A stretch of 64,000 nucleotides of DNA. Source: Mesotoga prima MesG1.Ag.4.2 (lineage in GTDB: Bacteria > Thermotogota > Thermotogae > Petrotogales > Kosmotogaceae). The translations under genes were made by a program, and so were the position numbers. Within the stretch, counting starts at the first letter, position 1, and the number at the start of each line of letters is the position of its first letter. The stretch spans positions 2,046,001 to 2,110,000 of the forward strand of contig NC_017934.1 in the NCBI RefSeq assembly GCF_000147715.2, read 5' to 3'. Below, piece after piece: positions 1 through 64,000 of the stretch. Below the pieces are notes generated by a model. That model worked only from the letters and a program-made list of their open reading frames with translations, ran no database searches and was not told the DNA's origin.

Positions 1-115
1 GCATAACCTTTTCTCTTGACTTCTTGGAGACATACCCACTTTTATTGAGCACTCGGGAGACGGTTGCTGTAGATACTTCGGCCAATTTAGCAACATCAGA
101 AAGCTTAGCGGACAA
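1..115 (-). CDS. LacI-family transcriptional regulator, N-terminal fragment
   Basis: Only the first 38 codons are inside the window. Reading the minus strand from a TTG at 115, preceded by a GAGGTG ribosome site six bases upstream, gives the helix-turn-helix of the LacI/GalR family: the core reads LSDVAKLAEVSTATVSRVLN, then SGYVSKKSREKV. This headpiece binds palindromic operators with a central CG step; the sugar-binding domain would lie off the left edge. A matching operator sits directly upstream at 133-148 and a second one before the divergent secreted-protein genes at 433-448. The regulator therefore probably represses itself and the exported carbohydrate-related genes at 472-4170. The effector cannot be inferred. 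Confidence 0.88.
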   Translation of the reverse strand, partial: MSAKLSDVAKLAEVSTATVSRVLNKSGYVSKKSREKVM

Positions 116-132
116 AATTATCACCTCAGTAT

Positions 133-148
133 ATGTAAACGCTTACAT
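133..148. promoter_or_regulatory. LacI-type operator 1
   Basis: ATGTAAACGCTTACAT is a near-perfect palindrome with the central CG of LacI-family operators (TGTAANCGNTTNCA). It lies 18 bases upstream of the regulator's TTG start, fitting autoregulation. That this regulator binds it is inferred. Confidence 0.75.
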
Positions 149-417
149 CTCTAGGATAAATATACCCTTATTTCGACTAGATAATCATGTCTATTCTAGA
201 TCCTTCTGGAACCTTTAGAAGCTTTTAGACATTGTAGAGATTAAATTTCGCAATATTGCTTTTATTTTCCGCCTTGATGGCTGCCAGGTAGCAATTTTGG
301 TCAAGAGATAAAGATAAACTTCGCTAGAGGGAGATTAAATTATACAAGAGCTTACTATAATATATGGATGATCAGAGCAGCTCTAGATACTTTTAGAACA
401 AAAACGCAATTAGATTC
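149..417. other. Divergent intergenic region, left part
   Basis: AT-rich spacer between the LacI-type gene and the exported protein at 472. Another possible -10 (TATAAT at 356-361) is present without a good -35. I see no gene here; the short plus-strand frame at 24-218 is only the shadow of the regulator. Confidence 0.6.
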
Positions 418-423
418 TATAAT
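418..423 (+). promoter_or_regulatory. Probable -10 box of the secreted-protein promoter
   Basis: A consensus TATAAT lies here with a weak -35 (TAGAAC region, 394-399). Transcription would start near 430, placing the LacI operator at 433-448 just downstream of the start, a typical repressing position. Confidence 0.45.
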
Positions 424-432
424 TTCAACAAT

Positions 433-448
433 ATGTAAGCGATTTCAT
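433..448. promoter_or_regulatory. LacI-type operator 2
   Basis: ATGTAAGCGATTTCAT matches operator 1 at 13 of 16 positions and keeps the central CG and the TGTAA/TTNCA arms. It ends 23 bases before the ATG at 472, linking the LacI regulator to the exported proteins that follow. Confidence 0.65.
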
Positions 449-471
449 ATCGACCTTAGGGAGGTGTTAAT

Positions 472-1797
472 ATGAAAAGGTTCTTGGTTCTTTTCTTCAT
501 AGTATTCTCAGTTTTTTCTGTTGCTGAAACAGTGAGAGTTCCAGTGTCTGTCAGCTCCTTCACTGGAGAACCCATTGCAGTAACGATATCGATGAGCGAG
601 ATCCTTGATCTTGTTGGAGTTGACTTTGACGCTAACTGGGATTCGCTGAGAGTAGTTCAGGATGGGGAGGAGCTTCCTTATCAAATTGACGATACCGATC
701 TTAATGGCAAACTGTCGTCCGGGGATGTTATGGCCTTTCTGATTACAGGACCGGCAGAAATCACGGTTACCGACGATTTCGATATTCTTCCACCGGAGTT
801 CGATGCAGTGGGAAAGGTTGTGGAGGAAGAAGGACAGTGGCTTATCGAGATTGGAGAAATAACTGCAGTAGCGAATAGCAAGGGTCTAGTAAAGGTTACA
901 GGCTTTGGAGATGTAGAGGGCACGATAGTAGACGAACTGGGAATTGTGAGAATGTCCGGCTACGTTGGATCTACATACTACGTAGATGGTGAATACGGGC
1001 GACATGAGGAAAAGACAAGTGGAGACTTCATAGTAAAGGAAGCTACAGTTCTTCCGGCAGGCCCCGTAGGAATAACAGTAGTCAGCACGCTTGAAGCCCA
1101 ACCGTTCCTCGGAATAACCCAAAAGATAATCACAACATTATTCAGCAATGGGGATATCATTTCTCATAACACCTTCGAATTTGCGACATACGCCGAACTA
1201 ATGAAACTGCAAATAATGGCAACAAGAGTATTGACTGACGCAGCCGAAGACACGGTCCATACACTCCCGGTATTCAGAAGACTTCTTTGGGCCGATCAGC
1301 TGAATATTACGCCGCTAGAATATTGGCTTGATAGAAATGCGATCATGTTTTCCGGAAACAAACCTTACATAGTTTTTCCGGCTGTCGATTCGATGAGACC
1401 TCTCTGGTGGGGTGCAACATACATTTTTGCCTCCCAGGAGAGCTGGAGAGCCAACTACTCGCAGTCGTTGAAGACTGGTGTAGCAGAGATAAATCCAGAG
1501 GTCCCAGTCGTGGTCGCCGACTATGAAGAGTGGATGGGTGGCCTTACCTGGGTATATGAGAGCAGAGAATTCAGAGACGGATACTTCGAATGGATGCCAG
1601 GTGAGATCGATATCTTCGAGAGTACGAAAGACTACGTATCATCGAATTGGGAAGACTATGTAAAGCACTTTGTGGCAGGAGATGTTGTCAGTTTCAAGAG
1701 GGTTTACTCGATATACAGTGCCGACTCGATAGAGGACTCAATAGAGTTCGTTGAAATGAAGAAGTCAGAGATTCAATCACTCAAAATCGGAGAATAA
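472..1797 (+). CDS. Exported protein of unknown function, probably carbohydrate-related
   Basis: A 441-residue protein with a clean signal peptide (MKRFLVLFFIVFSVFSVAET). The start is fixed by GGGAGGTG six bases upstream. Residues about 22-95 resemble the beta-sandwich segment found at the start of some polysaccharide-utilisation proteins (DUF4861-like: valine-rich strand, then DGEELPYQIDD and a D-x-D-G-like turn at DLNG). I infer that from pattern only. The rest is rich in Trp, Tyr and acidic residues, consistent with an extracellular sugar-binding or sugar-cleaving fold; I see no certain catalytic motif. A LacI-type operator precedes it, and it is followed after 57 bases by an alpha/alpha-barrel protein, so the two probably act on one glycan outside the cell. 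Confidence 0.6.
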   Translation: MKRFLVLFFIVFSVFSVAETVRVPVSVSSFTGEPIAVTISMSEILDLVGVDFDANWDSLRVVQDGEELPYQIDDTDLNGKLSSGDVMAFLITGPAEITVTDDFDILPPEFDAVGKVVEEEGQWLIEIGEITAVANSKGLVKVTGFGDVEGTIVDELGIVRMSGYVGSTYYVDGEYGRHEEKTSGDFIVKEATVLPAGPVGITVVSTLEAQPFLGITQKIITTLFSNGDIISHNTFEFATYAELMKLQIMATRVLTDAAEDTVHTLPVFRRLLWADQLNITPLEYWLDRNAIMFSGNKPYIVFPAVDSMRPLWWGATYIFASQESWRANYSQSLKTGVAEINPEVPVVVADYEEWMGGLTWVYESREFRDGYFEWMPGEIDIFESTKDYVSSNWEDYVKHFVAGDVVSFKRVYSIYSADSIEDSIEFVEMKKSEIQSLKIGE

Positions 1798-1810
1798 CTG
1801 ATCCTTAATG

Positions 1811-1844
1811 AAGGGTGAGAGGCTTCCTCTCACCCTTTTCTTTT
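1811..1844 (+). terminator. Strong intrinsic terminator between the two secreted-protein genes
   Basis: A perfect 10-bp stem GGGTGAGAGG/CCTCTCACCC with a three-base loop is followed by TTTTCTTTT. It ends immediately before the ribosome site of the next gene, leaving no room for a promoter in between. Confidence 0.85.
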
Positions 1845-1854
1845 GGAGGTGCTT

Positions 1855-4170
1855 ATGAAGAGAGCGTTGATCATTCTAGTACTTCTTATTTCGTTGATGC
1901 TTTTAGGAATTGAAGTTCAGATTAATCTGGATCATCTTGAGTTTCTCAGAGATCATTTTGTCGTTGAGGGAGAAAGTGTAATCGGTTACTGGATCTATGC
2001 AGACAGGCTTCCTGACGGCAATTATAGGCATGCCGACGCTCAGGGCGAAGGAGTGACATGCGTCGACGATGTAGCAAGGGCTGCAGTTCTATATTTGAGG
2101 CTTTTTGAAATCTCTGGAATGGAACAACACTACGATCGCGCTAAAGAAGCTCTCGAATTTGTTCTTTCCATGCAGGACAGTGATGGAGATTTCTATAATT
2201 TTGTCTTCGAGGATGGTAGCATCAACAGAAACGGTCCCACATCAAGAAAAGGAGGCAACTGGTGGGCGGCGAGAGCTCTGTATGCTCTTGCGAAAGGGGC
2301 TCGGGTTTCTCAGAATCTCGATCCAGAGTTCTCGATGCGCTTGGCAGATGCGGCCCAACGTTGTTTTCGAAAAATCATCGGTTTTGAGCGTGACGGTCTT
2401 ATCCAGGGATACACTGATCTTTCCTCAGTAGTTCTTCTTGGAGCGGCGGAGTTGTATTCCATGAGCAACGATGTGCTATTGGGAGGTTTCATAAAGAGAT
2501 GCGCAGCCGCTCTGCAGAGCAAAGTCATTCAGAATGAGGACTCGATTTTCAATGGTCTTGTCGACGAATCATCGCCTTCAGAACCGAGATACTTCTGGCA
2601 CGGGTGGGGTTCAAGACAGCTGGAAGCGTTGGCAGTGGCGGGAGAGATTCTGGGAGACGACAGCCTTCTTGAAATCTCGACAGAATCATTCAAGCAAAGC
2701 TCTTTGCTCCTTATAAACGCGGGGCCCCTTTACTCAATTTCGAGCTATTTACAGCTCTTCCCGCAGATCGCCTATGCAGCTGAATCGGCAATTTCAGCGG
2801 GCTTCAGACTATATCACTTAACCGGCGATAGGGATATTGCGGCCATAACGGCTCTTCTTGGGAGTTGGTTCCTTGGGGTCAACAAATTGAATCAGTCAAT
2901 GGTAGGAAAGAACGGGGAGGGATTTGACGGACTTGAGTTCTCACATGTGAACAAAAATGCGGGAGCGGAATCAACAATTTCCATGCTTCTTTCTCTGGAA
3001 AGAATCAAGAGACTTCCCGAAGAGTACGGAGATCTGTTCTCAGCAGCGATAGAGGTTCTCACCCCGGTAGTGGTTTTGGAAGCTGAATCTATGAGGGCGG
3101 GCCTTTCAGAATCGGAGATTATTCAGAGTACTGGAGTCTCAGGAAGTGCGGTGACCAAAATTTCCGGAGCATTTAGCTTACGTCAACCAGTCACCCTCGT
3201 AGAGGCTTCCTATTCAGTCTTTGCAGCTATAAATGAAGCAAGAACGAATGAAGTGGTTTTCACCTTGAGACTCGGAGAATCAAAATCGGAAAAGACGGTA
3301 AAAATCGAAGAGAAAACAGTGCAGAAGCTAGGAGTCCTCAAGGGAAATGGAAAAGAGACAACGCTTACGGTCGGAGGAAAACTGAGCGAAGGAAGCTTTG
3401 ACATCGATCAGATCATTCTAGTGCCAGACATCGTTGCAGTTTATCTCGTTGAAGATGACGTATCGATTGTTTTCAATTTCAAAGGGTGCAGTGAATTTGA
3501 CGAGGGAGTATCCGTAATCGATGGCAGGGTGTTTGAGAGAGAAAAGAGCGTTTTACAAGTACCGGTGCTTCCAGTAAGCCTTATTGAGATGAATGGTTTT
3601 GTCCATCTAGATCTGCTCAAGTATTTCGATAACAACGGAATTGCTACCTCTGACGAAAGGAAAACAGCAAACTTCGATAATCCTCAGGGACTATTCGGAG
3701 CTTCCTACATATCCTCAGAGCTTGAGAAAGCTATCGATTCCGGTTCTCTTGCTGTAGAAGACACCGAATTCATGGTTAATGTAGACGGAAACGACAACTT
3801 CAGGCTTACAGGACAGGCGCTGACATTTTCGGCAGAAATGTTCGACAAGATCTGCATTCTTGGTGCGGCGAATCACGGTGATTACACAGGCGAAGCTCTT
3901 CTAATTTATGAAGACGACTCTCAGCAAGTGATTCCATTGTCTTTTTCCGACTGGTGTGGAGGTCCCTCTACAGGGGAGAAGATCGCCTTCGAGTTTTCAG
4001 GTAGATATGATAATACAGGCAACACGGAGAGAATAAAATGCATGTTGTATTACCGTTGTGTCGATCTTCTTGAGAAGCCTTTGAAGGGAATAGTATTACC
4101 TCAAATGCCTAATGTTCATGTTTTCGCAATTTCTCTTTCTAGAGCTGAACCCGGTTCTCAGGAAGAGTAA
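1855..4170 (+). CDS. Exported (alpha/alpha)-barrel glycosidase-like protein with C-terminal beta-sandwich
   Basis: About 771 residues, starting at the ATG at 1855 because GGAGGTG lies four bases before it (an in-frame TTG at 1843 is less likely). The signal peptide is MKRALIILVLLISLMLLG. Residues about 30-400 show repeated helix pairs of a six-hairpin toroid: GEGVTCVDDVARAAVLYLRL, then GGNWWAARALYALAKGA, and WHGWGSRQLEALAVAG. This fold is used by many glycoside hydrolases and lyases. The tail, residues about 560-770, resembles beta-sandwich domains of glycan-active enzymes (YFDNNGIATSDER, later LSFSDWCGG). Candidate acids cannot be assigned by eye. Probably acts on the same substrate as the exported protein upstream, though a strong terminator separates them. 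Confidence 0.6.
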   Translation: MKRALIILVLLISLMLLGIEVQINLDHLEFLRDHFVVEGESVIGYWIYADRLPDGNYRHADAQGEGVTCVDDVARAAVLYLRLFEISGMEQHYDRAKEALEFVLSMQDSDGDFYNFVFEDGSINRNGPTSRKGGNWWAARALYALAKGARVSQNLDPEFSMRLADAAQRCFRKIIGFERDGLIQGYTDLSSVVLLGAAELYSMSNDVLLGGFIKRCAAALQSKVIQNEDSIFNGLVDESSPSEPRYFWHGWGSRQLEALAVAGEILGDDSLLEISTESFKQSSLLLINAGPLYSISSYLQLFPQIAYAAESAISAGFRLYHLTGDRDIAAITALLGSWFLGVNKLNQSMVGKNGEGFDGLEFSHVNKNAGAESTISMLLSLERIKRLPEEYGDLFSAAIEVLTPVVVLEAESMRAGLSESEIIQSTGVSGSAVTKISGAFSLRQPVTLVEASYSVFAAINEARTNEVVFTLRLGESKSEKTVKIEEKTVQKLGVLKGNGKETTLTVGGKLSEGSFDIDQIILVPDIVAVYLVEDDVSIVFNFKGCSEFDEGVSVIDGRVFEREKSVLQVPVLPVSLIEMNGFVHLDLLKYFDNNGIATSDERKTANFDNPQGLFGASYISSELEKAIDSGSLAVEDTEFMVNVDGNDNFRLTGQALTFSAEMFDKICILGAANHGDYTGEALLIYEDDSQQVIPLSFSDWCGGPSTGEKIAFEFSGRYDNTGNTERIKCMLYYRCVDLLEKPLKGIVLPQMPNVHVFAISLSRAEPGSQEE

Positions 4171-4738
4171 CTGCGGATTTTAGAACATAAATTTTGATGT
4201 GGAAGACCGATTGCATGATAAGAACATATGCCCTTTAGAAAACTAGATCCCAAAATGAATTCGGGATGACACTGAACGAGATCCCGAAAGAGAAGTCTCA
4301 AACAGGAGAGCTTTGGGGCAGACTCCACGGGATGACAGCGAATGGTTATTCGAAAATTCGCTGAGGGTTGAATATGTAGAGATCTTTCAAAGGCCACTGT
4401 AGGGATTACATCCTCAGTAGCACTGAAAGCCGTGAATGGGTCAACTGCTTTCGTTATCGAGACCCCAGACCCTATACTCTATACCCTGCTCCTAATTCCA
4501 TGCTGAACTTCTTTCAGCATCTTGATCTTGGCTTTTGAAATTGACCAAGAACGAAGAACAGATCCTCGCTCTTGAACGAATAACAGGTTTCCCTCGGCGA
4601 ACGGCGAACCAATTTCTTTGCTCTTTCCAACGCCCTGACAGCAACCTCCGCCCCCGACTTTTTTGGCAACTTGGAACTGATCCTTTATTCTTTCAGACCA
4701 TCAGCACCATATGCCACCACGAAGCCAGGTGTCAAACC
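4171..4738. repeat. Gene-free region with relics of the dispersed palindromic repeats
   Basis: No convincing gene. The stretch contains degenerate copies of elements seen around 30.8-33.5 kb: a CCCGAA/TTCGGG-type palindrome at 4245-4270, a GCTGAA/TTCAGC-type palindrome near 4498-4522, and fragments such as GAACAGATCCTC and ACCAATTTCTTTGCTCTTTCC. These look like older, eroded versions of the same composite repeat. Confidence 0.6.
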
Positions 4739-4767
4739 TTGACACTGTATCTGGCCAGTGATAGAAT
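4739..4767 (+). promoter_or_regulatory. Promoter of tRNA-Val
   Basis: TTGACA at 4739-4744 and TAGAAT at 4762-4767 are separated by exactly 17 bases. The predicted start is within a few bases of the tRNA 5' end, so the leader is very short. Confidence 0.85.
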
Positions 4768-4776
4768 CTACTATAC

Positions 4777-4851
4777 GGATGCGTAGCTCAGCGGAAGAGC
4801 GCTTCCTTCACACGGAAGAGGCCACAGGTTCAATCCCTGTCGCATCCACCA
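4777..4851 (+). tRNA. tRNA-Val, anticodon CAC
   Basis: The cloverleaf reads cleanly: acceptor GGATGCG/CGCATCC, D stem GCTC/GAGC, anticodon stem CTTCC/GGAAG around TTCACAC, T stem ACAGG/CCTGT with TTCAATC loop, discriminator A and an encoded CCA. Anticodon CAC decodes GUG valine codons. It has its own promoter and is followed after nine bases by a terminator that overlaps the end of rng on the other strand. Confidence 0.95.
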
Positions 4852-4860
4852 GAATAGATA

Positions 4861-4885
4861 AGGGAGTCAACTGGACTCCTTTTTC
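4861..4885. terminator. Terminator after tRNA-Val, overlapping the end of rng
   Basis: GGAGTC AACTG GACTCC followed by TTTTT forms an intrinsic terminator for the tRNA transcript. The rng stop codon (minus strand, 4867-4869) lies inside the stem. Confidence 0.75.
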
Positions 4886-6339
4886 GTTTTCCTTCGTGTT
4901 CTCTTTGGTTTGTCTTGCTTCTTTGCGAACTTGATCTCATATGAGGTAGGAATAGGCCACGTAAAGCCCACCGAGACTTCTCTTTTCAGAGATTTGGCAA
5001 GATTCTTCTGGTTTTCTGGAGTAAGGATTCCCGACATGTTCTGATAAACCTGAACGGTTGCCGAGCTGATAGTTTCATCTTCAAAGCCTCTCGCGAGATC
5101 CTTCAGCAACCTCTGATAAACTGCTCTCGGGGACTCGATTCTCCCGGTTCCCTTGCAAATCGGGCAAGAAGAGTATAACTTGGATCCAATGGCTGCAGAC
5201 GATCTCTTCCTTGTCATTTCTAGAAGTCCCAACCTCGTGAATCCCATGATCATTGTCCTGGCCTTATCTTTCTTGAATTCACCTGTTAGACTTGAAATGA
5301 TCTTTTGACGATCTTCATCGCTTTTCATGTCAATGAAGTCGATTACAACGATTCCGCCTATGTTCCGGAGCTTGAGCTGTCTTGCTATTTCTGAAGCTGC
5401 CTCCAGGTTTGTATTTAGAGAGGTTTCGGAAACGTCGTTGCCGGAAACATTGCTTGCCGAATTGACGTCGATTACCGTCATGGCTTCAGTTCTGTCTATG
5501 TAGATGTTTCCTCCGCCGGGTAGAGAGACCATTCTCGTGTAAAGGATCTTCATCTTCTCGTACACTTCTTCGCTTGCGAAGGCGTCGCCCTCGACATATC
5601 TTACGACTGGTTTGAAGCCCGATTTGAACTTGCTGATTCCGGCCACTACGTCGTGCCAAAGCTCTTCCGAGTCAACCACTATTTCTTTCGTGTTTTCTGT
5701 AAGTCTCTCTCTAAGAATGTACTCGACAAAGGATGGTTCCTCGTATAGAATCTTTGGTTTTCTGCTTCTCCTGAACGTCTCGCAGATCTGATTCCAGTTG
5801 GTACGCAGACTCTCAAGCTCTTCTTTTATTGTCTCGTCGCCAACACCGAAAGCGGCTGTGCGGAATATCACACCTTCCTTGTTTTCTAAAGTGGACTTCG
5901 CAACTGCGGTAAGTCTTTGTCTTTCTTGCTGGTCCGTAATCTTCTTAGAGATTCCGATATGTTTTGAAAAGGGAGTGTACACCAGACTCCTTCCGGGGAT
6001 GCTGACTTTCAGAGTTATCTGAGGTCCCTTCGAGCCGATAGGATCCTTGCTGACCTGTACGAGAACCTTGTTGTTCTTTTCAAGTTTTGGTTGTCCCGAT
6101 GCATCCTTGAATCTTAGAAAAGCATTTCTTCCAATTCCAATATTTACAAAAGCCGCTTCCAGACTGGGAACAACATTCTCTACCTTACCCAGATAGATAT
6201 TTCCAGTGACACTTTCGCTGTCCATATCTTCAAAGAATATCTCTTCGAGTTGATCACCGTCAAGCGAAGCAATTCTGACCTCGTCTTCGATTCGACTGAA
6301 GACTATAGTCTGTGTTCTGTTATTCTGTATTCTTGCCAC
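4867..6339 (-). CDS. rng: Ribonuclease G/E family endoribonuclease
   Basis: A 490-residue endonuclease that cuts single-stranded AU-rich RNA in rRNA maturation and mRNA decay. Residues about 40-115 are the S1-type RNA-binding domain. The catalytic metal ligands of RNase E/G (D303 and D346 in E. coli RNase E) are visible at D291 (in MTVIDVNS) and D334 (in VVIDFIDM), with the same 43-residue spacing. The Zn-link CPIC is at 392-395. There is no long scaffold tail, so this is RNase G-like. GTG start with AAAGGG just upstream. It lies downstream of hpf in the same direction, separated by a terminator. Confidence 0.93.
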   Translation of the reverse strand: MARIQNNRTQTIVFSRIEDEVRIASLDGDQLEEIFFEDMDSESVTGNIYLGKVENVVPSLEAAFVNIGIGRNAFLRFKDASGQPKLEKNNKVLVQVSKDPIGSKGPQITLKVSIPGRSLVYTPFSKHIGISKKITDQQERQRLTAVAKSTLENKEGVIFRTAAFGVGDETIKEELESLRTNWNQICETFRRSRKPKILYEEPSFVEYILRERLTENTKEIVVDSEELWHDVVAGISKFKSGFKPVVRYVEGDAFASEEVYEKMKILYTRMVSLPGGGNIYIDRTEAMTVIDVNSASNVSGNDVSETSLNTNLEAASEIARQLKLRNIGGIVVIDFIDMKSDEDRQKIISSLTGEFKKDKARTMIMGFTRLGLLEMTRKRSSAAIGSKLYSSCPICKGTGRIESPRAVYQRLLKDLARGFEDETISSATVQVYQNMSGILTPENQKNLAKSLKREVSVGFTWPIPTSYEIKFAKKQDKPKRTRRKTKKESS

Positions 6340-6408
6340 CGCCCTTTCATTTCTATAGACAGAACTAGATTTCAGTTTTTATACAACCAGTATATCTCAT
6401 CGGATAAT

Positions 6409-6442
6409 AAAAAAGCGGGCCACCTTCAGGTGGCCTTTCGCT
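6409..6442 (-). terminator. Terminator after hpf
   Basis: On the minus strand, GGCCACC TGAA GGTGGCC with an outer AGCG/CGCT pairing is followed by TTTTTT. It overlaps the hpf stop codon and separates hpf from rng. Confidence 0.8.
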
Positions 6443-6974
6443 ATTCAGTCATTTCAATTATTCCTATGGATCCATTCTTTCTGGTATAGAGAACATTCAC
6501 TTCATCTGTGTCAATATTTCTGTAAACGAAAAAAGTGTGGCCTAACATCTCCATTTGAAGCACGGCCTCTTCCTCGGTCATAGGTTTAATAGTGAACTTC
6601 TTGCGTCTTGTTATCATTGTGGAGTGGTCTTCCTCAAACTTGGAGGGAATTGAATCGAGGTTTTCCTTAAAGCCGTTTTTGTGTTTGTAGCGAGTTCTCT
6701 CCTTGAATCTCTTAATCCTTCTCTCAAAGGCATCCGATGATGAATCAACGACCGTATAGAAGTCACTGCCCTTCTCCTCGACACGAACCATGACACCTGG
6801 CAGGTGGGCGGTCGCTTCGATCTTGTAAAAAGCTCTTTCCTTCGAGAGCCTGAGATCCATCGAGATTAGCTTCTCCTCGTTGACAACTTTCGACACTTTC
6901 GAGAACCTCTTGTCGATGTAGTCTTTCATGGAGTCTGTTACAGTTACGTCTTTAGAGTAGATGTTGTAATCCAT
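6441..6974 (-). CDS. hpf: Ribosome hibernation promoting factor, long form
   Basis: A 177-residue protein of the long HPF type, which dimerises ribosomes into inactive 100S particles when growth stops. The N-terminal S30AE domain (about 1-100) begins DYNIYSKDVTVTDSMKDYID and carries the basic RNA-facing helix ERRIKRFKERTRYKHK. The C-terminal dimerisation domain (about 125-177) reads TIKPMTEEEAVLQMEMLGH and then FFVYRNIDTDEVNVLYTRKN, as in long-form homologues. GAGGAGG lies seven bases before the ATG. Confidence 0.95.
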   Translation of the reverse strand: MDYNIYSKDVTVTDSMKDYIDKRFSKVSKVVNEEKLISMDLRLSKERAFYKIEATAHLPGVMVRVEEKGSDFYTVVDSSSDAFERRIKRFKERTRYKHKNGFKENLDSIPSKFEEDHSTMITRRKKFTIKPMTEEEAVLQMEMLGHTFFVYRNIDTDEVNVLYTRKNGSIGIIEMTE

Positions 6975-7069
6975 GATAACCCTCCTCTCGCGTGATGTGA
7001 CTCAAGTTGCGTTATTACATGTTATCACAATATCAAAGACCGTTACAGTGCATGGGGATCATGGTCCTT

Positions 7070-7531
7070 CTAGGGAACCTCTCTCATGGTTTCGATCTGG
7101 AACAGTTCTACTGAGCACAGATTATCCCAGCTGTTCTTGAAAAGAGAAGCGAGTTGAACTGGAAGTATTTTGAACCTGTCAAGTTCATCAATTCTTACCC
7201 ACTTCGCATCGACCAGAGTTGGGATTCCCGGATTATCTGGATCTGATCCCAGCTTCAACTTTCCTGAGACATAATCGCAGGAGAATATCACCTCCAGAAG
7301 GCTTTCTCTTTTGAATTCCTGAAGTGCAATGACAGAGCGTGGGGAAACCACTACTTCAGTCTCCTCCCTTATCTCTCTCTTGATTGCACTGAAAAGATCT
7401 TCGTCTGATTCGACAAAGCCGCCAGGGAAACACCAGAAGGGAGGTCTGTCGTGATGCTCATGACGAACAAGAAGGACAGATTCGTCTTTAACAATGAGAG
7501 CTCTCACTTTAATACGATGTGTATTCTTCAT
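7070..7531 (-). CDS. NUDIX hydrolase
   Basis: About 153 residues from an ATG at 7531, chosen because GAGGTG precedes it; an in-frame ATG at 7555 lacks a ribosome site. The NUDIX box runs from G38 through E44, R52, E53, E56 and E57, the Mg-binding helix that hydrolyses nucleoside diphosphate-X compounds. The usual Gly near the end of the box is Glu (EETEV). FWCFPGGFVE just before it is typical of ADP-ribose or nucleotide pyrophosphatases; the substrate cannot be told. Divergent from comM. Confidence 0.9.
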   Translation of the reverse strand: MKNTHRIKVRALIVKDESVLLVRHEHHDRPPFWCFPGGFVESDEDLFSAIKREIREETEVVVSPRSVIALQEFKRESLLEVIFSCDYVSGKLKLGSDPDNPGIPTLVDAKWVRIDELDRFKILPVQLASLFKNSWDNLCSVELFQIETMREVP

Positions 7532-7588
7532 ATGCACACCTCGACCATACCTCAACTTAAGTATATCACCTCTCCGCTCGTTGATTGA

Positions 7589-7594
7589 TATAAT
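7589..7594 (+). promoter_or_regulatory. -10 box of the comM promoter
   Basis: A consensus TATAAT lies 26 bases before the comM start. The -35 position (TCACCT) is poor, so confidence is moderate. Confidence 0.5.
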
Positions 7595-7619
7595 GTGAGA
7601 TGAGATAGGAGGTTATGGG

Positions 7620-9131
7620 ATGCGCTATTCAAGAGTTAGAACGGTTACAACTGTTGGTTTGAAAGTTCTGGATGTTCTTGTTGAGCTGGATATTGACAGC
7701 AGGGCAGTCATCCAGGAAATGGATATTGTAGGTCTAGGAGACACCGTTATTAAGGAGAGCAAGAAGAGGGTGAAGAGTGCCGTCAAGAATTCTGGGATTG
7801 AGCTTCCAAATGGAAGGATAACTGTGAACCTCGCTCCTAGCGATGTGAAGAAGGAGGGTTCTTATCTTGATCTCCCGATAGCTGTAGGACTTCTCAAAGC
7901 CACTTCAAAGATTAACGCCGACCTATCAGACTTTGTCTTCTTTGGAGAGCTAGGTCTTGATGGAAGCTTGAGAAGAGTAAGGGGAGTATTGCCGATTTTG
8001 CTTTCACTTTCAAGAAGGGCAAAGGGTATGAAGATAGTGCTACCTGCTCCTAACAGACAGGAGGCTTCAATAGTAGACAATTTGACAATATTTACGGCCG
8101 ATAATCTGAACGATCTGGTCGGTTTTCTAAACGGGTATATAGAGAAGTCTCCCATCGCTTATTCGCAGCCAGAACTTGGTAATGTTAGTGGGCCGGACAT
8201 GTCTGAGATCAAAGGTCAGGAGTTTGCCAAAAGAGCTTCCGAAGTTGCTGCTGCAGGTGGTCACAACATCTCTCTTCGAGGTTCACCAGGATGCGGCAAG
8301 ACAATGCTTGCACGCAGGATTCCGTCAATTCTTCCTCCTCTGACTATGGAAGAGGCTATTGAGACAACGATGATTTACAGTGTTGCGGGCCTCCTTGGAG
8401 AGAAAGGACTAATAAAGGAGAGGCCTTTTAGATCGCCGCATCATACTGCATCGACAACGTCCATTGTCGGAGGAGGCAATGACGCAAAGCCGGGCGAGAT
8501 TAGTCTGGCTCATAATGGAGTATTGTTCATGGACGAGTTTCCGGAATTCAGAAGAGATGTTATCGAGGCTCTCAGACAGCCGCTAGAGGATGGAGTGATA
8601 ACAGTGGCCAGGGCGAAGCTAACTGCGACATATCCAGCAAGGTTCATGATGGTTGCTGCTCAGAATCCCTGTCCCTGCGGGTGGTACGGAGATAAAACTA
8701 GAGAGTGTACATGCTCTTGGTATGACATACAGAGGTACAACAGAAAGATCTCGGGTCCAATGGAAGATAGAATAGACATCTTTGTGGATATGCCAAGACT
8801 AGATTTCGACAAGTATATGGAAAACTCGACGACAGAAAGCTCGGACGAAATTCGGAAGAGGGTCATTGCGGCAAGAAAGAGACAGTCGGAGAGATATGAG
8901 GGAATGAGCATATTTTCGAATAGTCAGCTCGGTCATGCCTTGCTGAAAGAATACGTCCCACTCGATACTGCATCGAGATCACTTCTTTCGGCGGCCATGG
9001 ATAAGATGAAATTAACCGCAAGGGCCATTGATAGAGTTCTAAAAGTAGCACTTACAGTTGCCGATCTCGAAGAAAGCAAAGTCGAGGCCAGGCACATTGC
9101 AGAGGCTTTGCAGTATCGAAGAAAGACCTAG
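7620..9131 (+). CDS. comM: ComM/YifB-type MCM-like AAA+ ATPase (Mg-chelatase-like)
   Basis: A 503-residue helicase-like protein; ComM promotes branch migration when transformed DNA integrates. The N-terminal LonC-like domain (about 1-170) is followed by the AAA+ core with Walker A GSPGCGKT near 220, the FRSPHH segment, Walker B with MDEFPEF near 303, and QNPCPCGWYGD with the paired cysteines of the family. The C-terminal helical domain ends LKVALTVADLEESKVEARHI. AGGAGG lies eight bases before the ATG. No other competence genes are adjacent. Confidence 0.95.
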   Translation: MRYSRVRTVTTVGLKVLDVLVELDIDSRAVIQEMDIVGLGDTVIKESKKRVKSAVKNSGIELPNGRITVNLAPSDVKKEGSYLDLPIAVGLLKATSKINADLSDFVFFGELGLDGSLRRVRGVLPILLSLSRRAKGMKIVLPAPNRQEASIVDNLTIFTADNLNDLVGFLNGYIEKSPIAYSQPELGNVSGPDMSEIKGQEFAKRASEVAAAGGHNISLRGSPGCGKTMLARRIPSILPPLTMEEAIETTMIYSVAGLLGEKGLIKERPFRSPHHTASTTSIVGGGNDAKPGEISLAHNGVLFMDEFPEFRRDVIEALRQPLEDGVITVARAKLTATYPARFMMVAAQNPCPCGWYGDKTRECTCSWYDIQRYNRKISGPMEDRIDIFVDMPRLDFDKYMENSTTESSDEIRKRVIAARKRQSERYEGMSIFSNSQLGHALLKEYVPLDTASRSLLSAAMDKMKLTARAIDRVLKVALTVADLEESKVEARHIAEALQYRRKT

Positions 9132-9155
9132 AGTTCATAGTTCAAGGTCTTCATA

Positions 9156-9273
9156 AGAGATCTTACCAGAAGAAAACTAAACGGAATGACGAACAATGAG
9201 TAAACAAGCACCGAAGAGATCTTACCAGAAGAACACTGAACGGAATCACGAACAATGAGTAGACAAGCACCGA
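9156..9273. repeat. Imperfect 59-bp tandem duplication
   Basis: Two adjacent 59-bp copies, 9156-9214 and 9215-9273, differ at four positions. They lie at the 3' end of the minus-strand membrane protein. Since 59 is not a multiple of three, the duplication shifts the reading frame. Confidence 0.9.
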
Positions 9274-9840
9274 CGTGATTCTTCCAAAGTTTGGTAAATA
9301 GACCCATGTTGCAATACCTATTAAGAACAGATAACTGAGACCGAACCATCTGTATCTGGGAGAAAGCTCCGTGCAAATAATAATAACGATACCGGGCAGC
9401 ATTTCTATCAAAGCGACCGTAGAAAAACCGTGGGAAAAAAGAGCGAATCCTACAAATATCAAGCCCACCGATCTTCCAATGATTGAAACCAACTGCCTTC
9501 TCTCAAGAGTGAATCCGGAGAAAAAGACGGCCTTTGCAACAAAAGGAATAAGGATGAAAGAGATCGCGGCGTCGATCGTAAGGGTGTAACTCATACCAAT
9601 ATAAAAGATGGCTAAAACGAAGCTTATTCCTAAAGCCATATTAGATGAAAGGCTGTCGATTGTCTTCTCCCTTTCGTCAAATCCGGGGATTAATCGGAGC
9701 ATCCTCAGTGAAGGAAAGAGGTAGAGGCCCAGCAAGAGTAGAGAATACCAGCCTACCGCCGTCTTAATGAGAGAAACTGATAGGATAATTATGAAGACAT
9801 CAAATATCAAGATACCCGTTTTAAGCAACAACCTAATCAC
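9163..9840 (-). CDS. Multi-pass membrane protein paired with XRE regulator
   Basis: About 225 residues with roughly seven hydrophobic segments, for example GILIFDVFIIILSVSLIKTA and GIVIIICTELSP. The likely start is the GTG at 9840, overlapping the regulator's stop (GTGATTAG); a TTG at 9831 is also possible. Small XRE regulators coupled to a membrane protein are common, but I do not recognise the family. The last residues (about RCLFTHCSSFRLVFFW) are produced by a frame-shifting 59-bp tandem duplication. Removing one copy would restore an ending MKTLNYEL. Confidence 0.7.
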   Translation of the reverse strand: MIRLLLKTGILIFDVFIIILSVSLIKTAVGWYSLLLLGLYLFPSLRMLRLIPGFDEREKTIDSLSSNMALGISFVLAIFYIGMSYTLTIDAAISFILIPFVAKAVFFSGFTLERRQLVSIIGRSVGLIFVGFALFSHGFSTVALIEMLPGIVIIICTELSPRYRWFGLSYLFLIGIATWVYLPNFGRITSVLVYSLFVIPFSVLLVRSLRCLFTHCSSFRLVFFW

Positions 9841-10036
9841 CCTCTTCCAGTTCAAAGAGTTCTTCGACAGTACAGTGAAGAATATTTGCGAGCTTAAGAG
9901 CAAGTTTAACTGAAGGTTTGAATTTCCCTTTTTCGACCGCGATTATTGTCTGCCGGCTTACTCCGGCCATTCTTGCTATATTGTCCTGTGTCATTTCTCC
10001 ATTCTTGAATCTAAATTCCTTCATTCTGTTCTTCAT
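9833..10036 (-). CDS. XRE-family helix-turn-helix regulator, short form
   Basis: About 67 residues, starting at the ATG at 10036 (MKNRMKEFRF) with AGGTGATG upstream. The whole protein is one helix-turn-helix: MTQDNIARMAGVSRQTIIAV, then EKGKFKPSVKLALKLANILH and CTVEELFELEEGD. It resembles small Cro/C1-like repressors. Its stop overlaps the start of the membrane protein gene, so they are translationally coupled. A perfect inverted repeat covering its own -35 box suggests autorepression. Confidence 0.92.
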   Translation of the reverse strand: MKNRMKEFRFKNGEMTQDNIARMAGVSRQTIIAVEKGKFKPSVKLALKLANILHCTVEELFELEEGD

Positions 10037-10053
10037 AGCCATCACCTGGGTCA

Positions 10054-10089
10054 AGTGTACATAATACTTTACATAATGTCAAGTATTAT
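10054..10089 (-). promoter_or_regulatory. Promoter and operator of the XRE/membrane-protein operon
   Basis: On the minus strand TTGACA (10082-10077) and TACACT (10059-10054) are 17 bases apart. Perfect 9-bp arms ATAATACTT (10061-10069) and AAGTATTAT (10081-10089) flank an 11-base centre. They overlap the -35 and spacer, as expected for a repressor site. Confidence 0.75.
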
Positions 10090-10163
10090 AAACATTTCAT
10101 TTTTGTAGCTCAGCCTACTCAAGTAAAGATATAACGTTTGAAGAAAGGAGTAAAGAGTTTCTT

Positions 10164-10192
10164 TTGTCATAACGCATAAGTCACACTATAAG
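10164..10192 (+). promoter_or_regulatory. Intact promoter before the radical SAM remnant
   Basis: TTGTCA (10164-10169), a 17-base spacer and TATAAG (10187-10192). The promoter and the following GGGAGGTG ribosome site survive although the gene is broken. Confidence 0.65.
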
Positions 10193-10237
10193 ACTAAAAG
10201 ACTAGATTGTTTTTGAGATGTTCCGGGAGGTGGATAC

Positions 10238-10671
10238 ATGAAATCGGGAATCTTAGAAAAGATTGATCTTGCTTTCAAGTCTGTGAATCCTCGTCTGTCG
10301 AAGGTCTTTCTGCCATGGACAGTGAGAAATCCAAGATACATTCGTGGTTCTGCCAAGCTCTTGGAAGCATTCAAAGAATCTGAATCGTTGAGAGACTCTC
10401 TCCTTAAGGAAGGATTAGTGGTTCCTCCAATAATGATACTGGGTATCACTAACAGGTGTAATCTCAAGTGCAAGGGATGCTTCGCAAGTGCTCTCGGCAA
10501 CTCCGGAAGGGAAGGGCTACCTACGGTAAAGGGATTATAGACAGCGAAGATTGGGACAAAGTGATTGATCAGGGCAGAGGGCTCGGGATTTTTACTTTTC
10601 TTGTCGCGAGGGGCGAATTATTCGTGAATCCACACGGGTCACATTTTTTGAGTGGTTTGTTTCTTCGGTAA
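10238..10671 (+). pseudogene. Radical SAM protein, frameshifted and truncated
   Basis: The first frame (10238-10540) encodes about 85 normal residues including the SAM [4Fe-4S] motif CNLKCKGC within ILGITNRCNLKCKGCFA. It then runs into a stop. The second frame (about 10530-10620) continues with IDSEDWDKVIDQGRGLGIFT and then FLVARGELF, which fits the next helix and strand of the barrel, so a frameshift near 10510-10545 is likely. After about 10625 no further homology is visible, so most of the usual 350 or so residues are deleted. Nothing functional is expected. Confidence 0.8.
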
Positions 10672-10756
10672 TTCTGTCTTTCAGAAAATAGATAATCTCT
10701 AATGCGTAAAGAGGTTATGAATAGAGCTTTTGGTCGACATACTCTTTCTGATTGTG

Positions 10757-10975
10757 CTACGAAGGAGAACAGGACTGGAGATATTTATATCTAACTTCGT
10801 CACAGAAGAATTCTTCGAGTAATTCATCAGTCGATATTCTTTCGGCTACACCAGATAGGTGCTTGTCGTCCAAATTGTAGCTCTACTGATAAATCATGTC
10901 TAGCCATTCCAGTTTATCAGTTTCAGTCTCTAGAGAAGGAACTCAGTTGAAATACTCCTGATGGTTTATTGGTCC
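10757..10975 (-). pseudogene. Possible decayed gene with two in-frame stops
   Basis: The minus strand reads one coherent frame for about 70 codons interrupted by a TGA and a TAG: segments VPSLETETDKLEWLDMIYQ and YNLDDKHLSGVAERISTDEL, then LEEFFCDEVRYKYLQSC. The amphipathic, charge-rich composition looks coding. I do not recognise the family. It ends just 14 bases beyond the HEPN-like gene in the same orientation. The rest of 10541-10988 shows no gene. Confidence 0.35.
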
Positions 10976-10988
10976 TTAAACGCTGGCT

Positions 10989-11474
10989 TCATTTACCATC
11001 TAAGCGCTTTCCACTGAAGAAAGCAACCTGTCTTTCAAGATGTGAGCATATTGCTTCTATGTCTTCTAGATCTACTCTGTTTTCATCTTCTCGCTCGGGA
11101 TGAAAGGCAAAACGCGGATCCATGTGAACGATCACTCGATCACGACGATTCTTTAGTTTCTTAATTCGTTCTGCAAGGAGGGCTTCCTCTCTATCAAAAT
11201 CGTCCATTATTCGATATAATTCGCGTCGAAAGTGTTTTGGGCAGCCTTGTCGGATATACTCTCGAAAAGTCTTCATGGTGAAGCCGCTGTTGCGTACCAG
11301 TTTGGACGCCCTTATTATAGAGGCATCGAAAAGTGAATCCCTTATCACGGGGTGGGTTGAAGTTTTGTAGAGCTCGATGTCGACCCTGAGAAGATCTGTC
11401 TCGTCTTTAAGAACCTTCAGTCTTACAAGGTAACCCTTTTGCTTTTCCGGTTTGACCATAGAAAGAACATCCAT
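10989..11474 (-). CDS. HEPN/AbiU2-like hypothetical protein
   Basis: A 161-residue helical protein with no signal peptide or membrane segment. Near residue 110-125 it has RDRVIVHMD, an R-x5-H arrangement like the HEPN nuclease motif (R-x4-6-H), in a setting (LKNRRDRVIVHMDPRF) resembling AbiU2-type proteins where the phrase is usually R-x-K-R-x-x-H-x-D. HEPN proteins are often RNases of toxin or defence systems. No antitoxin is intact beside it; only an unidentified remnant lies downstream. The start has no ribosome site but a TATAAT lies six bases before the ATG, suggesting a leaderless transcript. Confidence 0.6.
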   Translation of the reverse strand: MDVLSMVKPEKQKGYLVRLKVLKDETDLLRVDIELYKTSTHPVIRDSLFDASIIRASKLVRNSGFTMKTFREYIRQGCPKHFRRELYRIMDDFDREEALLAERIKKLKNRRDRVIVHMDPRFAFHPEREDENRVDLEDIEAICSHLERQVAFFSGKRLDGK

Positions 11475-11480
11475 ATTTCA

Positions 11481-11486
11481 ATTATA
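11481..11486 (-). promoter_or_regulatory. -10 box placing transcription start at the ATG of the HEPN-like gene
   Basis: TATAAT on the minus strand (11486-11481) is six bases before the ATG at 11474. Transcription would begin on or beside the A of the start codon. No clear -35. Confidence 0.45.
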
Positions 11487-11512
11487 GCTATTTGCGAAGA
11501 ACAAAGCTAGGA

Positions 11513-11543
11513 GAAAAATAAAGAGCGGGAATCACCCGCTCTT
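11513..11543 (-). terminator. Terminator of the caspase-like lipoprotein gene
   Basis: On the minus strand AAGAGCGGG TGATT CCCGCTCTT is followed by TATTTTT. Confidence 0.85.
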
Positions 11544-11565
11544 CACTTACTTTTCAATAATAACC

Positions 11566-12807
11566 TTAAGGTGTCCACTTCGTGTATATCATAGGTTGCT
11601 GAACAGGGCCTGCCACAAAACGCTCTGTCAAAGTCCATGACGTAGTCGAAGGACTTCCACCCTTTATTGCCGTGTAACACTTGTACAACAATGCGGGCAG
11701 GGTGTCTATGGATTTGCTAGAGGCGTAGGATGTGACTTCTGACCAGCCTGTGCCGGTAAAGGAAGAGAGTTTCTGCAGGAAGTCACCCGACCACTCAACA
11801 TACATGTCTGAAGGATTGTAATCCGCCGCGCCACCTGCGCTGTCCCAGTCGGGATAAGCCCCCTTGGTAGCGGTAGTTGTAGTTATTATTATTTCGACAT
11901 TTGGAGGGATAACGCCGGCGGATTTCAGACCCTCAAGCCAGCTACCAGAATGGCAGGATTCGATGATTATGCAGAACTTCACGCCAGAGTGTTCGAGTAT
12001 ATAAGTTCTCAACTGATTTGCGAAGAAAGTCGTTCCCCCGAGATTCATGAGGTTCGTGTTTCCATGCGCAATAAAGTACAAAGTCATATAGTTTACCTTT
12101 TCAGTTGTCAGTAGCTCATCCATTGCGGCTAGAACGGCAATCCAGTTCGGAGCAGCTGCGCCCGAAACATACTTCACGTCACGCACTCTGTCAGTTCCCA
12201 TTATTGTCTTGAAAGCGTTGGACATAAGATCCCGTACATCTCGAGCCTCCGCGTAAAGATTCTGTGTGGGAGTGAGTCCACTGGTAATTACGGCCCCCTT
12301 TATCCTGAAAAACACTTGTGTCCAGTCAACAACAGTTCCAGTGATTATTTCCCTGACATATTTCCACTTGTCCCAAATAACTGCTTTAGCATAGAGATTC
12401 CGATCGCTCAAAGGTGAAACAATGTTTCCGTTAATCGTTGGCCAGCCTTCGGTGTCTTCTTCGAAGATAATCTCGTTTGTCTTTGACACAACGACGAGTT
12501 TCCCAGGGTGATCGTAGAATGCACCGGGAGCTTCATCCAGATAGAAGAAATAACCTGATTCATTTATGCCTTGCAACTGATACTGGAGTTCCTGGCCTCC
12601 AGCCGACTCGGATCCGATGATATCGTCCTGATCGACTTCTCCCAGATATAGGCCGGTAAATGGGCCTTCCGGTTCTCCTTCCTCCTCTATGAACTGAATG
12701 AACTTTCTTGTGGCAGCTACAACAGGGTCTTTTGGAATACAGGAAGATATCATGAGCATTGCAACGAGAGCCGCAACAATAACTATTGATACTCTTTTCA
12801 GCCGCAT
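11566..12807 (-). CDS. Caspase-like (clan CD) lipoprotein
   Basis: A 413-residue lipoprotein: signal MRLKRVSIVIVAALVAMLMI with lipobox SSC, so it is probably anchored on the cell surface side. The central region carries a clan CD cysteine peptidase dyad: His in LYFIAHGNT (about 230) and Cys in IIIESCHSGSWL (about 268). This is the same H-G ... E-S-C-x-S-G pattern seen in legumain/caspase-type peptidases. The preceding MTLYF and FCIIIE strands fit the alpha/beta fold. The substrate is unknown. GGAAGGTG precedes the ATG and a strong terminator follows. The neighbouring exported gene at 13113 has its own terminator, so the two are probably separate units. Confidence 0.75.
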   Translation of the reverse strand: MRLKRVSIVIVAALVAMLMISSCIPKDPVVAATRKFIQFIEEEGEPEGPFTGLYLGEVDQDDIIGSESAGGQELQYQLQGINESGYFFYLDEAPGAFYDHPGKLVVVSKTNEIIFEEDTEGWPTINGNIVSPLSDRNLYAKAVIWDKWKYVREIITGTVVDWTQVFFRIKGAVITSGLTPTQNLYAEARDVRDLMSNAFKTIMGTDRVRDVKYVSGAAAPNWIAVLAAMDELLTTEKVNYMTLYFIAHGNTNLMNLGGTTFFANQLRTYILEHSGVKFCIIIESCHSGSWLEGLKSAGVIPPNVEIIITTTTATKGAYPDWDSAGGAADYNPSDMYVEWSGDFLQKLSSFTGTGWSEVTSYASSKSIDTLPALLYKCYTAIKGGSPSTTSWTLTERFVAGPVQQPMIYTKWTP

Positions 12808-13068
12808 AATATCACCTTCCCGTCATGCGGAGCTTTCCTGTTCATATTCGAGCTGTATGTCAATAAGTCATTGTGCACGCAGATTATAGTATTGAAAGAA
12901 AGATATTTAAGTTTATATTGACTCAACGATCGATTACGTTATAAATTCGATTGTTAGAGTTTTTAGCGTAAGATTCTGTGTTTAATGTGAGTATCGTAGT
13001 AATGGCACAACAAAAAGACAGAAGTAAATCGGCAGCGGTACTTTTAAGAGAAAGCAGATATTTCAAAA
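12808..13068. other. Gene-free AT-rich spacer with promoter
   Basis: No gene. A consensus TATAAT on the minus strand (12898-12893), with only a weak -35, is the best candidate promoter for the caspase-like lipoprotein. Confidence 0.5.
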
Positions 13069-13095
13069 TGAAAAAGAGGGTGTTTCCACCCTCTT
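13069..13095 (-). terminator. Terminator of the RHS-like exported protein gene
   Basis: On the minus strand AGAGGGTG GAAA CACCCTCT is followed by TTTTC. Confidence 0.85.
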
Positions 13096-13112
13096 ATGAT
13101 TATGCATTTTGA

Positions 13113-14006
13113 TCAGTAATACTCAATCTCGCGAGTTTCTTCTTCTTCAACAGTTGCAGTCTCTTTCCAGGTTTCTTTTTCGAGATCAGCAGCGTTCATT
13201 ACATAATAGCCTACTTTATGCATATAGTTTCCCATTGAATCATATTCATACTCGTATACAACGGCCTCTTTCTCTTCACCAAACGCGCTGTCGGATATTC
13301 TCAGAACAACATCGCCCATCTCGTTGTATTCAAGAATAGATTCAATAGGTTCCGGTTCGCTTCCGGGTTCTGCGAACATATACATGTACTCCAGTTCTCT
13401 AATGCTCTGATTCTTAGCGTTATATTCGAAGACTGTTTTTGTCATTACCATGCCCATCATTCCGAATGACTCTTCAATTAGATTTCCGTTGTCATCGTAC
13501 TTCATCGAGATAGTCATTTCAATTTTCTGGCCTTCGCTCATTCCAGATATCTTCTGGGCGATCAGTCTTCCTGCCTCATCATATTCCATGATCAAATTAG
13601 AGTCGCCTTCGGAGTCTTCAACAACTATTCCAGCAATTCTTCCGTTTTCGACCTTTATTTCGTCGACGTTTTCCTCAACACCATTCTCTCTCCCCGATAC
13701 AGAAAGAAGTTTCCCATTACTGTCGTAATTGAAGAGTATTGCACTCTGTTCATTACCGTCTTTGTCATATTCAATCTGCGAAACAAGACTGCCATTCTCG
13801 TTGAAGAAAAGAACACTGTATCCAGAGAGGACGAGCTCCTCGTCGACTCCCAGATCCATTTCGTTCTCCGGGTATAATATTTTTGCTGACTTAACGGGTC
13901 CCCTCAATCCGAAATCCTCGGTGCTCATAGGAATCATAAACTCCGATTGTCCAAGAGCAATCACAGAGAAAACGAGCAAAACCAAAAATAGAGAGATTCT
14001 TTTCAC
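13113..14006 (-). CDS. Exported protein with RHS/YD-like repeats
   Basis: A 297-residue protein with signal peptide MKRISLFLVLLVFSVIALGQ and a GTG start behind GGAGGTG. The mature part has repeated phrases such as YDKDGNEQSAILFNYDSNGK, MEYDEAGRLIAQKI and MKYDDNGNLIEESF, i.e. Y-D-x-x-G-N/K-L, the hairpin repeat of RHS/YD proteins. It opens with LRGPVKSAKILY, matching the common start of small secreted YD-repeat proteins. Such repeats form a long beta sheet; function is unknown. No toxin domain is visible at the C terminus. Confidence 0.75.
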   Translation of the reverse strand: MKRISLFLVLLVFSVIALGQSEFMIPMSTEDFGLRGPVKSAKILYPENEMDLGVDEELVLSGYSVLFFNENGSLVSQIEYDKDGNEQSAILFNYDSNGKLLSVSGRENGVEENVDEIKVENGRIAGIVVEDSEGDSNLIMEYDEAGRLIAQKISGMSEGQKIEMTISMKYDDNGNLIEESFGMMGMVMTKTVFEYNAKNQSIRELEYMYMFAEPGSEPEPIESILEYNEMGDVVLRISDSAFGEEKEAVVYEYEYDSMGNYMHKVGYYVMNAADLEKETWKETATVEEEETREIEYY

Positions 14007-14091
14007 TGCTACACCTCCATGTGCAAAGTTACTATAATCATACAGGAGTTGGATAAAAACGGTATCATTTATCTCTCCTATAGGCGGTATT

Positions 14092-15009
14092 ATGATGAAA
14101 GATTTCTATGTTGATAAGCCCTCTTTTGAGGAGTCAAGACGGATTATGGAGAAGATGTATCACTCGATTCCCGAATCGAGTAATGGTAGGTATTCGCTTT
14201 CAGAACTCAGGCCAATTGAGGAAGTCTACTTTGATTTTTTTAAGAGAGGCGATAAATTGCTTGTTTTGAGAGGCCAAGGAGAGATAATTGGGCATATCCA
14301 CTTTGGGCCACAGAGGGACGAACGGTTTTCTTCCAATTTATCTGGACACATCTATGATCTATATGTCAAGAAAGGGTACAGAGGAGAAGGAGCAGGAAGG
14401 ACTCTTCTTAGGTCTGCTTTGGAGGAAGTTAAGCCTATTTTTCAGACAATTACCGCCAATACCTATAGATTCGGAGCTGGATGGCATATGCTGAAAAGTG
14501 AGGGCTTCAATGAAAAGAGAATTACGTTCAGTACCGATAAACGACTTTCACACTCTAGGATAAATGCCTTCGAAATCTTCCGCGGTCTTCCTGATGATCT
14601 TGGAAAAGTCTTTGTCGAGATCTCTTCTTCTCCTACAATAGTAAAACGCCAGCTTCAAATGACGCCAAGTGAGCTGTTCTTCAATCTGAATGAAATCATG
14701 GACTCTGGAGGTAGAATTCTAATTTGCCGGCAAGATGAAGAAACGGCGGGAGTTCTAATCTATTCTGTCTTCGAAGATCTTATGACTTACAGTCTTCTCG
14801 GATTTATAGAATTTGTTTTTGTCAGCGAACGTTTTCGTCGAATGGGTATAGGAAGAAACCTACTTTCATTCCTAAGTGAGTATCTATTGATTAGGGGGGT
14901 TGAAGAATCCTTCTTTGAATGTGTATTTGAAAGTGATTATCACTTCTGGTCTAGAGCCATTGGTATGAAAGAATTTTCAGTTCTTCTCGAGAAGAAGGTG
15001 GAAAGTTAA
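14092..15009 (+). CDS. Tandem-domain GNAT acetyltransferase
   Basis: A 305-residue protein with two GNAT folds. Domain 1 (about 1-145) has the acetyl-CoA pyrophosphate loop RGEGAGRTLL within LYVKKGYRGEGAGRTLLRSA; domain 2 (about 160-305) has RRMGIGRNLL within FVSERFRRMGIGRNLLSFLS. Both match (Q/R)-x-x-G-x-G/A. Double GNAT proteins include mycothiol synthase and several antibiotic or amine acetylases. The substrate is not predictable. Start at 14092 (or the next ATG, 14095) with AGGCGG upstream. It stands alone between oppositely oriented or separately promoted genes. Confidence 0.85.
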   Translation: MMKDFYVDKPSFEESRRIMEKMYHSIPESSNGRYSLSELRPIEEVYFDFFKRGDKLLVLRGQGEIIGHIHFGPQRDERFSSNLSGHIYDLYVKKGYRGEGAGRTLLRSALEEVKPIFQTITANTYRFGAGWHMLKSEGFNEKRITFSTDKRLSHSRINAFEIFRGLPDDLGKVFVEISSSPTIVKRQLQMTPSELFFNLNEIMDSGGRILICRQDEETAGVLIYSVFEDLMTYSLLGFIEFVFVSERFRRMGIGRNLLSFLSEYLLIRGVEESFFECVFESDYHFWSRAIGMKEFSVLLEKKVES

Positions 15010-15106
15010 GAAGAGAGAAGGATTTCTGAATGAACGTGATGGTCATCTGATCGAATTTGAGTCCTCATCACGATAATTCTGACCAATTTGAGGGATTGGA
15101 AGCTGA

Positions 15107-15115
15107 TGCTATAAT
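15107..15115 (+). promoter_or_regulatory. Extended -10 promoter of the MFS transporter
   Basis: TGCTATAAT is an extended -10 element (TG-n-TATAAT), with TTGAGG 16 bases upstream of the TATAAT. It predicts a start about 30 bases before the TTG codon. Confidence 0.6.
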
Positions 15116-15148
15116 TAATAAGTCAATCAAACTAAAGGAGAATCTCCC

Positions 15149-16327
15149 TTGCATAACAAACGTCTTCCACTCTTGCTGACATCTCTGTTAGTGTTCTTTG
15201 TGATGTTCGGTTTTGGTTTGCTCTTGCAGCTGAAGCTAAGAGAGCTTGGGGCTTCACTTCTTATGGTCGGGCTTCTTACAACAGTGAGAGGCGCTGTAGA
15301 GACTTTTGGTTCTCCGGCCTGGGGAGCAATATCTGACGGACTTAAGAAACGAAAACTACTGATGATATTACTTGTACTCACGCCGGCCTTTCTCTACTTT
15401 GCCTATTCAGTAATTGAGACTCCCATAGTATTCATTCTCTTTTCTTCATTAATTGCTTTCTTTACCGCTGGATTCGAACCTATAGCAATGGCTCTGAGCA
15501 CTGAGCATTCACGGGATTCGGTCAGGAATACTTCAAGAGAACTGTCGATATTGAATACTGCAAATTCAATCGGAATGCTAACTGGCAGAATTATGCTCTC
15601 GATTCTTCTAGTCTTTTTCACTGTGAGCCAGGCTATAAACTGGTATGCATTCGTTGCTCTGATTGCTGTCATACCTGTCCTTTTCTTGAAGGAAGAGAAA
15701 CACCTCGTCTCTCGTAGAAAGGGCTTCTTGAACAGGTTGTTCCCCTTGAAAGAGGATTCTACGCCTCTCTGGGAAAATGGATTATGGGCTGTCTATGCTG
15801 GTACTTTCTTGAGACAACTTGGAACGGCTGGAGCCACTTCGATAATTGCAATATATATGACTGAAAGAATTGGTTTGTCAGGAGCGGCTACAGCAATCAT
15901 TACTTCGATAAACCCCTTTATGCAGATCTTTTCTCATATATTCTTTGGAAGGGTGATATCTAAAACTGGACCAAGAAAGAGCACACTGATCGGCATAGGT
16001 CTAACAGTATTCACAATGGTTTTCTTTGCCGTGGCAAAGAACTGGGTCCTCATTGCGATTGGGTACTTCTGCCTTGGCATTGCCTTTGGAGCCTTCATAA
16101 ACGGTGCCGGTACTATGGTATCTCTCTGTTCACCGCCGGGGAGAAGAGCCGAGTTTCTGGGACTTCTTAGGTCGGCCAGAGCCATTGGTTTTATGGTTGG
16201 GCCATTGCTGGCCGGAACTGTTGCGGAATATTCTTATTTCGGCATGTTCATTATGATGGCTTCACTCATTGCAACTGGAGGACTAATCGTAATTGCTTTT
16301 ACGAAGGAACAATTCGTTACAGGCTGA
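15149..16327 (+). CDS. Major facilitator superfamily transporter
   Basis: A 392-residue, roughly 12-segment integral membrane protein. The TTG start is supported by AAAGGAG eight bases upstream. The first half has the MFS loop 2-3 signature as WGAISDGLKKRKLLM; the second half repeats it as FGRVISKTGPRKSTLIGIGL. This is the usual 6+6 architecture of drug or sugar effluxers (DHA1-like). No regulator or partner gene is adjacent, so the substrate is unknown. Confidence 0.9.
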   Translation: MHNKRLPLLLTSLLVFFVMFGFGLLLQLKLRELGASLLMVGLLTTVRGAVETFGSPAWGAISDGLKKRKLLMILLVLTPAFLYFAYSVIETPIVFILFSSLIAFFTAGFEPIAMALSTEHSRDSVRNTSRELSILNTANSIGMLTGRIMLSILLVFFTVSQAINWYAFVALIAVIPVLFLKEEKHLVSRRKGFLNRLFPLKEDSTPLWENGLWAVYAGTFLRQLGTAGATSIIAIYMTERIGLSGAATAIITSINPFMQIFSHIFFGRVISKTGPRKSTLIGIGLTVFTMVFFAVAKNWVLIAIGYFCLGIAFGAFINGAGTMVSLCSPPGRRAEFLGLLRSARAIGFMVGPLLAGTVAEYSYFGMFIMMASLIATGGLIVIAFTKEQFVTG

Positions 16328-16437
16328 GTTAAATCGGCGTATGATAATCTATTAGAATCTCAGGAATGATATGAGATCATTCAAAGTACTTGGGGCAGTT
16401 CGGGCAAGAAGAATAGTCAAAGCGGAGGTGAAGGAGT

Positions 16438-16788
16438 TTGCTGAGATACATCGTGAAAATCCTTGTGTCATCGGTAATAATCGCTCTTGTTTCTGAAGTC
16501 AGCAAGAAGTCTGGATACATTGGAGGACTTATAGCATCTTTACCTCTTACTTCCATGCTCGCGCTTTTCTGGCTCTACAACGATACAAAAAATTCAAGTA
16601 AAGTTGCAGAACTCTCAACCGGTATTCTAGTGTTTGTTCTTCCTTCTCTAATTTTCTTTGTCGCTATGCCATTGTTTCTCAGAAGAGGCATCAATTTCTA
16701 CGTTGCACTTGCCTTGTCCAGTGGAGTCATGATGGCAGGCTATGCCTTCTTTTCGCTCATCCTTTCAAAGTTTGGAGTGAGATTATAA
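16438..16788 (+). CDS. DUF3147-family membrane protein
   Basis: A 116-residue protein with four hydrophobic helices. The phrase KSGYIGGLIASLPLTSMLALFWLYND is characteristic of the DUF3147 family, and the length matches. TTG start with GGAGGTGAAGGAG upstream. Function is unknown for the family. Confidence 0.8.
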   Translation: MLRYIVKILVSSVIIALVSEVSKKSGYIGGLIASLPLTSMLALFWLYNDTKNSSKVAELSTGILVFVLPSLIFFVAMPLFLRRGINFYVALALSSGVMMAGYAFFSLILSKFGVRL

Positions 16789-16844
16789 TAGTTCTGACTT
16801 GAGTGAATTGCTTGACCTCTGTTCGAGAAGCGGTTTCTTGCTGA

Positions 16845-17222
16845 GTGTTTCACAAGAAAGTCCTCGTTATACTTATGGATTCCCAGGTCTATGAAACCTG
16901 CTCCTATAACTGTCCGAGCCCAGAATTTGAATTTGCTGATTCTCTTGAATATCTGCGCGACCAGCTTCGTGCTTATGGCAATTCCGATGGCAACAACGAC
17001 AACAGGAAGGCCGGTTCCGATTCCTCAGATAGCAGGAATCAACAGCCTGGACTGTTCATTGATGGCGAGTGGTATTACGCTTCCAAAGAATAGTACAGCC
17101 AATACAGGGCAAAAGGTGAGGGCGAAGAGAGAACCGAGAATCAGGGCACCAAGCAGACCTTTGCTCTTGATCTTCTCTTGAGGCTCATTGCCTAGATCTT
17201 TCACCTTGTTTCTGAAACTCAA
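16845..17222 (-). pseudogene. CcdA-like thiol/disulfide membrane protein, C-terminal half, broken
   Basis: The minus strand from 17222 encodes the second half of a CcdA-type protein: LLGALILGSLFALTFCPVLA and LFFGSVIPLA, with the conserved Cys-Pro. An in-frame TGA (just after LLIPAI, at about 17025) is followed by GIGTGLPVVVVAIGIAISTK and FWARTVIGAGFIDLGI in the same frame, the expected continuation. The N-terminal half (first three helices and the first Cys) is missing. CcdA passes reducing power across the membrane to periplasmic thioredoxin-like proteins. This copy cannot work. Confidence 0.75.
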
Positions 17223-17275
17223 CGGAACTCAAGAAGGAACATGCTTACGATGATCATTATCGGACTTTCTTCGCG

Positions 17276-17649
17276 TTTGCCCCCATTACTGGGCATGTTT
17301 TGCAACGGATGGTGCCACGAAAATAGTAAAGAACTGAATAATCTTCCGGAAGATAGGGGTCCTACATTTCCACAAGAACAGACTCCCTGGTCGTCGAAGA
17401 TTTATGTAGGAGAATTATTTCGTCATAAGTAAAATAAGCAATACTGATCGAGGCAAATAGTACCAAACAGATTCTAATGATTCTCTTCAGTTTAGCGTTT
17501 TGCCTCCACAAAAAGCAATTGCGCAATTTCGGATTTCTTTCGCCGGCTTTTCGTACCCAAGAACCTCCACTTGTTTCTTTCCCAAAGATTTTCTGAGCCG
17601 TTATTCTTGTCTCAATCCTTTCATCAAAGCGCGTTAGTATCAGGCTCAA
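17276..17649 (-). pseudogene. Remnant of thioredoxin-fold redox protein (ArsF/nitrophenyl reductase-like)
   Basis: An N-terminal anchor LKRIIRICLVLFASISIAYF is followed, across an in-frame TAG at 17362-17364, by YSVLYYFRGTIRCKTCPVMG in the same frame. The R-C-x-T-C motif after a Y-Y-F-x-G-T strand matches the small thioredoxin-like proteins linked to CcdA and arsenic genes. A TAA after KKVR ends it about 70 residues early. Only about 50 bases separate it from the truncated CcdA remnant, so one deletion probably removed its end and the start of ccdA together. Confidence 0.65.
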
Positions 17650-17693
17650 TTAGCGTCTCTTATGGAACCCGCAAAAGATCAAACCAGAGAGCT

Positions 17694-18464
17694 TCAGATC
17701 TTGAAGTCAATTGTGTTCTTTGATTTCGACTGCCCCATTTCGTATCCTTTGCCAAGCACAAGAACTAGACCAAGTTCTGCAGGCAGGCCGACCTCAGTAA
17801 TTTTCTCAACTGTAGATTTGACGTCATACTCAACTCTTCGAAATTCATATGAAATACTCTGCTGGACAACATCAATAATCAAATAGCAGGCCTTGGGATT
17901 TCCGTCCTTAGGCCTGCCGACGCTGCCGTCGTTGAAGACGAGTTTTCCCATCGCCCAGCGAACCATGGGAAGATGCGTATGACCGTTGACGACAACATCG
18001 GCTTTGACCCTCTCCAGCACTTTCTGTAGCCTTTCGCTTGAAGTATCTGGCCTTATGTACTCAAGTAAATGATCTACAGGGCTTCCATGAACAAGAAGAA
18101 ATTTCACACCCTCTTCTTCGAATTCCAATGTGTGAGGAAGTGAACGTAGGAACTCCTTAGCTGCAGCTGAAGTATTTGTTATGCTCCAGTTTAAGGACTC
18201 GTCTCCAACTTCCGTTTCTCTGCCGGGATTATATGCGCAGCCGCAGCTTTTCTTTTCATAACCTATCGCATCATCATAATTTCCCATTATCGTAGGGATT
18301 TTAAGGTCGCGAATTCTTTGAACAACCTCTTGTGGCTGAGGGCCATACCCTACTAGATCTCCAAGACAGTAAATTCTTTCAATGTTTTGACTCTCAATAT
18401 CTTTCAGCACTGCCTCAAGAGCCTCAAGATTTCCGTGTATATCCGAAAAGAATACGATTCTCAT
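17694..18464 (-). CDS. Calcineurin-like metallophosphoesterase
   Basis: A 256-residue phosphodiesterase of the YfcE/MJ0936 group. Metal-binding motifs are in order: FFSDIHGN (about 5-12), CLGDLVGYGP (33-42), IMGNYDDA (59-66), LLVHGSP (123-129) and VVNGHTHLPM (155-164). They bind two metals, commonly Mn. A four-cysteine-poor insert (SCGCAYNPG) follows the third motif. GGAGGTC lies seven bases before the ATG. Divergent from the ArsR-type operon; the target is unknown. Confidence 0.9.
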   Translation of the reverse strand: MRIVFFSDIHGNLEALEAVLKDIESQNIERIYCLGDLVGYGPQPQEVVQRIRDLKIPTIMGNYDDAIGYEKKSCGCAYNPGRETEVGDESLNWSITNTSAAAKEFLRSLPHTLEFEEEGVKFLLVHGSPVDHLLEYIRPDTSSERLQKVLERVKADVVVNGHTHLPMVRWAMGKLVFNDGSVGRPKDGNPKACYLIIDVVQQSISYEFRRVEYDVKSTVEKITEVGLPAELGLVLVLGKGYEMGQSKSKNTIDFKI

Positions 18465-18537
18465 TTTTCTTGACCTCCAGTAGTGATCTCCAGACTAGAT
18501 AGATATTACTCGATAAATATTGTCTCAGTATTCTTTC

Positions 18538-18570
18538 ATTGTTGCACAACAATGCAACATGGATTATTCT
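18538..18570 (+). promoter_or_regulatory. Promoter with overlapping operator palindromes of the ArsR operon
   Basis: TTGCAC (18542-18547), a 17-base spacer and TATTCT (18565-18570) form the promoter. ATTGTTG-CA-CAACAAT (18538-18553) and TGTTGCA-CAACAA-TGCAACA (18540-18559) are nested inverted repeats over its -35 box, as expected for an ArsR/SmtB repressor. Confidence 0.7.
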
Positions 18571-18598
18571 ATTAGTATATCCCGTTTGGAGGTGTCTG

Positions 18599-18886
18599 AT
18601 GAACAAAAGGACAGTCATGCTTTTCAAGGCACTGGGTTGTAGCTGGCGATTAAAAATTCTTGAACAACTTTCAAAGGGTACCCTATGTATTTGCGAGCTG
18701 GATGATCTTTTTGCGATAGATAAAACAACTCTCTCAAGGCACGTTAAGGCATTGGTAGATGCGGGCCTCGTCAAAGAGAACAGGAATGGTGCGAGAAAGG
18801 AGCTCAGCATAGCAGATAGAAGAGTCCTGGAGATTGTCGAGCTTGCCAAGTCAATCACTGATGTGTCATCACAAGAATCGGAGTAG
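18599..18886 (+). CDS. ArsR/SmtB-family metalloid-responsive repressor
   Basis: A 95-residue winged-helix repressor, started at the ATG at 18599 because GGAGGTG lies before it. GTLCICELDDLF near residue 30 carries the paired cysteines of the As(III)-type alpha-3 site (ELCVCDL in ArsR), followed by the recognition helix KTTLSRHVKALVDAGLV. Metal or metalloid binding to such cysteines releases the DNA. The next gene starts directly after its stop, so it heads an operon of permeases and redox proteins. Arsenite or an organoarsenical is the best guess for the inducer. Confidence 0.88.
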   Translation: MNKRTVMLFKALGCSWRLKILEQLSKGTLCICELDDLFAIDKTTLSRHVKALVDAGLVKENRNGARKELSIADRRVLEIVELAKSITDVSSQESE

Positions 18887-19372
18887 ATGACTGTGTACAG
18901 CACTGTAATCTATTTCATAACTGGATCGCTTCTAGTTATCTCTCTCATTGTAAGTCGAAAAAAGACACTTATGGCGCTCGAGAAAGCGTGGAGATCATTT
19001 GAGGGAATTCTGCCTGAACTGATCGCTATTCTGCTTTTCGTTGGATTGCTTATCGCGCTGTTGAATCCCGAGACAATTTCGCAGCTGCTAGGAGAAAGTT
19101 CGGGAGTTTGGGGGTTGCTTATAGCTTCAGCTGTTGGATCAATCACTTTGATTCCCGGTTTTGTCGCTTTTCCCACGGCGGTCATGTTGCTCGATAATGG
19201 AGCCGGGATAACTCAGATAGCTCTTTTCATTTCCACTCTGATGATGGTTGGAGTTGTTACTTTTCCGGTTGAGAAGAAATATTTTGGAAGTAGACTGACG
19301 ATTATGAGAAACGTGATGGCATTTGGATTCTCGTTTATAGTTGCCGGTCTTATGGGAGTGATTCTGGGATGA
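18887..19372 (+). CDS. Half-size permease, DUF318/ArsP superfamily (first half)
   Basis: A 161-residue membrane protein with about four to five helices. The phrase LLGESSGVWGLLIASAVGSI then LIPGFVAFPTAVMLLDNGAG matches one half of the predicted permease family that includes the organoarsenical exporter ArsP. It starts immediately after the ArsR stop and overlaps the next half-permease by four bases (ATGA). The two halves show the same L-G-E-x-S-G and F-P-x-A-x-x-x-x-x-x-G patterns, so they probably form a heterodimer equal to one full transporter. Confidence 0.8.
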   Translation: MTVYSTVIYFITGSLLVISLIVSRKKTLMALEKAWRSFEGILPELIAILLFVGLLIALLNPETISQLLGESSGVWGLLIASAVGSITLIPGFVAFPTAVMLLDNGAGITQIALFISTLMMVGVVTFPVEKKYFGSRLTIMRNVMAFGFSFIVAGLMGVILG

Positions 19373-19902
19373 AGGCGAAAAGGTATGTCTTTCCGCTAGT
19401 AATGGCAGGGTTCGTTTCTGCAGTATTTGCCGCAAACAATCAAGTCGGGCGAAACGCACTGAGCATTACTGGAACGAGTTTTTTGGAAATGTTATCAGTT
19501 ATTCCTCCGATATTTATTCTCTTGGGCCTTCTCGATGTCTGGATTCCGAGAGAGAAGATTACCAAACATCTGGGAGAGGAATCAGGTATCAAGGGAATAT
19601 CACTATCCTTTCTTCTTGGAGCGGCTGCGGCGGGACCTTTATATGGCGCCTTTCCAATAGCAGCGGTCTTCATGAAGAAAGGAGTGAAGTTTTCGAACGT
19701 ACTGATCTTCGTTGGAGCTTGGTCAACAACTAAGATTCCGATGTTCATGTTCGAAATGGGATCACTGGGTGCAGGGTTTGCTCTGCTCAGATTGGCAATA
19801 AACATTCCGGGAATACTACTTATGGCGATAATACTAGAAAGAATAACCGGTAAGGAAAGTATTGATGCGATATGTGCACAGGCTGCGAGCATTAGTGAAT
19901 AG
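19369..19902 (+). CDS. Half-size permease, DUF318/ArsP superfamily (second half)
   Basis: A 177-residue membrane protein; HLGEESGIKGISLSFLLGAA then GPLYGAFPIAAVFMKKGVKF mirrors the first half-permease. WIPREKITKHLGEESG is the loop typical of DUF318 proteins. Overlap with the preceding gene implies coupled translation. It lacks the Cys-Ser-Cys motif of the full-length permease that follows. Likely substrate: a metalloid or thiol-bound species, judged from the operon only. Confidence 0.8.
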   Translation: MKAKRYVFPLVMAGFVSAVFAANNQVGRNALSITGTSFLEMLSVIPPIFILLGLLDVWIPREKITKHLGEESGIKGISLSFLLGAAAAGPLYGAFPIAAVFMKKGVKFSNVLIFVGAWSTTKIPMFMFEMGSLGAGFALLRLAINIPGILLMAIILERITGKESIDAICAQAASISE

Positions 19903-19916
19903 GAGACATAATTGAG

Positions 19917-21032
19917 ATGGAGAAAGATTTGAAGAAAGAAGTTACGAAGTTCGTATTGTTGGCAGCTGGTTTTCTTGTTTTCTATTTTCTTCCTTTTGGA
20001 AGTCAATATGTACAGGATGCAATAATCAGCGGATTTACAATGCTTGGTTCATATGCAAGAGAACACGTACTTCTCTGTCTTGTGCCTGCCTTTTTCATTG
20101 CAGGCACTATCACTGTATTTATACGGAAGGATTCAATATTGAAACTACTGGGTCCCGACGCCCGAAAGATCATTTCATATCCAATCGCTGCCATTTCTGG
20201 TGGAATTCTGGCAGTTTGTTCTTGTACAATTCTTCCTCTTTTCGGAGGTATATACAAACGGGGCGCCGGCCTTGGACCGGCAGTTGCCTTCCTCTTTAGC
20301 GGTCCGGCGATAAACGTTGCTGCAATCTTCTTGACTGGAAGTGCTATTGGATGGGAGATGGCACTTGTGAGAATTCTTGGAGCCTCGACCTCGGCAATTT
20401 TTGTTGGTTTAACGATGCAGAGCATCTTTAGAGAAAAGGGATCAGGAGGTTTTGCGACCCAGGAATCGGATGATCATGTTTCCTGGCCTGAGGCGATTGG
20501 TTTTCTGGGTCTCCAGATGACCTTCTTAATTGTTGGCGGCCTGGCTATCGATCCGATAGTTAAGGCATCAATACTGATTATCTCCGCTATTGTGGTTTTT
20601 GTTATGGCTATACGTTTCAAGGGAGAACTGAGAAATCAATGGATAGGTGAGACTTGGGATTTTGCGAAGAAGATTCTTCCTTACCTTTTCTTCGGAGTCT
20701 TTGCCGCTGGAATAATATCCAGCGCGCTTCCCCAGAGCGTTGTCGAGTCACTTCTTGGGGGCAACAGATTTGTCTCAACTCTCTTTGCATCAGTCTTTGG
20801 AGCTTTCATGTATTTCGCGACTCTGACTGAAGTTCCTATCGTCCAGTCGCTAATGTTTCTAGGAATGGGAAAAGGTCCCGCCCTGGCGCTCTTTATGGCG
20901 GGTAATTCACTTAGTTTGCCTAGCATGATAGTTATAACTAAACTTCTGGGAAAGAAGAGAGCATTCACTTACTTTGGACTGGTAGTGTTATTCTCCACGC
21001 TGTGGGGATTCATATATGGAAGTCTATTTTAG
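19917..21032 (+). CDS. Full-length permease, DUF318/ArsP family
   Basis: A 371-residue protein with about eight to ten helices. The family motif appears as GGILAVCSCTILPLFGGIYK (about 98-117), including the C-x-C pair, followed by FLFSGPAINVAAIFLTG. The second half has LFMAGNSLSLPSMIVITKLL. ArsP members export trivalent organoarsenicals; others have unknown cargo. It lies 14 bases after the half-permease and 18 bases before a mini-thioredoxin, all in one operon under the ArsR-type repressor. Confidence 0.85.
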   Translation: MEKDLKKEVTKFVLLAAGFLVFYFLPFGSQYVQDAIISGFTMLGSYAREHVLLCLVPAFFIAGTITVFIRKDSILKLLGPDARKIISYPIAAISGGILAVCSCTILPLFGGIYKRGAGLGPAVAFLFSGPAINVAAIFLTGSAIGWEMALVRILGASTSAIFVGLTMQSIFREKGSGGFATQESDDHVSWPEAIGFLGLQMTFLIVGGLAIDPIVKASILIISAIVVFVMAIRFKGELRNQWIGETWDFAKKILPYLFFGVFAAGIISSALPQSVVESLLGGNRFVSTLFASVFGAFMYFATLTEVPIVQSLMFLGMGKGPALALFMAGNSLSLPSMIVITKLLGKKRAFTYFGLVVLFSTLWGFIYGSLF

Positions 21033-21050
21033 GATTAAGGAGGTCGCACA

Positions 21051-21284
21051 ATGAAGATCGAAATCTTTGGTTCGGGCTGTCCGAGGTGCAAACAGACAGA
21101 AAAGATTATGAAGATGGCCGTTGAAGAGTTGGATTCAGATGCGATAGTGGAGAAGGTAACAGACATGATGGTGATCATGGAGAAGGGAATAGTATCGACT
21201 CCCGCTGTCGCAGTCGATGGAAAGATCGTTATATCCGGGAAGATACCCTCACTAGATGAGGCGAAAAGACTCATCAAAGGTTGA
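21051..21284 (+). CDS. Small thioredoxin/glutaredoxin-like protein (MTH895/TM0996 type)
   Basis: A 77-residue thioredoxin fold without extensions. Active site C-P-R-C in IFGSGCPRCKQTEKI, cis-Pro segment IVSTPAVAVDGKI, and a final helix DEAKRLIKG, as in the archaeal-type mini-thioredoxins. Strong AAGGAGG ribosome site. Such proteins sit beside DUF318 permeases and ArsR regulators in many genomes, suggesting reductive handling of a thiol-reactive metalloid. An imperfect terminator follows. Confidence 0.92.
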   Translation: MKIEIFGSGCPRCKQTEKIMKMAVEELDSDAIVEKVTDMMVIMEKGIVSTPAVAVDGKIVISGKIPSLDEAKRLIKG

Positions 21285-21312
21285 TAGAAGAAATGTTTAG
21301 GTGATAGATTAG

Positions 21313-21337
21313 TGGAGGGGGATGCCCTTCCATTTTT
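21313..21337 (+). terminator. Intrinsic terminator after the mini-thioredoxin gene
   Basis: TGGAGGGG GATG CCCTTCCA (one G-U pair) followed by TTTTT. It would reduce transcription into the flavoprotein gene. Confidence 0.7.
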
Positions 21338-21361
21338 CAACCATGTAGATGGAGGTCAAGA

Positions 21362-21937
21362 ATGAAAGTGGTAGCCTTTAATGGAAGTCCGCGTGTTGAT
21401 GGAAACACCTCTAAGATGATTGAAGAAGTCTTCACTGTTCTAAATGATGGAGGAATAGATACCGAGATAGTACAAATTGGCGGGAACCCCGTAATGGGGT
21501 GCACTGCCTGCAATATCTGCTTCGAGACGAAAAACAGGAGATGCGCAATAGTTGATGACTATGTTAACGGTTGCATAGAAAAGATGCTTGAGGCAGACGG
21601 AATTATCTTCGGGACGCCGACTTATTTTGCGGATCTCTCGCCCGAGGTGAAGGCTCTGATTGACAGAGCAGGGATGGTGGCACTTGCCAACAACGCTATG
21701 TTTAAGAAAAAAGTAGGTGCGGCCGTAGTAGCGGTTCGAAGAGGAGGATCTGTTCACGCATTCGATTCTATCAATCACTTTTTCCTTATCTCTCAAATGA
21801 TAATTCCCGGTTCATCATACTGGAATCTCTCTCTAGCCTGGCGAAAAGGGGATTTCGAGAAAGATAAAGAGGGAATACGAACGATGAGAGTTCTCGGTGA
21901 AAACATGGCCTGGTTGCTAAGGAAGATCAACCAATAG
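21362..21937 (+). CDS. Iron-sulfur flavoprotein (NADPH-dependent FMN reductase family)
   Basis: A 191-residue flavodoxin-fold protein. The phosphate loop NGSPRVDGNTSKMIEE binds FMN, and the compact cysteine motif C-x2-C-x2-C-x6-C (GCTACNICFETKNRRC, about 47-62) ligates a [4Fe-4S] cluster as in Isf proteins. TPTYFADLSPEVKALIDRAG is the second flavin loop. Isf relatives reduce O2, peroxide or other acceptors. GGAGGTC lies before the ATG. It follows the ArsR operon after a terminator and may act with the permeases and mini-thioredoxin in redox detoxification. Confidence 0.9.
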   Translation: MKVVAFNGSPRVDGNTSKMIEEVFTVLNDGGIDTEIVQIGGNPVMGCTACNICFETKNRRCAIVDDYVNGCIEKMLEADGIIFGTPTYFADLSPEVKALIDRAGMVALANNAMFKKKVGAAVVAVRRGGSVHAFDSINHFFLISQMIIPGSSYWNLSLAWRKGDFEKDKEGIRTMRVLGENMAWLLRKINQ

Positions 21938-21974
21938 TCTGTTGTAATGAGCTTTCAACTTGATTTCTGCCGAA

Positions 21975-22187
21975 CTAGAATAGATTGCGGCCTCCGAAAT
22001 TGTATGCGGCTGGCAAGACTATAAATTGGAAAAAGTACCACTGTCTATCTTTTTGCAAGAAGGCACTTTCACCAAATGCCTTACGACAGTTCATGGTTCA
22101 CTTCTGCGCGAAACTCGATAACAAATCTGATAGTTGTTCCATCTCTTCACAGCTAAGATATCCGGTTCTTGCCTCTTGTTTTGACAC
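21975..22187 (-). pseudogene. Possible gene remnant with one in-frame stop
   Basis: The minus strand from a GTG at 22187 gives SKQEARTGYLSCEEMEQLSD then LLSSFAQK, a TGA, and in the same frame FGESAFLQKDRQWYFFQFIV then LPAAYNFGGRNLF and a stop. It looks faintly coding but I do not recognise it. Otherwise 21938-22257 holds no gene. Confidence 0.25.
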
Positions 22188-22257
22188 TTGATAAATGGGG
22201 TTTTCGAGAACTAAAACTGGTATCTTATTTGCATGTCATTGTGTTGGAGGTGCGAAA

Positions 22258-22677
22258 GTGTACACGTGGATGAAAACTCTTGGATGGATAAACTTCACTC
22301 TTCTTGTCATAAACACATCTCTTTTTCTGACAAGATGGTTCTACCGCACATTCAATAAAAGGCTTGAGCGTTTTCCCTGGAAGGGCTTTAAGAAACTGAT
22401 GGTAGTCCTGGCCGCTGTTCATCCTTGGACTGGTTCAATTCTCTTGTTCACTGCCCTTTATCATGGTTATCTTGCAACAGGAGGTTTTGTCCTGTACAGT
22501 GGTAGTCTTGTTTTCATCGGGGTATTTGCACAGTTCATAGTATATTTGTTAGGAAAGTATGTTTCGGCTATGAAGAAGAAATGGAGACCCATACATAAAG
22601 GCCTGATGATAGCCACATGGGCGCTGTTTCTTTTCCATATTTTTGCGCCGTATTCTATTTGGATTCCAATTCTCTAG
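22258..22677 (+). CDS. Four-helix membrane protein with paired histidines (cytochrome b-like)
   Basis: About 139 residues from the GTG at 22258, chosen because GGAGGTG lies six bases before it; a longer frame from 22195 has no ribosome site. Four hydrophobic helices; helices 2-4 carry HPWTGSILLFTALYHGYL and IHKGLMIATWALFLFHIF. The two His pairs at helix ends resemble heme-binding b-type cytochromes or ferric-reductase-like domains. That role is an inference. It converges with the alpha/beta hydrolase gene, the two stops overlapping by four bases. Confidence 0.65.
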   Translation: MYTWMKTLGWINFTLLVINTSLFLTRWFYRTFNKRLERFPWKGFKKLMVVLAAVHPWTGSILLFTALYHGYLATGGFVLYSGSLVFIGVFAQFIVYLLGKYVSAMKKKWRPIHKGLMIATWALFLFHIFAPYSIWIPIL

Positions 22678-23633
22678 TCCATTGTTGCTAGCGATCTCAA
22701 GAATGGCAGTACAATTTCGAGGAATTCCCCGGGGCTTTCCTCATGTGGTAGGTGGCCCGTATCTGGAATGATTGACAGCTGGGCTAAGGGAAGCTCTTTC
22801 GCGAGCCTTACTGAGTCCTCAACGGGTACTATTCTGTCGTTATCTCCAGTGATAACTAATGACGGTACATAAATCACGGGAATTTTGGAATAGTCGTAAG
22901 GCTTTCTTGCAAGCGTCAGTTCCCACAAAGCTCTGTCCCAGTTTTCCGCCTTCAGTGGTTTTTCGTATCCTTCAAGAATATCTGGGGTCAGCTTGCTGGT
23001 ATCGTACCAAGCCAGATCTAGAAGATTTCGTGAGTTTCCCAGAAAAATTCTCGATACAAGAGGACCTAGATGTCTACCCTGTGGTGTGTTTGTCAGTAAG
23101 TTGAAAAATGGGTTATCTGCATCGTTCGTATATACGGCAGCATCTACGAGTACGAGTCCTTTGACCTTTTGTGGGTACGATGCCGCTACTTCCAGTGCAG
23201 TAAGGCCGCCGGCAGAATTACCGATCAGGATAGCCTCTTCATATCCCAGATGCTCGATAAGTGATACTGTAAGTTCTACCTGACCTTCCATTGAATAAGG
23301 GTTGAAAACCTCAAGATCTTTACCCAACGGTCTTGAGGTAAAACCAAATCCAGGTCTGTCGAACGCGACTACGAAATACTCCTCAGCTAAAGGACCAATT
23401 ACCTCGCGCCACGAAAAAGTGCTGGCCCCAAACCCATGAAGAAGAAGGACCAAAGTAGAACCTTCACCGGCGCTCTTGTAATGAATGTTTATGTTCTTTA
23501 TGTTGACAAACATGCTATCTTCGTCTGCAAGTAGAAGAGGGTCCACAGTGCCCTCCAGATCTCTCACGGGGATGAGAAAGGGAGCAATTAAGACTACCGA
23601 GAGCAAAGAAACCACAATGACAATGAATTTCAT
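22674..23633 (-). CDS. Membrane-anchored or secreted alpha/beta hydrolase
   Basis: About 320 residues from the ATG at 23633, two bases after the stop of the upstream GGDEF-like gene; the longer frame would overlap that gene. N-terminal hydrophobic segment VIVVSLLSVVLIAPFLIPV is an anchor or signal. The core has LLLHGFGASTFSWREV (oxyanion), nucleophile elbow GNSAGG, acid in TGDNDRIVP and His in DTGHLPHEESP, a complete Ser-Asp-His triad. Similar to broad epoxide hydrolase/haloperoxidase/esterase relatives. Probably co-transcribed with the GGDEF-like gene. Confidence 0.9.
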   Translation of the reverse strand: MKFIVIVVSLLSVVLIAPFLIPVRDLEGTVDPLLLADEDSMFVNIKNINIHYKSAGEGSTLVLLLHGFGASTFSWREVIGPLAEEYFVVAFDRPGFGFTSRPLGKDLEVFNPYSMEGQVELTVSLIEHLGYEEAILIGNSAGGLTALEVAASYPQKVKGLVLVDAAVYTNDADNPFFNLLTNTPQGRHLGPLVSRIFLGNSRNLLDLAWYDTSKLTPDILEGYEKPLKAENWDRALWELTLARKPYDYSKIPVIYVPSLVITGDNDRIVPVEDSVRLAKELPLAQLSIIPDTGHLPHEESPGEFLEIVLPFLRSLATMD

Positions 23634-23635
23634 GA

Positions 23636-24424
23636 CTATTCGACTCCTTGCGATCTTATCGAAGCGAAGGCTTTGTTGACAAGCAACTCCGCTTCCACTC
23701 CGTCCCTTGGGAGCAAGACAGATCCCGCTTTGAGTTCCAGCGTTGAATCGCCTTGGTCCAATTTCCACTTCTCAAAGGAACTAAGGACTTTTCCAATTAT
23801 CCTGGCGGCGGAATCAGGATTTTTAAGGTCCTCGGCAAGCAGAAGAAATTCTCTTCTAGAAAACCTACACAGCGTATCGCTCTTTCTTATGCCCTTGACA
23901 AGCTCTTCTGTTATCTCTACAAGCGTTGCTTCTTGGATGCTCTGAACTGCTTCTCTATTACTTAGTTCAAATGCAGCGACCATCGAAAACAGGTTGTTTC
24001 TTCTGCTTCTAAATATTGCCATGTTCAATCTGTCTCTGAAAAGCACGTAATTTGGGAGCCCAGTCTCGCCGTCAAAATGGGCAAGTTCAGAAATTGTTTG
24101 TTCGGCTAGCTTCAAGTCTGAGATATCTTCTACCACAAAGAGAAAGTACAATGCATTTGGTACCGATAATTTCTTCAAATAATACCTCAACCATCTCCCG
24201 TTCTTTCTTATGTGGTGGTATTCCAAAGCCTCTTCACTTCTACGTATCAAATCTCTCATCTTCTTCTTAATCTCTTCCCGCAACCCTTCTATCAGATTTG
24301 AGGCCCGGTTGTTTGCCACAAGCACGTTCGAGAATTCATCGAGCACAGCTACTCCGTCCTCAATAAGAGACAAAGCCTGCGTAAGAAGTTCTGAGAGCTG
24401 CTCTGAGGAAATGTTGTCTTTCAT
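23636..24424 (-). CDS. PAS and degenerate GGDEF domain protein
   Basis: A 262-residue cytoplasmic protein. Residues about 15-125 look like a PAS sensor (LIEDGVAVLDEFSNVLVANN, then YYLKKLSV and FVVEDISDLKLAE). Residues about 130-262 follow the GGDEF fold, with DGETGLPNYVLFRDRL in place of DxLTGLxNR. At the active site the motif reads S-R-R-E-F (CRFSRREFLLLAED), so the two glycines and the Asp needed for GTP are lost. It is unlikely to make cyclic di-GMP, and may be a sensor or a scaffold. Confidence 0.8.
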   Translation of the reverse strand: MKDNISSEQLSELLTQALSLIEDGVAVLDEFSNVLVANNRASNLIEGLREEIKKKMRDLIRRSEEALEYHHIRKNGRWLRYYLKKLSVPNALYFLFVVEDISDLKLAEQTISELAHFDGETGLPNYVLFRDRLNMAIFRSRRNNLFSMVAAFELSNREAVQSIQEATLVEITEELVKGIRKSDTLCRFSRREFLLLAEDLKNPDSAARIIGKVLSSFEKWKLDQGDSTLELKAGSVLLPRDGVEAELLVNKAFASIRSQGVE

Positions 24425-24590
24425 TGTTTCACCACCCTTTGCTTTTCAGTCGTTTCTATTCTACCTGTAAAGTACAAATTTACATATTTGCTCATTAAAG
24501 GATCATTCTTCCATCTGTGAAAGCCAAAGGTCAGAGTGCAATTGTATAATGGGCTTACACAGGTAGAAATCGATATAGAGGAGGCAAGAA

Positions 24591-25412
24591 GTGAAAAAGA
24601 GTGTTTTCATAGTTCTAAGCCTTGTTTTTTTCTTCTCATTCTTTTTTCTTCAAGGATGCGATCGTTCCAAACTAACGACAACAGTAACTTCTGTGATTGA
24701 TGGTGACTCTATTACTGTAAAGGCTCTTCAAGGAACGGTTAGGCTCATTGGTATAGATGCACCAGAGGTCACTTCAGGAAGCAAGCCGGCCGGTCAATTT
24801 GCCGAAGAAGCAAGAGAGTTCTTGAAGCAGATGGTCCTGAACAATGGAAAGGTTACCCTTGAACTCCATGGAAAGGATTCTTACGGAAGGCATCTTGCTT
24901 ACCTCTTCAACTCTGAAGGTGAATTTGTGAATGCAGAACTAGTCAGGCAGGGTCTGGCGAGACCTCTAACCTATGAAGATACCTCCCATAATTCAGCGAA
25001 AATCAGAGAAGCCTACAGACAGGCTTTCAATAACAGAAGTGGGATCTTCTCATCCTACAATGATTTTCAAGTTTATGATGCCTCTGAGGTTCGTGAAGCC
25101 CTTTATCCGTATCAATTGGGCGGTTTTCTCGGAAAGATAGTATGGGTCGAGTTCACTGTGATTGACGTAAATGGCCTTACGGTAGTTGGTGATGATATTG
25201 TCGTGAGAGTAAGGCCTGAGGAAGCGACACTTTTCGGTCAGGATTCCAAAGATTTGCAAAGACTGTACAGAAAGAAAATCAGGGTTTTCGGTGAGATCTG
25301 GCAGGATGATTCTGGCAAGGTCTTGATGCTTTTGAGAGACCCGGCCATAGAGATCACCGGAATATCTCAATTTGCAAATTCCTCGCCTTTTCTTCTTCCA
25401 AAAGCTGCTTGA
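24591..25412 (+). CDS. Thermonuclease-family (SNase) lipoprotein
   Basis: A 273-residue protein from a GTG behind GAGGAGG. Signal peptide with lipobox LQGC, so it is a surface lipoprotein. Residues about 30-145 form the staphylococcal nuclease fold: VIDGDSITVK, RLIGIDAPEV (Arg and metal Asp), then KDSYGRHLAYLF with the second Arg, and NAELVRQGLARP. Such nucleases cut extracellular DNA/RNA with Ca. A C-terminal region (about 165-270) looks like a second OB-type beta barrel (GKIVWVEFTVIDVNGLTVVG). A TATAAT lies at 24545-24550. Confidence 0.9.
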   Translation: MKKSVFIVLSLVFFFSFFFLQGCDRSKLTTTVTSVIDGDSITVKALQGTVRLIGIDAPEVTSGSKPAGQFAEEAREFLKQMVLNNGKVTLELHGKDSYGRHLAYLFNSEGEFVNAELVRQGLARPLTYEDTSHNSAKIREAYRQAFNNRSGIFSSYNDFQVYDASEVREALYPYQLGGFLGKIVWVEFTVIDVNGLTVVGDDIVVRVRPEEATLFGQDSKDLQRLYRKKIRVFGEIWQDDSGKVLMLLRDPAIEITGISQFANSSPFLLPKAA

Positions 25413-25483
25413 AATACTTCCAATGCGAAAGCAGTCTTAGAATCCAAGAGAATTGACAAGAAGAAAAGTATATGCAAAAATAG

Positions 25484-25515
25484 ATTGCAATGAGTTTGCG
25501 CAAATGAATTGCAAT
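25484..25515. promoter_or_regulatory. Zur-type operator: three palindromes at 12-bp spacing
   Basis: ATTGCAAT (25484-25491), TTGCGCAA (25496-25503) and ATTGCAAT (25508-25515) are each self-complementary, and their centres are exactly 12 bases apart. They lie directly before zur, suggesting cooperative binding of several Zur dimers and autorepression. The recognition sequence itself is inferred. Confidence 0.7.
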
Positions 25516-25528
25516 ACGGAGGTGTCAA

Positions 25529-25933
25529 TTGAAAAGACTGACATCACTTAGAAGAGAAGTTTTGGATCTGATAAACAACTCTGAATCGCCTTTGAGTGCC
25601 GATGGTATTTATGGAGCGCTGAAGGAGAAACCAAACCTTTCAAGCGTTTATAGAAGCCTTGCCTTTTTGGAAGATGAGGGGCTAATACGGTCAATATCCT
25701 TCGAGTGCGAGACGAGATTTTATTTCAGTAGTGAAAGAGAACCGGTACATTTTTTGCACTGCAAAAAGTGCCACAAAACCGAACCATTTTATGAGTGTTT
25801 TGCAGATTCTTTTGCAAAGAAAGTTGCGGAAAGCCGTGATTTTACGATTACTAATCATGTATTTTACTTCATTGGAATTTGTGGAGAGTGCAAGAGAAAA
25901 CTGCTCTCCGACATAGAGGATGGGAAGCTATGA
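25529..25933 (+). CDS. zur: Fur-family zinc uptake regulator
   Basis: A 134-residue Fur-family repressor with a TTG start behind GGAGGTG. The winged helix (about 1-75) contains PNLSSVYRSLAFLEDEGLI. HFLHCKKCHKTEP (about 75-88) and GICGECKRKLL near the C terminus form the structural Cys4 zinc site, and H residues in VHFLHC and TITNHVF form the sensory site. Its stop overlaps the znuA start (ATGA), so it is the first gene of a zinc-uptake operon; repression when zinc is plentiful is the expected logic. Confidence 0.9.
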   Translation: MKRLTSLRREVLDLINNSESPLSADGIYGALKEKPNLSSVYRSLAFLEDEGLIRSISFECETRFYFSSEREPVHFLHCKKCHKTEPFYECFADSFAKKVAESRDFTITNHVFYFIGICGECKRKLLSDIEDGKL

Positions 25934-26814
25934 AAAAACGGACTTTACTAACTATTACAGCGCTAATGATTCTGTTTTCAACAACCCTGTTGCCTCTCAG
26001 AATTGTGGCTACCATAAACCCTTACTATTTGATTGTTAAGGAGATAGCCGGTAAGAATGGCCAGGTCGATCTTCTGATTGGACCCGGTCAGAACCCACAT
26101 ATATTCTCTCCCAAGATATCGGACGTGAGAAAGCTAAATGAAGCGGACTTAGTCATTGCGAATGGTTTAAATTTGGAGAGTTTCCTAGAGAGTTATCTTG
26201 AAGATCTGGCAGCGCAGGGAAAGCGCGTGTTATACATGGGGAATCAGTTGCCGGATGACTTTCTTGTATCTGAAGATGAAATTGGTGAAGCGAACACCGA
26301 CTTACACCATTTCAACCCTCACATCTGGCTTGATCCAGTAATTCTGTCCGACTACTTGATTCCCGTTATCGTGGAAGAACTGTCCAATATTGATCCGGTT
26401 AACTCGGTGTTTTACAAAGTAAACGCAGAAAAACTAATTTCCGAGCTTCATGATTTCGATGAAAAGGCCAGCTCTTATTTGGAGAGATTTCGAGGGTCGA
26501 TTGTAATAGTTGCTCATCCAAGTTTCACTTACTTCTTTAGAAGATATGGAATAGAGCTTGAGCCTGTTCTTGAAGGAGTTGGCGATGAGCCCAGTATAGG
26601 GGAAATAAAGGAACTCGTTGACTTTGTAAGAGAAAAGGATGTCATTGGAATATTTGCTGAGTACCAGCATTCAAAGAGAGCCATAGATATACTGAAAAGC
26701 GAAACAGCGGTCGGTCATGGCGAACTGGATAGTTTAGGTCTCTCAATGGAAAGCATTATTGAGCTTCTACAGTGGAATCTCGACGAAATGATGAGGGTAT
26801 TTGATGGAAAATAA
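25930..26814 (+). CDS. znuA: Zinc ABC transporter substrate-binding protein
   Basis: About 294 residues from the ATG overlapping the zur stop. Signal segment MKKRTLLTITALMILFSTTL. Cluster A-1 binding protein features: IVATINPYYLIVKEIAG at the start, metal His in GPGQNPHIFSPK, then HHFNPHIWLDPV, AHPSFTYFFRRYG and a C-terminal acid or polar site. There is no long His-rich loop, only DLHHFNPH. It captures Zn or Mn outside the membrane for ZnuB/ZnuC. It overlaps znuC by 11 bases. Confidence 0.93.
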   Translation: MKKRTLLTITALMILFSTTLLPLRIVATINPYYLIVKEIAGKNGQVDLLIGPGQNPHIFSPKISDVRKLNEADLVIANGLNLESFLESYLEDLAAQGKRVLYMGNQLPDDFLVSEDEIGEANTDLHHFNPHIWLDPVILSDYLIPVIVEELSNIDPVNSVFYKVNAEKLISELHDFDEKASSYLERFRGSIVIVAHPSFTYFFRRYGIELEPVLEGVGDEPSIGEIKELVDFVREKDVIGIFAEYQHSKRAIDILKSETAVGHGELDSLGLSMESIIELLQWNLDEMMRVFDGK

Positions 26815-27544
26815 AATTCTGAGTGTCGAAAATTTGAGCTATAGAATTGGAAGTCATTGGATTCTGAGGGACGTTTCTTTCAGTATCTCAAGAAAGGAAT
26901 TCGTTGGGATAATAGGGCCGAATGGTGCAGGGAAAACAACCCTCATAAAAGCGATAGTTGGAGATCTTGAAGTCTATTCGGGAAAGATCGTTGTTTCCGG
27001 GAAGATTGGATATCTATCTCAGAATCCAGACAGGAAGAGAGATTTCCCTATAAAGGTAAGAGAAGTGGCTGCGATGGGGCTATACGGTGATCGTGGAATC
27101 TTGAGGCCCTTCAGAAAGAGCGACTGGATTAGAGTGGATGATCTCCTCAGGACGGTAGGTATTTTAGATCTGAGAGATAGAAAGGCCGGCACGCTTTCGG
27201 GCGGTGAGTATCAGAGACTGATGTTGGCAAGGGCGTTGGCCTCCGATCCCGACTTGCTTATACTCGATGAACCGGAAGCTGGAGTCGATGAGATGGGTAA
27301 AGCTTCTTTTTACAGGTTACTCGAGTCTCTCAAGAATGAAAAGAGTATAGGCATACTAATGGTAAGCCATGACATTGGAATGGTTTTTGACGCTTGTGAT
27401 ACTGTGATGTGCATTAACAAGACTCTACATTGCTATAATGATGCGGATAGTATTACTCCAGAGGAACTGCAGTCCGCGTTCTCTAGCGATCTTGATTTCT
27501 TCATAAGATCAAGAGATCATTTCGAAAGGGAGCATCATTTATGA
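26804..27544 (+). CDS. znuC: Zinc ABC transporter ATP-binding protein
   Basis: About 246 residues from the ATG at 26804. Walker A IGPNGAGKTTLIKAIVG (about 37-53), Q-loop GYLSQNPDRKRDF, signature LSGGEYQRLMLARALA (about 138), Walker B LLILDEPEAGVDEMG and the switch His in MVSHDIGMVF. This is the metal-type ABC ATPase subgroup. Overlaps both neighbours, so it is translated with znuA and znuB. Confidence 0.95.
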   Translation: MENKILSVENLSYRIGSHWILRDVSFSISRKEFVGIIGPNGAGKTTLIKAIVGDLEVYSGKIVVSGKIGYLSQNPDRKRDFPIKVREVAAMGLYGDRGILRPFRKSDWIRVDDLLRTVGILDLRDRKAGTLSGGEYQRLMLARALASDPDLLILDEPEAGVDEMGKASFYRLLESLKNEKSIGILMVSHDIGMVFDACDTVMCINKTLHCYNDADSITPEELQSAFSSDLDFFIRSRDHFEREHHL

Positions 27545-28368
27545 TTCAGGATTTTATAAGTGATATCATATCATACAGTTTCTTGCGTAATGCTATTTTA
27601 GCCGCAGTTCTTGTAAGTGCACTTACGGGTATCTTTTCAAGCGTGGTTGTTCTTAGAAAGATTGAATTCATTGGTGATGGTGCAGCTCACGCGACGTTCG
27701 GCGGTATTGCATTTGGTCTGCTGCTCGGAACGAACTATATTCTCATGGCTGCGATTACGGCCGTGATTTTTGCAGTTGCCGTCAGTTATTTTACGAGAAA
27801 GAACAAACTGTCCGAGAGTAGTGTTATTGGAATGCTTCTCCCTCTTTCGATGTCGCTGGGCGTAATTGCTCTCTCATTTATACGGGGCTATACTCCTGAT
27901 GTTATGGGTCTTTTCTTCGGTAATATACTTATGGTTACTTCTGAAGACGTTTGGATGCTATTGGTAGCTAACGTTATTGCCTGGGTCTTCTTCGCGGTGT
28001 TTTACCGAGAACTGCTTTATTACTCTTACGATGAGGGGATGGCAAAACACTACGGTGTACCTATTGGATTTATACATTATGCAGTGCTAATAGGAATAAG
28101 TCTGAGCGTAGTAGGCTCGGTGAAAATTGCAGGAATAATTCTTGTCACTGCCTTTTTGGTCATTCCTGCAGTTACTTCAAAGACCATTGCCCGTTCATTC
28201 AGAGGTATGATTCTGATTTCACTAGGTATGGCAGTAGTGGCAAGCGTGATGGGCATCTTTGTATCATACGTGCTTGACATGCCTCCAGGGCCCGTGATTG
28301 TTGTAATGTTATTCATGGAATTTCTGATAACTTTCTCTTTGAAAGCACTATTTAGAGTCAGATTTTGA
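27541..28368 (+). CDS. znuB: Zinc ABC transporter permease
   Basis: A 275-residue ABC-3 family permease with about eight helices. VVVLRKIEFIGDGAAHATFG (about 36-55) is the cytoplasmic coupling region typical of ZnuB/MntB, followed by FARGYTPD-like FIRGYTPDVMGLFFGNIL and GIILVTAFLVIPAVTSKTIA. Starts in an ATGA overlap with znuC and ends the operon. Confidence 0.94.
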   Translation: MIQDFISDIISYSFLRNAILAAVLVSALTGIFSSVVVLRKIEFIGDGAAHATFGGIAFGLLLGTNYILMAAITAVIFAVAVSYFTRKNKLSESSVIGMLLPLSMSLGVIALSFIRGYTPDVMGLFFGNILMVTSEDVWMLLVANVIAWVFFAVFYRELLYYSYDEGMAKHYGVPIGFIHYAVLIGISLSVVGSVKIAGIILVTAFLVIPAVTSKTIARSFRGMILISLGMAVVASVMGIFVSYVLDMPPGPVIVVMLFMEFLITFSLKALFRVRF

Positions 28369-28515
28369 TCAACCGGTAAATTCCAGAATGGATCTTGATT
28401 GATAAGTGAGATTCGTGTTGATTGGTTTTTTCCGCTTGTTAGGACTTCGGAAGTGTGGATAAACTTGTGGCTCGGGGAAGAGATTAAACCCCCGATCGCA
28501 GAGAGGAGAATTAAC

Positions 28516-29316
28516 ATGAAAATAACTGTTCTTTGCAATGACAAAGGTCTCGAAGGTTTTGAATCTGAACATGGAATTTCATTCTTTATCGAACTGAATG
28601 GAAAGAAGTTCCTTTTCGATACCGGATCTACCGACGTTGCAGTTAAGAATGCCGGAAAATTGGGTATAGATCTTTCCGAGGTTGAGTCGATTATTATCAG
28701 TCATGGTCACTATGATCATCTTGGTGGGCTAGGAAATGTCTTGAAAAAAACAGGCGCAAAAAAAGTCATGGTCGGCGAAGGATGTCTTGAGAGGAAATTC
28801 AGCGGTTCAACGGAATCCAGTCCAGAAGGTTTTGGGAGTGAATATGAGCGGCTCGGAGCTTCTATCGAAACTGTACGCGCTTCGAGAGAGATCACAAACG
28901 GCCTACACGTAATGACTGCCGCTCCGTTCGTAACCGAAGAAAGACCTGGAGATAAGCACAACAGAATCAAAGGGGGTACAAGAATTCGAGATTTCTTTGA
29001 GGACGAGCTTTCTCTTGCTGTTGTCCAAAATGGTGTTGTGACAGTTATAACCGGCTGCTCTCACAGGGGGATTGGTAACATCGTAAAACAAGCATCGGGG
29101 TTTGGAAAAGTAAAGAACGTAGTTGGAGGCCTGCACTTGTTGCACAAGACTGAAGATGAGCTTGAAGAGATCTTTGAATATCTATTGGGTTTCGATATAG
29201 ATAAGTTCCATATTGGTCACTGTACAGGTGACAATGTAGTGAAGAAGATCGCAGAAAGATTTCCTGCCGAAGTCCGGGAGCTTATGGCCGGCGATAGTTT
29301 TGAGTTTCATGGTTGA
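28516..29316 (+). CDS. Metallo-beta-lactamase fold hydrolase
   Basis: About 266 residues from the ATG at 28516, preceded by GAGAGGAGAA. Zinc motif HGHYDHLGG (about 58-66), then further ligands in GCSHRGIGN (about 182-190) and GGLHLLH (about 210). The protein opens with ITVLCNDKGLEGFESEHGIS, a pattern of the archaeal/Thermotoga group related to dihydropterin-6-yl-methyl-ribofuranosylaminobenzene phosphate synthases. The actual substrate is unknown. Lies between the Znu operon and an alcohol dehydrogenase. Confidence 0.88.
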   Translation: MKITVLCNDKGLEGFESEHGISFFIELNGKKFLFDTGSTDVAVKNAGKLGIDLSEVESIIISHGHYDHLGGLGNVLKKTGAKKVMVGEGCLERKFSGSTESSPEGFGSEYERLGASIETVRASREITNGLHVMTAAPFVTEERPGDKHNRIKGGTRIRDFFEDELSLAVVQNGVVTVITGCSHRGIGNIVKQASGFGKVKNVVGGLHLLHKTEDELEEIFEYLLGFDIDKFHIGHCTGDNVVKKIAERFPAEVRELMAGDSFEFHG

Positions 29317-29382
29317 AACACTGTAATGTGAGTTAAATCAACAATTTGTTTTCGATTTATAGACATTGAGGAGGTTAATGAA

Positions 29383-30555
29383 GTGGATAGGATTTCGAAT
29401 TTCGAGTATTTTTTGCCGACAAGGCTAGTGTTCGGTGTTGGATCATTAAACAGAGTTGGAGAGTTTGCAAAGTCCTTGGGCAAGAAGGCACTAATTGTAA
29501 CGGGTAAGAGCAGTACGAAAAAGACTGGCCTTCTTGACAAGGTAATAGCTATTCTAGAGAAGAATGGAGTAGAAACGGCCGTATTTGATGAGATAGTCCC
29601 AAATCCCCTTTCATCTACGGTTGATAAAGGCGCTGAGTTTGCAAACAATGAAAGATGCGATCTGATCATCGGTCTCGGTGGGGGAAGCCCCGTAGACTCG
29701 GCAAAACTAATAGCCGTGGTCGCTAAGGATGGCGGTAAATGCTGGGATTACACTGGATCTGGGGGAGGAAGAATTCCCAAATCGGCGCTACCTGTTATCG
29801 CTATTCCCACTACTCACGGTACCGGAACCGAGTCAGACCCCTTTGCAGTGGTAACCAATACTGAAACTGACGAGAAGATAGGTGTCGGATTTGACCAAAC
29901 TTTTCCTACTGTCTCTATTGTCGATCCCGAGGTTATGAAGACTCTTCCGCCCTATCAAACAGCGGCAACCGGAATGGATGCTTTCTATCATGCAATCGAG
30001 TCCTACATAAATACAAATCATCAACCAACGTCAGACCTTCTTGCTCTGGAAGCCATGTCGCTCATAAATCATTATCTACCCATAGCTTACAGGGATGGCA
30101 ACAACATCGAAGCTAGAACAGCCCTCGCATGGGCAAGTACAGCCGCAGGAATTTGCGAAACACTTTCGGGCTGCATCGCAAATCATTCCATTGAGCATCC
30201 TATAAGCGCCCATTATAACGCTACCCATGGAGCTGGACTTTGCGCAACCGGCCCTGCATTCTTTGATTACATAAGGCCTCATACAAAAGAGAGATTGGCC
30301 AGAGTAGCTCAAATTATGGGAGCTCCTGAAAGTGAAGTAGATATCGATAAGCTCTCGAAAATGTCAATAGAACTAATTCACAGGCTTCAGAAAAGCGTGG
30401 ATATAGACATTACGCTTAAGGATCTTGGAGTCGAGAAGTCTATGCTTGGTAGACTTGCTGAGGATGCTATGAGAACAATGGGAGCTCTTGTCGAAGTGAC
30501 ACCTGGTAACCTGAAAACCAAAGATCTGGAAAGGATATTGGAAATGTCTTATTGA
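29383..30555 (+). CDS. Iron-containing alcohol dehydrogenase
   Basis: A 390-residue group III alcohol dehydrogenase of the butanol dehydrogenase type. The GTG start is supported by GAGGAGG. The NAD(P) loop is GLGGGSPVDSAKLIAV (about 96-111), followed by PVIAIPTTHGTGTESD. Metal ligands: Asp in VDPEVM region and GMDAFYHAIESY, His in NHSIEHPISAHYNATHGAGL. Reduces aldehydes or oxidises alcohols in the cytoplasm with Fe or Zn. Monocistronic with a terminator after it. Confidence 0.94.
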   Translation: MDRISNFEYFLPTRLVFGVGSLNRVGEFAKSLGKKALIVTGKSSTKKTGLLDKVIAILEKNGVETAVFDEIVPNPLSSTVDKGAEFANNERCDLIIGLGGGSPVDSAKLIAVVAKDGGKCWDYTGSGGGRIPKSALPVIAIPTTHGTGTESDPFAVVTNTETDEKIGVGFDQTFPTVSIVDPEVMKTLPPYQTAATGMDAFYHAIESYINTNHQPTSDLLALEAMSLINHYLPIAYRDGNNIEARTALAWASTAAGICETLSGCIANHSIEHPISAHYNATHGAGLCATGPAFFDYIRPHTKERLARVAQIMGAPESEVDIDKLSKMSIELIHRLQKSVDIDITLKDLGVEKSMLGRLAEDAMRTMGALVEVTPGNLKTKDLERILEMSY

Positions 30556-30628
30556 TTTGTAGCTGCCAAATGGAATCCAGATTGGAGAGAACATTGATCT
30601 TTTAGGATCTCTCGCTAAATACCGAAGA

Positions 30629-30664
30629 ACGGGGGGATTGAATCAGTCTGCCCCTCGTTTTTTC
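30629..30664 (+). terminator. Terminator after alcohol dehydrogenase
   Basis: ACGGGGGG, a 14-base loop and CCCCTCGT (one G-U pair) followed by TTTTTT. Confidence 0.75.
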
Positions 30665-30748
30665 TTCCTTACGAGGACCGTTTAGAACATTTCCAGAATC
30701 AGAGCGGTAAGGATAATGAAGAAGAAAACGTCCTTGGTTCTTCGGGAA

Positions 30749-31758
30749 GATCAGTTGCAAGTTCTCGGTTCCAAGTTGAAAGTATGAGAGACTCTAAGCG
30801 CTGTGAAGAGCCGTCCTTGGTCCTTCGAGATCATGAAACCCGTCCTTCGAGAAGAACGGTTCTTCGTTTCGACGCTACGCGTCCAGGTTGTTCGTTCTTA
30901 AAACCAGATCCCGAAACAAGTTCGGGATGACAGAGTGAGGGGCTTCTTGAAGCCGCTGTCTGGATAATTTTTTCAGTTCCAGTGAGCCCCTGAAATGATT
31001 GCCGTTTCTGTTAACGAGACCCCGACCCTGTAATCGAACCCCGTTCTCGGCGTCATGCTGAACTTGTTTCAGCATCTCTATCCTAAGAACCGCTGTACGC
31101 TAAAAGATCAGTTGCAAGTTCTCAGTTCCAAGTTGAAAGCATGAGAGACTCTGAGCGCTGTGAAAAGCAGTCCTTGGTCCTTCATGAGCAAGAACCCGTC
31201 CTTCGAAAGAGCATGAAGAACAGATCCTCTCTCTGGAACGAACAACTTCTCCTCGACGAACGGAGAACTGCTCAACCAGTTTCTCTTGGTCTTACAAACC
31301 CCCTACCTGTCACCTCCAACCACGGTTTCTCCAAAACCCAGATCCCGAAACAAGTTCGGGATGACAGTGTTTGATAATTCTGAGAACGTCACATCACGTC
31401 ATTCTGAACTTGATTCAGAATCTCGGCCTCAAGTTTTTTCAACCAGCAACATCGAACTCGCATCTTCAATTGGTTCAAGAGCAGATCCCGAAACAAGTTC
31501 GGGATGACAGAGTGAGGGGCTTCTTGAAGCCGCTGTCTGGATAATTTTTTCAGTTCCAGTGAGCCCCTGAAATGATTGCCGTTTCTGTTAACGACCCCGA
31601 CCCTGTAATCGAACCCCGTTCTCGGCGTCATGCTGAACTTGTTTCAGCATCTCTATCCTAAGAACCGCTGTACGCTAAAAGATCAGTTGCAAGTTCTCAG
31701 TTCCAAGTTGAAAGCATGAGAGACTTTGAGCGCTGTGAAGAGCCGTCCTTGGTCCTTC
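30749..31758. repeat. Composite repeat island with duplicated blocks and small palindromes
   Basis: No gene. Two long copies, 30905-31183 and 31482-31758, are about 98% identical (one 2-base indel and a few substitutions). A third partial copy of their right part begins at 30749. Inside are 26-base palindromes of three arm types: CCCGAA/TTCGGG at 30906-30931, 31340-31365 and 31483-31508; GCTGAA/TTCAGC at 31052-31077 and 31627-31652; TCTGAA/TTCAGA at 31398-31423. Short frames here are not genes. Confidence 0.85.
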
Positions 31759-31785
31759 GTTGTTTGTTAGAATAAGAGAGGCAGG

Positions 31786-31931
31786 GGATGCAAGATAAGT
31801 CCAGTCCTTCGTTATAGCCTGCGAGGCCCAGTGGGGCAAGAACATCTTGCATCCAAGAGTGTTCAGGAACGATAGTAGAATATCCGGAGCAGGAATGCTT
31901 CAGGACCAAAACAGCGGTAAACGAAACACTC
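31786..31931 (+). ncRNA. Putative bridge RNA of the IS110 element
   Basis: Two consecutive stem-loops with large internal loops lie just before the recombinase. Stem 1: GGATGCAAGAT (31786-31796) with ATCTTGCATCC (31844-31854), 11 perfect pairs. Stem 2: GAGTGTT (31857-31863) with AACACTC (31925-31931). This matches the target-binding and donor-binding loops of IS110 bridge RNAs. Loop 1 contains GTCCTTCGTT (31804-31813), identical to the left junction 31752-31761. Loop 2 contains ATAGTAGAA (31872-31880), identical to the right end 33226-33234. The transcript ends are not known. Confidence 0.6.
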
Positions 31932-31965
31932 AACAAACTGCCAAACAAGCAACGGAGGTGCAGTT

Positions 31966-33192
31966 ATGGAGATAGTTGGAATTGATTGGGGAAGAAAGAA
32001 GCATTACTGTTATCTTTTGCACCAGGGTAAGAAGTTAGTTTTAAGGAACAAGGAAGAAGATTTCGCGAAGCTTCTGAAGATAAAGGAGGCGGTCTATGTT
32101 ATTGAGGATGGCAATAACAGGATCGTCGATTATCTTCTAAGGAACAACAGGCAGGTGTACATACTTCCAAGCAGGAGATCGAGCGAAGCCAGGTCATTCT
32201 TCGTGATAGAAGGCAAGAGCGATTTCATTGATTCGAAGGTAATAGCGATGACCTATGAGCATAACCCCGAATGGTGTTTGCAAGTGAAGAGGGAAGGGAT
32301 AGCTTTTGAGCTGGATGTACTGGTTGAAGAGAACGCTGTGATAAATGTATCTATGATGCAGGATATAGGAAGGCTGGATGCATACCTTGAAAGGTACTGG
32401 CCGGAGGTGAAAGAAGTTTTCAGTGGCACTTCCGCCAGAAAACTGGCGTTTATATCCATCTGTCCTACTGCAAAAGACTTTCTCTCAATGTCTGATAAAG
32501 AGATACTCCTGAAGCTTAAAGAGATGGGTTTCCTGATAAATAGCAATCTCAAAAGCAAGCTGAAGGAGCTCAGAAAAATCGCGCTTGAAAGATATGTGCC
32601 AGCTTCCATAAGGACATTGATAGTCGCTTTCTCAAGGTACGCTATGGAGAAGAAAGTGATGAAGGAAGAGATAGGCAAGCAGATGAAAGAAATCATTGAG
32701 AAAAGCGAATTCAGTGTGCTTCTCACCTTACCTGGAGTGGGAGTAATAATCGCCAGCCAGCTCATAGTTGCCTACCTAACACACAAGTTCAGTTCCTACA
32801 GAGACCTTCAAAGGTACGCGGGAACTACTCCGACTTACTATGGAAGCGGTAACAAGAACACCACCAAGATGAGAAGTAACTGCAATCACTATCTCAGAGG
32901 GACTCTTCATATAGCCAGTCTTGCTGCAACAAATAGCTCTAAATGGATGAAAAGATTCTACGACAACAAAAAGAGCGAGGGCAAGAGCTCTGCTCATGCC
33001 CTCCGTGCATTGGCGAACACCATCCTCAAAATCGCCTTCGCCATGCTTAGGGATTTGACTCCCTACTCAGAAGAGAAATTCTTCAAGAGGAATCCTCTTT
33101 CTGATTATACTCCTTCTAAAAAGGAGGGAAAACAGAAGCCTGAATACTCGCTGAAAGTATCTTCAGTAGCTACCTGCCGGTCTACTGCTTGA
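31966..33192 (+). CDS. IS110-family recombinase (transposase)
   Basis: A 408-residue DEDD recombinase. The N-terminal RuvC-like domain shows acids in EIVGIDWGRKKH (D near 6), YVIEDGNN (E near 47) and KSDFIDSKVIA (the D pair near 86-90). The C-terminal transposase_20 domain contains LLTLPGVGVIIASQLIVAYL and RYAGTTPTYYGSGNK, then HYLRGTLHIAS with the catalytic Ser region. These proteins use a bridge RNA to join target and donor without terminal repeats. GGAGGTG lies before the ATG. The frame is intact, so the element may be active. Confidence 0.95.
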   Translation: MEIVGIDWGRKKHYCYLLHQGKKLVLRNKEEDFAKLLKIKEAVYVIEDGNNRIVDYLLRNNRQVYILPSRRSSEARSFFVIEGKSDFIDSKVIAMTYEHNPEWCLQVKREGIAFELDVLVEENAVINVSMMQDIGRLDAYLERYWPEVKEVFSGTSARKLAFISICPTAKDFLSMSDKEILLKLKEMGFLINSNLKSKLKELRKIALERYVPASIRTLIVAFSRYAMEKKVMKEEIGKQMKEIIEKSEFSVLLTLPGVGVIIASQLIVAYLTHKFSSYRDLQRYAGTTPTYYGSGNKNTTKMRSNCNHYLRGTLHIASLAATNSSKWMKRFYDNKKSEGKSSAHALRALANTILKIAFAMLRDLTPYSEEKFFKRNPLSDYTPSKKEGKQKPEYSLKVSSVATCRSTA

Positions 33193-33251
33193 TCCTTTCA
33201 GTCTGCCTTTTTTATAACTGTTGACATAGTAGAAGCCCAAGAGCAAGGACC

Positions 33252-33521
33252 CGTCCTTCGAGAAGAACGGTTCTTCGTTCCAACGCTACGCGTCCAGGTT
33301 GTTCGTTCTTAAAACCAGATCCCGAAACAAGTTCGGGATGACAGTATTACTTGATTGCGAAAACCTCACATCGCGTCATTCTGAACTTGATTCAGAATCA
33401 CGATGCTCTTTTCAGCGTTCAGCGTGTCTTAGCTAGCGGGAAGCGGCTCTTCTCGGTGAACGGACAACCATTCAACGGCCAACCAATTCCTTTGCTCTTT
33501 CCGACCCCCAACCACCAACCT
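33252..33521. repeat. Right-hand continuation of the repeat island
   Basis: 33252-33344 repeats 30841-30933 with two mismatches, including a CCCGAA/TTCGGG palindrome at 33317-33342. A TCTGAA/TTCAGA palindrome lies at 33375-33400. The rest resembles eroded text also present near 4590-4660. No gene; the frame at 33351-33959 is an oppF shadow. No obvious terminator for the opp operon is seen. Confidence 0.75.
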
Positions 33522-34541
33522 CTACCCTCGGTTTTCATCAGCTACTTCCTTCCATCTTCTGCAGGCGTGGAAGTGACCATCTTCAATCTCCTGAAGCTGA
33601 GGTTCTTCCTTCTCCCAGCATTCTTCTTTTGCATAAGGACATCTGGGATGGAATCTGCAGCCCTTTGGAATATTGGCGGCAGAGGGGATCTCTCCCTTTA
33701 TCGGTACTATCTTCGGTTTGTTTACCTTTCCCGCTACCGGTTCGCATACGGCAGCGATGAGAGCCCTTGTGTATGGATGAACTGGATTGTCTATAACATC
33801 ATCTGGATCTCCTATCTCTATTATCTTTCCAAGGTACATCACGGCTATCCTGTCGGTGAAGTATCTCGCAGTGGAGAGATCGTGTGTTATGTAGAGATAG
33901 GTAAGACCAAGGTCTCTCTGCACTTCCTTCATCATGTGAAGTATCTCGGCCCTAGTTGAGAGATCTATCATGGATACCGGTTCATCCGCAACGAGAAGCT
34001 CGGGGTTTAGAAGAAGAGTCCTCGCGGTAGCTGCCCTCTGTCTCTGACCCCCGGATAACATATGGGGATATCTCACAAGGAATTCATCTGGAGGATTGAG
34101 CTTGACTTCCCTTAAAGCCTTCTCGATCATCTTCATTCTCTCATCCCTGTCTTCTCCGAGTTTGTGTATTATTAGAGGCTCCTCCATGACATCCCTTATC
34201 TTGAATCGAGGGTTCATTGAAGCGTATGGGTCCTGAAAGATCATCTGTACGTTCCTTCTGTAAATCTTCAGTTCATCTTTCTCTATATGAGTTACATCCT
34301 TTCCGTTTAGGAACATTGTCCCGCCTGTGGGTTCTAGGAGTTTCATGATTAGTTTTCCCGTAGTGGTCTTTCCACAACCGGACTCTCCAACTAGACCGAA
34401 TATCTCGCCCCTCTTTATCGAGAAGGTTACTCCGTCAACTGCCTTGACGTAGTTGTGTTCTCCCTTGAAGAACTGGGATATGTTTCTTCTTATGGGGAAC
34501 CATTTCTGAAGGTCTTTGACTTCAATTATGTTTTCGTTCAT
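33522..34541 (-). CDS. oppF: Oligopeptide/oligosaccharide ABC transporter ATP-binding protein OppF
   Basis: A 339-residue ABC ATPase. Walker [21 protein letters not shown] (about 48-67), signature MLSGGQRQRAATARTLL (about 155), Walker B LLVADEPVSMIDLSTRA, switch YITHDLSTARY. The C-terminal oligopeptide-transporter domain has the Fe-S-type cysteine cluster [16 protein letters not shown]. Overlaps oppD by four bases and ends the operon. In Thermotogota many Opp-type systems carry oligosaccharides. Confidence 0.95.
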   Translation of the reverse strand: MNENIIEVKDLQKWFPIRRNISQFFKGEHNYVKAVDGVTFSIKRGEIFGLVGESGCGKTTTGKLIMKLLEPTGGTMFLNGKDVTHIEKDELKIYRRNVQMIFQDPYASMNPRFKIRDVMEEPLIIHKLGEDRDERMKMIEKALREVKLNPPDEFLVRYPHMLSGGQRQRAATARTLLLNPELLVADEPVSMIDLSTRAEILHMMKEVQRDLGLTYLYITHDLSTARYFTDRIAVMYLGKIIEIGDPDDVIDNPVHPYTRALIAAVCEPVAGKVNKPKIVPIKGEIPSAANIPKGCRFHPRCPYAKEECWEKEEPQLQEIEDGHFHACRRWKEVADENRG

Positions 34542-35515
34542 CTCTTCTCACACCTCCAGCAGGCCACCATGTGTTCATCTTCTATCTCTATTAGGGGTGG
34601 TTCTTCTTCTTTGCACTTATCCATGGCCAGGGAACATCTGGGATGGAATCTACAGCCAGAAGGAGGCTCTAGCAAGTCCGGAGGAGCACCCGGGATGAAC
34701 GAGAGTTCACTCACCCTTTCATGTAGTCTTGGAGTGGCGGCGAGCAAGTTTCTCGTATATGGATGACAGGGACCCTGTTCTCCGTATATCTGTTGATTTG
34801 TTCCTATCTCCACTATCTTTCCTGCATACATCACCGCTATCCTGTCTGAAACCTCTGCCTCTGTTGCAAGGTCGTGAGTTATGAAGATGAATGAAAGGTC
34901 GAGTTTTTCCTTTAAGTCTTTGAGAAGGTTTATTATCTGGGCCTGTACAATAACATCCAGAGCGGTCGTGGGTTCATCACAGATTATAACCTTAGGTTCC
35001 AGAAAGAGGGCGGTAGCAATAGCGATTCTCTGTTTCATTCCTCCCGAGAGTTCATGGGGATATCTCTTCACTATATCGCCTGAGAGTCCAACGAGGTTGA
35101 GATACTTCTCTATTCTCTTTCTCGCCTCGTCTCTTTCCATCTCTCTGTGTTCCTGGAGGGTCTCCATCATCTGTTTGCCTATTGTGTATACGGGAGTGAG
35201 GGTATTCATTGCGCCCTGGAATACCATGGAAATCTTCTCCCAGCGTATATTCCTTCTCATTTCATTCTCACGCAGGGGAGTAATGTCGATACCGTCTACC
35301 TCTATCCTTCCTCCGACAATCTTACCCGGGGGAGTGGGCATCTTGAGAAGGGCGAAACCTGTAGTTGTCTTTCCACAGCCTGATTCTCCAACGAGGCCAA
35401 GAGTTTCACCCTTCTTCAGTGTGAAGGAGATATCGTCAACTGCCTTCACGACACCTTTGCTCGTGTAGTAGTAAAGCTTGAGGTTTTCTACAGTCAATAT
35501 GTTATCCATATTCAT
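34538..35515 (-). CDS. oppD: Oligopeptide/oligosaccharide ABC transporter ATP-binding protein OppD
   Basis: A 325-residue ABC ATPase, partner of OppF. Walker [21 protein letters not shown], signature [20 protein letters not shown], Walker [21 protein letters not shown], switch [13 protein letters not shown]-terminal [20 protein letters not shown] is the OppD/F cysteine motif. Its ATG lies in an overlap with the oppC stop (TAATGA). Confidence 0.95.
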
Positions 35516-36909
35516 TACCTCGTCTTCAGTTTCGGGTTAAGTATCTTGTCCATTGCGAACCCGACAAATGCGAATGTCATCCCCATGAAGGCTATCGCCA
35601 GTCCCGGCGGTACTACCCACCACCACATTCCGCTCAACATCGCGCCTCCGCTGTTAGCAGCCTGTAATATCTGCCCCCAGGTTACGATCGTCGCATCTCC
35701 AAGGCCCAAAAGACTTATCGTGGCTTCTACGACAATTGCGCCCGGTACGTTGAGGGCCATTGAAGCGAAGGCGTAGGGGATAAGCAGAGGAACCATATGT
35801 TTGAAGATTATTCTCGTATTGGAGGCTCCAAGAGCCCTGGAGGCCTCAATATAAGTCTCTTCCTTGATCTGGAGTCCCATGCTCCTGACGGTCTTCACCG
35901 GTCCTACCCAGTAGAAGATGCACATTATTCCAATCATCACCCAGATATTAGGCTTAAAGACAGCGCTCATGACAATGAGTACGGGAAGCATGGGAACGCT
36001 TATGAATATCTCGAATATACGTTGCATTAAAGAATCCTTCCAGCCTCCAACATAAGCACTGATGACACCGTAAACGACACCTATGGAAACCGAAACAAGA
36101 GCCGTGAGGAGCCCGATGAGCATGGCCCATTTCACTCCGGCTATTACTCCACTCCAGATATCTCTCTTCGAGTTGTCCGTCCCCAGAATCCCATGTACTC
36201 TGCCCGCAATGCTGATAAAGACATTGTCGATCCTCTCGTCTGGCTTTTGCAGTAGAAGTGTTACTTTGAGTCTGTATGTTCCAACGAGCGGCTCAGGATT
36301 TCTGAATATTCCCTCCTGGGCTTTCGAGAATAACACATCGGTAGTCTTGATTGTTTGGAGAGGGACTCCTTCAGAAGGGGAGTATTTCTTGCCGAAATTC
36401 ATCGCCGATGTTTGGGCCGATCTATCGATTGAGACCCTGGCATCTTGACTTGGAGAGGTTTCAAGCTGTTTTCTGTACAAATCAACTGAAAGGCCGTCCG
36501 GTCTTTCGATAGAGATAACCACAGTTGGCTTGCCGACTCCAGAAGCATGAAACACGACATCCGAGGGAGCAACAGACGCGGAGTAATCATATTCAAAAAC
36601 ATACTCCTGTATTCTCATTGCACCGGCAAGGGTTTCGGAAAAGGTATACTTCTCGATAGTCTCCGATACCGCGCGCTTCTTTGAGGTAAAGAGATTAATC
36701 CACGAAGGAGGTGCACTGGAAGGAAGATCCTGCCAATAGGTAATATCTCTCCACTTCTCGTTGACTTCGGGATATGGTACGATGATAGGTTCAAAGATTA
36801 GGATGCAGATAAATACTACGAGAAATATGAGACCAATCATTCCCGACCTAACCTTTCTGAATTCCTTCCAGAAATCGCTTGCCGATCTTCTTAAATCACT
36901 CATAGTCAT
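35515..36909 (-). CDS. oppC: ABC transporter permease OppC with large extracytoplasmic insertion
   Basis: A 464-residue permease, about 150 residues longer than typical OppC. The first helix is MIGLIFLVVFICILIFEPII. A soluble insertion of about 170 residues (about 60-230) follows, then the usual ILGTDNSKRDIWSGVIAGVK and the permease core. The EAA-type loop is ALGASNTRIIFKHMVPLLIP. The insertion has alternating hydrophobic residues consistent with a beta domain and faces outside; it may contact a binding protein or the wall. Overlaps oppB by four bases. Confidence 0.92.
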   Translation of the reverse strand: MTMSDLRRSASDFWKEFRKVRSGMIGLIFLVVFICILIFEPIIVPYPEVNEKWRDITYWQDLPSSAPPSWINLFTSKKRAVSETIEKYTFSETLAGAMRIQEYVFEYDYSASVAPSDVVFHASGVGKPTVVISIERPDGLSVDLYRKQLETSPSQDARVSIDRSAQTSAMNFGKKYSPSEGVPLQTIKTTDVLFSKAQEGIFRNPEPLVGTYRLKVTLLLQKPDERIDNVFISIAGRVHGILGTDNSKRDIWSGVIAGVKWAMLIGLLTALVSVSIGVVYGVISAYVGGWKDSLMQRIFEIFISVPMLPVLIVMSAVFKPNIWVMIGIMCIFYWVGPVKTVRSMGLQIKEETYIEASRALGASNTRIIFKHMVPLLIPYAFASMALNVPGAIVVEATISLLGLGDATIVTWGQILQAANSGGAMLSGMWWWVVPPGLAIAFMGMTFAFVGFAMDKILNPKLKTR

Positions 36910-37946
36910 TGTTTACCACCTACCTTGATTCTTGGATCAAGTAGGCCATAAATGAGATCTAGAAGGACTAGACCACAGATATATAAGCCGGTAGTTATCG
37001 CGAGGTTTCCCATAAGAACTGGAACATCATTCTGCTGCAAAGCTATCCAGTAAAGGTTTCCCATTCCTGGCCAGGAGAAAATTCCCTCGTAGACAATGTT
37101 TCCTCCAACAGAAGCTAGCAATGCCAGCAGAGACATTGTAACAATCGGCGGTGCAGAAGTTCTCATAGTGTGTCCGTAGAGAACCTTCCTTTCAGGGATA
37201 CCTCTTGCTCTTGCCGCCATTATGTAGTCTTCCTGAAGTACTCCGAGAACGATGTTTCTGGTAAGAAAGGCCCTTCCCCAGAAACCGATAACAACAAGCG
37301 TAAGTACTGGGAGCGCGAGGTGATACAGAAGATCGAAGAAGTACGAAATTCCCTCTGGCGGTGGAGTCGAGTGTAGTCCACCGGAGGGAAAGATCTTTAC
37401 TCCATAGGCGAAGAACATGATCATAATCATTCCCAGCCACCACGACGGCATACCGAAGACCACCATGGTTCCAACTGAAGTGCTTTTGTCCAGTAGTCCT
37501 CCGGCCTTTTGTGCCTTTTTCAGTCCCAGAAGAAGGCCGAGAACAATGTCCACCAGCATTGCAACAGAGAAGAGAAGAATGGTCTTCGGTATAGCTTCTG
37601 AAACGACATCCCATACGCTTCTGCTTCCATTGGAGGATCTAATGATTGTCGAATTACCAAGATTCAAAGTGAGGGTGTCCCAGGTTCGCCAGAGAATTCT
37701 TTCGGCTACTGGTCTTGTTAGGCGGTACAGTGAGTACAGATCGTTTCTTCGATTAATAACGTAGTCTTCCAGCTGACTCTCGTTCAGACTGGTCATCCGC
37801 ATAGTCTCTCCTCTGATCTGTTCTTCAATTTGCGCTCTTAGGGTCTGTTCCATTACCGTATTGAACAGAGCAGAGAAAATGAAAACCAAGATCGCGTACA
37901 TAAGTATCCCATAGAGCACTCTCTTAATTGCATACTTCCAGTACAT
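36906..37946 (-). CDS. oppB: ABC transporter permease OppB
   Basis: A 346-residue permease. N-terminal helix VLYGILMYAILVFIFSALFN, a periplasmic stretch of about 80 residues, then helices and the coupling loop ARARGIPERKVLYGHTMRTS. GAGGTGAATT lies before the ATG. It is the first gene of the minus-strand operon oppBCDF; no substrate-binding protein gene is adjacent on either side, so the binding protein must be encoded elsewhere. Confidence 0.94.
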   Translation of the reverse strand: MYWKYAIKRVLYGILMYAILVFIFSALFNTVMEQTLRAQIEEQIRGETMRMTSLNESQLEDYVINRRNDLYSLYRLTRPVAERILWRTWDTLTLNLGNSTIIRSSNGSRSVWDVVSEAIPKTILLFSVAMLVDIVLGLLLGLKKAQKAGGLLDKSTSVGTMVVFGMPSWWLGMIMIMFFAYGVKIFPSGGLHSTPPPEGISYFFDLLYHLALPVLTLVVIGFWGRAFLTRNIVLGVLQEDYIMAARARGIPERKVLYGHTMRTSAPPIVTMSLLALLASVGGNIVYEGIFSWPGMGNLYWIALQQNDVPVLMGNLAITTGLYICGLVLLDLIYGLLDPRIKVGGKQ

Positions 37947-38304
37947 AATTCACCTCGATCAACAAGCAAAATTCTGTTCGATCTCTATTGGGATTCAAAA
38001 ACGTGTATTTCCCAAAAACAAATGACAAGTAGAAAGAATATGTTATCCTTATTAAGTCTACGAGCTTTCATAGCCGAAAAGATCTCGCCTATGAGAAAAG
38101 TTCATTGGTGTTGTGAATCGATTGAAAACACAGTGGTCAGAGGTAAATCACACCCACAACACAACATAAACAATGATAACAAATAGTTCTGCCGACAAAT
38201 GCAAATAGATATGATGGGTTACGGTACATAACAATTATATACTCACTGTTAAATAATCAGTTGTGTTGCACGGTATAGTTCAAGAGACTAAGGGAGGAAA
38301 TGTC
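37947..38304. promoter_or_regulatory. Divergent promoter region of opp operon and DUF1349 gene
   Basis: An AT-rich 358-base region without a gene. CAACACAAC (38157-38165) and its exact complement GTTGTGTTG (38260-38268) lie 94 bases apart, with a related GTGTTGTG near 38108. These may be sites of a shared regulator. I could not place a convincing -35/-10 pair. Confidence 0.4.
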
Positions 38305-38889
38305 ATGCAGCTTTCTTCATTTGGCGAGGGAACAATTAAGCATTTCACATGGCTGAATGAACCGAAGCGCTGGGAATTGCAGGATGGTAACCTGATAGTG
38401 GAATCAGAAGAATCTACCGATTTCTGGCAAAGAACGCATTACGGATTTAGAAACGACAACGGCCATTTTCTTTTTGTCCCATTAATGGAAGATTTCTCGT
38501 TTGTCCTTGGCGCGAAGTTCTTCCCGGTCAATCAATACGATCAGGCCGGAGTCATGGTGAGGGTCTCACCTTCCTGCTGGTTGAAGAGCTCTATTGAGTT
38601 TGAAGGAAGTGCCCCATCCAAACTAGGTGCCGTTGTTACTAACTCTGGCTATTCAGACTGGTCGACTCAAGATGTATCTTGCGAAACAAGGAGCCTAAGA
38701 GTTAAAGTCGACAGAAAGGGATCTGACTACTCAGTTTTTGCTTGGCAGGATGAGTGGGTTCAACTCCGGCTGGCAAGACTAATAGAAGACGACTGCAAAC
38801 TTCCAGTTATGGTGGGGGCTTATTGCTGTAGTCCAAGAGGAAGTGGCTACAGAGTAGTCTTCGATGAAATCTCCTTGAACTGCAGATAG
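38305..38889 (+). CDS. DUF1349 concanavalin-like protein
   Basis: A 194-residue cytoplasmic protein starting at the ATG at 38305 behind GGGAGG. It has the DUF1349 beta-sandwich text: FWQRTHYGFRNDNGHFLF, then FFPVNQYDQAGVMVRVSPSC with W next, KSSIEFEG, and GAYCCSPRGSGYRVVFDEI. The family is linked to sugar utilisation but the biochemical role is not established. It is divergent from an Opp transporter and close to a GH127 arabinofuranosidase, which fits a carbohydrate context. Confidence 0.88.
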   Translation: MQLSSFGEGTIKHFTWLNEPKRWELQDGNLIVESEESTDFWQRTHYGFRNDNGHFLFVPLMEDFSFVLGAKFFPVNQYDQAGVMVRVSPSCWLKSSIEFEGSAPSKLGAVVTNSGYSDWSTQDVSCETRSLRVKVDRKGSDYSVFAWQDEWVQLRLARLIEDDCKLPVMVGAYCCSPRGSGYRVVFDEISLNCR

Positions 38890-38962
38890 CCCTCTCGAAG
38901 GATATCAAGGAGATCCGAGACTGATCCGGTAATTTAGCCTTCTCCGCCGGAAGTGAGGTTAT

Positions 38963-40837
38963 CTATTTTTGATCGGGCGACATTTCTTGACCAGATTCTT
39001 CAGTTATTACCAAGCCTATTTTGAAGGCATCAACCTGTTCCCTTCTTTTTTCGCCTTCAAAATAGAGAAATTCAAGCATAGAATCTCCTGAGTCTGTGGG
39101 TTTTAATCGAAACACTGAATACCTTACACCCATATACTCTACTTCAGTGATGTCACCAACAGGTTCTACTGCCGAATATGAAGAAAGTTGCCATTCGCAA
39201 TCTTCTTCGTTGCCTTTCTTCAATCTAACCAAGACCGTTTGATCGATCCTTATTGAAATCGTTCTTCCATAGTCGGAATCCTGAACAAAAACATATTCCC
39301 TAACGGGTTCTGCAACGACTATTGTAGCCTCAAAAGTTCTCTCGGGAGCGACATCTTCCCACAGACTGCCATAATCAAACCTAAGCCTAGCCTGCCCGTA
39401 ATTCATGCCTTCAAAGTAGAAGGTTTGTGCAACTTTCCCGGCTGAATACGGCGATGGCTCCGTAATTTTCACTTCATTTTCTCTTGGCTGTCGGAGTACT
39501 TCAGGAGTGGTGGCAGAGATACGCCATCTTAATCCGGAATCAATAGGGGAATCGAGAATAACCTCTATAGGTTCATTGAGACCGACTACAATAGTTTTTC
39601 CCACATCTGAAGAATCAATAATTATCGGATCTATGTTGGGTTTTTCTACATTAATAGAAAATGAAGACGTCCTTATTGAAGTTTCCTCCCACAATGAACC
39701 AAAGGAAAACTCAATGGAAGACTTCCCAGATCCAACTACCCGGAAATCGAAGACGTCGCGTCCACCGCCTGATTCCTTAAGCTCTTCGTAGTATGGATCC
39801 GAAATCAGTCTTATAGAGTTTTCGTCTAAACTCTTGACTTTCCAGAAGTAGCCTGCACCTCGATTTGAAGGAAGCTTCACGGAAAAATCATCTCCAACGT
39901 GAAGTTCGTGAACTTTCTCAAGATCTTCCCATCCGAATACCATATCTCCTGGAACTTCCGACATGTCATCAAGATTCATTTCCTGTTGTCCTTGATGACC
40001 AAAGTTTTCTTCGGCTCTTTGAAGGAAATCTTCCACAATGGTTTTGAAGGCTTTCTTCTCTTCAAACATAGGTAGATGTCCGCTGTTCATGAACGTTACA
40101 AATTCTATATTTGGAGACCCCTCTTGAAACGTTAAGAGATTCTTGGCGCCGGGAAAGCTGTTTAATCCAGAGCAGATAAGAATCGGTAGGTTAATGTCTA
40201 AAAGTCCTGAGGAAAAATCATGTCCTCTAAGAATTCCACTAATGAAGGTAGGGGTTTCTCCCCAAAACAGGTTATAGATTTCCTCGTTTATAATATCTCT
40301 GGAAAGTACCGGCTTCAGTTCAGATGTGGGACCATCCCCAAACAAATAATAGAACTTGTCGAAACTCTGAGACGATTCACCATCGGCTAGATCGGATAAT
40401 GCGGAATCGATTGCAGGGAGGTTCAATCTTGGATTTATCATTACAAGACTGAGCAGTCCTTCAGGATTTGTAAGGGCAAATCCAACGGCGATTGCTGATC
40501 CAAATCCATGGCCAAGAAGATGAAAAGAGTTTATTTCGAGCGAAAAAATAAGTGAAGCGAGTTCAGCAACAAAGTATTGAAAATCAATAGCTACATCCGA
40601 GTGATTCTTTGAACTCCCACTTTCAAGCTGATCGTATCTCAAAGTCTTCCTTCCACTGAGTATTCCTTTCATATAAGAACTGCTGAAGCCTGGACCGTCG
40701 CCAATCAGGATAACCACTTCTCCATCGGCTTCTTCGACTTCATAATGGATCTCGTTTCCGCTAAATAGAATCTGCCCTTCATAAGCTAGACAGCTCGCTG
40801 AAAAAGCTAATATTATGATCACAAAGAAAGTACGCAA
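38963..40837 (-). CDS. Exported alpha/beta hydrolase-like protein fused to three chagasin-like domains
   Basis: About 624 residues from the TTG at 40837 (AGGAGAG upstream), giving signal peptide LRTFFVIIILAFSASCLAYE; a longer frame to 41062 would run into the next gene. Residues about 20-270 follow the proline iminopeptidase-type hydrolase fold (LIGDGPGFSSSY; MNSGHLPMFEE). The nucleophile elbow reads G-H-G-F-G, with Gly replacing Ser, and the acid is not evident. Residues about 290-620 contain three repeats resembling I42 chagasin inhibitors, e.g. LPSNRGAGYFWKV with FSFGSLWEE, then LDSPIDSGLRWRIS with FDYGSLWED. It probably binds rather than cleaves, perhaps inhibiting cysteine peptidases. 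Confidence 0.75.
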   Translation of the reverse strand: MRTFFVIIILAFSASCLAYEGQILFSGNEIHYEVEEADGEVVILIGDGPGFSSSYMKGILSGRKTLRYDQLESGSSKNHSDVAIDFQYFVAELASLIFSLEINSFHLLGHGFGSAIAVGFALTNPEGLLSLVMINPRLNLPAIDSALSDLADGESSQSFDKFYYLFGDGPTSELKPVLSRDIINEEIYNLFWGETPTFISGILRGHDFSSGLLDINLPILICSGLNSFPGAKNLLTFQEGSPNIEFVTFMNSGHLPMFEEKKAFKTIVEDFLQRAEENFGHQGQQEMNLDDMSEVPGDMVFGWEDLEKVHELHVGDDFSVKLPSNRGAGYFWKVKSLDENSIRLISDPYYEELKESGGGRDVFDFRVVGSGKSSIEFSFGSLWEETSIRTSSFSINVEKPNIDPIIIDSSDVGKTIVVGLNEPIEVILDSPIDSGLRWRISATTPEVLRQPRENEVKITEPSPYSAGKVAQTFYFEGMNYGQARLRFDYGSLWEDVAPERTFEATIVVAEPVREYVFVQDSDYGRTISIRIDQTVLVRLKKGNEEDCEWQLSSYSAVEPVGDITEVEYMGVRYSVFRLKPTDSGDSMLEFLYFEGEKRREQVDAFKIGLVITEESGQEMSPDQK

Positions 40838-40979
40838 ATAAGACACTCTCCTGCCACAAAACAGATGTAAGAACGCTCCTTTCAATGAACTCGCGATTTC
40901 GAAAAGTCCGTCTATGGATCTTATTGGTTGCTTGAATTCACAGCATTGAGTTCCCAAAGAATAATAGATGGAGCTTTCC

Positions 40980-42845
40980 CTAGTGGACATGCAACCATAC
41001 ACACATTGTCGATTTTCCCCTGTTATTCCAGGCGTAGTATGGAACAAGAGAAAATCTAACATTGTTGCCCTTGCTCTTCACTGATCCAAGGGGGTTGTAT
41101 AGCTTCTTTTCCCATCCATCCAGATCAAAGGCGACTCCCTTCCCACTAAGAATTACTGGGTTTCCTGGCAGTGCATCACTCTGTGTGACTTCGAAGTTCT
41201 TTCTTGAAGGCACTGACAAGGTTCTTACATCGAAATCCGGGTTGTCAACACCTTCTGCGCAGTAAACGAGAGGCCCCCTTTGGACCGAGACTTTGTCAGT
41301 GTTTTCCCTAAGAAGAGGGTTGGCGGTCATCAATCGAATGCGCATCGGAAGGGCCAGATATACTTCAGTCTTTCCCTTCCAGTTGCCTTCCAGCCGCACA
41401 AATCCCTTCTCTGGACGAAGTTTTTGTTTTATGCCATCGACCTGCACTTCGAATTCTCCTTCGGTCCATTCAGGAATTCTTAGGAGAATAGAGAGCTCAG
41501 TATCCAGATCAGTAGCAACAGTTAACTGCACTTCTTCAGAGTGTGGATAAGAAGTTTTCTGAATAATGGAAACTTCTCCGTCTCTAAAAGGAATTGTGGC
41601 TTTGCTCTCTTCGTAGAAATTGACCCTGATTTCGTTCAGAGTTGTTCCATAGATATAACCTCCGAAAGAGGTCAGCAATCTAGCGATGTTTGGAGGACAG
41701 CACGCGCATTCAAACCATTCCTCTCGCTCGCGTTTACCTGCGTCTTCCAGAGGATTGACATAGAAGTAGCGTTTACCATCAAGCGAAATTCCCGACAACA
41801 CTCCATTATAGAAAGACTGCTCGAATAGGTCCAGGTACTTGGCATCACCAGATATCATATACATGCGCCAGTTCCAGAAGACATTTCCAACTGCAGCACA
41901 TGTTTCCGCATAAGCTCTTCTGCTGGGTAATTCGAACTCTTCTCCGAAGGATTCTCCCTCGTATCTTGAGCCGGCGCCACCAGTAACGTACATCTTCCTT
42001 GCTGTGAGATCGATCCATAGTCTTTCAAGGACTGCCAGCAGGGTCTCGTCTCCAGTTTCAAGAAATATGTCTGCCGCGCCCGCCAGTAAGTACAGCATCC
42101 TAACCGCATGACCGGTAAGCTCTTTTAGTTCTCTGAACGGTACATGATCTATGTGATACTCATCGCCGCCAACATAACCTCTACCGCGATTGTCGATAAG
42201 CATCTGAGCAAATTTCAAATAGTCGCGATTGCCTGTTTCTCTGTGTAGTTCGATCATTGCCATCTCTAACTCGGGATGGCCTGTGGTCACTTTGCAGTCG
42301 TCATCTCTAAAGCTGTCAAGAATATTGTCGGCAGCACTTACGCAAACCTTGAACAGCGTCTCGTCACCAGAGGCTCTCTTGTTGGCTATACCTGCCTGGA
42401 TAAGATGGCCCGCACAGTAGAGTTCGTGCATGTTCTTCAAATCTTTCCATCTTTCCCCCGCCTTCTGGCCAACAAAGTAAGTGTTGATATAACCGTCACC
42501 GCTTATCTCCTGTGCCTTTTCTATAAGAGTTATCAAAGACTCAATTCTGGCACGAATTTCGGGGTCCTCGTTATATGAAAGAGAGTAAGACGCCGCCTCT
42601 ATCCACTTATAAACATCGGAATCATTGAAAAACCAGCCGGTGAAGCTCCCTTCCATGTTCCCTGCTGCCTTTCGAAAGTTGTCTATTCTTCCAGTTGACT
42701 CCAGATACTCGTATTGCATAGGCAAACTGGTAGACTTCATGAGTCCCTGATATCTTCCGACAAACCCCTGTAGTTCCACTTTCTCGATAGCCAGGGGCCT
42801 TACTTGCGCTCTTGGTGACCGTGACGTGTCATTCACGAATGTCAC
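40980..42845 (-). CDS. GH127 beta-L-arabinofuranosidase-like glycosidase
   Basis: About 621 residues from the GTG at 42845, chosen because GGAGGTG lies seven bases before it. The catalytic (alpha/alpha)6 barrel has KNMHELYCAGHLIQAGIA and MYVTGGAGSRYEGESFGEEF, followed by SRRAYAETCAAVGNVFWNWR and EEWFECACCPPNIARLL. In GH127 the Cys of the C-C-P-P motif is the nucleophile beside a Glu and a structural Zn. C-terminal beta domains follow. No signal peptide, so it acts on imported oligosaccharides, fitting the nearby Opp-type transporter. Confidence 0.92.
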   Translation of the reverse strand: MTFVNDTSRSPRAQVRPLAIEKVELQGFVGRYQGLMKSTSLPMQYEYLESTGRIDNFRKAAGNMEGSFTGWFFNDSDVYKWIEAASYSLSYNEDPEIRARIESLITLIEKAQEISGDGYINTYFVGQKAGERWKDLKNMHELYCAGHLIQAGIANKRASGDETLFKVCVSAADNILDSFRDDDCKVTTGHPELEMAMIELHRETGNRDYLKFAQMLIDNRGRGYVGGDEYHIDHVPFRELKELTGHAVRMLYLLAGAADIFLETGDETLLAVLERLWIDLTARKMYVTGGAGSRYEGESFGEEFELPSRRAYAETCAAVGNVFWNWRMYMISGDAKYLDLFEQSFYNGVLSGISLDGKRYFYVNPLEDAGKREREEWFECACCPPNIARLLTSFGGYIYGTTLNEIRVNFYEESKATIPFRDGEVSIIQKTSYPHSEEVQLTVATDLDTELSILLRIPEWTEGEFEVQVDGIKQKLRPEKGFVRLEGNWKGKTEVYLALPMRIRLMTANPLLRENTDKVSVQRGPLVYCAEGVDNPDFDVRTLSVPSRKNFEVTQSDALPGNPVILSGKGVAFDLDGWEKKLYNPLGSVKSKGNNVRFSLVPYYAWNNRGKSTMCVWLHVH

Positions 42846-42934
42846 TGTTCTCACCTCCAAAGAAGATCCTCTCTTGTCAAGAGTAGCAGAAAACGGTCAC
42901 ACTTTTGTATCCTTAGGTAAGGAGGTATTTTGCC

Positions 42935-43255
42935 ATGTTCGAGAAAATAGACTATTGGGTTTCAGCTGCGAGCTATTCGGATAGAAATGGTACATGGCTA
43001 CTCGAGGCAGCGCTGATTCATCCGAATATTGGAGAGTCTCACGACTATGGGGAAGAATGGACGCGAGAAGAAATAATCGATAAGTGCGACGTATTTGTGT
43101 TTTGTCTTATAACAAAAGACGCGAAGGGGAACTGGAAAAGAGGAGGGCAACTTAGAAAGATTGAAACTGACAAGGGAGTTTTCATAAGAGTCGACGGTTT
43201 GGAAAAAACGGGGGATTATCTTGGAGACATTCCTTTTATTGAGGAGATTGAATGA
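42935..43255 (+). CDS. DUF3892-like small protein
   Basis: A 106-residue soluble protein behind AAGGAGGT. The order WTREEIIDKCDVFVFCLITK then VFIRVDGLEKTGDYLGDIPFI resembles DUF3892, where a strand-helix-strand ends in a D-x-L-x-x-L-P phrase. Function unknown. Divergent from the GH127 gene. Confidence 0.55.
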   Translation: MFEKIDYWVSAASYSDRNGTWLLEAALIHPNIGESHDYGEEWTREEIIDKCDVFVFCLITKDAKGNWKRGGQLRKIETDKGVFIRVDGLEKTGDYLGDIPFIEEIE

Positions 43256-43472
43256 CTCTCTTGAATTAGGTCTGATCCTAACTTGAGCCATTAAGAAGAT
43301 CCAAATATGTTCAGTTTTATGTTGGTCAGAAGTGGTCGATATTTCTCCAAATAAAAGAGGTTCCTTTGCAGCTTCTTCTGACGATACACACTGTGATATT
43401 ATTAAGATTATTACAACATCTTATATTAATTGATTTCTTAGTTGCGGACAAAAATACGGTTTGGGGGTTCTC

Positions 43473-44312
43473 ATGAAAGCCAAGTTTGCTTTGATTCTTT
43501 ATGTTTTGTTTATTTTTGCGAACGCTTGCGGAGTAGGTTCTATAAGATACCTGGTTAGGCCGGGCGACAGATTGTTCAACATCATCAGAGACTATAATCT
43601 GAGAATCAGTACAGTACTCGACCTGAACTGCATCGCCAATCCTCGTCAGCTTGAACCTGGGGAATTCATAAATCTTCCTACTGGAGACGGTTTCTTTTAT
43701 GAAGTTCAGTATGGTGATTCAATTGACTTCATCGCGAAGCTTTTCTTTGCTCTTGCCGAAGAAATCATGGCTGCAAATGGTTTGAAATGTACCTCGGTAA
43801 TTTATCCTGGACAAAGGCTGTTTATCCCGCTTGAATCAATAAATGTCTGCGGAAGTATTAATCCTGGTACGCAGTTTACCTGGCCGGTATATGGAAAGAT
43901 CTCTTCGGAATTTGGTTGGCGAAAGGATCCCTTTACCGGAGTTTCTACCTTTCATTCCGGTATAGATATCGCAGTTCAAAAAGATGCGCCCGTTTTTGCC
44001 TCCAAGGATGGAATGGTAATGGAGGCGCAGGAAAGCGGTGGGTATGGACTGAACATAATAATCCAACATTATGACGGCAGCAAAACAAGATATTCACACC
44101 TGAATCATATCAGTGTATATGTTGGTCAGAGAGTGCTAAGGGGAGAGTTAATCGGTAGAGTGGGAGAAACCGGGAGAGCTACGGGACCTCATCTGCATTT
44201 CGAGATTATCGATTCCAATGATCAATGCAGGAATCCAAGAAGTTATCTTACAGGTATAAACTACATGTACGTTAGAAGAGAAGCAGATAGCCTTGGCGTT
44301 GGGGGTAGATAG
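43473..44312 (+). CDS. LysM-domain M23 peptidase (cell wall)
   Basis: About 279 residues from the ATG at 43473 (GGGGG upstream). Signal peptide ending near FANACG. Two LysM motifs follow: YLVRPGDRLFNIIRDYNLRI and YEVQYGDSIDFIAKLFFALA, for peptidoglycan binding. The LytM/M23 domain (about 140-265) has zinc ligands in FHSGIDIAV (H and D) and ATGPHLHFEI (H-x-H). Complete metal site, so it should cleave peptide cross-links. It overlaps the lipoate ligase start. Confidence 0.93.
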   Translation: MKAKFALILYVLFIFANACGVGSIRYLVRPGDRLFNIIRDYNLRISTVLDLNCIANPRQLEPGEFINLPTGDGFFYEVQYGDSIDFIAKLFFALAEEIMAANGLKCTSVIYPGQRLFIPLESINVCGSINPGTQFTWPVYGKISSEFGWRKDPFTGVSTFHSGIDIAVQKDAPVFASKDGMVMEAQESGGYGLNIIIQHYDGSKTRYSHLNHISVYVGQRVLRGELIGRVGETGRATGPHLHFEIIDSNDQCRNPRSYLTGINYMYVRREADSLGVGGR

Positions 44313-45300
44313 AATTACAAACACAGTATACGTTGAATCAAACTCTTTTGATCCCTGGTTGAATCTTGCCATTGAAGAGTACCTTTTGAATTCGTACGCC
44401 CGCGATAGCAGCGTGCTGTATCTGTGGCAGAACGAAAAAACGGTGGTAATCGGCAGAAATCAGAATGCATGGCAGGAATGCAGACTCGACAATCTTGAAA
44501 GGGATGGTGGAAGACTGGCAAGAAGATTGTCTGGCGGTGGGGCTGTCTATCATGATCTTGGAAACCTCAACTTTACGTTTCTCATGCCGAGAAAGGAATA
44601 CAACCTCCACAGGCAACTTTCTGTAATTGTAGATGCTGTAAAGGAACTAGGAATTGAAGCACATTTCAGTGGTAGAAACGATATTTTGGCGGGCGGAAAG
44701 AAGTTCTCAGGAAATGCTTTCTATCATGGGCAATTTGCCTCCTATCACCATGGAACAATTTTGATAGACGTAGACACCGGAAAGCTTTCCGAATATCTAA
44801 ATGTCTCAAAGGAAAAGATCGAATCCAAGGGAGTTAAATCAGTTGTGTCGAGAGTTGTCAATCTCAAGGAAATGAAACCGGATTTAACCATTGACACAAT
44901 GAAAAAGGCAATGTATAGAGGTTTCATTGAGGAGTACGGCCAGATAGTCAGTGTTCTAGACTTTGAAAGGGTAATTGAGTCGGAAGATATTGGAGACCTT
45001 TATGAGAAATATTCTTCAAAGGAATGGCTTTTGGGGAGAAATCCTGAATTCAATTTCAGAGCAAGCAAAAGGTTTCAGTGGGGAGGTATTGAACTCCTGT
45101 TTACATCCAGAAAGGGAAAAATCGTGGATGTGACAGTATATTCTGATTCAATGGATGTAGATTTCATTGAGGAACTGAGACGTGGGCTTAAGAATATTGA
45201 ATTCTCCAGATCAAGTATTTTAAAAGCTCTTAACAACCTTCCTAGATACATCGAACGGGATGACATCATTAACTGGCTTGGGATAACTGACTTCATTTAA
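44293..45300 (+). CDS. lplA: Lipoate-protein ligase A
   Basis: A 335-residue ligase. The N-terminal catalytic domain (about 1-245) has FDPWLNLAIEEYLL, WQNEKTVVIGRNQNAWQECR, the lipoyl-AMP loop RRLSGGGAVYHDLGNLNFTF, and GRNDILAGGKKFSGNAFYHG with the catalytic Lys. The smaller C-terminal domain (about 260-335) is present, so it should both activate and transfer lipoate. The best start is a TTG inside the M23 gene, with weak ribosome site GAGAAG. No lipoylated enzyme is encoded nearby. Confidence 0.92.
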   Translation: MALGVDRITNTVYVESNSFDPWLNLAIEEYLLNSYARDSSVLYLWQNEKTVVIGRNQNAWQECRLDNLERDGGRLARRLSGGGAVYHDLGNLNFTFLMPRKEYNLHRQLSVIVDAVKELGIEAHFSGRNDILAGGKKFSGNAFYHGQFASYHHGTILIDVDTGKLSEYLNVSKEKIESKGVKSVVSRVVNLKEMKPDLTIDTMKKAMYRGFIEEYGQIVSVLDFERVIESEDIGDLYEKYSSKEWLLGRNPEFNFRASKRFQWGGIELLFTSRKGKIVDVTVYSDSMDVDFIEELRRGLKNIEFSRSSILKALNNLPRYIERDDIINWLGITDFI

Positions 45301-49231
<3,931 letters not shown>

Positions 49232-49246
49232 AGGATTCTAAATGGG

Positions 49247-49273
49247 CGGGTGGTGATAAGCCACCCGTTTCTT
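49247..49273 (+). terminator. Terminator after nifJ
   Basis: CGGGTGG, a seven-base loop and CCACCCG followed by TTTCTT. Confidence 0.8.
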
Positions 49274-49322
49274 GCAAAACGCACTAGCCATGTGTGCTCA
49301 GATTTACTGAAGGAGGTTTCAA

Positions 49323-49832
49323 ATGAACGCAATTGATTATGCATTGAAACTAGAAAAAGACGGTAAGGCTTACTACACTAAACAGGCCCAGTGTTCGGAG
49401 GACATTCAGCTTAAGAAATTGTTTGAAATGCTCGCAAATGATGAACAGAGGCATTATGAGATCATAAGTGGATTCAAAGACAAGAATTACAAGTACAAAG
49501 GCACATATACTTTCAAGACCACTAGAAATATGTTTTCCGAAATGCTCATTGATAAGAAATGCTTTGAGATTGATGCTACGAATCTTGAAGCTTATGAGCA
49601 CGCAGTTGAAATGGAAAAAGAAAGTGTTAAGCTTTATCTTGATCAGGCAAAGCAAACAAGTGAACCATCCGAAAAAGAGATATTATTGAAGCTGGCTGCG
49701 GAGGAAAACAAACACCAGATAATTCTAGAGAATCTCATGGATTTTGTTAGAAAGGGCCTCGATTGGACCGAATCCCCTGAATTCAGCCATTTGGAAGAAT
49801 GGGATAAGTTTACGGACCTAGACAAGTACTGA
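49323..49832 (+). CDS. Ferritin-like (rubrerythrin-type) diiron protein without rubredoxin domain
   Basis: A 169-residue four-helix bundle. Metal-ligand motifs: Glu in ALKLEKDGKAYY (about 11), E-x-x-H in NDEQRHYEI (about 38-42), Glu in AVEMEKESVKLY (about 95), and E-x-x-H in AAEENKHQIIL (about 128-131). This is the YciF/rubrerythrin-like erythrin pattern, with peroxide reduction or iron storage expected. It lacks the C-terminal rubredoxin of classic rubrerythrin. It follows PFOR, an oxygen-sensitive enzyme, but with its own transcription unit. AAGGAGGT before ATG. Confidence 0.9.
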   Translation: MNAIDYALKLEKDGKAYYTKQAQCSEDIQLKKLFEMLANDEQRHYEIISGFKDKNYKYKGTYTFKTTRNMFSEMLIDKKCFEIDATNLEAYEHAVEMEKESVKLYLDQAKQTSEPSEKEILLKLAAEENKHQIILENLMDFVRKGLDWTESPEFSHLEEWDKFTDLDKY

Positions 49833-49852
49833 TTTGGTTTTACTTCAAATAT

Positions 49853-49885
49853 AAGGAAAGACCGGGACATCGTCCCGGTCTCCTT
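49853..49885 (+). terminator. Stable hairpin after the ferritin-like gene
   Basis: GACCGGGAC-ATC-GTCCCGGTC, nine perfect pairs, extended by AAGGA/TCCTT. The T tract is short, but its position fits a transcription end. Confidence 0.65.
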
Positions 49886-49992
49886 AACTCAGGGGTAATC
49901 CATGTCGCCTTCGTTTGTCTTACATTTTAAAGGGGTTGTGCCTGTGGTTTCTCTGGTCTCTGATAATCAGACTTGATACCCGAGAAAAAGGT

Positions 49993-50712
49993 TCAGTCGG
50001 TAAGAAGTTTTTCAGCTGTTTGAAGATCCTCAGGAGTGTTGATCCCCAGAAATTCCTCTTTGTGGCTTGTTGAAAATCCGCATACAGACTTGTTGTCCGA
50101 CAATGCCAAAGCAACAATATCTGCAATGTAAATTTCTCCAGTTTCCTTGTTTGGCACAAGCTGACCGATGTACTCCTGAACAATCTCTTTTTTGATGATT
50201 ATCGGACCGATGTAAAACTCCCAGGGAGGTGGGAAGTCAGGGATCTTTCTTTCTTCGAAGGAAACGACTTTACCATTTTCATTTCTCTCGACCAGTGCAT
50301 AGGGAAACTTTTCCTGGGTGATTCCAGAGAGAAAAGTAATATCACAGTCACCGTTCCTGTGAAGCTCTACCAGAGATTTCAAAGATCCCTTTGCGATAAG
50401 AACAAGATCAGAGTACATCACTAGAATGTCTGAGTTGTCTGGGATCAGGTGAAGGCTCCTCTTCAAAGCGTCGGCGGTTCCTTTGGGTGAGTTCTGATAA
50501 GCTAAAAGAGTATTTTCATCGAGCACTTCTCTGAATTCCTTTTCAAAGTCCGGATTAATTACAACAATTGAGCATTTGCTTTCACAAAAAGCCGAAACCT
50601 TGTTCAAGACGTGAATTATCATGGGTTTTCCCTTTATTTTTACTAATGGCTTGGGAACCTCAGACTTCAATCTCTTGCCTTTTCCGGCGGCGAGAATCAC
50701 GGGAACTAACAC
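49993..50712 (-). CDS. Nucleotidyltransferase, GlmU N-domain-like
   Basis: A 239-residue sugar-1-phosphate nucleotidyltransferase. The GTG start is supported by AAGGAGGG. Signature PVILAAGKGKRLKSEVPKPL (about 3-22) binds the nucleotide and carries the catalytic Arg/Lys; SPKGTADALKRSLHL and VMYSDLVLI (Asp metal site) follow, then GINTPEDLQTAEKL near the end. It resembles the uridyltransferase half of GlmU without the acetyltransferase helix, so UDP-GlcNAc or another NDP-sugar is likely. Confidence 0.9.
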   Translation of the reverse strand: MLVPVILAAGKGKRLKSEVPKPLVKIKGKPMIIHVLNKVSAFCESKCSIVVINPDFEKEFREVLDENTLLAYQNSPKGTADALKRSLHLIPDNSDILVMYSDLVLIAKGSLKSLVELHRNGDCDITFLSGITQEKFPYALVERNENGKVVSFEERKIPDFPPPWEFYIGPIIIKKEIVQEYIGQLVPNKETGEIYIADIVALALSDNKSVCGFSTSHKEEFLGINTPEDLQTAEKLLTD

Positions 50713-50953
50713 TATAATCCCTCCTTCCTAATTATGATAACACTTCCATCTTGTGATGAATATTTGCGTCCTTTTTCTTTTTAAGGGTTTTGCCATGTGT
50801 TATGTCTAGAATTCTCTTTGAGTCGGCCTTGCATTAATTCTATGAAAGAGATTCTATTAATTCAATGATGACATCACTGAAAAAAGTGGCGGACTTAGGC
50901 GATCCATTACTAATTAGGAAAGGTTATAATCTTAACTTAAGGGAGGTTGAGGT

Positions 50954-51601
50954 TTGGTGGAGTATCTGGATTTGTCCTTAAGATTGTTTTGTGCTCTCGT
51001 TGCAGGAGCGCTTATAGGTGCCACAAGGGAAAGGATCTATAAACCTGCCGGTCTCAGAACTCACTCGTTGATATGTGTTGGAGCCGCCTTTATAACTGTC
51101 CTCTCCACAACTGTGTTTGTCACCGCCGAGCATGGTGATCCGGGAAGAGTAGCGGCACAGATTGTCTCGGGCATAGGATTCCTAGGAGCTGGAACAATCC
51201 TGAAAAAAGGTTTTTCAGTCAAAGGCTTGACCACGGCCGCGACACTCTGGGTAACGGCTGCTGTCGGGATGGGTTTCGGCAGCGGGGAATACTTGCTCTC
51301 GGCAGTAGTGACGGTCTTCGCGTTGCTTATAGTTCTTTTCCTTAAAAGGATTGAGTTGTTTATCGGAGGGAGAAATCTTCCCAGAGTTTTGATAGTTGCT
51401 GAAAACAGTCAGGAAACGTCTACGAAGGTCTCCGAATGGTTCAAGGACAATGGATTGACGGTTGAGTCAATGGAAATTGAAGAGGACGATGAAGTCCTTA
51501 GTCTTCTAATTGAGTTAAGCAGAGGAGATGCCTTAAAGGTAAAAAACATTATGGTGGGTCTTTCCACACTGAAGGGTGTCAAGAGCGCAGAGCTTCGATG
51601 A
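50954..51601 (+). CDS. MgtC/SapB-family membrane protein
   Basis: A 215-residue protein with about four helices and a C-terminal soluble ACT-like domain (about 145-215). Core motif ALIGATRERIYKPAGLRTHS then LICVGAAFITVLS and GIGFLGAGTILKKGFSVKGL matches MgtC. These proteins help growth in low Mg by modulating the F-ATPase in pathogens; the role in free-living bacteria is unclear. GGGAGG precedes a TTG (or GTG at 50957). A TATAAT lies at 50925-50930. Confidence 0.92.
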   Translation: MVEYLDLSLRLFCALVAGALIGATRERIYKPAGLRTHSLICVGAAFITVLSTTVFVTAEHGDPGRVAAQIVSGIGFLGAGTILKKGFSVKGLTTAATLWVTAAVGMGFGSGEYLLSAVVTVFALLIVLFLKRIELFIGGRNLPRVLIVAENSQETSTKVSEWFKDNGLTVESMEIEEDDEVLSLLIELSRGDALKVKNIMVGLSTLKGVKSAELR

Positions 51602-51648
51602 CTTCTATTTTCTTCGACAGATATGGTCTATCCAGAGTTCCTTACCTC

Positions 51649-52060
51649 CTATCGAAAAGATGTAATCGTTCCCTGGAGATTAAGTACTCCTCCAGGACCG
51701 CTTACGATTGTTAGGGTTACGGTGACCCCGCCGATTACCTTACCGTTGATGTCTAAGAAGTCCTGGACATTTTCGAGAATGCCATTTATCTCCACATTGA
51801 TGTTGCCTCCATATTCACCGTAGTAGAGAATCACAGCGGATGAGTTTACCGGGAACTTGAAGGAAACGGTGATGTTGTTCAGGTTGACGTCCTTTCCAGA
51901 ATGACCTGCCAACCCGCCGTTGGTAACAGTCATCACACCGTTGGGAGTTGAAGTGCCATTTGACCATACGAATGGCTTCATATCCATTCGCGTTGTTTGC
52001 TCAAAGAGGATCTCGCTATTGTAGTACTTTGTCCCAATCCGGAGCCGTTGGCGCGGCGAT
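51649..52060 (-). pseudogene. C-terminal fragment of a secreted beta-rich protein
   Basis: From 51987 the minus strand encodes 112 residues (MKPFVWSNGTSTPNGVMTVT to VLNLQGTITSFR) rich in Gly, Thr, Asn and Val, like a beta-sandwich end of an exported protein. The frame extends upstream without start, signal peptide or ribosome site (TKYYNSEILFEQTTR). It runs head-on into the nanE remnant, so the N-terminal part was lost at a recombination junction near 52050. Confidence 0.55.
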
Positions 52061-52493
52061 TGACTGTACTCTAAGAGATAGACCAGAGCCTATTCATCAT
52101 GATTTTCGAAACAGTGAGAAGAAGTTTTCCGGACAGACTGATAATGGCAGACATTTCTAGTGTGGAAAATGTACGCGTGATTGCGAGGCTCAAGCCGGGC
52201 AATATTGCGACTACACTTTCGTGGTACACCACAGATACTTCACAAAGACTGAAGCCAGATATTGACCTTGTCACTATGCTTGTCAAAGAATTCGACTTCC
52301 CGGTGATGCCGAAGGGAACTACTGGGAGCCAAACCGGATGATCATGGCGTTTGAGGCAGGAGCTTCTTCAGTTAGTCTAGGGAGTGTAATCACTAGACCT
52401 CAGCTCATCACCAAGAGATTCAATGATTGCCTGGAAACATTGAAGAAGAACAGTGATTTCAGAGAGAGTGATGGCCTTGAAATTTCTAGATAA
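52020..52493 (+). pseudogene. nanE: N-acetylmannosamine-6-phosphate 2-epimerase remnant
   Basis: Three overlapping frames rebuild most of a NanE barrel. Frame 1 has SGAVGAAIDCTLRDRPEPIH (about 52035-52100). Frame 2 has FPDRLIMADISSVENVRVIA, then TTLSWYTTDTSQRLKPDIDL (52115-52310). Frame 3 has EGNYWEPNRMIMAFEAGASS, then GSVITRPQLITKRFNDCL (about 52318-52490). At least two frameshifts and loss of the N terminus inactivate it. NanE converts ManNAc-6-P to GlcNAc-6-P in sialic acid breakdown. Confidence 0.8.
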
Positions 52494-52887
52494 AGACCTG
52501 ATCGTTGTTGGTGCAGGAACAGCAGGAATCCATGCCGCTATTACCGCATCAAGAAGAGGGCTTGATGTTATGCTTGTTGAAAGGAACGGCTCCGTTGGCG
52601 TTATTTCTACCGTCGGTTTATGCAGTCCCTTCATGAGATTCTGGCTTGGAAATGAGTCCCTTGTCTCGGGTATTCTCGAAGAAGTACTCTTCGATCTGCA
52701 CAGGCGTGGTGGACTTCTGAGGGATTCATTCGATTTGGAGATTTTGAAGATGATCTATCTGGAGAAACTCAAAAAGGCTGGAGTCGTGCTCGCGTTTCGC
52801 TCGATTCCGGTAAAATTAATCTCCGCAGGAGGGTTTATGAAACAGATTTCGCTGCTTGTGTCAAATGTCAGTTTAACAGGTAAGTAG
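52471..52887 (+). pseudogene. FAD-dependent oxidoreductase, N-terminal fragment
   Basis: About 138 residues remain of a protein normally over 400. The dinucleotide-binding start LIVVGAGTAGIHAAITASRR (G-x-G-x-x-G) and VERNGSVGVISTVGLCSPFM match FAD_oxidored-family proteins. The frame stops after SNVSLTGK with the substrate domain missing. It overlaps the nanE remnant and precedes the ROK fragment. Confidence 0.7.
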
Positions 52888-53094
52888 ATGAAAGCTCTAG
52901 GAGTGGTCATCAGTGGTACTATGATAAAGACTGCGGTTGTGGCGTGCTCGGGTGAAATCAGTCAAAGGAAGAATCATGCAACCAGCAGGGATCTTAAGAA
53001 TCAGATCCTCACGATTATTACTGAAGAGATTTCTTCAGATAGCGTTTCATCTATAAGAATAGGGACCGCAGGGACATTATTTCGAGGTGTTTAG
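52888..53094 (+). pseudogene. ROK-family sugar kinase, N-terminal fragment
   Basis: 68 residues: ALGVVISGTMIKTAVV corresponds to the ROK phosphate-binding start (G-x-D-I-G-G-T), with the Asp and first Gly altered. ISSDSVSSIRIGTAGTLFRG matches the next strand and G-x-G-x-x-G turn. The remaining three quarters are absent. Next to nanE, the original was plausibly an N-acetylmannosamine kinase. Confidence 0.7.
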
Positions 53095-53913
53095 ATGATT
53101 AAGGTGCTAGTTCTTGGTGGAGGCGGGGCAAAAGGTTTTGCTCACGTCGGAGTTATTCGAGCGCTAGAAGAAAAGGGTTTTGTACCGGATCTGATCATAG
53201 GAGTTAGTGCCGGTGCGCTTGTAGGGGCGGGGTACGCTTTACTGTCAGATTCAAAGAGGCTGTGGGAGATCTCTCTTGAAATCTGTAGAAAAAGTAAGAA
53301 GCTAATTCGCTTTGCAAATTCAGCTGCAAGAGAAAATAGAGGCTTGTTATTCAATGCAGCCACTTGTATTCACATAAACACTTTTAGAGCGCTGCCTTTC
53401 GGATTGTACTTTAACGCGCTCAAGAAGGGTCTGAAAGGGTACAGATTCTCTGACACAAGAATTCCCTTCAAGTGCGTTTCAACCATAATGGATTCAGGTG
53501 AGTTATTCGTTCATGAAGAAGGAAGTATTTTCGAAGCGCTTAGAGCTTCCATGGCGATTCCTGGAATTATCTCGCCTTTTAGTCACAAAGGCTTCTCTCT
53601 TGCCGATGGAGGGATTGTGAATAATATTCCTGCCAGCATAGCTAAGGAAGAGGGCTGTACTCTAGTGGTGGCCGTGGATCTTTCTTCAAATAATAGAAAG
53701 GTCGGGATCGATACTTCAAATTCGATACTGGAAACAATCGATGGGTACAAAGTCGAAGAGTTTCAACGGAAGGAACTGGCTGTTGCAGATGTTGTCATTT
53801 CACCATTGAACAAAAGAAATATTGGTTTGCTTGACTTCTCATCCTGTATTGAACTCATGAATGAATCTTATGAAGAAACATTGAAGTTCGATCTAATTGG
53901 AGTTAGCCAGTGA
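53095..53913 (+). CDS. Patatin-like phospholipase (active-site complete)
   Basis: A 272-residue acyl hydrolase of the RssA/patatin group. Oxyanion motif LGGGGAKGFAHVGV (about 7-20), nucleophile elbow GVSAGALVG (Ser about 41), and catalytic Asp in SLADGGIVNNIPAS (about 173). A Ser-Asp dyad is thus intact. Predicted to deacylate membrane lipids or lysophospholipids in the cytoplasm. GAGGTG precedes the ATG. It overlaps by four bases a paralogue that has lost both catalytic residues. Confidence 0.93.
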   Translation: MIKVLVLGGGGAKGFAHVGVIRALEEKGFVPDLIIGVSAGALVGAGYALLSDSKRLWEISLEICRKSKKLIRFANSAARENRGLLFNAATCIHINTFRALPFGLYFNALKKGLKGYRFSDTRIPFKCVSTIMDSGELFVHEEGSIFEALRASMAIPGIISPFSHKGFSLADGGIVNNIPASIAKEEGCTLVVAVDLSSNNRKVGIDTSNSILETIDGYKVEEFQRKELAVADVVISPLNKRNIGLLDFSSCIELMNESYEETLKFDLIGVSQ

Positions 53914-54635
53914 AGATACATGTTGGTGGTTATGGTTTCCAGGGACTTGCCTCTATCGAGTACCTTGGAGATTTCGAGAGCGAAAGCAGAATGGTTTTGA
54001 ACGGACTGGCGGGCTATTATGTAGCGGCTGAGAGAGCCATGGGTAAGAAGGAAGCCTTGTATCGGCTTTCAAAGTTTGTGGATGAGTTTTTCGTCACGTT
54101 GGAAGTGATGGATGGTGGCGCGCTTTCTTCAAAAAAGAGAGTGAGCGGCAAATTAGAACGAATTCGCCACTGTCGTATTTGGTCCAAAAGTAATCATATC
54201 TACGGGATAGCTGCAAGGGATTCTTATCTCGATGGAATTGCAGGGAAGACAGAGCTTAGTGCTGAAGTATTCAATCTTGAAACTAGGAAGGTTGAGCTCA
54301 TCCGCGACGACATGAGAGAAGTTGCAGCCGCCTGTATTTCCATCCCGGGACTTTTCGCTCCTTACAATGATGTTTATGTTACTACGACTTATCTGAGCCA
54401 AATTCCTGTTTCGTTCCTTTCAGAAGGTGACACTGTAATTCTGAATCTAAGGGATCTCTCTACTGACAAACCAAGTACAGCTTCAGAAGTAGTTTTCCGC
54501 GCCATGGAGATCCGATCACTAAATTATGCAAAAATAATTCTCGCTAATTCCAGTTGCGTTTCAGTCGGAGTTAAGACTAGAGTTCATTCAGACAATGTGT
54601 TTAACTATCTAGATCGAGTTAAAAGGTCAGTATAG
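53910..54635 (+). CDS. Catalytically dead patatin paralogue
   Basis: A 241-residue protein aligned by eye to the preceding patatin. The glycine loop survives (VGGYGFQGLASIEYL), but the nucleophile elbow reads N-G-L-A-G (residues 31-35), with Leu 33 in place of Ser. The D-G-G motif is replaced by T-T-Y (VTTTYLSQIPVSFL). REVAAACISIPGLFAPYNDV keeps the structural text before the Asp motif. It is uninterrupted and translationally coupled (ATGA overlap), so it is probably a working pseudoenzyme partner, not debris. Confidence 0.75.
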   Translation: MKIHVGGYGFQGLASIEYLGDFESESRMVLNGLAGYYVAAERAMGKKEALYRLSKFVDEFFVTLEVMDGGALSSKKRVSGKLERIRHCRIWSKSNHIYGIAARDSYLDGIAGKTELSAEVFNLETRKVELIRDDMREVAAACISIPGLFAPYNDVYVTTTYLSQIPVSFLSEGDTVILNLRDLSTDKPSTASEVVFRAMEIRSLNYAKIILANSSCVSVGVKTRVHSDNVFNYLDRVKRSV

Positions 54636-54704
54636 TTTGCGCGAATGATAGTATTGATTGTGTGGAAGTATTGAGACAAGCGGTTTCGAATGGAGGAATT
54701 CTAG

Positions 54705-55643
54705 TTGCTGAAGACGATGGTGGTAATCGGGACTCTTTTAGCCATGGGTTTCTATTTCATTAGTGGAACAAAGAAAGGAATAGATGAGATCGTGACGATT
54801 GAACACGATGGCAGAATAAGACAGAGTATCGTTCACCTGCCTCCGATGATTCAAGATGATAAGCTACCTGTAGTGCTGGTATTTCACGGTCTTTTTGGCA
54901 ACAGTAACTACACTAAGAATACGTACGGAATGACTGAAGTGGGAGACAGAGAAGGGTTTATTACCGTGTATCCCGAGGGAACCGGTACATTGAACAGCGT
55001 TCTTTTGAGCTGGAATTCAGGTTTCTGTTGTGGTTACGCAATGGAAAATGATGTCGATGATGTCTCATACATAGCGGAGCTCCTTGGAAGATTAGAAAGT
55101 GTTTATCCCATTGACGAAAAGAGAGTCTATCTCATTGGACTTTCCAACGGAGGGATGCTGGTATATAGGCTCATGTCAAGTTATCCCGATCTCTTCGCTG
55201 CCTGTGCGATTGTTTCATCTTCTCCAGCCGGCGGAGCCAGTGAGGACAACGTTGTAATGATAGAACCTCCAGATACCGCCATTCCGCTCATAGTGTTTCA
55301 CGGTATGGAAGATCCTATTATTCCTTTTGATGGGGGTTTTTCCAGTAGTTCTGAAGCAAATGGTATCTATTTTCCCTCGATAGAGGAGTCTGTGAAACTT
55401 TGGGCGGAGAAAATGGGCGCAGTCAATATGAGCGAGAAATCGCTCGAGAACGGTTTGGTTTTGCTCAGAGAATACACTGGAGAAGACGAGAGAAGCCTAG
55501 TTCATTTCTACGCGATAACCGATGGAGATCATACCTGGCCTGGAAGAGAGAAGGGAATAGATGCTCTCAGCAGCTCTTCACAGGCGAACATCAAGGCAAG
55601 TGAGTTGATATGGGAGTTTATGAAAGACAAGCATCTAGATTGA
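54705..55643 (+). CDS. Secreted or membrane-anchored LpqC/PHB-depolymerase-like esterase
   Basis: A 312-residue alpha/beta hydrolase. The TTG start is supported by GGAGGAA. N-terminal hydrophobic segment VVIGTLLAMGFYFISG anchors or exports it. Motifs: LPVVLVFHGLFGNSNYTKN, WNSGFCCGYAMENDVDDVSY (the W-N-x-G-x-C-C-G phrase of LpqC/feruloyl esterase relatives), nucleophile GLSNGGM, and H in DGDHTWPGRE. Probably cleaves esters of polysaccharides or polyesters outside the cell. Confidence 0.9.
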   Translation: MLKTMVVIGTLLAMGFYFISGTKKGIDEIVTIEHDGRIRQSIVHLPPMIQDDKLPVVLVFHGLFGNSNYTKNTYGMTEVGDREGFITVYPEGTGTLNSVLLSWNSGFCCGYAMENDVDDVSYIAELLGRLESVYPIDEKRVYLIGLSNGGMLVYRLMSSYPDLFAACAIVSSSPAGGASEDNVVMIEPPDTAIPLIVFHGMEDPIIPFDGGFSSSSEANGIYFPSIEESVKLWAEKMGAVNMSEKSLENGLVLLREYTGEDERSLVHFYAITDGDHTWPGREKGIDALSSSSQANIKASELIWEFMKDKHLD

Positions 55644-55667
55644 TGCTTTGTTCGCTTTCGGTAGATC

Positions 55668-56045
55668 TCACCTAACAAAGCCGGCTCCCGGCTGTTCAAA
55701 CCTTATCCGTTCAAATCCCTTTCCCGTTAGAGACCTGTGTATATTGTTAGCAGAGTCACATTTCGTTGGAAAGAGAAGCATAGTGCCGTCGTTCTTGACA
55801 ACTCTGAGCATTTCGCTAAACTCGTCTTAACGAAATCCCCAAAGACATGATCGGAAATGGAACATCGCCGAATCCGTCTTCGAAGAGAATGTCCCTGATT
55901 AGGCCGTCGAAAATGAAGAGATTCCTGACTTCTCTATCATGTACTTTCTTCTTCAGATATTCTTTAAGGATCTATGGGTTCATCAGCAAAGTCAATGGAG
56001 GCTTCGCGCTTAGTAGCTGCAAATGGCAGTCTACCGGCGCCCTTT
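55668..56045 (-). pseudogene. SAM-dependent methyltransferase remnant
   Basis: The minus strand ends with FSEMLRVVKNDGTMLLFPTK then NIHRSLTGKGFERIRFEQPG, the last strands of a class I methyltransferase. Upstream, in other frames, LFIFDGLIRDILFEDGFGDV and GAGRLPFAATKREASIDFAD appear, interrupted by frameshifts and a stop. The SAM-binding start is not found. The rest of 55644-56224 holds no gene. Confidence 0.55.
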
Positions 56046-56224
56046 GAACTCTCTTGCAAGATGACTAGCGTTGTGCTTTTCAAGAAGAAGCAGGGGTCTA
56101 ATATTTAAATTGTCCACATCTATCCAGTCGAGAGACAAAAACATCACCCCCAGAGCAAAAGCTAATATGGATAGTAGCATGATAAAATCGGGATTATCTT
56201 CAGTATCGTAGATGGGAGACTTAT

Positions 56225-57025
56225 ATGAGGCTTAACAAAGATTTATTCGAGAGAAGGCTGGGAGTCTTCTTCATGGTATTGTGGATCTTAATCCTGTTCT
56301 TCTACCTCACCTGGGATGGATGGCTGTACGAGTGGTGCGACTGTGGCTACAACGGTCCTAGTCAGCACTTCGATCTTGACATTACCGACATGGAATATTC
56401 GCGCTCCCCAGATAATGAGATCACTTACTTGTCTACGAACAATCTTCACAACTTGATATATCTCTGTTATCTCGTCTTCTTGATCGGTTGGCTGGGTTTG
56501 CTTTTTGACCTTGAGTGGGCTAAACAGGGAGCGATGGCTACCATGGGAATTTCTTTCGTTGCGGCTCTCTCGACGCTAAACCTCTCCGACCACGTGTACT
56601 TGCTTCAAGTGGTGTATGATATAGTGCATCTTTCAGGGTTAGTAATGGGAGCGTACCTCTTTTCGAAGTACTACCTGAAGACTTCAAAGAGTCTTCCCGT
56701 TGTCCTAGGCACGTGGGCGATATATCTTGTTAGTCACGTTATCTTCACTCCTTGGCCGTTCTGGGAAAACGTTGGCCAAGCTTACTTCAGCGTAAATCAG
56801 ATCAACGACTTGCCGTTCTTTCTTTTTGGTATGGAGTATATAGTTGTTGTAGTAATCTTACTCGCAGTGAACACCCTTATCGTAAAACTAAACGGAAGAA
56901 CGTCGAACCGTTTTCTAAGAGTTTTGATCCCGCTCGGCCTCTATTTCCTTCTGTTCATGATAATGTACTCAACAGACCTAATAATAGTCCAGAACGTGAA
57001 TATGAACACATGTGCCCTTAGGTAA
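56225..57025 (+). CDS. Multi-pass membrane protein of unknown family
   Basis: A 266-residue protein with about seven hydrophobic helices (e.g. GVFFMVLWILILFFYLTWDG; LIYLCYLVFLIGWLGLLFDL; LIPLGLYFLLFMIMYSTDLI). The first external loop has WCDCGYNG, a short Cys cluster, and an acidic stretch (DLDITDMEYSRSPDNE). I do not recognise it. The start ATG has GGGAG nearby. Isolated between remnants. Confidence 0.6.
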   Translation: MRLNKDLFERRLGVFFMVLWILILFFYLTWDGWLYEWCDCGYNGPSQHFDLDITDMEYSRSPDNEITYLSTNNLHNLIYLCYLVFLIGWLGLLFDLEWAKQGAMATMGISFVAALSTLNLSDHVYLLQVVYDIVHLSGLVMGAYLFSKYYLKTSKSLPVVLGTWAIYLVSHVIFTPWPFWENVGQAYFSVNQINDLPFFLFGMEYIVVVVILLAVNTLIVKLNGRTSNRFLRVLIPLGLYFLLFMIMYSTDLIIVQNVNMNTCALR

Positions 57026-57553
57026 TCATGTAAGCTTGAGTTGTCCAAGTTCGTTCTTCTTTTTCAAAACCTGACCTCAACATATTTCTCCTTAGTGTCG
57101 TAGTATCTTTTGGTGTTTCTGAGGTCCTTCTAACCGTTTGGCTTCAGGGACATATATTCATAACCTTCTTAGGCCTTCCATCTCTTCATCAAATGCCTGC
57201 CGAGAGAGATTTGCAGTCTCCATCGTAACACGCATAGACAAAGAATGTGGAGAAGAAGACTTGATAAAACCGATTGTAGTTAACTGAATCGAAAGGAAAT
57301 GAAAGCAAAGAGTTAATTGATGAATAGGGGCACTCAATCAATCGCATCTCAATTAACTATGAGTTGATAATTGCCAATAGTTGGATCTTATCGGGTACCA
57401 TGTCGGCAGACAATAGTTTGTCAGAAACATAGTAGATGGTAAAATGAGTTTGTAAACAATAAGGATTACGTACTTATTTAATAGTTTGTATCTTATTTCC
57501 TTCGGTAGCCTGCAAGAGAAGCATTTGAACTAAGTTATCATCAGCATTATTCA
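57026..57553. other. Gene-free AT-rich region with a possible remnant
   Basis: No intact gene. On the minus strand 57064-57240, METANLSRQAFDEEMEGLRR, and in a shifted frame LRNTKRYYDTKEKYVEVRF, may be a decayed reading frame, with a stop inside and a frameshift. This is only a weak suggestion. Confidence 0.3.
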
Positions 57554-57582
57554 TTGTAGACAATTGTAAATTGGTCTATAAG
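57554..57582 (+). promoter_or_regulatory. Promoter of the DUF6305/peptidase operon
   Basis: TTGTAG (57554-57559), 17 bases, TATAAG (57577-57582). Predicted start about 25 bases before the ATG at 57615. Confidence 0.55.
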
Positions 57583-57614
57583 CCAGCTTATTGGTTAATA
57601 AGGGAGGGTGTTTT

Positions 57615-58202
57615 ATGAGAAAGATAGCTTTGGGATTTCTTTTACTGCTCATTCTAGCTGTTCCTTGCACCATGCTCTTCTCGGAAGAGATTGAGATGCC
57701 TGTTGTCCAGCCTCCAATGGTTGTCACTACTCTGGGTCAGAGTCCGGGTGCTTTGATGTTCAGACTGGTCTGTGTCAGAAATCAAATTGCCTGTGTTCAG
57801 GAAGACCTACTTACCGTTGAGAAATTGGTCCAATTGGTTGAAGGAGAAAACCCACCCAAGACACTGGTCATAACTACCGGAACCAGTTTGAAGGGAATGG
57901 GGGCTGCCGGTATTGACATGAATTTTGAAGTGAAGCGTGTCGAAGGACTGATTGCCAAAGCCAAGGAGCTTGGTATGACAATAATTGGGGCTCACATCGA
58001 GGGCATGGCACGAAGGGTAGATGCAACAGATGAGAAGTCCATCAGCACAGTGATGCCTAAGTCTGATTTGATTCTCGTAATAGAAGACAGCGATTCAGAT
58101 GGATTCTTCACAAACTTTTCGAATGAGACTGGAATTCCTCTTGTAAAGGTGAAAGAATCCTTGGAAATCGGGCCGGCTCTCAAAAAACTGTTCCAAGAGT
58201 AG
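57615..58202 (+). CDS. DUF6305-family exported protein
   Basis: About 195 residues from the ATG at 57615 behind GGGAGGGTG. Signal peptide MRKIALGFLLLLILAVPCTM. The mature part has an alpha/beta pattern with QPPMVVTTLGQSPGALMFRL, LVITTGTSLKGMGAAGIDMN, GMTIIGAHIEGMARR and SDLILVIEDSDSDGFFTNFS, which I associate with the DUF6305 family. TTLGQSPG near the start suggests a binding-protein-like fold. It is the first gene of an operon with a transporter and peptidases, so it may be the extracytoplasmic receptor. No enzyme motif is seen. Confidence 0.65.
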   Translation: MRKIALGFLLLLILAVPCTMLFSEEIEMPVVQPPMVVTTLGQSPGALMFRLVCVRNQIACVQEDLLTVEKLVQLVEGENPPKTLVITTGTSLKGMGAAGIDMNFEVKRVEGLIAKAKELGMTIIGAHIEGMARRVDATDEKSISTVMPKSDLILVIEDSDSDGFFTNFSNETGIPLVKVKESLEIGPALKKLFQE

Positions 58203-58264
58203 AGCATAACAATGATCTTCTTATCTGTCGACCTTTAGGTCGATTCTAAAGGGGGAGTGTCCTG

Positions 58265-59557
58265 GTGTACTTCCATGCTGGTCTGATACTTTTCGTTATA
58301 GCAGTATCGTTTGGAGTTGCAAAGGCACTTAAGCTAAGTGTCGAACTGTCGATGCTTGTTGCCGCGCTTGCAGCCGCTATTGTCCACTCGGGTGGAGCGA
58401 TTCCGGTACGTCATCTTGTGGAAGGCTCCTTCACTTATCTTGATGTCTGTCTGATCTTTATTACCGCAACGTTTTTCATGAACCTGATTAAAGAGTCCGG
58501 TGGAGTCGCTTTTCTTGTAAGAGGTATTGTCAAGGCCTTTCACAAGAGCAGAGTACTGTGTCTCTTCTTTCTTACTTTGCTGTTGTTGATTCCTGGGGCC
58601 CTTACTGGATCGGGTGCCACCACAGTTCTCACGGTTGGTACACTGGTGGGAACGGTCCTCACCTATATGGGAATATCTGAGAAGCGGGTGGCGGCGATAA
58701 TCTTTGTTTGCGCTGCGATGAGTGCCGCTGCACCGCCAGTAAACCTCTGGGCAATGATGGCTGCGGCCGGATCTAACATGCCTTACGTGGGTTTCTTCAT
58801 TCCACTGCTGGTATTGTCGCTAGCCGGTTCTCTATTTGCAATGTTCTTCCTTGGGGGAAAGGGTAAGAAAGTAGAGCTCGATGAAGCTCTGAAAGAGCTT
58901 CCTGAACCACCTGCTAAGATGAACTGGATAAGGGTAGGAATGCCATTTGTCGTTCTCATTTTCCTGATAATGGCCGGAAGGATTTGGCCTCACTCAATCC
59001 CCACTCTGGGACTTCCGTTCATGTTTGTTGTCGCATCAATATTTGCAATTATACTTAGCCCAAAGAAGCTAGAGATCCTTAGAATCGCATCGGATACCAT
59101 CAATACATTGATCCCTCTTGTAGGCATCATGATCGTTGTAGGTATCCTGATTCAGATTATGGCTTTGAGCGGCGCAAGGGGATTGATCTCTCTTGCGGTA
59201 GTAACGTTGCCCATGTGGGTTTTATTTGCAGCGCTGTGGCTAATTCTTCCAGTGTCAGAGGGATTACTCCAATATGCGGTTGCACCGCTTCTAGGAGTGC
59301 CCCTAATTCTTCTTTTCAACATGAAGGGAATGGATGCCATAATAGCACTCTCTGCAATGGCTGTTATGTGGCCTGTGGGAGATATACTTCCTCCCACGGC
59401 GGTTGTTGGAAGAGCGACAGTGATGGAATTGAAATTCAAAGGCCATTATTACAGGGATTTCTTGAAGACTTCGCTCATACCGATGGGGTTCATTCTTCTA
59501 ATTGCTACTTTGTTCCTGATTTTCAGTAATGAACTCTCCTTTTTAGTTGGCGGGTGA
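58265..59557 (+). CDS. Ion-transporter-superfamily (DctM/NhaC-like) carrier
   Basis: A 430-residue membrane protein with about 11-12 helices. GTG start behind GGGGGAG. The two half repeats show IPGALTGSGATTVLTVGTLV and MSAAAPPVNLWAMMAAAGSN in the first half, and MWPVGDILPPTAVVGRATVM in the second. The G-S-x-A-T and P-P-x-A loops resemble TRAP large permeases and related sodium-coupled anion carriers. It probably imports an organic acid, amino-acid derivative or peptide, judged from its peptidase partners. The neighbouring 54-residue membrane protein could be an accessory subunit. Confidence 0.8.
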   Translation: MYFHAGLILFVIAVSFGVAKALKLSVELSMLVAALAAAIVHSGGAIPVRHLVEGSFTYLDVCLIFITATFFMNLIKESGGVAFLVRGIVKAFHKSRVLCLFFLTLLLLIPGALTGSGATTVLTVGTLVGTVLTYMGISEKRVAAIIFVCAAMSAAAPPVNLWAMMAAAGSNMPYVGFFIPLLVLSLAGSLFAMFFLGGKGKKVELDEALKELPEPPAKMNWIRVGMPFVVLIFLIMAGRIWPHSIPTLGLPFMFVVASIFAIILSPKKLEILRIASDTINTLIPLVGIMIVVGILIQIMALSGARGLISLAVVTLPMWVLFAALWLILPVSEGLLQYAVAPLLGVPLILLFNMKGMDAIIALSAMAVMWPVGDILPPTAVVGRATVMELKFKGHYYRDFLKTSLIPMGFILLIATLFLIFSNELSFLVGG

Positions 59558-59584
59558 TGTCATGAGTGAAAGGAAGTGTTTTTG

Positions 59585-59749
59585 ATGGCTATTTTGTACA
59601 CGATAATCAGTGTCTGCTACTACTTGATAACGGCTTTTATCATCTTTGTTATAGCTAGAAGCTTGGTGAAGACGAAGAATTTCCAAGAAGCAATCCTGTT
59701 TTCTGTCATGCTCATGCCGTTCATCCTGCGACTTTTGAGAATCAAGTAG
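59585..59749 (+). CDS. 54-residue two-helix membrane protein
   Basis: A short reading frame starting MAILYTIISVCYYLITAFII and ending MPFILRLLRIK, with an AAGGAAG ribosome site about eight bases before the ATG. Two hydrophobic helices (about 3-24 and 36-51) flank a basic loop (RSLVKTKNFQE). It fills exactly the gap between the carrier (stop 28 bases upstream) and the metallopeptidase (11 bases downstream). Position and composition suggest a small subunit of the carrier, like the small DctQ-type or other regulatory subunits, though it is much shorter than DctQ. Confidence 0.75.
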   Translation: MAILYTIISVCYYLITAFIIFVIARSLVKTKNFQEAILFSVMLMPFILRLLRIK

Positions 59750-59760
59750 GGGGTGCTGCG

Positions 59761-60927
59761 ATGACTGACAGAAATCTGGCGATAGTCAAAATAGTATCAT
59801 GTGTTTTAGTTGGAATTGCCCTAATTATCTCCGGTGTAGAGTTCTACAATCACAGGAATTTCAAGGAACCCGTCGTTGTTGGATCGGGAGTTACTGAAGT
59901 CAAAACGTTAGGTGACTACTTCGCTCCGTTGAAAGGAACGATAAACGATACGAACATCTACATAATTGACAGCGGTGTACCGGGTGGGACGGCTATGTTG
60001 ATAGGCAGGTCGCATCCCGAAGAACCCGCAACGAATCTGGCTGCCAAGATCTTCGTCGAAAACGCGAAACTTACCAAGGGAAGACTCATAGTTGTTATTA
60101 CAGCCAATCAGAGCGCTTCAAGGGTTACCAGACCTGGGGATGCATATCCTATGTACTACACAATAGAGACTCCATGGGGAGAAAGCAAGTTCAGGATGGG
60201 AGATCGATGGTCCAACCCGCTTGACTCATGGCCGGATCCCGAAGCATATGTTCACTATCCTAGTGGTCAACTCCTGGCTTATATGGATATTCGTAATTTC
60301 AACAGAACGTGGCCCGGGAGAGAAAATGGGATGATCACCGAACAGACAAACTATGCCTTTATGAACTTGATAAGAGAAGAGAATGTGGACATATTTATCG
60401 ATTTACACGAAGCCGAGCTGGAGTACCCTGTTATAAGCACTATAGTTGCCCATCAAAAGGCGGCCGATATTGCCGGATTGGCTTCTATGATACTTACCTC
60501 ATCTGAATTCAGAATTGGTATGGAGTTCTCACCTCCTAGCCTGCACGGACTTTCTCACAGAGAGGTCGGTGACCATTCCGACGCCATATCTCTGTTGTTT
60601 GAAACGCCGGAACCTTTTCTTGACAGAGTCAGGGGAATCACCGATGAGGCTCTTCTCTTAACGGGTAAGGATGAATTCGTTATGACAGCAGGTAAGTTCG
60701 GTTTGCTCTACGAGAAGATTGACGAAAATGGTTGGCCGATCGACGTAAGGGTTGGCAGACACTGTTCTTCAACTCTTATGGTTATTGAACTATGGGGTGA
60801 TTTCAATCCTGGAAAGGAGGTTGTGATCGAAGGAGTTCCAAGGTATGACGAGGTAGTAAGCAATGGAACAGGCTATTATTTCCATGATCCTTCAAAAGCT
60901 AGAACACAGGACATTTATTACGAGTAA
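59761..60927 (+). CDS. Membrane-anchored AstE/AspA-like zinc metallopeptidase or deacylase
   Basis: A 388-residue protein with an N-terminal anchor (IVKIVSCVLVGIALIISGVE) and an external catalytic domain. Zinc ligands: H and E in IGRSHPEEPAT (about 82-88) and His in FIDLHEAELEYP (about 213), a variant of the succinylglutamate desuccinylase/aspartoacylase and carboxypeptidase-A fold (usually G-G-x-H-G-x-E). The Arg-rich NRTWPGRENG segment may bind a carboxylate. Between a carrier and two dipeptidases, it probably trims peptides or N-acylated amino acids outside the membrane. Confidence 0.8.
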   Translation: MTDRNLAIVKIVSCVLVGIALIISGVEFYNHRNFKEPVVVGSGVTEVKTLGDYFAPLKGTINDTNIYIIDSGVPGGTAMLIGRSHPEEPATNLAAKIFVENAKLTKGRLIVVITANQSASRVTRPGDAYPMYYTIETPWGESKFRMGDRWSNPLDSWPDPEAYVHYPSGQLLAYMDIRNFNRTWPGRENGMITEQTNYAFMNLIREENVDIFIDLHEAELEYPVISTIVAHQKAADIAGLASMILTSSEFRIGMEFSPPSLHGLSHREVGDHSDAISLLFETPEPFLDRVRGITDEALLLTGKDEFVMTAGKFGLLYEKIDENGWPIDVRVGRHCSSTLMVIELWGDFNPGKEVVIEGVPRYDEVVSNGTGYYFHDPSKARTQDIYYE

Positions 60928-60971
60928 CCAAGAACATTTGTGATTGATAATCACAAAGGAGGGGAGTGAGG

Positions 60972-62537
60972 GTGAAGAAACTGTTATTGACTGCAATACT
61001 GATAGTCTCACTGTTTTATGTGAGTGCTGTAGCATGTACGGATATCTTAGCGGCAAAACAAGCCACCTTAGATGGTTCAGTTATTACATCTCATACATGT
61101 GATGGTCGTTATGACTCCAGACTGGTTGTCGTACCGGCTATGGATCATGAAGAGGGGGCTATGGCCCCAGTTTACGAGTGGATAGTCTACGCCGATCGAA
61201 TGGATCTGGTGAAGCTTGGAGAGATTCCACAGGTAGCACATACCTACCAGTACTTCAACGTTGCTTATCCTATGGCAAATGAACACCAGCTGATAATAGG
61301 AGAGACGACACTTGGTGGAGCCAGAGAGACTGCCAACAGCGATAAGGCGATAATGACAATCGAACAGCTGGAGATCTTCGCTCTACAGAGAACAACTAAC
61401 GCCAGAGACGCTATAAAACTTATAGGCGCTCTTGCAGAAGAGTATGGTTACCGAGAATCGTGCTGGTTAGGCGAATGCATTACAATTTCCGATCCGAACG
61501 AAGTTTGGGTCTTCGAAGTTTACGGGACCGGTCCCCTATGGGAACCAGGTATGGGACCTGGCGCTGTGTGGGCTGCCCAGCGCGTGCCCGATGATCATAT
61601 TACTACCGTCGTGAATTACAGCATGATTGGGGAGATCGATCTTGAGACAAACAGGCCCCCGAACGTATCTGCAGGGGACTTCATGATCAGTGAAGACTAT
61701 GTTCAGGTGGCTACGGATCTTGGTCTGTATGATCCGGCTAGTGGAGAACCCTTTGTCTGGAAGTACATATTTGGAGACATTGAGGGGACGAAGAGCGACA
61801 GACTCTGGAGAGTCTTCTCTGTTCTCAATCCTTCGGGGAACTGGTCGTTGGACAACACATGGGAATATCCATTCTCAGTTAAGCCGGATGAGAAGGTATC
61901 CGTGTACGACATAATCGAGCTTTATAGGGACGTTTCCGAAGGTACACCTTACGACATGGGCGATAACGAGGCATGGTACTATGAAAGTGGAGGCGAGATG
62001 GTTAAGAGTCCGCTGGCAAGTTCTGAGCCCAACACTCCTATGAGAAATCTTCTTGGCATTCCTTACACAAGAACAATAGCAAAGAACGGTTGTTCGTACT
62101 ATTTTGTTTCGCAGGCAAGGGACTGGATGCCCGACAAGATAGGCGGACTTCTCTGGTTCGGACTTGACAACCCGAGAAAGGGAGCTTGGATTCCTGTTTA
62201 TGTAGGGACTCTTCCCAATACGCTCCCGGAGTCTTGGGTGACCTTAAACAGAGATGAGCTTGACAGGAGCTGCTCTTATTGGGCTTTTGATCTTGTCGAT
62301 AAGATTTCAAATCAGAGGCTTGGGGCTCTTATGCCTTTGATAGAGGAAGTAAGAGTACCTTTCCAAACGGAGATGTTCGAAGAACAGAGGGATCTCGACG
62401 AAATGGCAATGACCCTTTACGAAGATAATCCCGAGCTTGTTCTTAGACTCCTCTCATCCTATACGGCGAGAAAGATGAGAGAAGCAGAAGAACTCTGGTA
62501 TGATCTTTCAGAGGTCTTGTTAACTAAGATCGACTAA
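60972..62537 (+). CDS. Exported C69-family dipeptidase (PepD-like) 1
   Basis: About 521 residues from the GTG at 60972 (nine bases after AGGAGGGG; a GTG at 60966 is too close). Signal MKKLLLTAILIVSLFYVSAV then ACTDILAAKQATLDGSVI. In C69 Ntn-hydrolases the first Cys after processing is the nucleophile; here it directly follows the signal peptide, so export and activation coincide. GTGPLWEPGMGPGAVWAAQR and NEHQLIIGETTLGG are family segments. Cleaves dipeptides in the periplasm or toga space. Confidence 0.9.
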   Translation: MKKLLLTAILIVSLFYVSAVACTDILAAKQATLDGSVITSHTCDGRYDSRLVVVPAMDHEEGAMAPVYEWIVYADRMDLVKLGEIPQVAHTYQYFNVAYPMANEHQLIIGETTLGGARETANSDKAIMTIEQLEIFALQRTTNARDAIKLIGALAEEYGYRESCWLGECITISDPNEVWVFEVYGTGPLWEPGMGPGAVWAAQRVPDDHITTVVNYSMIGEIDLETNRPPNVSAGDFMISEDYVQVATDLGLYDPASGEPFVWKYIFGDIEGTKSDRLWRVFSVLNPSGNWSLDNTWEYPFSVKPDEKVSVYDIIELYRDVSEGTPYDMGDNEAWYYESGGEMVKSPLASSEPNTPMRNLLGIPYTRTIAKNGCSYYFVSQARDWMPDKIGGLLWFGLDNPRKGAWIPVYVGTLPNTLPESWVTLNRDELDRSCSYWAFDLVDKISNQRLGALMPLIEEVRVPFQTEMFEEQRDLDEMAMTLYEDNPELVLRLLSSYTARKMREAEELWYDLSEVLLTKID

Positions 62538-62595
62538 GTAATTGACTTTGGGCCGGTTGATGCCGGTCCATTACTTTGAAAGGGGAGTGAAAGAA

Positions 62596-64000
62596 ATGAG
62601 ACGTGCACTTATTGTTATGCTAGTCCTCATTGTCGGTTATGGAGTAGTAGCAATGGCATGTACTTCGATACTTGTCGGAAAAGACGCATCTGTCGACGGT
62701 TCTACTATGGTGACACATACTTGCGACGGCAGTTACGACGCCAGGTTACAGGTGATTCCCGGTGGAGTACATGAAGAAGGCGAGACGGTAAGTATCTACA
62801 AGGGTTTGTGCCAGGCGGGTATTCCAGGTAGAACGGTTCAGTATGTTGGAGAGATTCCACAGGTTCCCGAAACTTACACCTACTTCCACACCGGCTACCC
62901 GTTTATGAACGAACATCAGGTAATTATCGGAGAAACAACCTGGAGTGGAGAAAGAGCGCTCAGAAACTCCCAGGGTTGGATGACAATCGAGCAGCTCCAG
63001 GTGCTGGGTTTGCAGAGAGGAAAGACAGCCAGAGAAGTCATTCAGATAATGGGTGAACTTGCTGAGAAATATGGTTATGGTGACGGCGGCGAGGGGCTTA
63101 CAGTAATTGATGGAGACGAAGCCTGGTTGTTTGAGATCTGTGGCCCCGGTCCTTTCTGGTCTCCTGGAAGCGAAGAACCCGGAGCAGTATGGGTTGCGCA
63201 GAGAATTCCCGATGACCACGTCCTTGTCCATGCAAATAGATCTAGAATTGGCGAAATCGATCTTGAGAACACAGATTATTTCATGGCATCACCCAATGTA
63301 TACTCAACGGCACAGGAACTCGAGCTGTGGGACGGACAGGAACCATTCCTTTTCTATGCAGCTTACGGGCCAAAGAATGCCTTTTATAACACGAGACGTG
63401 AATGGAGGGTTCTGGACCTTCTTGCCCCGTCTCTAGAGCTCGATCCATGGGCAGAAAGATATCCGTTGTCTGTCAAGCCAGATAAGAAAGTGTCTGCGCA
63501 GGATCTTATGATGATTAAGCGTGACCACTATGAAGGAACCGAATTCGATCTCACTGTTGGCCTTGCCGCAGGTCCTTTTGGTAATCCCAATAGGTATGCT
63601 ACTCCCGCCAGTGCAAGACCGGAAGGCATAAACTATGACGGTTGGGAAAGAGCTATATCTATGTTCAGATGCTCATATGTCATAGTTGGGCAGGCAAGAA
63701 ACTGGATGCCAGATGCGATCGGTGGAGTTGTGTGGTTCGGAGAGGATGCACCTCACTCGACAGTTTATATTCCATTCTACGCAGGTGCGACCAGTGTTCC
63801 CGAGTCGTTCAGTCAAGGAGCAAGGGATTTCTTCGACAGAAGCTCTGCTTGGTGGGCATTCAACCACGTGTCAAACCTAGCCGATCTGAGATATAATGTC
63901 GCAATAGAGATAATCAAAGAGGAATACACGAAGTTTGAGACTGAGTTCCTCGCAAATCAGCCGCTGATCGAAAAGGTTGCGCTGGATCTCTATGCAGAGA
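62596..64000 (+). CDS. Exported C69-family dipeptidase 2, cut by window end
   Basis: 468 codons are visible, open to the right edge. AGGGGAG precedes the ATG. Signal MRRALIVMLVLIVGYGVVAM then ACTSILVGKDASVDGSTM with the nucleophile Cys at the processing site. NEHQVIIGETTWSGERAL and ICGPGPFWSPGSEEPGAVWV match the preceding gene, so this is a tandem paralogue with clearly diverged substrate region (SIYKGLCQAGIPGRTVQY insertion). Same operon, 58 bases after the first copy. Confidence 0.9.
   Translation, partial: MRRALIVMLVLIVGYGVVAMACTSILVGKDASVDGSTMVTHTCDGSYDARLQVIPGGVHEEGETVSIYKGLCQAGIPGRTVQYVGEIPQVPETYTYFHTGYPFMNEHQVIIGETTWSGERALRNSQGWMTIEQLQVLGLQRGKTAREVIQIMGELAEKYGYGDGGEGLTVIDGDEAWLFEICGPGPFWSPGSEEPGAVWVAQRIPDDHVLVHANRSRIGEIDLENTDYFMASPNVYSTAQELELWDGQEPFLFYAAYGPKNAFYNTRREWRVLDLLAPSLELDPWAERYPLSVKPDKKVSAQDLMMIKRDHYEGTEFDLTVGLAAGPFGNPNRYATPASARPEGINYDGWERAISMFRCSYVIVGQARNWMPDAIGGVVWFGEDAPHSTVYIPFYAGATSVPESFSQGARDFFDRSSAWWAFNHVSNLADLRYNVAIEIIKEEYTKFETEFLANQPLIEKVALDLYAE

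Follow-up and report, generated by a model that had tools for sequence, protein, structure and literature searches.

A conserved pair of single-repeat ArsP relatives, probably forming a split transporter, in an ars operon of a Mesotoga-like bacterium

An ars operon in a Mesotoga-like genome of 2.98 Mb (Thermotogota), analyzed here in a window of 64,000 nucleotides (the whole stretch of DNA under study), contains two small adjacent genes, A and B, that encode a conserved split relative of the permease ArsP, probably a distinct transporter co-induced by metalloid. Specifically, it is fairly likely that A and B are subunits of one antiparallel, ArsP-related secondary transporter, metalloid-induced together with the full-length permease P encoded next to them. 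The evidence comes from profile comparisons, the pairing of the two genes across genomes, the distribution of charged residues in their loops, fold models and the conservation of candidate site residues.

Organization of the operon

The operon lies on the forward strand in the order arsR, A, B, P, ArsE-type thioredoxin and FMN-reductase-like gene (Table 1), the start of B overlapping the stop of A in the window (ATGA). A sequence-only reading of this DNA had pointed to two half-size reading frames of 161 and 177 residues followed by a 371-residue permease, and all three are present on this strand, as are the patterns it described as shared by A and B (LGESSG/LGEESG and FPTAVMLLDNG/FPIAAVFMKKG). 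The FMN reductase family gene is possibly the last member of the operon, and it is placed in matching order in two other loci (L045 and L047). Among the reading frames neighboring the operon no ACR3 was found, and the single SBF-family match in the genome lies far off. Divergent to arsR, a metallophosphoesterase gene occupies positions 17694-18464 of the reverse strand; in related genomes (L044, L046), ArsR and ACR3-like (SBF family) genes are found upstream in its place.

The start of arsR (ATG at 18599) was set by 95-residue homologues and an upstream ggaggtg. Its product contains a C-I-C motif (LCICEL), which we take to be a CxC site resembling that of metalloid-sensing ArsR proteins. The locus thus has the makeup of an ars operon, an ArsR with a cysteine metalloid site adjoining transporter genes, and the single metalloid-sensing repressor proposed earlier is found upstream of A, B and P. 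The palindrome preceding arsR, which on sequence grounds is likely the ArsR operator, is found just once in the 2.98 Mb genome even when two mismatches are allowed (expected number 0.01 per window), and related genomes of the genus keep it ahead of their arsR. In the presence of metalloid, ArsR repression would be lifted, and A-B, P and the thioredoxin would be induced together.

Table 1. Features of the ars operon, in positions of the window
Feature	Position	Strand	Evidence or remarks
Palindrome CATTGTTG-CA-CAACAATG, full CATTGTTGCACAACAATG	18537..18554	.	Perfect 8-2-8; upstream of arsR
arsR, ArsR/SmtB-type repressor, 95 aa	18599..18886	+	NCBIfam HTH_metalloreg above cut-off; Pfam HTH_5
A, half-size permease, 161 aa	18887..19372	+	Predicted N-out/C-out; no Cys; G122/E129/R141
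B, half-size permease, 177 aa	19369..19902	+	Predicted N-in/C-in; invariant Lys122
Lys122 codon of B	19732..19734	+	Invariant in 68 B homologues and all pair lineages sampled
P, full-length ArsP-type permease, 371 aa	19917..21032	+	ArsP cluster 1 (EHVLLCLVPAFFIAG); Pfam ArsP_1 266.7 bits
CSC codons of P, residues 101-103	20217..20225	+	Tip of first re-entrant hairpin, as modeled
Thioredoxin-like, MTH895/ArsE family	21051..21284	+	NCBIfam TIGR00412 93.2 bits vs cut-off 62
NADPH-dependent FMN reductase family	21362..21937	+	Pfam FMN_red E=8e-32

A and B as single-repeat relatives of ArsP

Against the Pfam model ArsP_1 (curated cut-off 32.3 bits), P scores far above the cut-off (E=3e-79), B also exceeds it (45.4 bits, E=8e-12) and A falls under it (22.5 bits, E=7e-5). 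Both A and B match the N-terminal half of the model, and they are therefore two copies of one repeat unit. The earlier description of A and B as the two halves of a DUF318/ArsP permease is right about the permease family, but not about a literal N-terminal and C-terminal half. The profile comparison that it had called for shows a homology well past what chance would give and places A and B closer to each other (E=4e-18 over 164 columns, full length) than either is to the halves of P (E 3e-10 to 4e-8); the two halves of P match each other with E=1.5e-11. P contains two repeats in one chain and A and B one each, and on these profiles each of A and B is a complete copy of the repeat found twice in P.

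In a tree of 80 repeat units, in which long branches are flagged by the program, A and B lie together beyond a branch with support of 100/99, A forms one clade (99/98), and the two ArsP repeats are located elsewhere. Because A and B group apart from both ArsP repeats, they most likely arose, as judged from this tree, by a separate duplication and not by the breaking or splitting of an ArsP. They have no C(S/T)C motif, so they are named here relatives of ArsP and not ArsP. The cluster-1 motif of P is as given in PMC4435449, and P scores under the NCBIfam cut-offs for SaoE and for SO_0444 copper-zinc efflux proteins (128.5 vs 325 and 119 vs 300).

Pairing and distribution

B was used to scan 84,980 species genomes, and 80 loci were kept, from Clostridia, Spirochaetes, Thermotogota and others; A-B pairs were found in Thermococcus too. 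A lies immediately upstream of B in all 80 loci, with the 4-base ATGA overlap in 46 of them. No natural A-B fusion was found. Two candidates were rejected, an A-B fusion in G062 (a 336-residue frame), where the locus reads as two reading frames, and a 741-residue B fusion in L099, whose frame crosses an N stretch, that is, an assembly gap. Both genes of the pair carry the RefSeq label 'permease', and a literature search on half-size ArsP, DUF318 and COG0701, covering few subscription journals, returned no description of the pair, which is widespread and, it appears, undescribed.

Opposite orientation in the membrane

Mean numbers of Lys plus Arg in the successive loops (N-terminus, L1, L2, L3, L4, C-terminus) are 0.07, 7.2, 1.0, 0.2, 3.9 and 0.07 for A, and 3.6, 1.7, 3.2, 2.8, 1.6 and 3.35 for B. 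Expressed as L1+L4 minus the rest, a loop grouping picked after inspection of the alignments, the bias is positive in 100 of 100 A proteins (mean +9.8, range 7 to 12) and negative in 101 of 101 B proteins (mean -9.5, range -14 to -5). The signs were unchanged in 11 further pairs, several of them from other lineages including Thermococcus, and most of these had no part in setting the loops. Under the positive-inside rule, the opposite bias predicts A to be N-out/C-out and B N-in/C-in, and the two should accordingly insert oppositely, as an antiparallel heterodimer. Homology of adjacent genes combined with opposite charge bias is the mark of an antiparallel two-gene pair. In other Thermotogota, B has a C-terminal PF04060 Fe-S domain, which is expected in the cytosol and so fits the predicted cytosolic C-terminus of B. 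Such Fe-S-tailed B genes are located at L016:1462-2184 (for which PF04060 is shown), L018:1348-2001, L020:1312-2064, L039:812-1501 and L124:1896-2678; in Thermotogota, a CRP/FNR regulator gene is often found near them.

From the obligate adjacency, the ATGA coupling and the opposite topology bias, we infer that the heterodimer suggested in the sequence-only reading is the best reading of the pair. The complete unit in each of A and B would comprise scaffold helices and an interfacial helix, next a re-entrant hairpin and a discontinuous helix, and one last helix; associated in antiparallel fashion, the two would restore the two-fold inverted repeat for which ArsP needs only a single chain. The assembled A-B would probably move in an elevator-like manner, as ArsB and DASS transporters do.

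Fold models

The AlphaFold2 model of P has a mean pLDDT of 68.5, with much of the core above 70 and residues 1-44 and 174-196 below 50. In each half of the model an interfacial helix is accompanied by a hairpin built from two half-helices and by a broken helix (84-98/102-114, 119-131/134-143, 285-297/302-314 and 319-331/334-344), and the model of B (pLDDT 86) has a helix series equal to both halves of the P model. When the P model was compared with known structures by VIA-align, ArsB of L. ferriphilum (10tp_A) was the best match (Z 14.5 over 319 residues), and the first 46 matches were nearly all IT/DASS, Pho90, CNT, AbgT and TRAP-type proteins, down to Z of about 6, after which Z falls to 5.4. 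Foldseek alone gave nothing significant by E-value with the P model, no IT-type match was listed for the B model alone against the PDB (best 9x2m_1, part of a Gut transporter, Z 6.5), and a PDB sequence search with the P and B profiles returned no relevant match. As modeled, P has the inverted repeat, with a re-entrant hairpin and a discontinuous helix per half, of the IT/ArsB-like elevator fold, and it resembles inverted-repeat elevator transporters. ArsB itself is an inverted repeat in which As(OH)3 is bound not by Cys but by polar residues located where helices break and at the tips of hairpins (PMC13381914).

Site residues and transported species

The CSC motif is found only in P, as had been noticed from the sequence, and all 24 P homologues compared keep its C101 and C103. 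Cys is entirely absent from 64 of the 69 A homologues and 52 of the 68 B homologues. Lys122 of B, located where the discontinuous helix is interrupted, is invariant in every lineage sampled, and G122, E129 and R141 of A are present in every lineage sampled. With a CSC site like that of the known ArsP proteins, P is likely an exporter of trivalent, probably organic, arsenicals. Because A and B are nearly devoid of Cys, a thiol-based site for trivalent arsenic of the ArsP type is unlikely in A-B on sequence; by analogy with ArsB, A-B may bind As(OH)3 through polar groups. The lack of Cys and the invariant Lys at the broken helix suggest that A-B would most likely export a different, non-thiol-bound species, a metalloid in inorganic or oxyanionic form or else some other ion that the same stress sets free. 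The earlier proposal that A-B and P transport different species is thus plausible, the CSC motif being missing from A and B.

It is possible, without being probable, that A-B is antiparallel but carries a non-metalloid cargo, a redox-, sulfur- or iron-related ion; its place in this ars operon would then reflect a disturbance of that ion's pool by metalloid stress. The absence of Cys and the Lys invariant in all lineages are consistent with such a cargo, as is the gene neighborhood: ArsR, ArsP, ACR3 or ArsC is found within four genes in only 37 of the 80 loci, and since about half of the loci are without an ars gene at that distance, an arsenic role is not general. Other lineages adjoin CRP/FNR regulators and Fe-S or NifX-like genes, some with an Fe-S-fused B, further pairs occur with PadR and Nitro_FeMo-Co proteins, and some lie near selenium-molybdenum cofactor genes together with a CRP/FNR gene. 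Against it, the lineage of the window repeatedly adjoins arsR, arsP, ACR3, ArsC and ArsE-type thioredoxin, one locus (L150 in G037) having in a row a P fragment, thioredoxin, A, B, ACR3 and ArsC; an ars role therefore fits this lineage, as far as gene content indicates.

Further neighborhoods were recorded. The Thermococcus pair lies near a P-type ATPase. One pair lineage follows PadR-like and Nitro_FeMo-Co (PF02579) genes (L126:983-2493, L125:994-2471, L144:1652-3538, L145:62-2594), and in Clostridia 8 of the 80 loci have a PF02579-type gene close to A-B. A fourth lineage has hairpin tips MGPPASGYP / VGPxxAFYP and unrelated neighbors (L146:1693-2681, L147:1765-2750, L149:1822-2828). A ferredoxin-DUF2703 fusion is near A-B/ArsP in Clostridia in 12 of the 80 loci (L062:1384-2142 and 11 others).

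Alternative arrangements of A and B

A and B could also be separate accessory or homodimeric proteins, assembling with P or acting alone, given that each half is a complete unit and that one operon holds A, B and P in the window. This is improbable, because A-B pairs are often found with no P in the vicinity, B is never found without A in the 80 loci, and the charge bias of each protein is strongly one-sided, not near zero. A parallel arrangement of the two subunits would follow from the 4+4 repeat model of ArsP, which PMC7176098 describes as two 4-TMS repeats and places in the TOG superfamily. It is more improbable still, since the opposite Lys/Arg bias has no exception and the model of P is like inverted-repeat transporters, in disagreement with the parallel 4+4 model. 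Although they are small adjoining frames of one family, A and B have next to no chance of being remnants of a broken, degraded or frameshifted ArsP gene, as they match one and the same half of ArsP_1, show mostly 50-60% identity to clostridial homologues in alignments with many invariant columns, and are conserved across phyla, intact and paired throughout.

Significance and comparison with known systems

Inverted-repeat transporters are thought to have evolved from small proteins that were paired in opposite orientation, and to our knowledge living pairs of this kind are found mainly in very small 4-helix families. If the antiparallel reading is true, a two-gene ArsP relative with hairpins and broken helices would carry the pair idea to the elevator fold. 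Many arsenic operons of anaerobes would also gain a transporter so far unrecognized, and the finding would count against the published parallel view of ArsP. It is possible, though less likely than not, that A-B is a distinct ancient family of Bacteria and Archaea, a naturally split elevator transporter of two oppositely oriented genes whose site is Lys-based and Cys-free; its ancestral substrate would then have been something other than arsenic, linked to redox, sulfur or iron, and some lineages would have taken it into their ars operons. On that reading A-B would be a surviving example of a two-gene step on the way to inverted-repeat elevator transporters.

Within the ArsP family (PF03773 ArsP_1, TC 2.A.119), P is a member by score, CSC site and cluster-1 motif, whereas A and B are homologous to the repeat unit but are single repeats on separate genes, without CSC, falling outside both ArsP repeats in the tree and bearing Lys122 (B) and G122/E129/R141 (A). 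Half-size ArsP homologues ('4' topology) are on record in TCDB/TOG work (PMC7176098), whose available part says nothing of how they pair, of an opposite orientation, of Lys/Cys features or of operon types. YdgE/YdgF (SMR type), YdgQ/YdgL and DUF606 (PMC3962082) are, like A-B, homologous adjacent genes with opposite Lys/Arg bias; A-B belongs to another family and has larger units with re-entrant hairpins. The P model shares with ArsB, the IT superfamily (DASS, AbgT, TRAP) and CNT an inverted repeat in which either half has a hairpin and a discontinuous helix. In the solved members listed one chain makes the inverted repeat, and A-B, judged from the P model, would be a split form of it.

Follow-up and report, generated by a model that had tools for sequence, protein, structure and literature searches.

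A gene of Mesotoga prima raises the question of what a secreted protein may do when its alpha/beta-hydrolase domain carries Gly at the position of the nucleophile and is followed by domains resembling inhibitors of cysteine peptidases. The gene is located in the window, the stretch of 64,000 nucleotides analysed as a whole. The original prediction proposed a secreted inhibitor or receptor built on a dead hydrolase. The parts of the protein are known, their combination is new, and within the phylum genomes searched the fusion has been found only in the genus Mesotoga. A search of the open-licence literature retrieved nothing on a hydrolase-I42 fusion architecture. Bacterial I42 proteins have, to our knowledge, received little study, and for most of them the natural target is not known. 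The fusion probably works by binding and not by cutting, because an enzyme-shaped but dead domain and inhibitor-like domains have been preserved in evolution. As a genus-wide union of a pseudo-peptidase with an inhibitor fold of altered loops, it represents a testable case of two families shifting together from chemistry to binding.

Gene and domain organization

The anatomy, a fixed pseudo-peptidase followed by an array of chagasin folds, is secure (Table 1). An AGGAG motif lies about 10 bases upstream of the TTG start; a promoter or terminator signal was rejected, the counts being not above those in shuffled sequences. The N-termini of the orthologs are hydrophobic too, and a canonical lipobox is absent from the fusion by eye. 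Pfam matched the window protein to Inhibitor_I42 (E=1.4e-33; 115.4 bits, cut-off 27.2), with two stretches passing, and to Abhydrolase_6 (E=1.9e-6; 29.1 bits, cut-off 26.3). The structure model of the full-length protein is of moderate quality (pLDDT 69.3, pTM 0.53).

Table 1. Parts of the fusion gene, with positions counted from the first nucleotide of the window.
Feature	Residues	Position	Strand	Description	Basis
Whole gene	624 aa	38963..40837	minus	TTG start at 40837, stop at 38963	
Signal peptide, predicted Sec	1-18	40784..40837	minus	LRTFFVIIILAFSASCLA	cleavage site by eye
Alpha/beta-hydrolase domain	25-276	40010..40765	minus	proline-iminopeptidase-like, dead by sequence	Pfam, PDB phmmer, VIA-align
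Nucleophile position	Gly111	40505..40507	minus	in GHGFG (residues 109-113)	ortholog alignment
Catalytic acid position	Ser227	40157..40159	minus		alignment
Catalytic histidine position	His254	40076..40078	minus	kept	alignment
I42 domain 1	303-402	39632..39931	minus	L2 SNRGAGYFW, L4 GGG, L6 SLW	Pfam and Foldseek
I42 domain 2	403-511	39305..39631	minus	L6 Trp retained; this lineage has lost the L2 motif	PF09394
I42 domain 3	508-615	38993..39316	minus	chagasin fold without chagasin loop motifs; fastest evolving domain	profiles, own model

The hydrolase domain

The best relatives found by phmmer in the PDB are proline iminopeptidases and an L-proline amide hydrolase (7a6g, E=1.5e-13), with the cysteine-peptidase inhibitor 2wgn as a weaker match. 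VIA-align of the full model gave Z scores of 20.8 to 3wmr_A and 20.7 to 3nwo, in rows covering the hydrolase only. The domain shares with the S33 proline iminopeptidases (3nwo, 1mtz; 7a6g) the fold (VIA Z about 20) and the best sequence matches. Unlike them, the fusion has a signal peptide and I42 domains, Gly in place of the catalytic Ser, Ser or Asn in place of the Asp, and an altered HGGPG motif.

The residue differences were read from an alignment in which the 10 fusion domains stood beside 26 further alpha/beta-hydrolase rows of the same set of loci; the short fragment L025_p1 had been dropped before counting. The nucleophile position is occupied by Gly in 10/10 fusions and by Ser in 26/26 other rows. 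The acid position holds Ser in seven fusions and Asn in three, compared with Asp in 21/21 alignable others (five are gapped). The catalytic His is present in 9/10 fusions (Asn in L012) and in all 21 alignable other rows. S33-type paralogs display the oxyanion motif HGGPG; the fusions read GDGPG or similar, with the first two positions changed in every one of the ten. Counted by the Ser-Asp-His triad, Ser is found in 0/10, Asp in 0/10 and His in 9/10 fusions. The genome of the window also encodes an intact S33-type paralog (L102:351-1232) with HGGPG, GQSWG, Asp and His. Judged by its sequence, the hydrolase domain is catalytically dead. Gly for Ser at the G-H-G-F-G elbow, the starting point of the original prediction, is confirmed as Gly111 in 10/10 orthologs and is accompanied by changes in the acid and the oxyanion motif.

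Activity through another nucleophile, e.g. Cys222, is very unlikely. This residue is present in 10/10 fusions and in 0/21 alignable other rows, and the retention of His254 in nine of the ten fusions would favour such a chemistry. However, Cys222 sits in strand 219-224 ahead of the old acid position, away from the elbow, and acid and oxyanion motif are lost. S76, another Ser invariant in the fusions, also occurs in 26/26 other rows. The 31 columns at the four old catalytic motifs have a conservation of 0.84, versus 0.70 elsewhere in the domain, a value equalled in 3/252 circular shifts. This would fit a pocket mouth that is still in use; a folding constraint could have the same effect.

NDRG proteins are non-enzymatic alpha/beta hydrolases. 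The fusion resembles them in having a hydrolase fold without catalysis, and NDRG1, NDRG2 and NDRG3 were among its fold matches (VIA Z 18.6-18.9). The matched proteins are from human and mouse and, unlike the fusion, lack I42 domains.

The chagasin-fold domains

Domains 1 and 2 exceed the Pfam cut-off in the genome of the window, domain 2 with 50.3 bits to PF09394. The window's copy of domain 3 matches I42 only weakly (13.1 bits, E=0.12). Of nine orthologous third domains, eight reach E<=1 against I42, the best at 3.9e-6, and the one in G002 is the only one to pass the Pfam cut-off by itself (27.3 bits). Profile comparisons connect all three domains: domain 3 was related to domains 1 and 2 with probabilities of 97.6% and 97.0%, respectively. 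Foldseek with the whole model, using rows with a target TM of about 0.6 or higher, found EhICP2 (3m86_A, TMt 0.82; matched domain not stated); the top rows were unrelated long chains of low TM (9ijj, 6dms). Since the VIA rows were restricted to the hydrolase, domain 3 was modelled on its own. The model reached a pLDDT of 85.9, and all 11 PDB matches at E<=0.001 were chagasin-family inhibitors. The three chagasin-like repeats, recognized initially from the motifs GAGYFW and SLWE, which are indeed in the sequence, are hence borne out by Pfam for domains 1 and 2 and by profiles and a separate model for domain 3; structure prediction, proposed as a check, gave chagasin-family matches for the whole model and for domain 3 alone. 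A FastTree phylogeny built from 73 I42 domains places those of the fusions together and apart from the others (topology alone), as if they had been tripled in place.

The contact face of chagasin consists of L2 (NPTTG), L4 (GxGG) and L6 (RPW/F) (PMC2607524). L2 is the loop facing the catalytic cysteine of the target. Its motif [ST]TG[YF] occurs in 0/29 fusion domains versus 43/44 other I42 domains of the phylum, where the sole exception reads PATGY. In domain 1, L2 has the pattern S-[NS]-[PR]-G-[AT]-G-Y, with Gly at the position of chagasin Thr31 in 10/10 fusions. Loop length, L4 glycines (GxG) and L6 Trp are retained in this domain, and G327, G329, Y330, W332, G357, G359 and W383 are invariant among the orthologs. 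Domain 2 keeps the L6 Trp; the full RPW is confined to the deep branch. Domain 3 has neither L4 GxGG nor L6 RPW/F, nor any other chagasin loop motif. L2 of the deep branch (L014-L016) reads xGTG in domains 1 and 2 alike, which suggests that the Gly arose early. Likeness to the chagasin/ICP family (MEROPS I42, PF09394; EhICP2 3m86, chagasin 2nnr) extends from fold and Pfam match to the L6 Trp of domains 1 and 2 and the L4 glycines of domain 1. Unlike the family, the fusion has an altered L2 in all 29 domains, and its domains stand three in tandem behind a pseudo-peptidase.

Mutant chagasins illustrate what such changes may cost. Reported for T31A/T32A is a Ki of 1.8 pM with cathepsin L (7.3 for the wild type) and of 1065 pM with cruzipain (7.6 for the wild type), the latter 140 times worse; T31A alone raised the cruzipain Ki about 40-fold, and W93A inhibited cathepsin L about 100-fold more poorly (PMC2607524). 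Domain 1 keeps the equivalent of W93. Inhibition may survive the loss of both Thr residues, since T31A/T32A chagasin still blocks cathepsin L. Inhibition may nevertheless be weak or absent, because the canonical L2 is found in 0/29 domains and T31A alone had its reported effect on cruzipain. From these loops, inhibition by domain 1 appears possible and is not to be assumed, and inhibition by domain 3 appears unlikely. Domain 1 may perhaps mediate a re-tuned interaction with papain-family peptidases. The proposal of a secreted inhibitor therefore stands as regards chagasin fold and signal peptide, and is weakened by the absence of the canonical L2 contact motif.

Distribution and selection

The architecture was detected in 10/10 Mesotoga genomes, with 38-83% identity to the window; among the 101 genomes searched, none outside the genus matched across both halves of the fusion. 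All three repeats are present in 9/10 orthologs, and L016 ends inside domain 3 at a contig end. I42 matches occur in 18/103 genomes of the phylum. In these 103 genomes, I42-bearing open frames from other genera were at most 353 aa long, too short for the fusion. A two-pattern contig scan beyond Thermotogota, which would miss distant cases, yielded 91 stretches with 4 relatives, all Thermotogota. Its named records with the gene are a Mesotoga sp., two Kosmotogaceae MAGs and a Thermotogales MAG.

All four Gly codons (GGA, GGC, GGT, GGG) encode Gly111 among the orthologs. Nei-Gojobori dN/dS between the window and its nearest ortholog, L008, was 0.154 for the hydrolase and 0.137, 0.153 and 0.375 for domains 1, 2 and 3. 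Five more close pairs gave 0.15-0.31 for the hydrolase, 0.10-0.41 for domain 1, 0.11-0.28 for domain 2 and 0.22-0.56 for domain 3. The 27-codon linker reached 1.25 in one pair. Because all four Gly codons are in use and the hydrolase dN/dS is about 0.15, the fusion is, by its codons and substitution rates, a maintained pseudoenzyme under purifying selection and no decaying gene. A gene in decay or an annotation artefact is highly improbable, even though the fusion evolves fast for its surroundings. Compared with L037 across eight neighbouring genes, it has the highest dN (0.091; the next is 0.044) and the highest dN/dS (0.225; the others range from 0.010 to 0.152), and in the subclade loci its identity is about 53%, against mostly 72-96% for its neighbours. 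Against decay, the frame is open in 10/10 genomes spanning the whole identity range, and the dN/dS values of the domains are far below 1. A pseudogene is rejected on the basis of dN/dS.

A GH127 gene adjoins the fusion in six loci (L037-L040, L042, L043). In the stretches read of the deep-branch loci L041 (G007) and L044 (G002), no GH127 match was present, and a role linked to the adjacent GH127 gene was rejected on this ground (G006 was outside the comparison). L044 contains ABC permease matches about 3 kb from the fusion; L041 is devoid of them.

Candidate target peptidases

Chagasin-family inhibitors are described as acting on papain-family C1 peptidases (PMC2607524, PMC2680270). A C1 peptidase of 503 aa is encoded in the genome of the window (G000:C1:2119662-2121173; L099:2162-3673), 33 kb from the fusion. 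It lies about 9.7 kb beyond the window end, on the opposite side of the fusion from the caspase-like lipoprotein of the window. It has a hydrophobic N-terminus, the motifs GSCWSFA, GGHAVTLVGW and IKNSWA with Cys, His and Asn, and a dockerin-like tail slightly under the Pfam cut-off (21.7 vs 22.9 bits). Adjacent to it, L099:3642-4982 encodes a putative lipoprotein of 446 aa, cohesin-like by eye and without a Pfam match.

Relatives of the 503-aa peptidase were found in 9/10 genus genomes. G003, which is 100% complete and contains the fusion, had no match to it, only a weaker C1 match in a 935-aa frame; a C1-family match of some kind exists in 10/10. Fusion and C1 gene lie 28-35 kb apart in three genomes (G000, G004, G009); in G007 the distance is about 339 kb. 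No linkage tighter than about 28 kb was seen, so a C1 target is inferred from family membership. By genus, the co-occurrence of I42 and C1 is not significant (5/6 versus 12/31, Fisher p=0.075); the genome-level p of 4e-6 is inflated by ten genomes of the same genus. The counts were collated by hand.

The original prediction had named the caspase-like lipoprotein (11566-12807) as a conceivable target. Its matches cover 10/10 genus genomes, several as partial or broken frames, and it contains the motifs IAHG and ESCHSG and is presumably located in the envelope as well. Its C13 match is below the Pfam cut-off (19.7 vs 22.8 bits), however, it lies 26 kb from the fusion, and it also occurs in G011, which lacks the fusion. 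As the chagasin family acts on C1 peptidases according to the papers cited above, this suggestion has lost ground, and inhibition of the lipoprotein by the fusion is now hardly credible. The secreted papain-family peptidase 33 kb away is a better candidate target.

Proposed function

The reading favoured here, with a confidence just short of even, is a secreted binding protein in which pseudo-peptidase and chagasin array are organized around the capture of a C1 peptidase. The hydrolase module would no longer cut; its former pocket mouth, where constraint within the domain is strongest, would serve for binding or anchoring. Domain 1 would present a chagasin-type three-loop face with an altered L2 (Gly at the Thr31 equivalent) and, in the cell envelope, bind a C1 peptidase with changed affinity or specificity. 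For domains 2 and 3, the role would chiefly be that of spacers or of secondary contacts. In this way the fusion would hold a secreted cysteine peptidase in check, capture it or keep it in place.

It is also plausible, if somewhat doubtful, that the protein is neither inhibitor nor enzyme and acts as an envelope scaffold or ligand receptor, with the I42 domains as Ig-like spacers. The complete loss of the L2 motif (0/29 vs 43/44) speaks for this, as do domain 3, which combines the lack of any chagasin motif with a dN/dS of 0.22-0.56, and the fusion of I42 to two SBP_bac_3 solute-binding domains elsewhere in the same genome. The strict conservation of the altered L2, the L4 glycines and the L6 Trp in domain 1, however, goes beyond the needs of a spacer, and domain 2 of the deep branch retains RPW. 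A re-tuned peptidase binder is preferred over a scaffold or receptor. An unlikely variant is that both modules have exchanged their warheads for binding; as a receptor or chaperone, the protein would capture or position a secreted cysteine peptidase and leave it active. The dead aminopeptidase pocket would then still hold peptide ends or another ligand, and the chagasin array would have been re-tuned from inhibition to docking.

The SBP_bac_3 protein is encoded at L090:13-1788 (G000:C1, about 2709249-2711024) and consists of two SBP_bac_3 stretches and a canonical C-terminal I42. It resembles the fusion in placing a C-terminal I42 on a protein of ligand-binding type in the same genome, and differs in its solute-binding modules and in its canonical L2 (NGSTGY) and L6 (RRPW). 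I42-bearing frames of similar size (592-616 aa) are present in 8/10 genus genomes, the Pfam architecture being known from L090 only. Canonical-loop I42 proteins of the same genus represent built-in controls for the altered loops of the fusion; the genome of the window also encodes a canonical double-I42 protein of 228 aa (L075). A double-I42 gene is split into short frames in the genome of the window (L100, G000:C1:1939825-1940417); it contains a stop in G003 and is open (260 aa) in G009.
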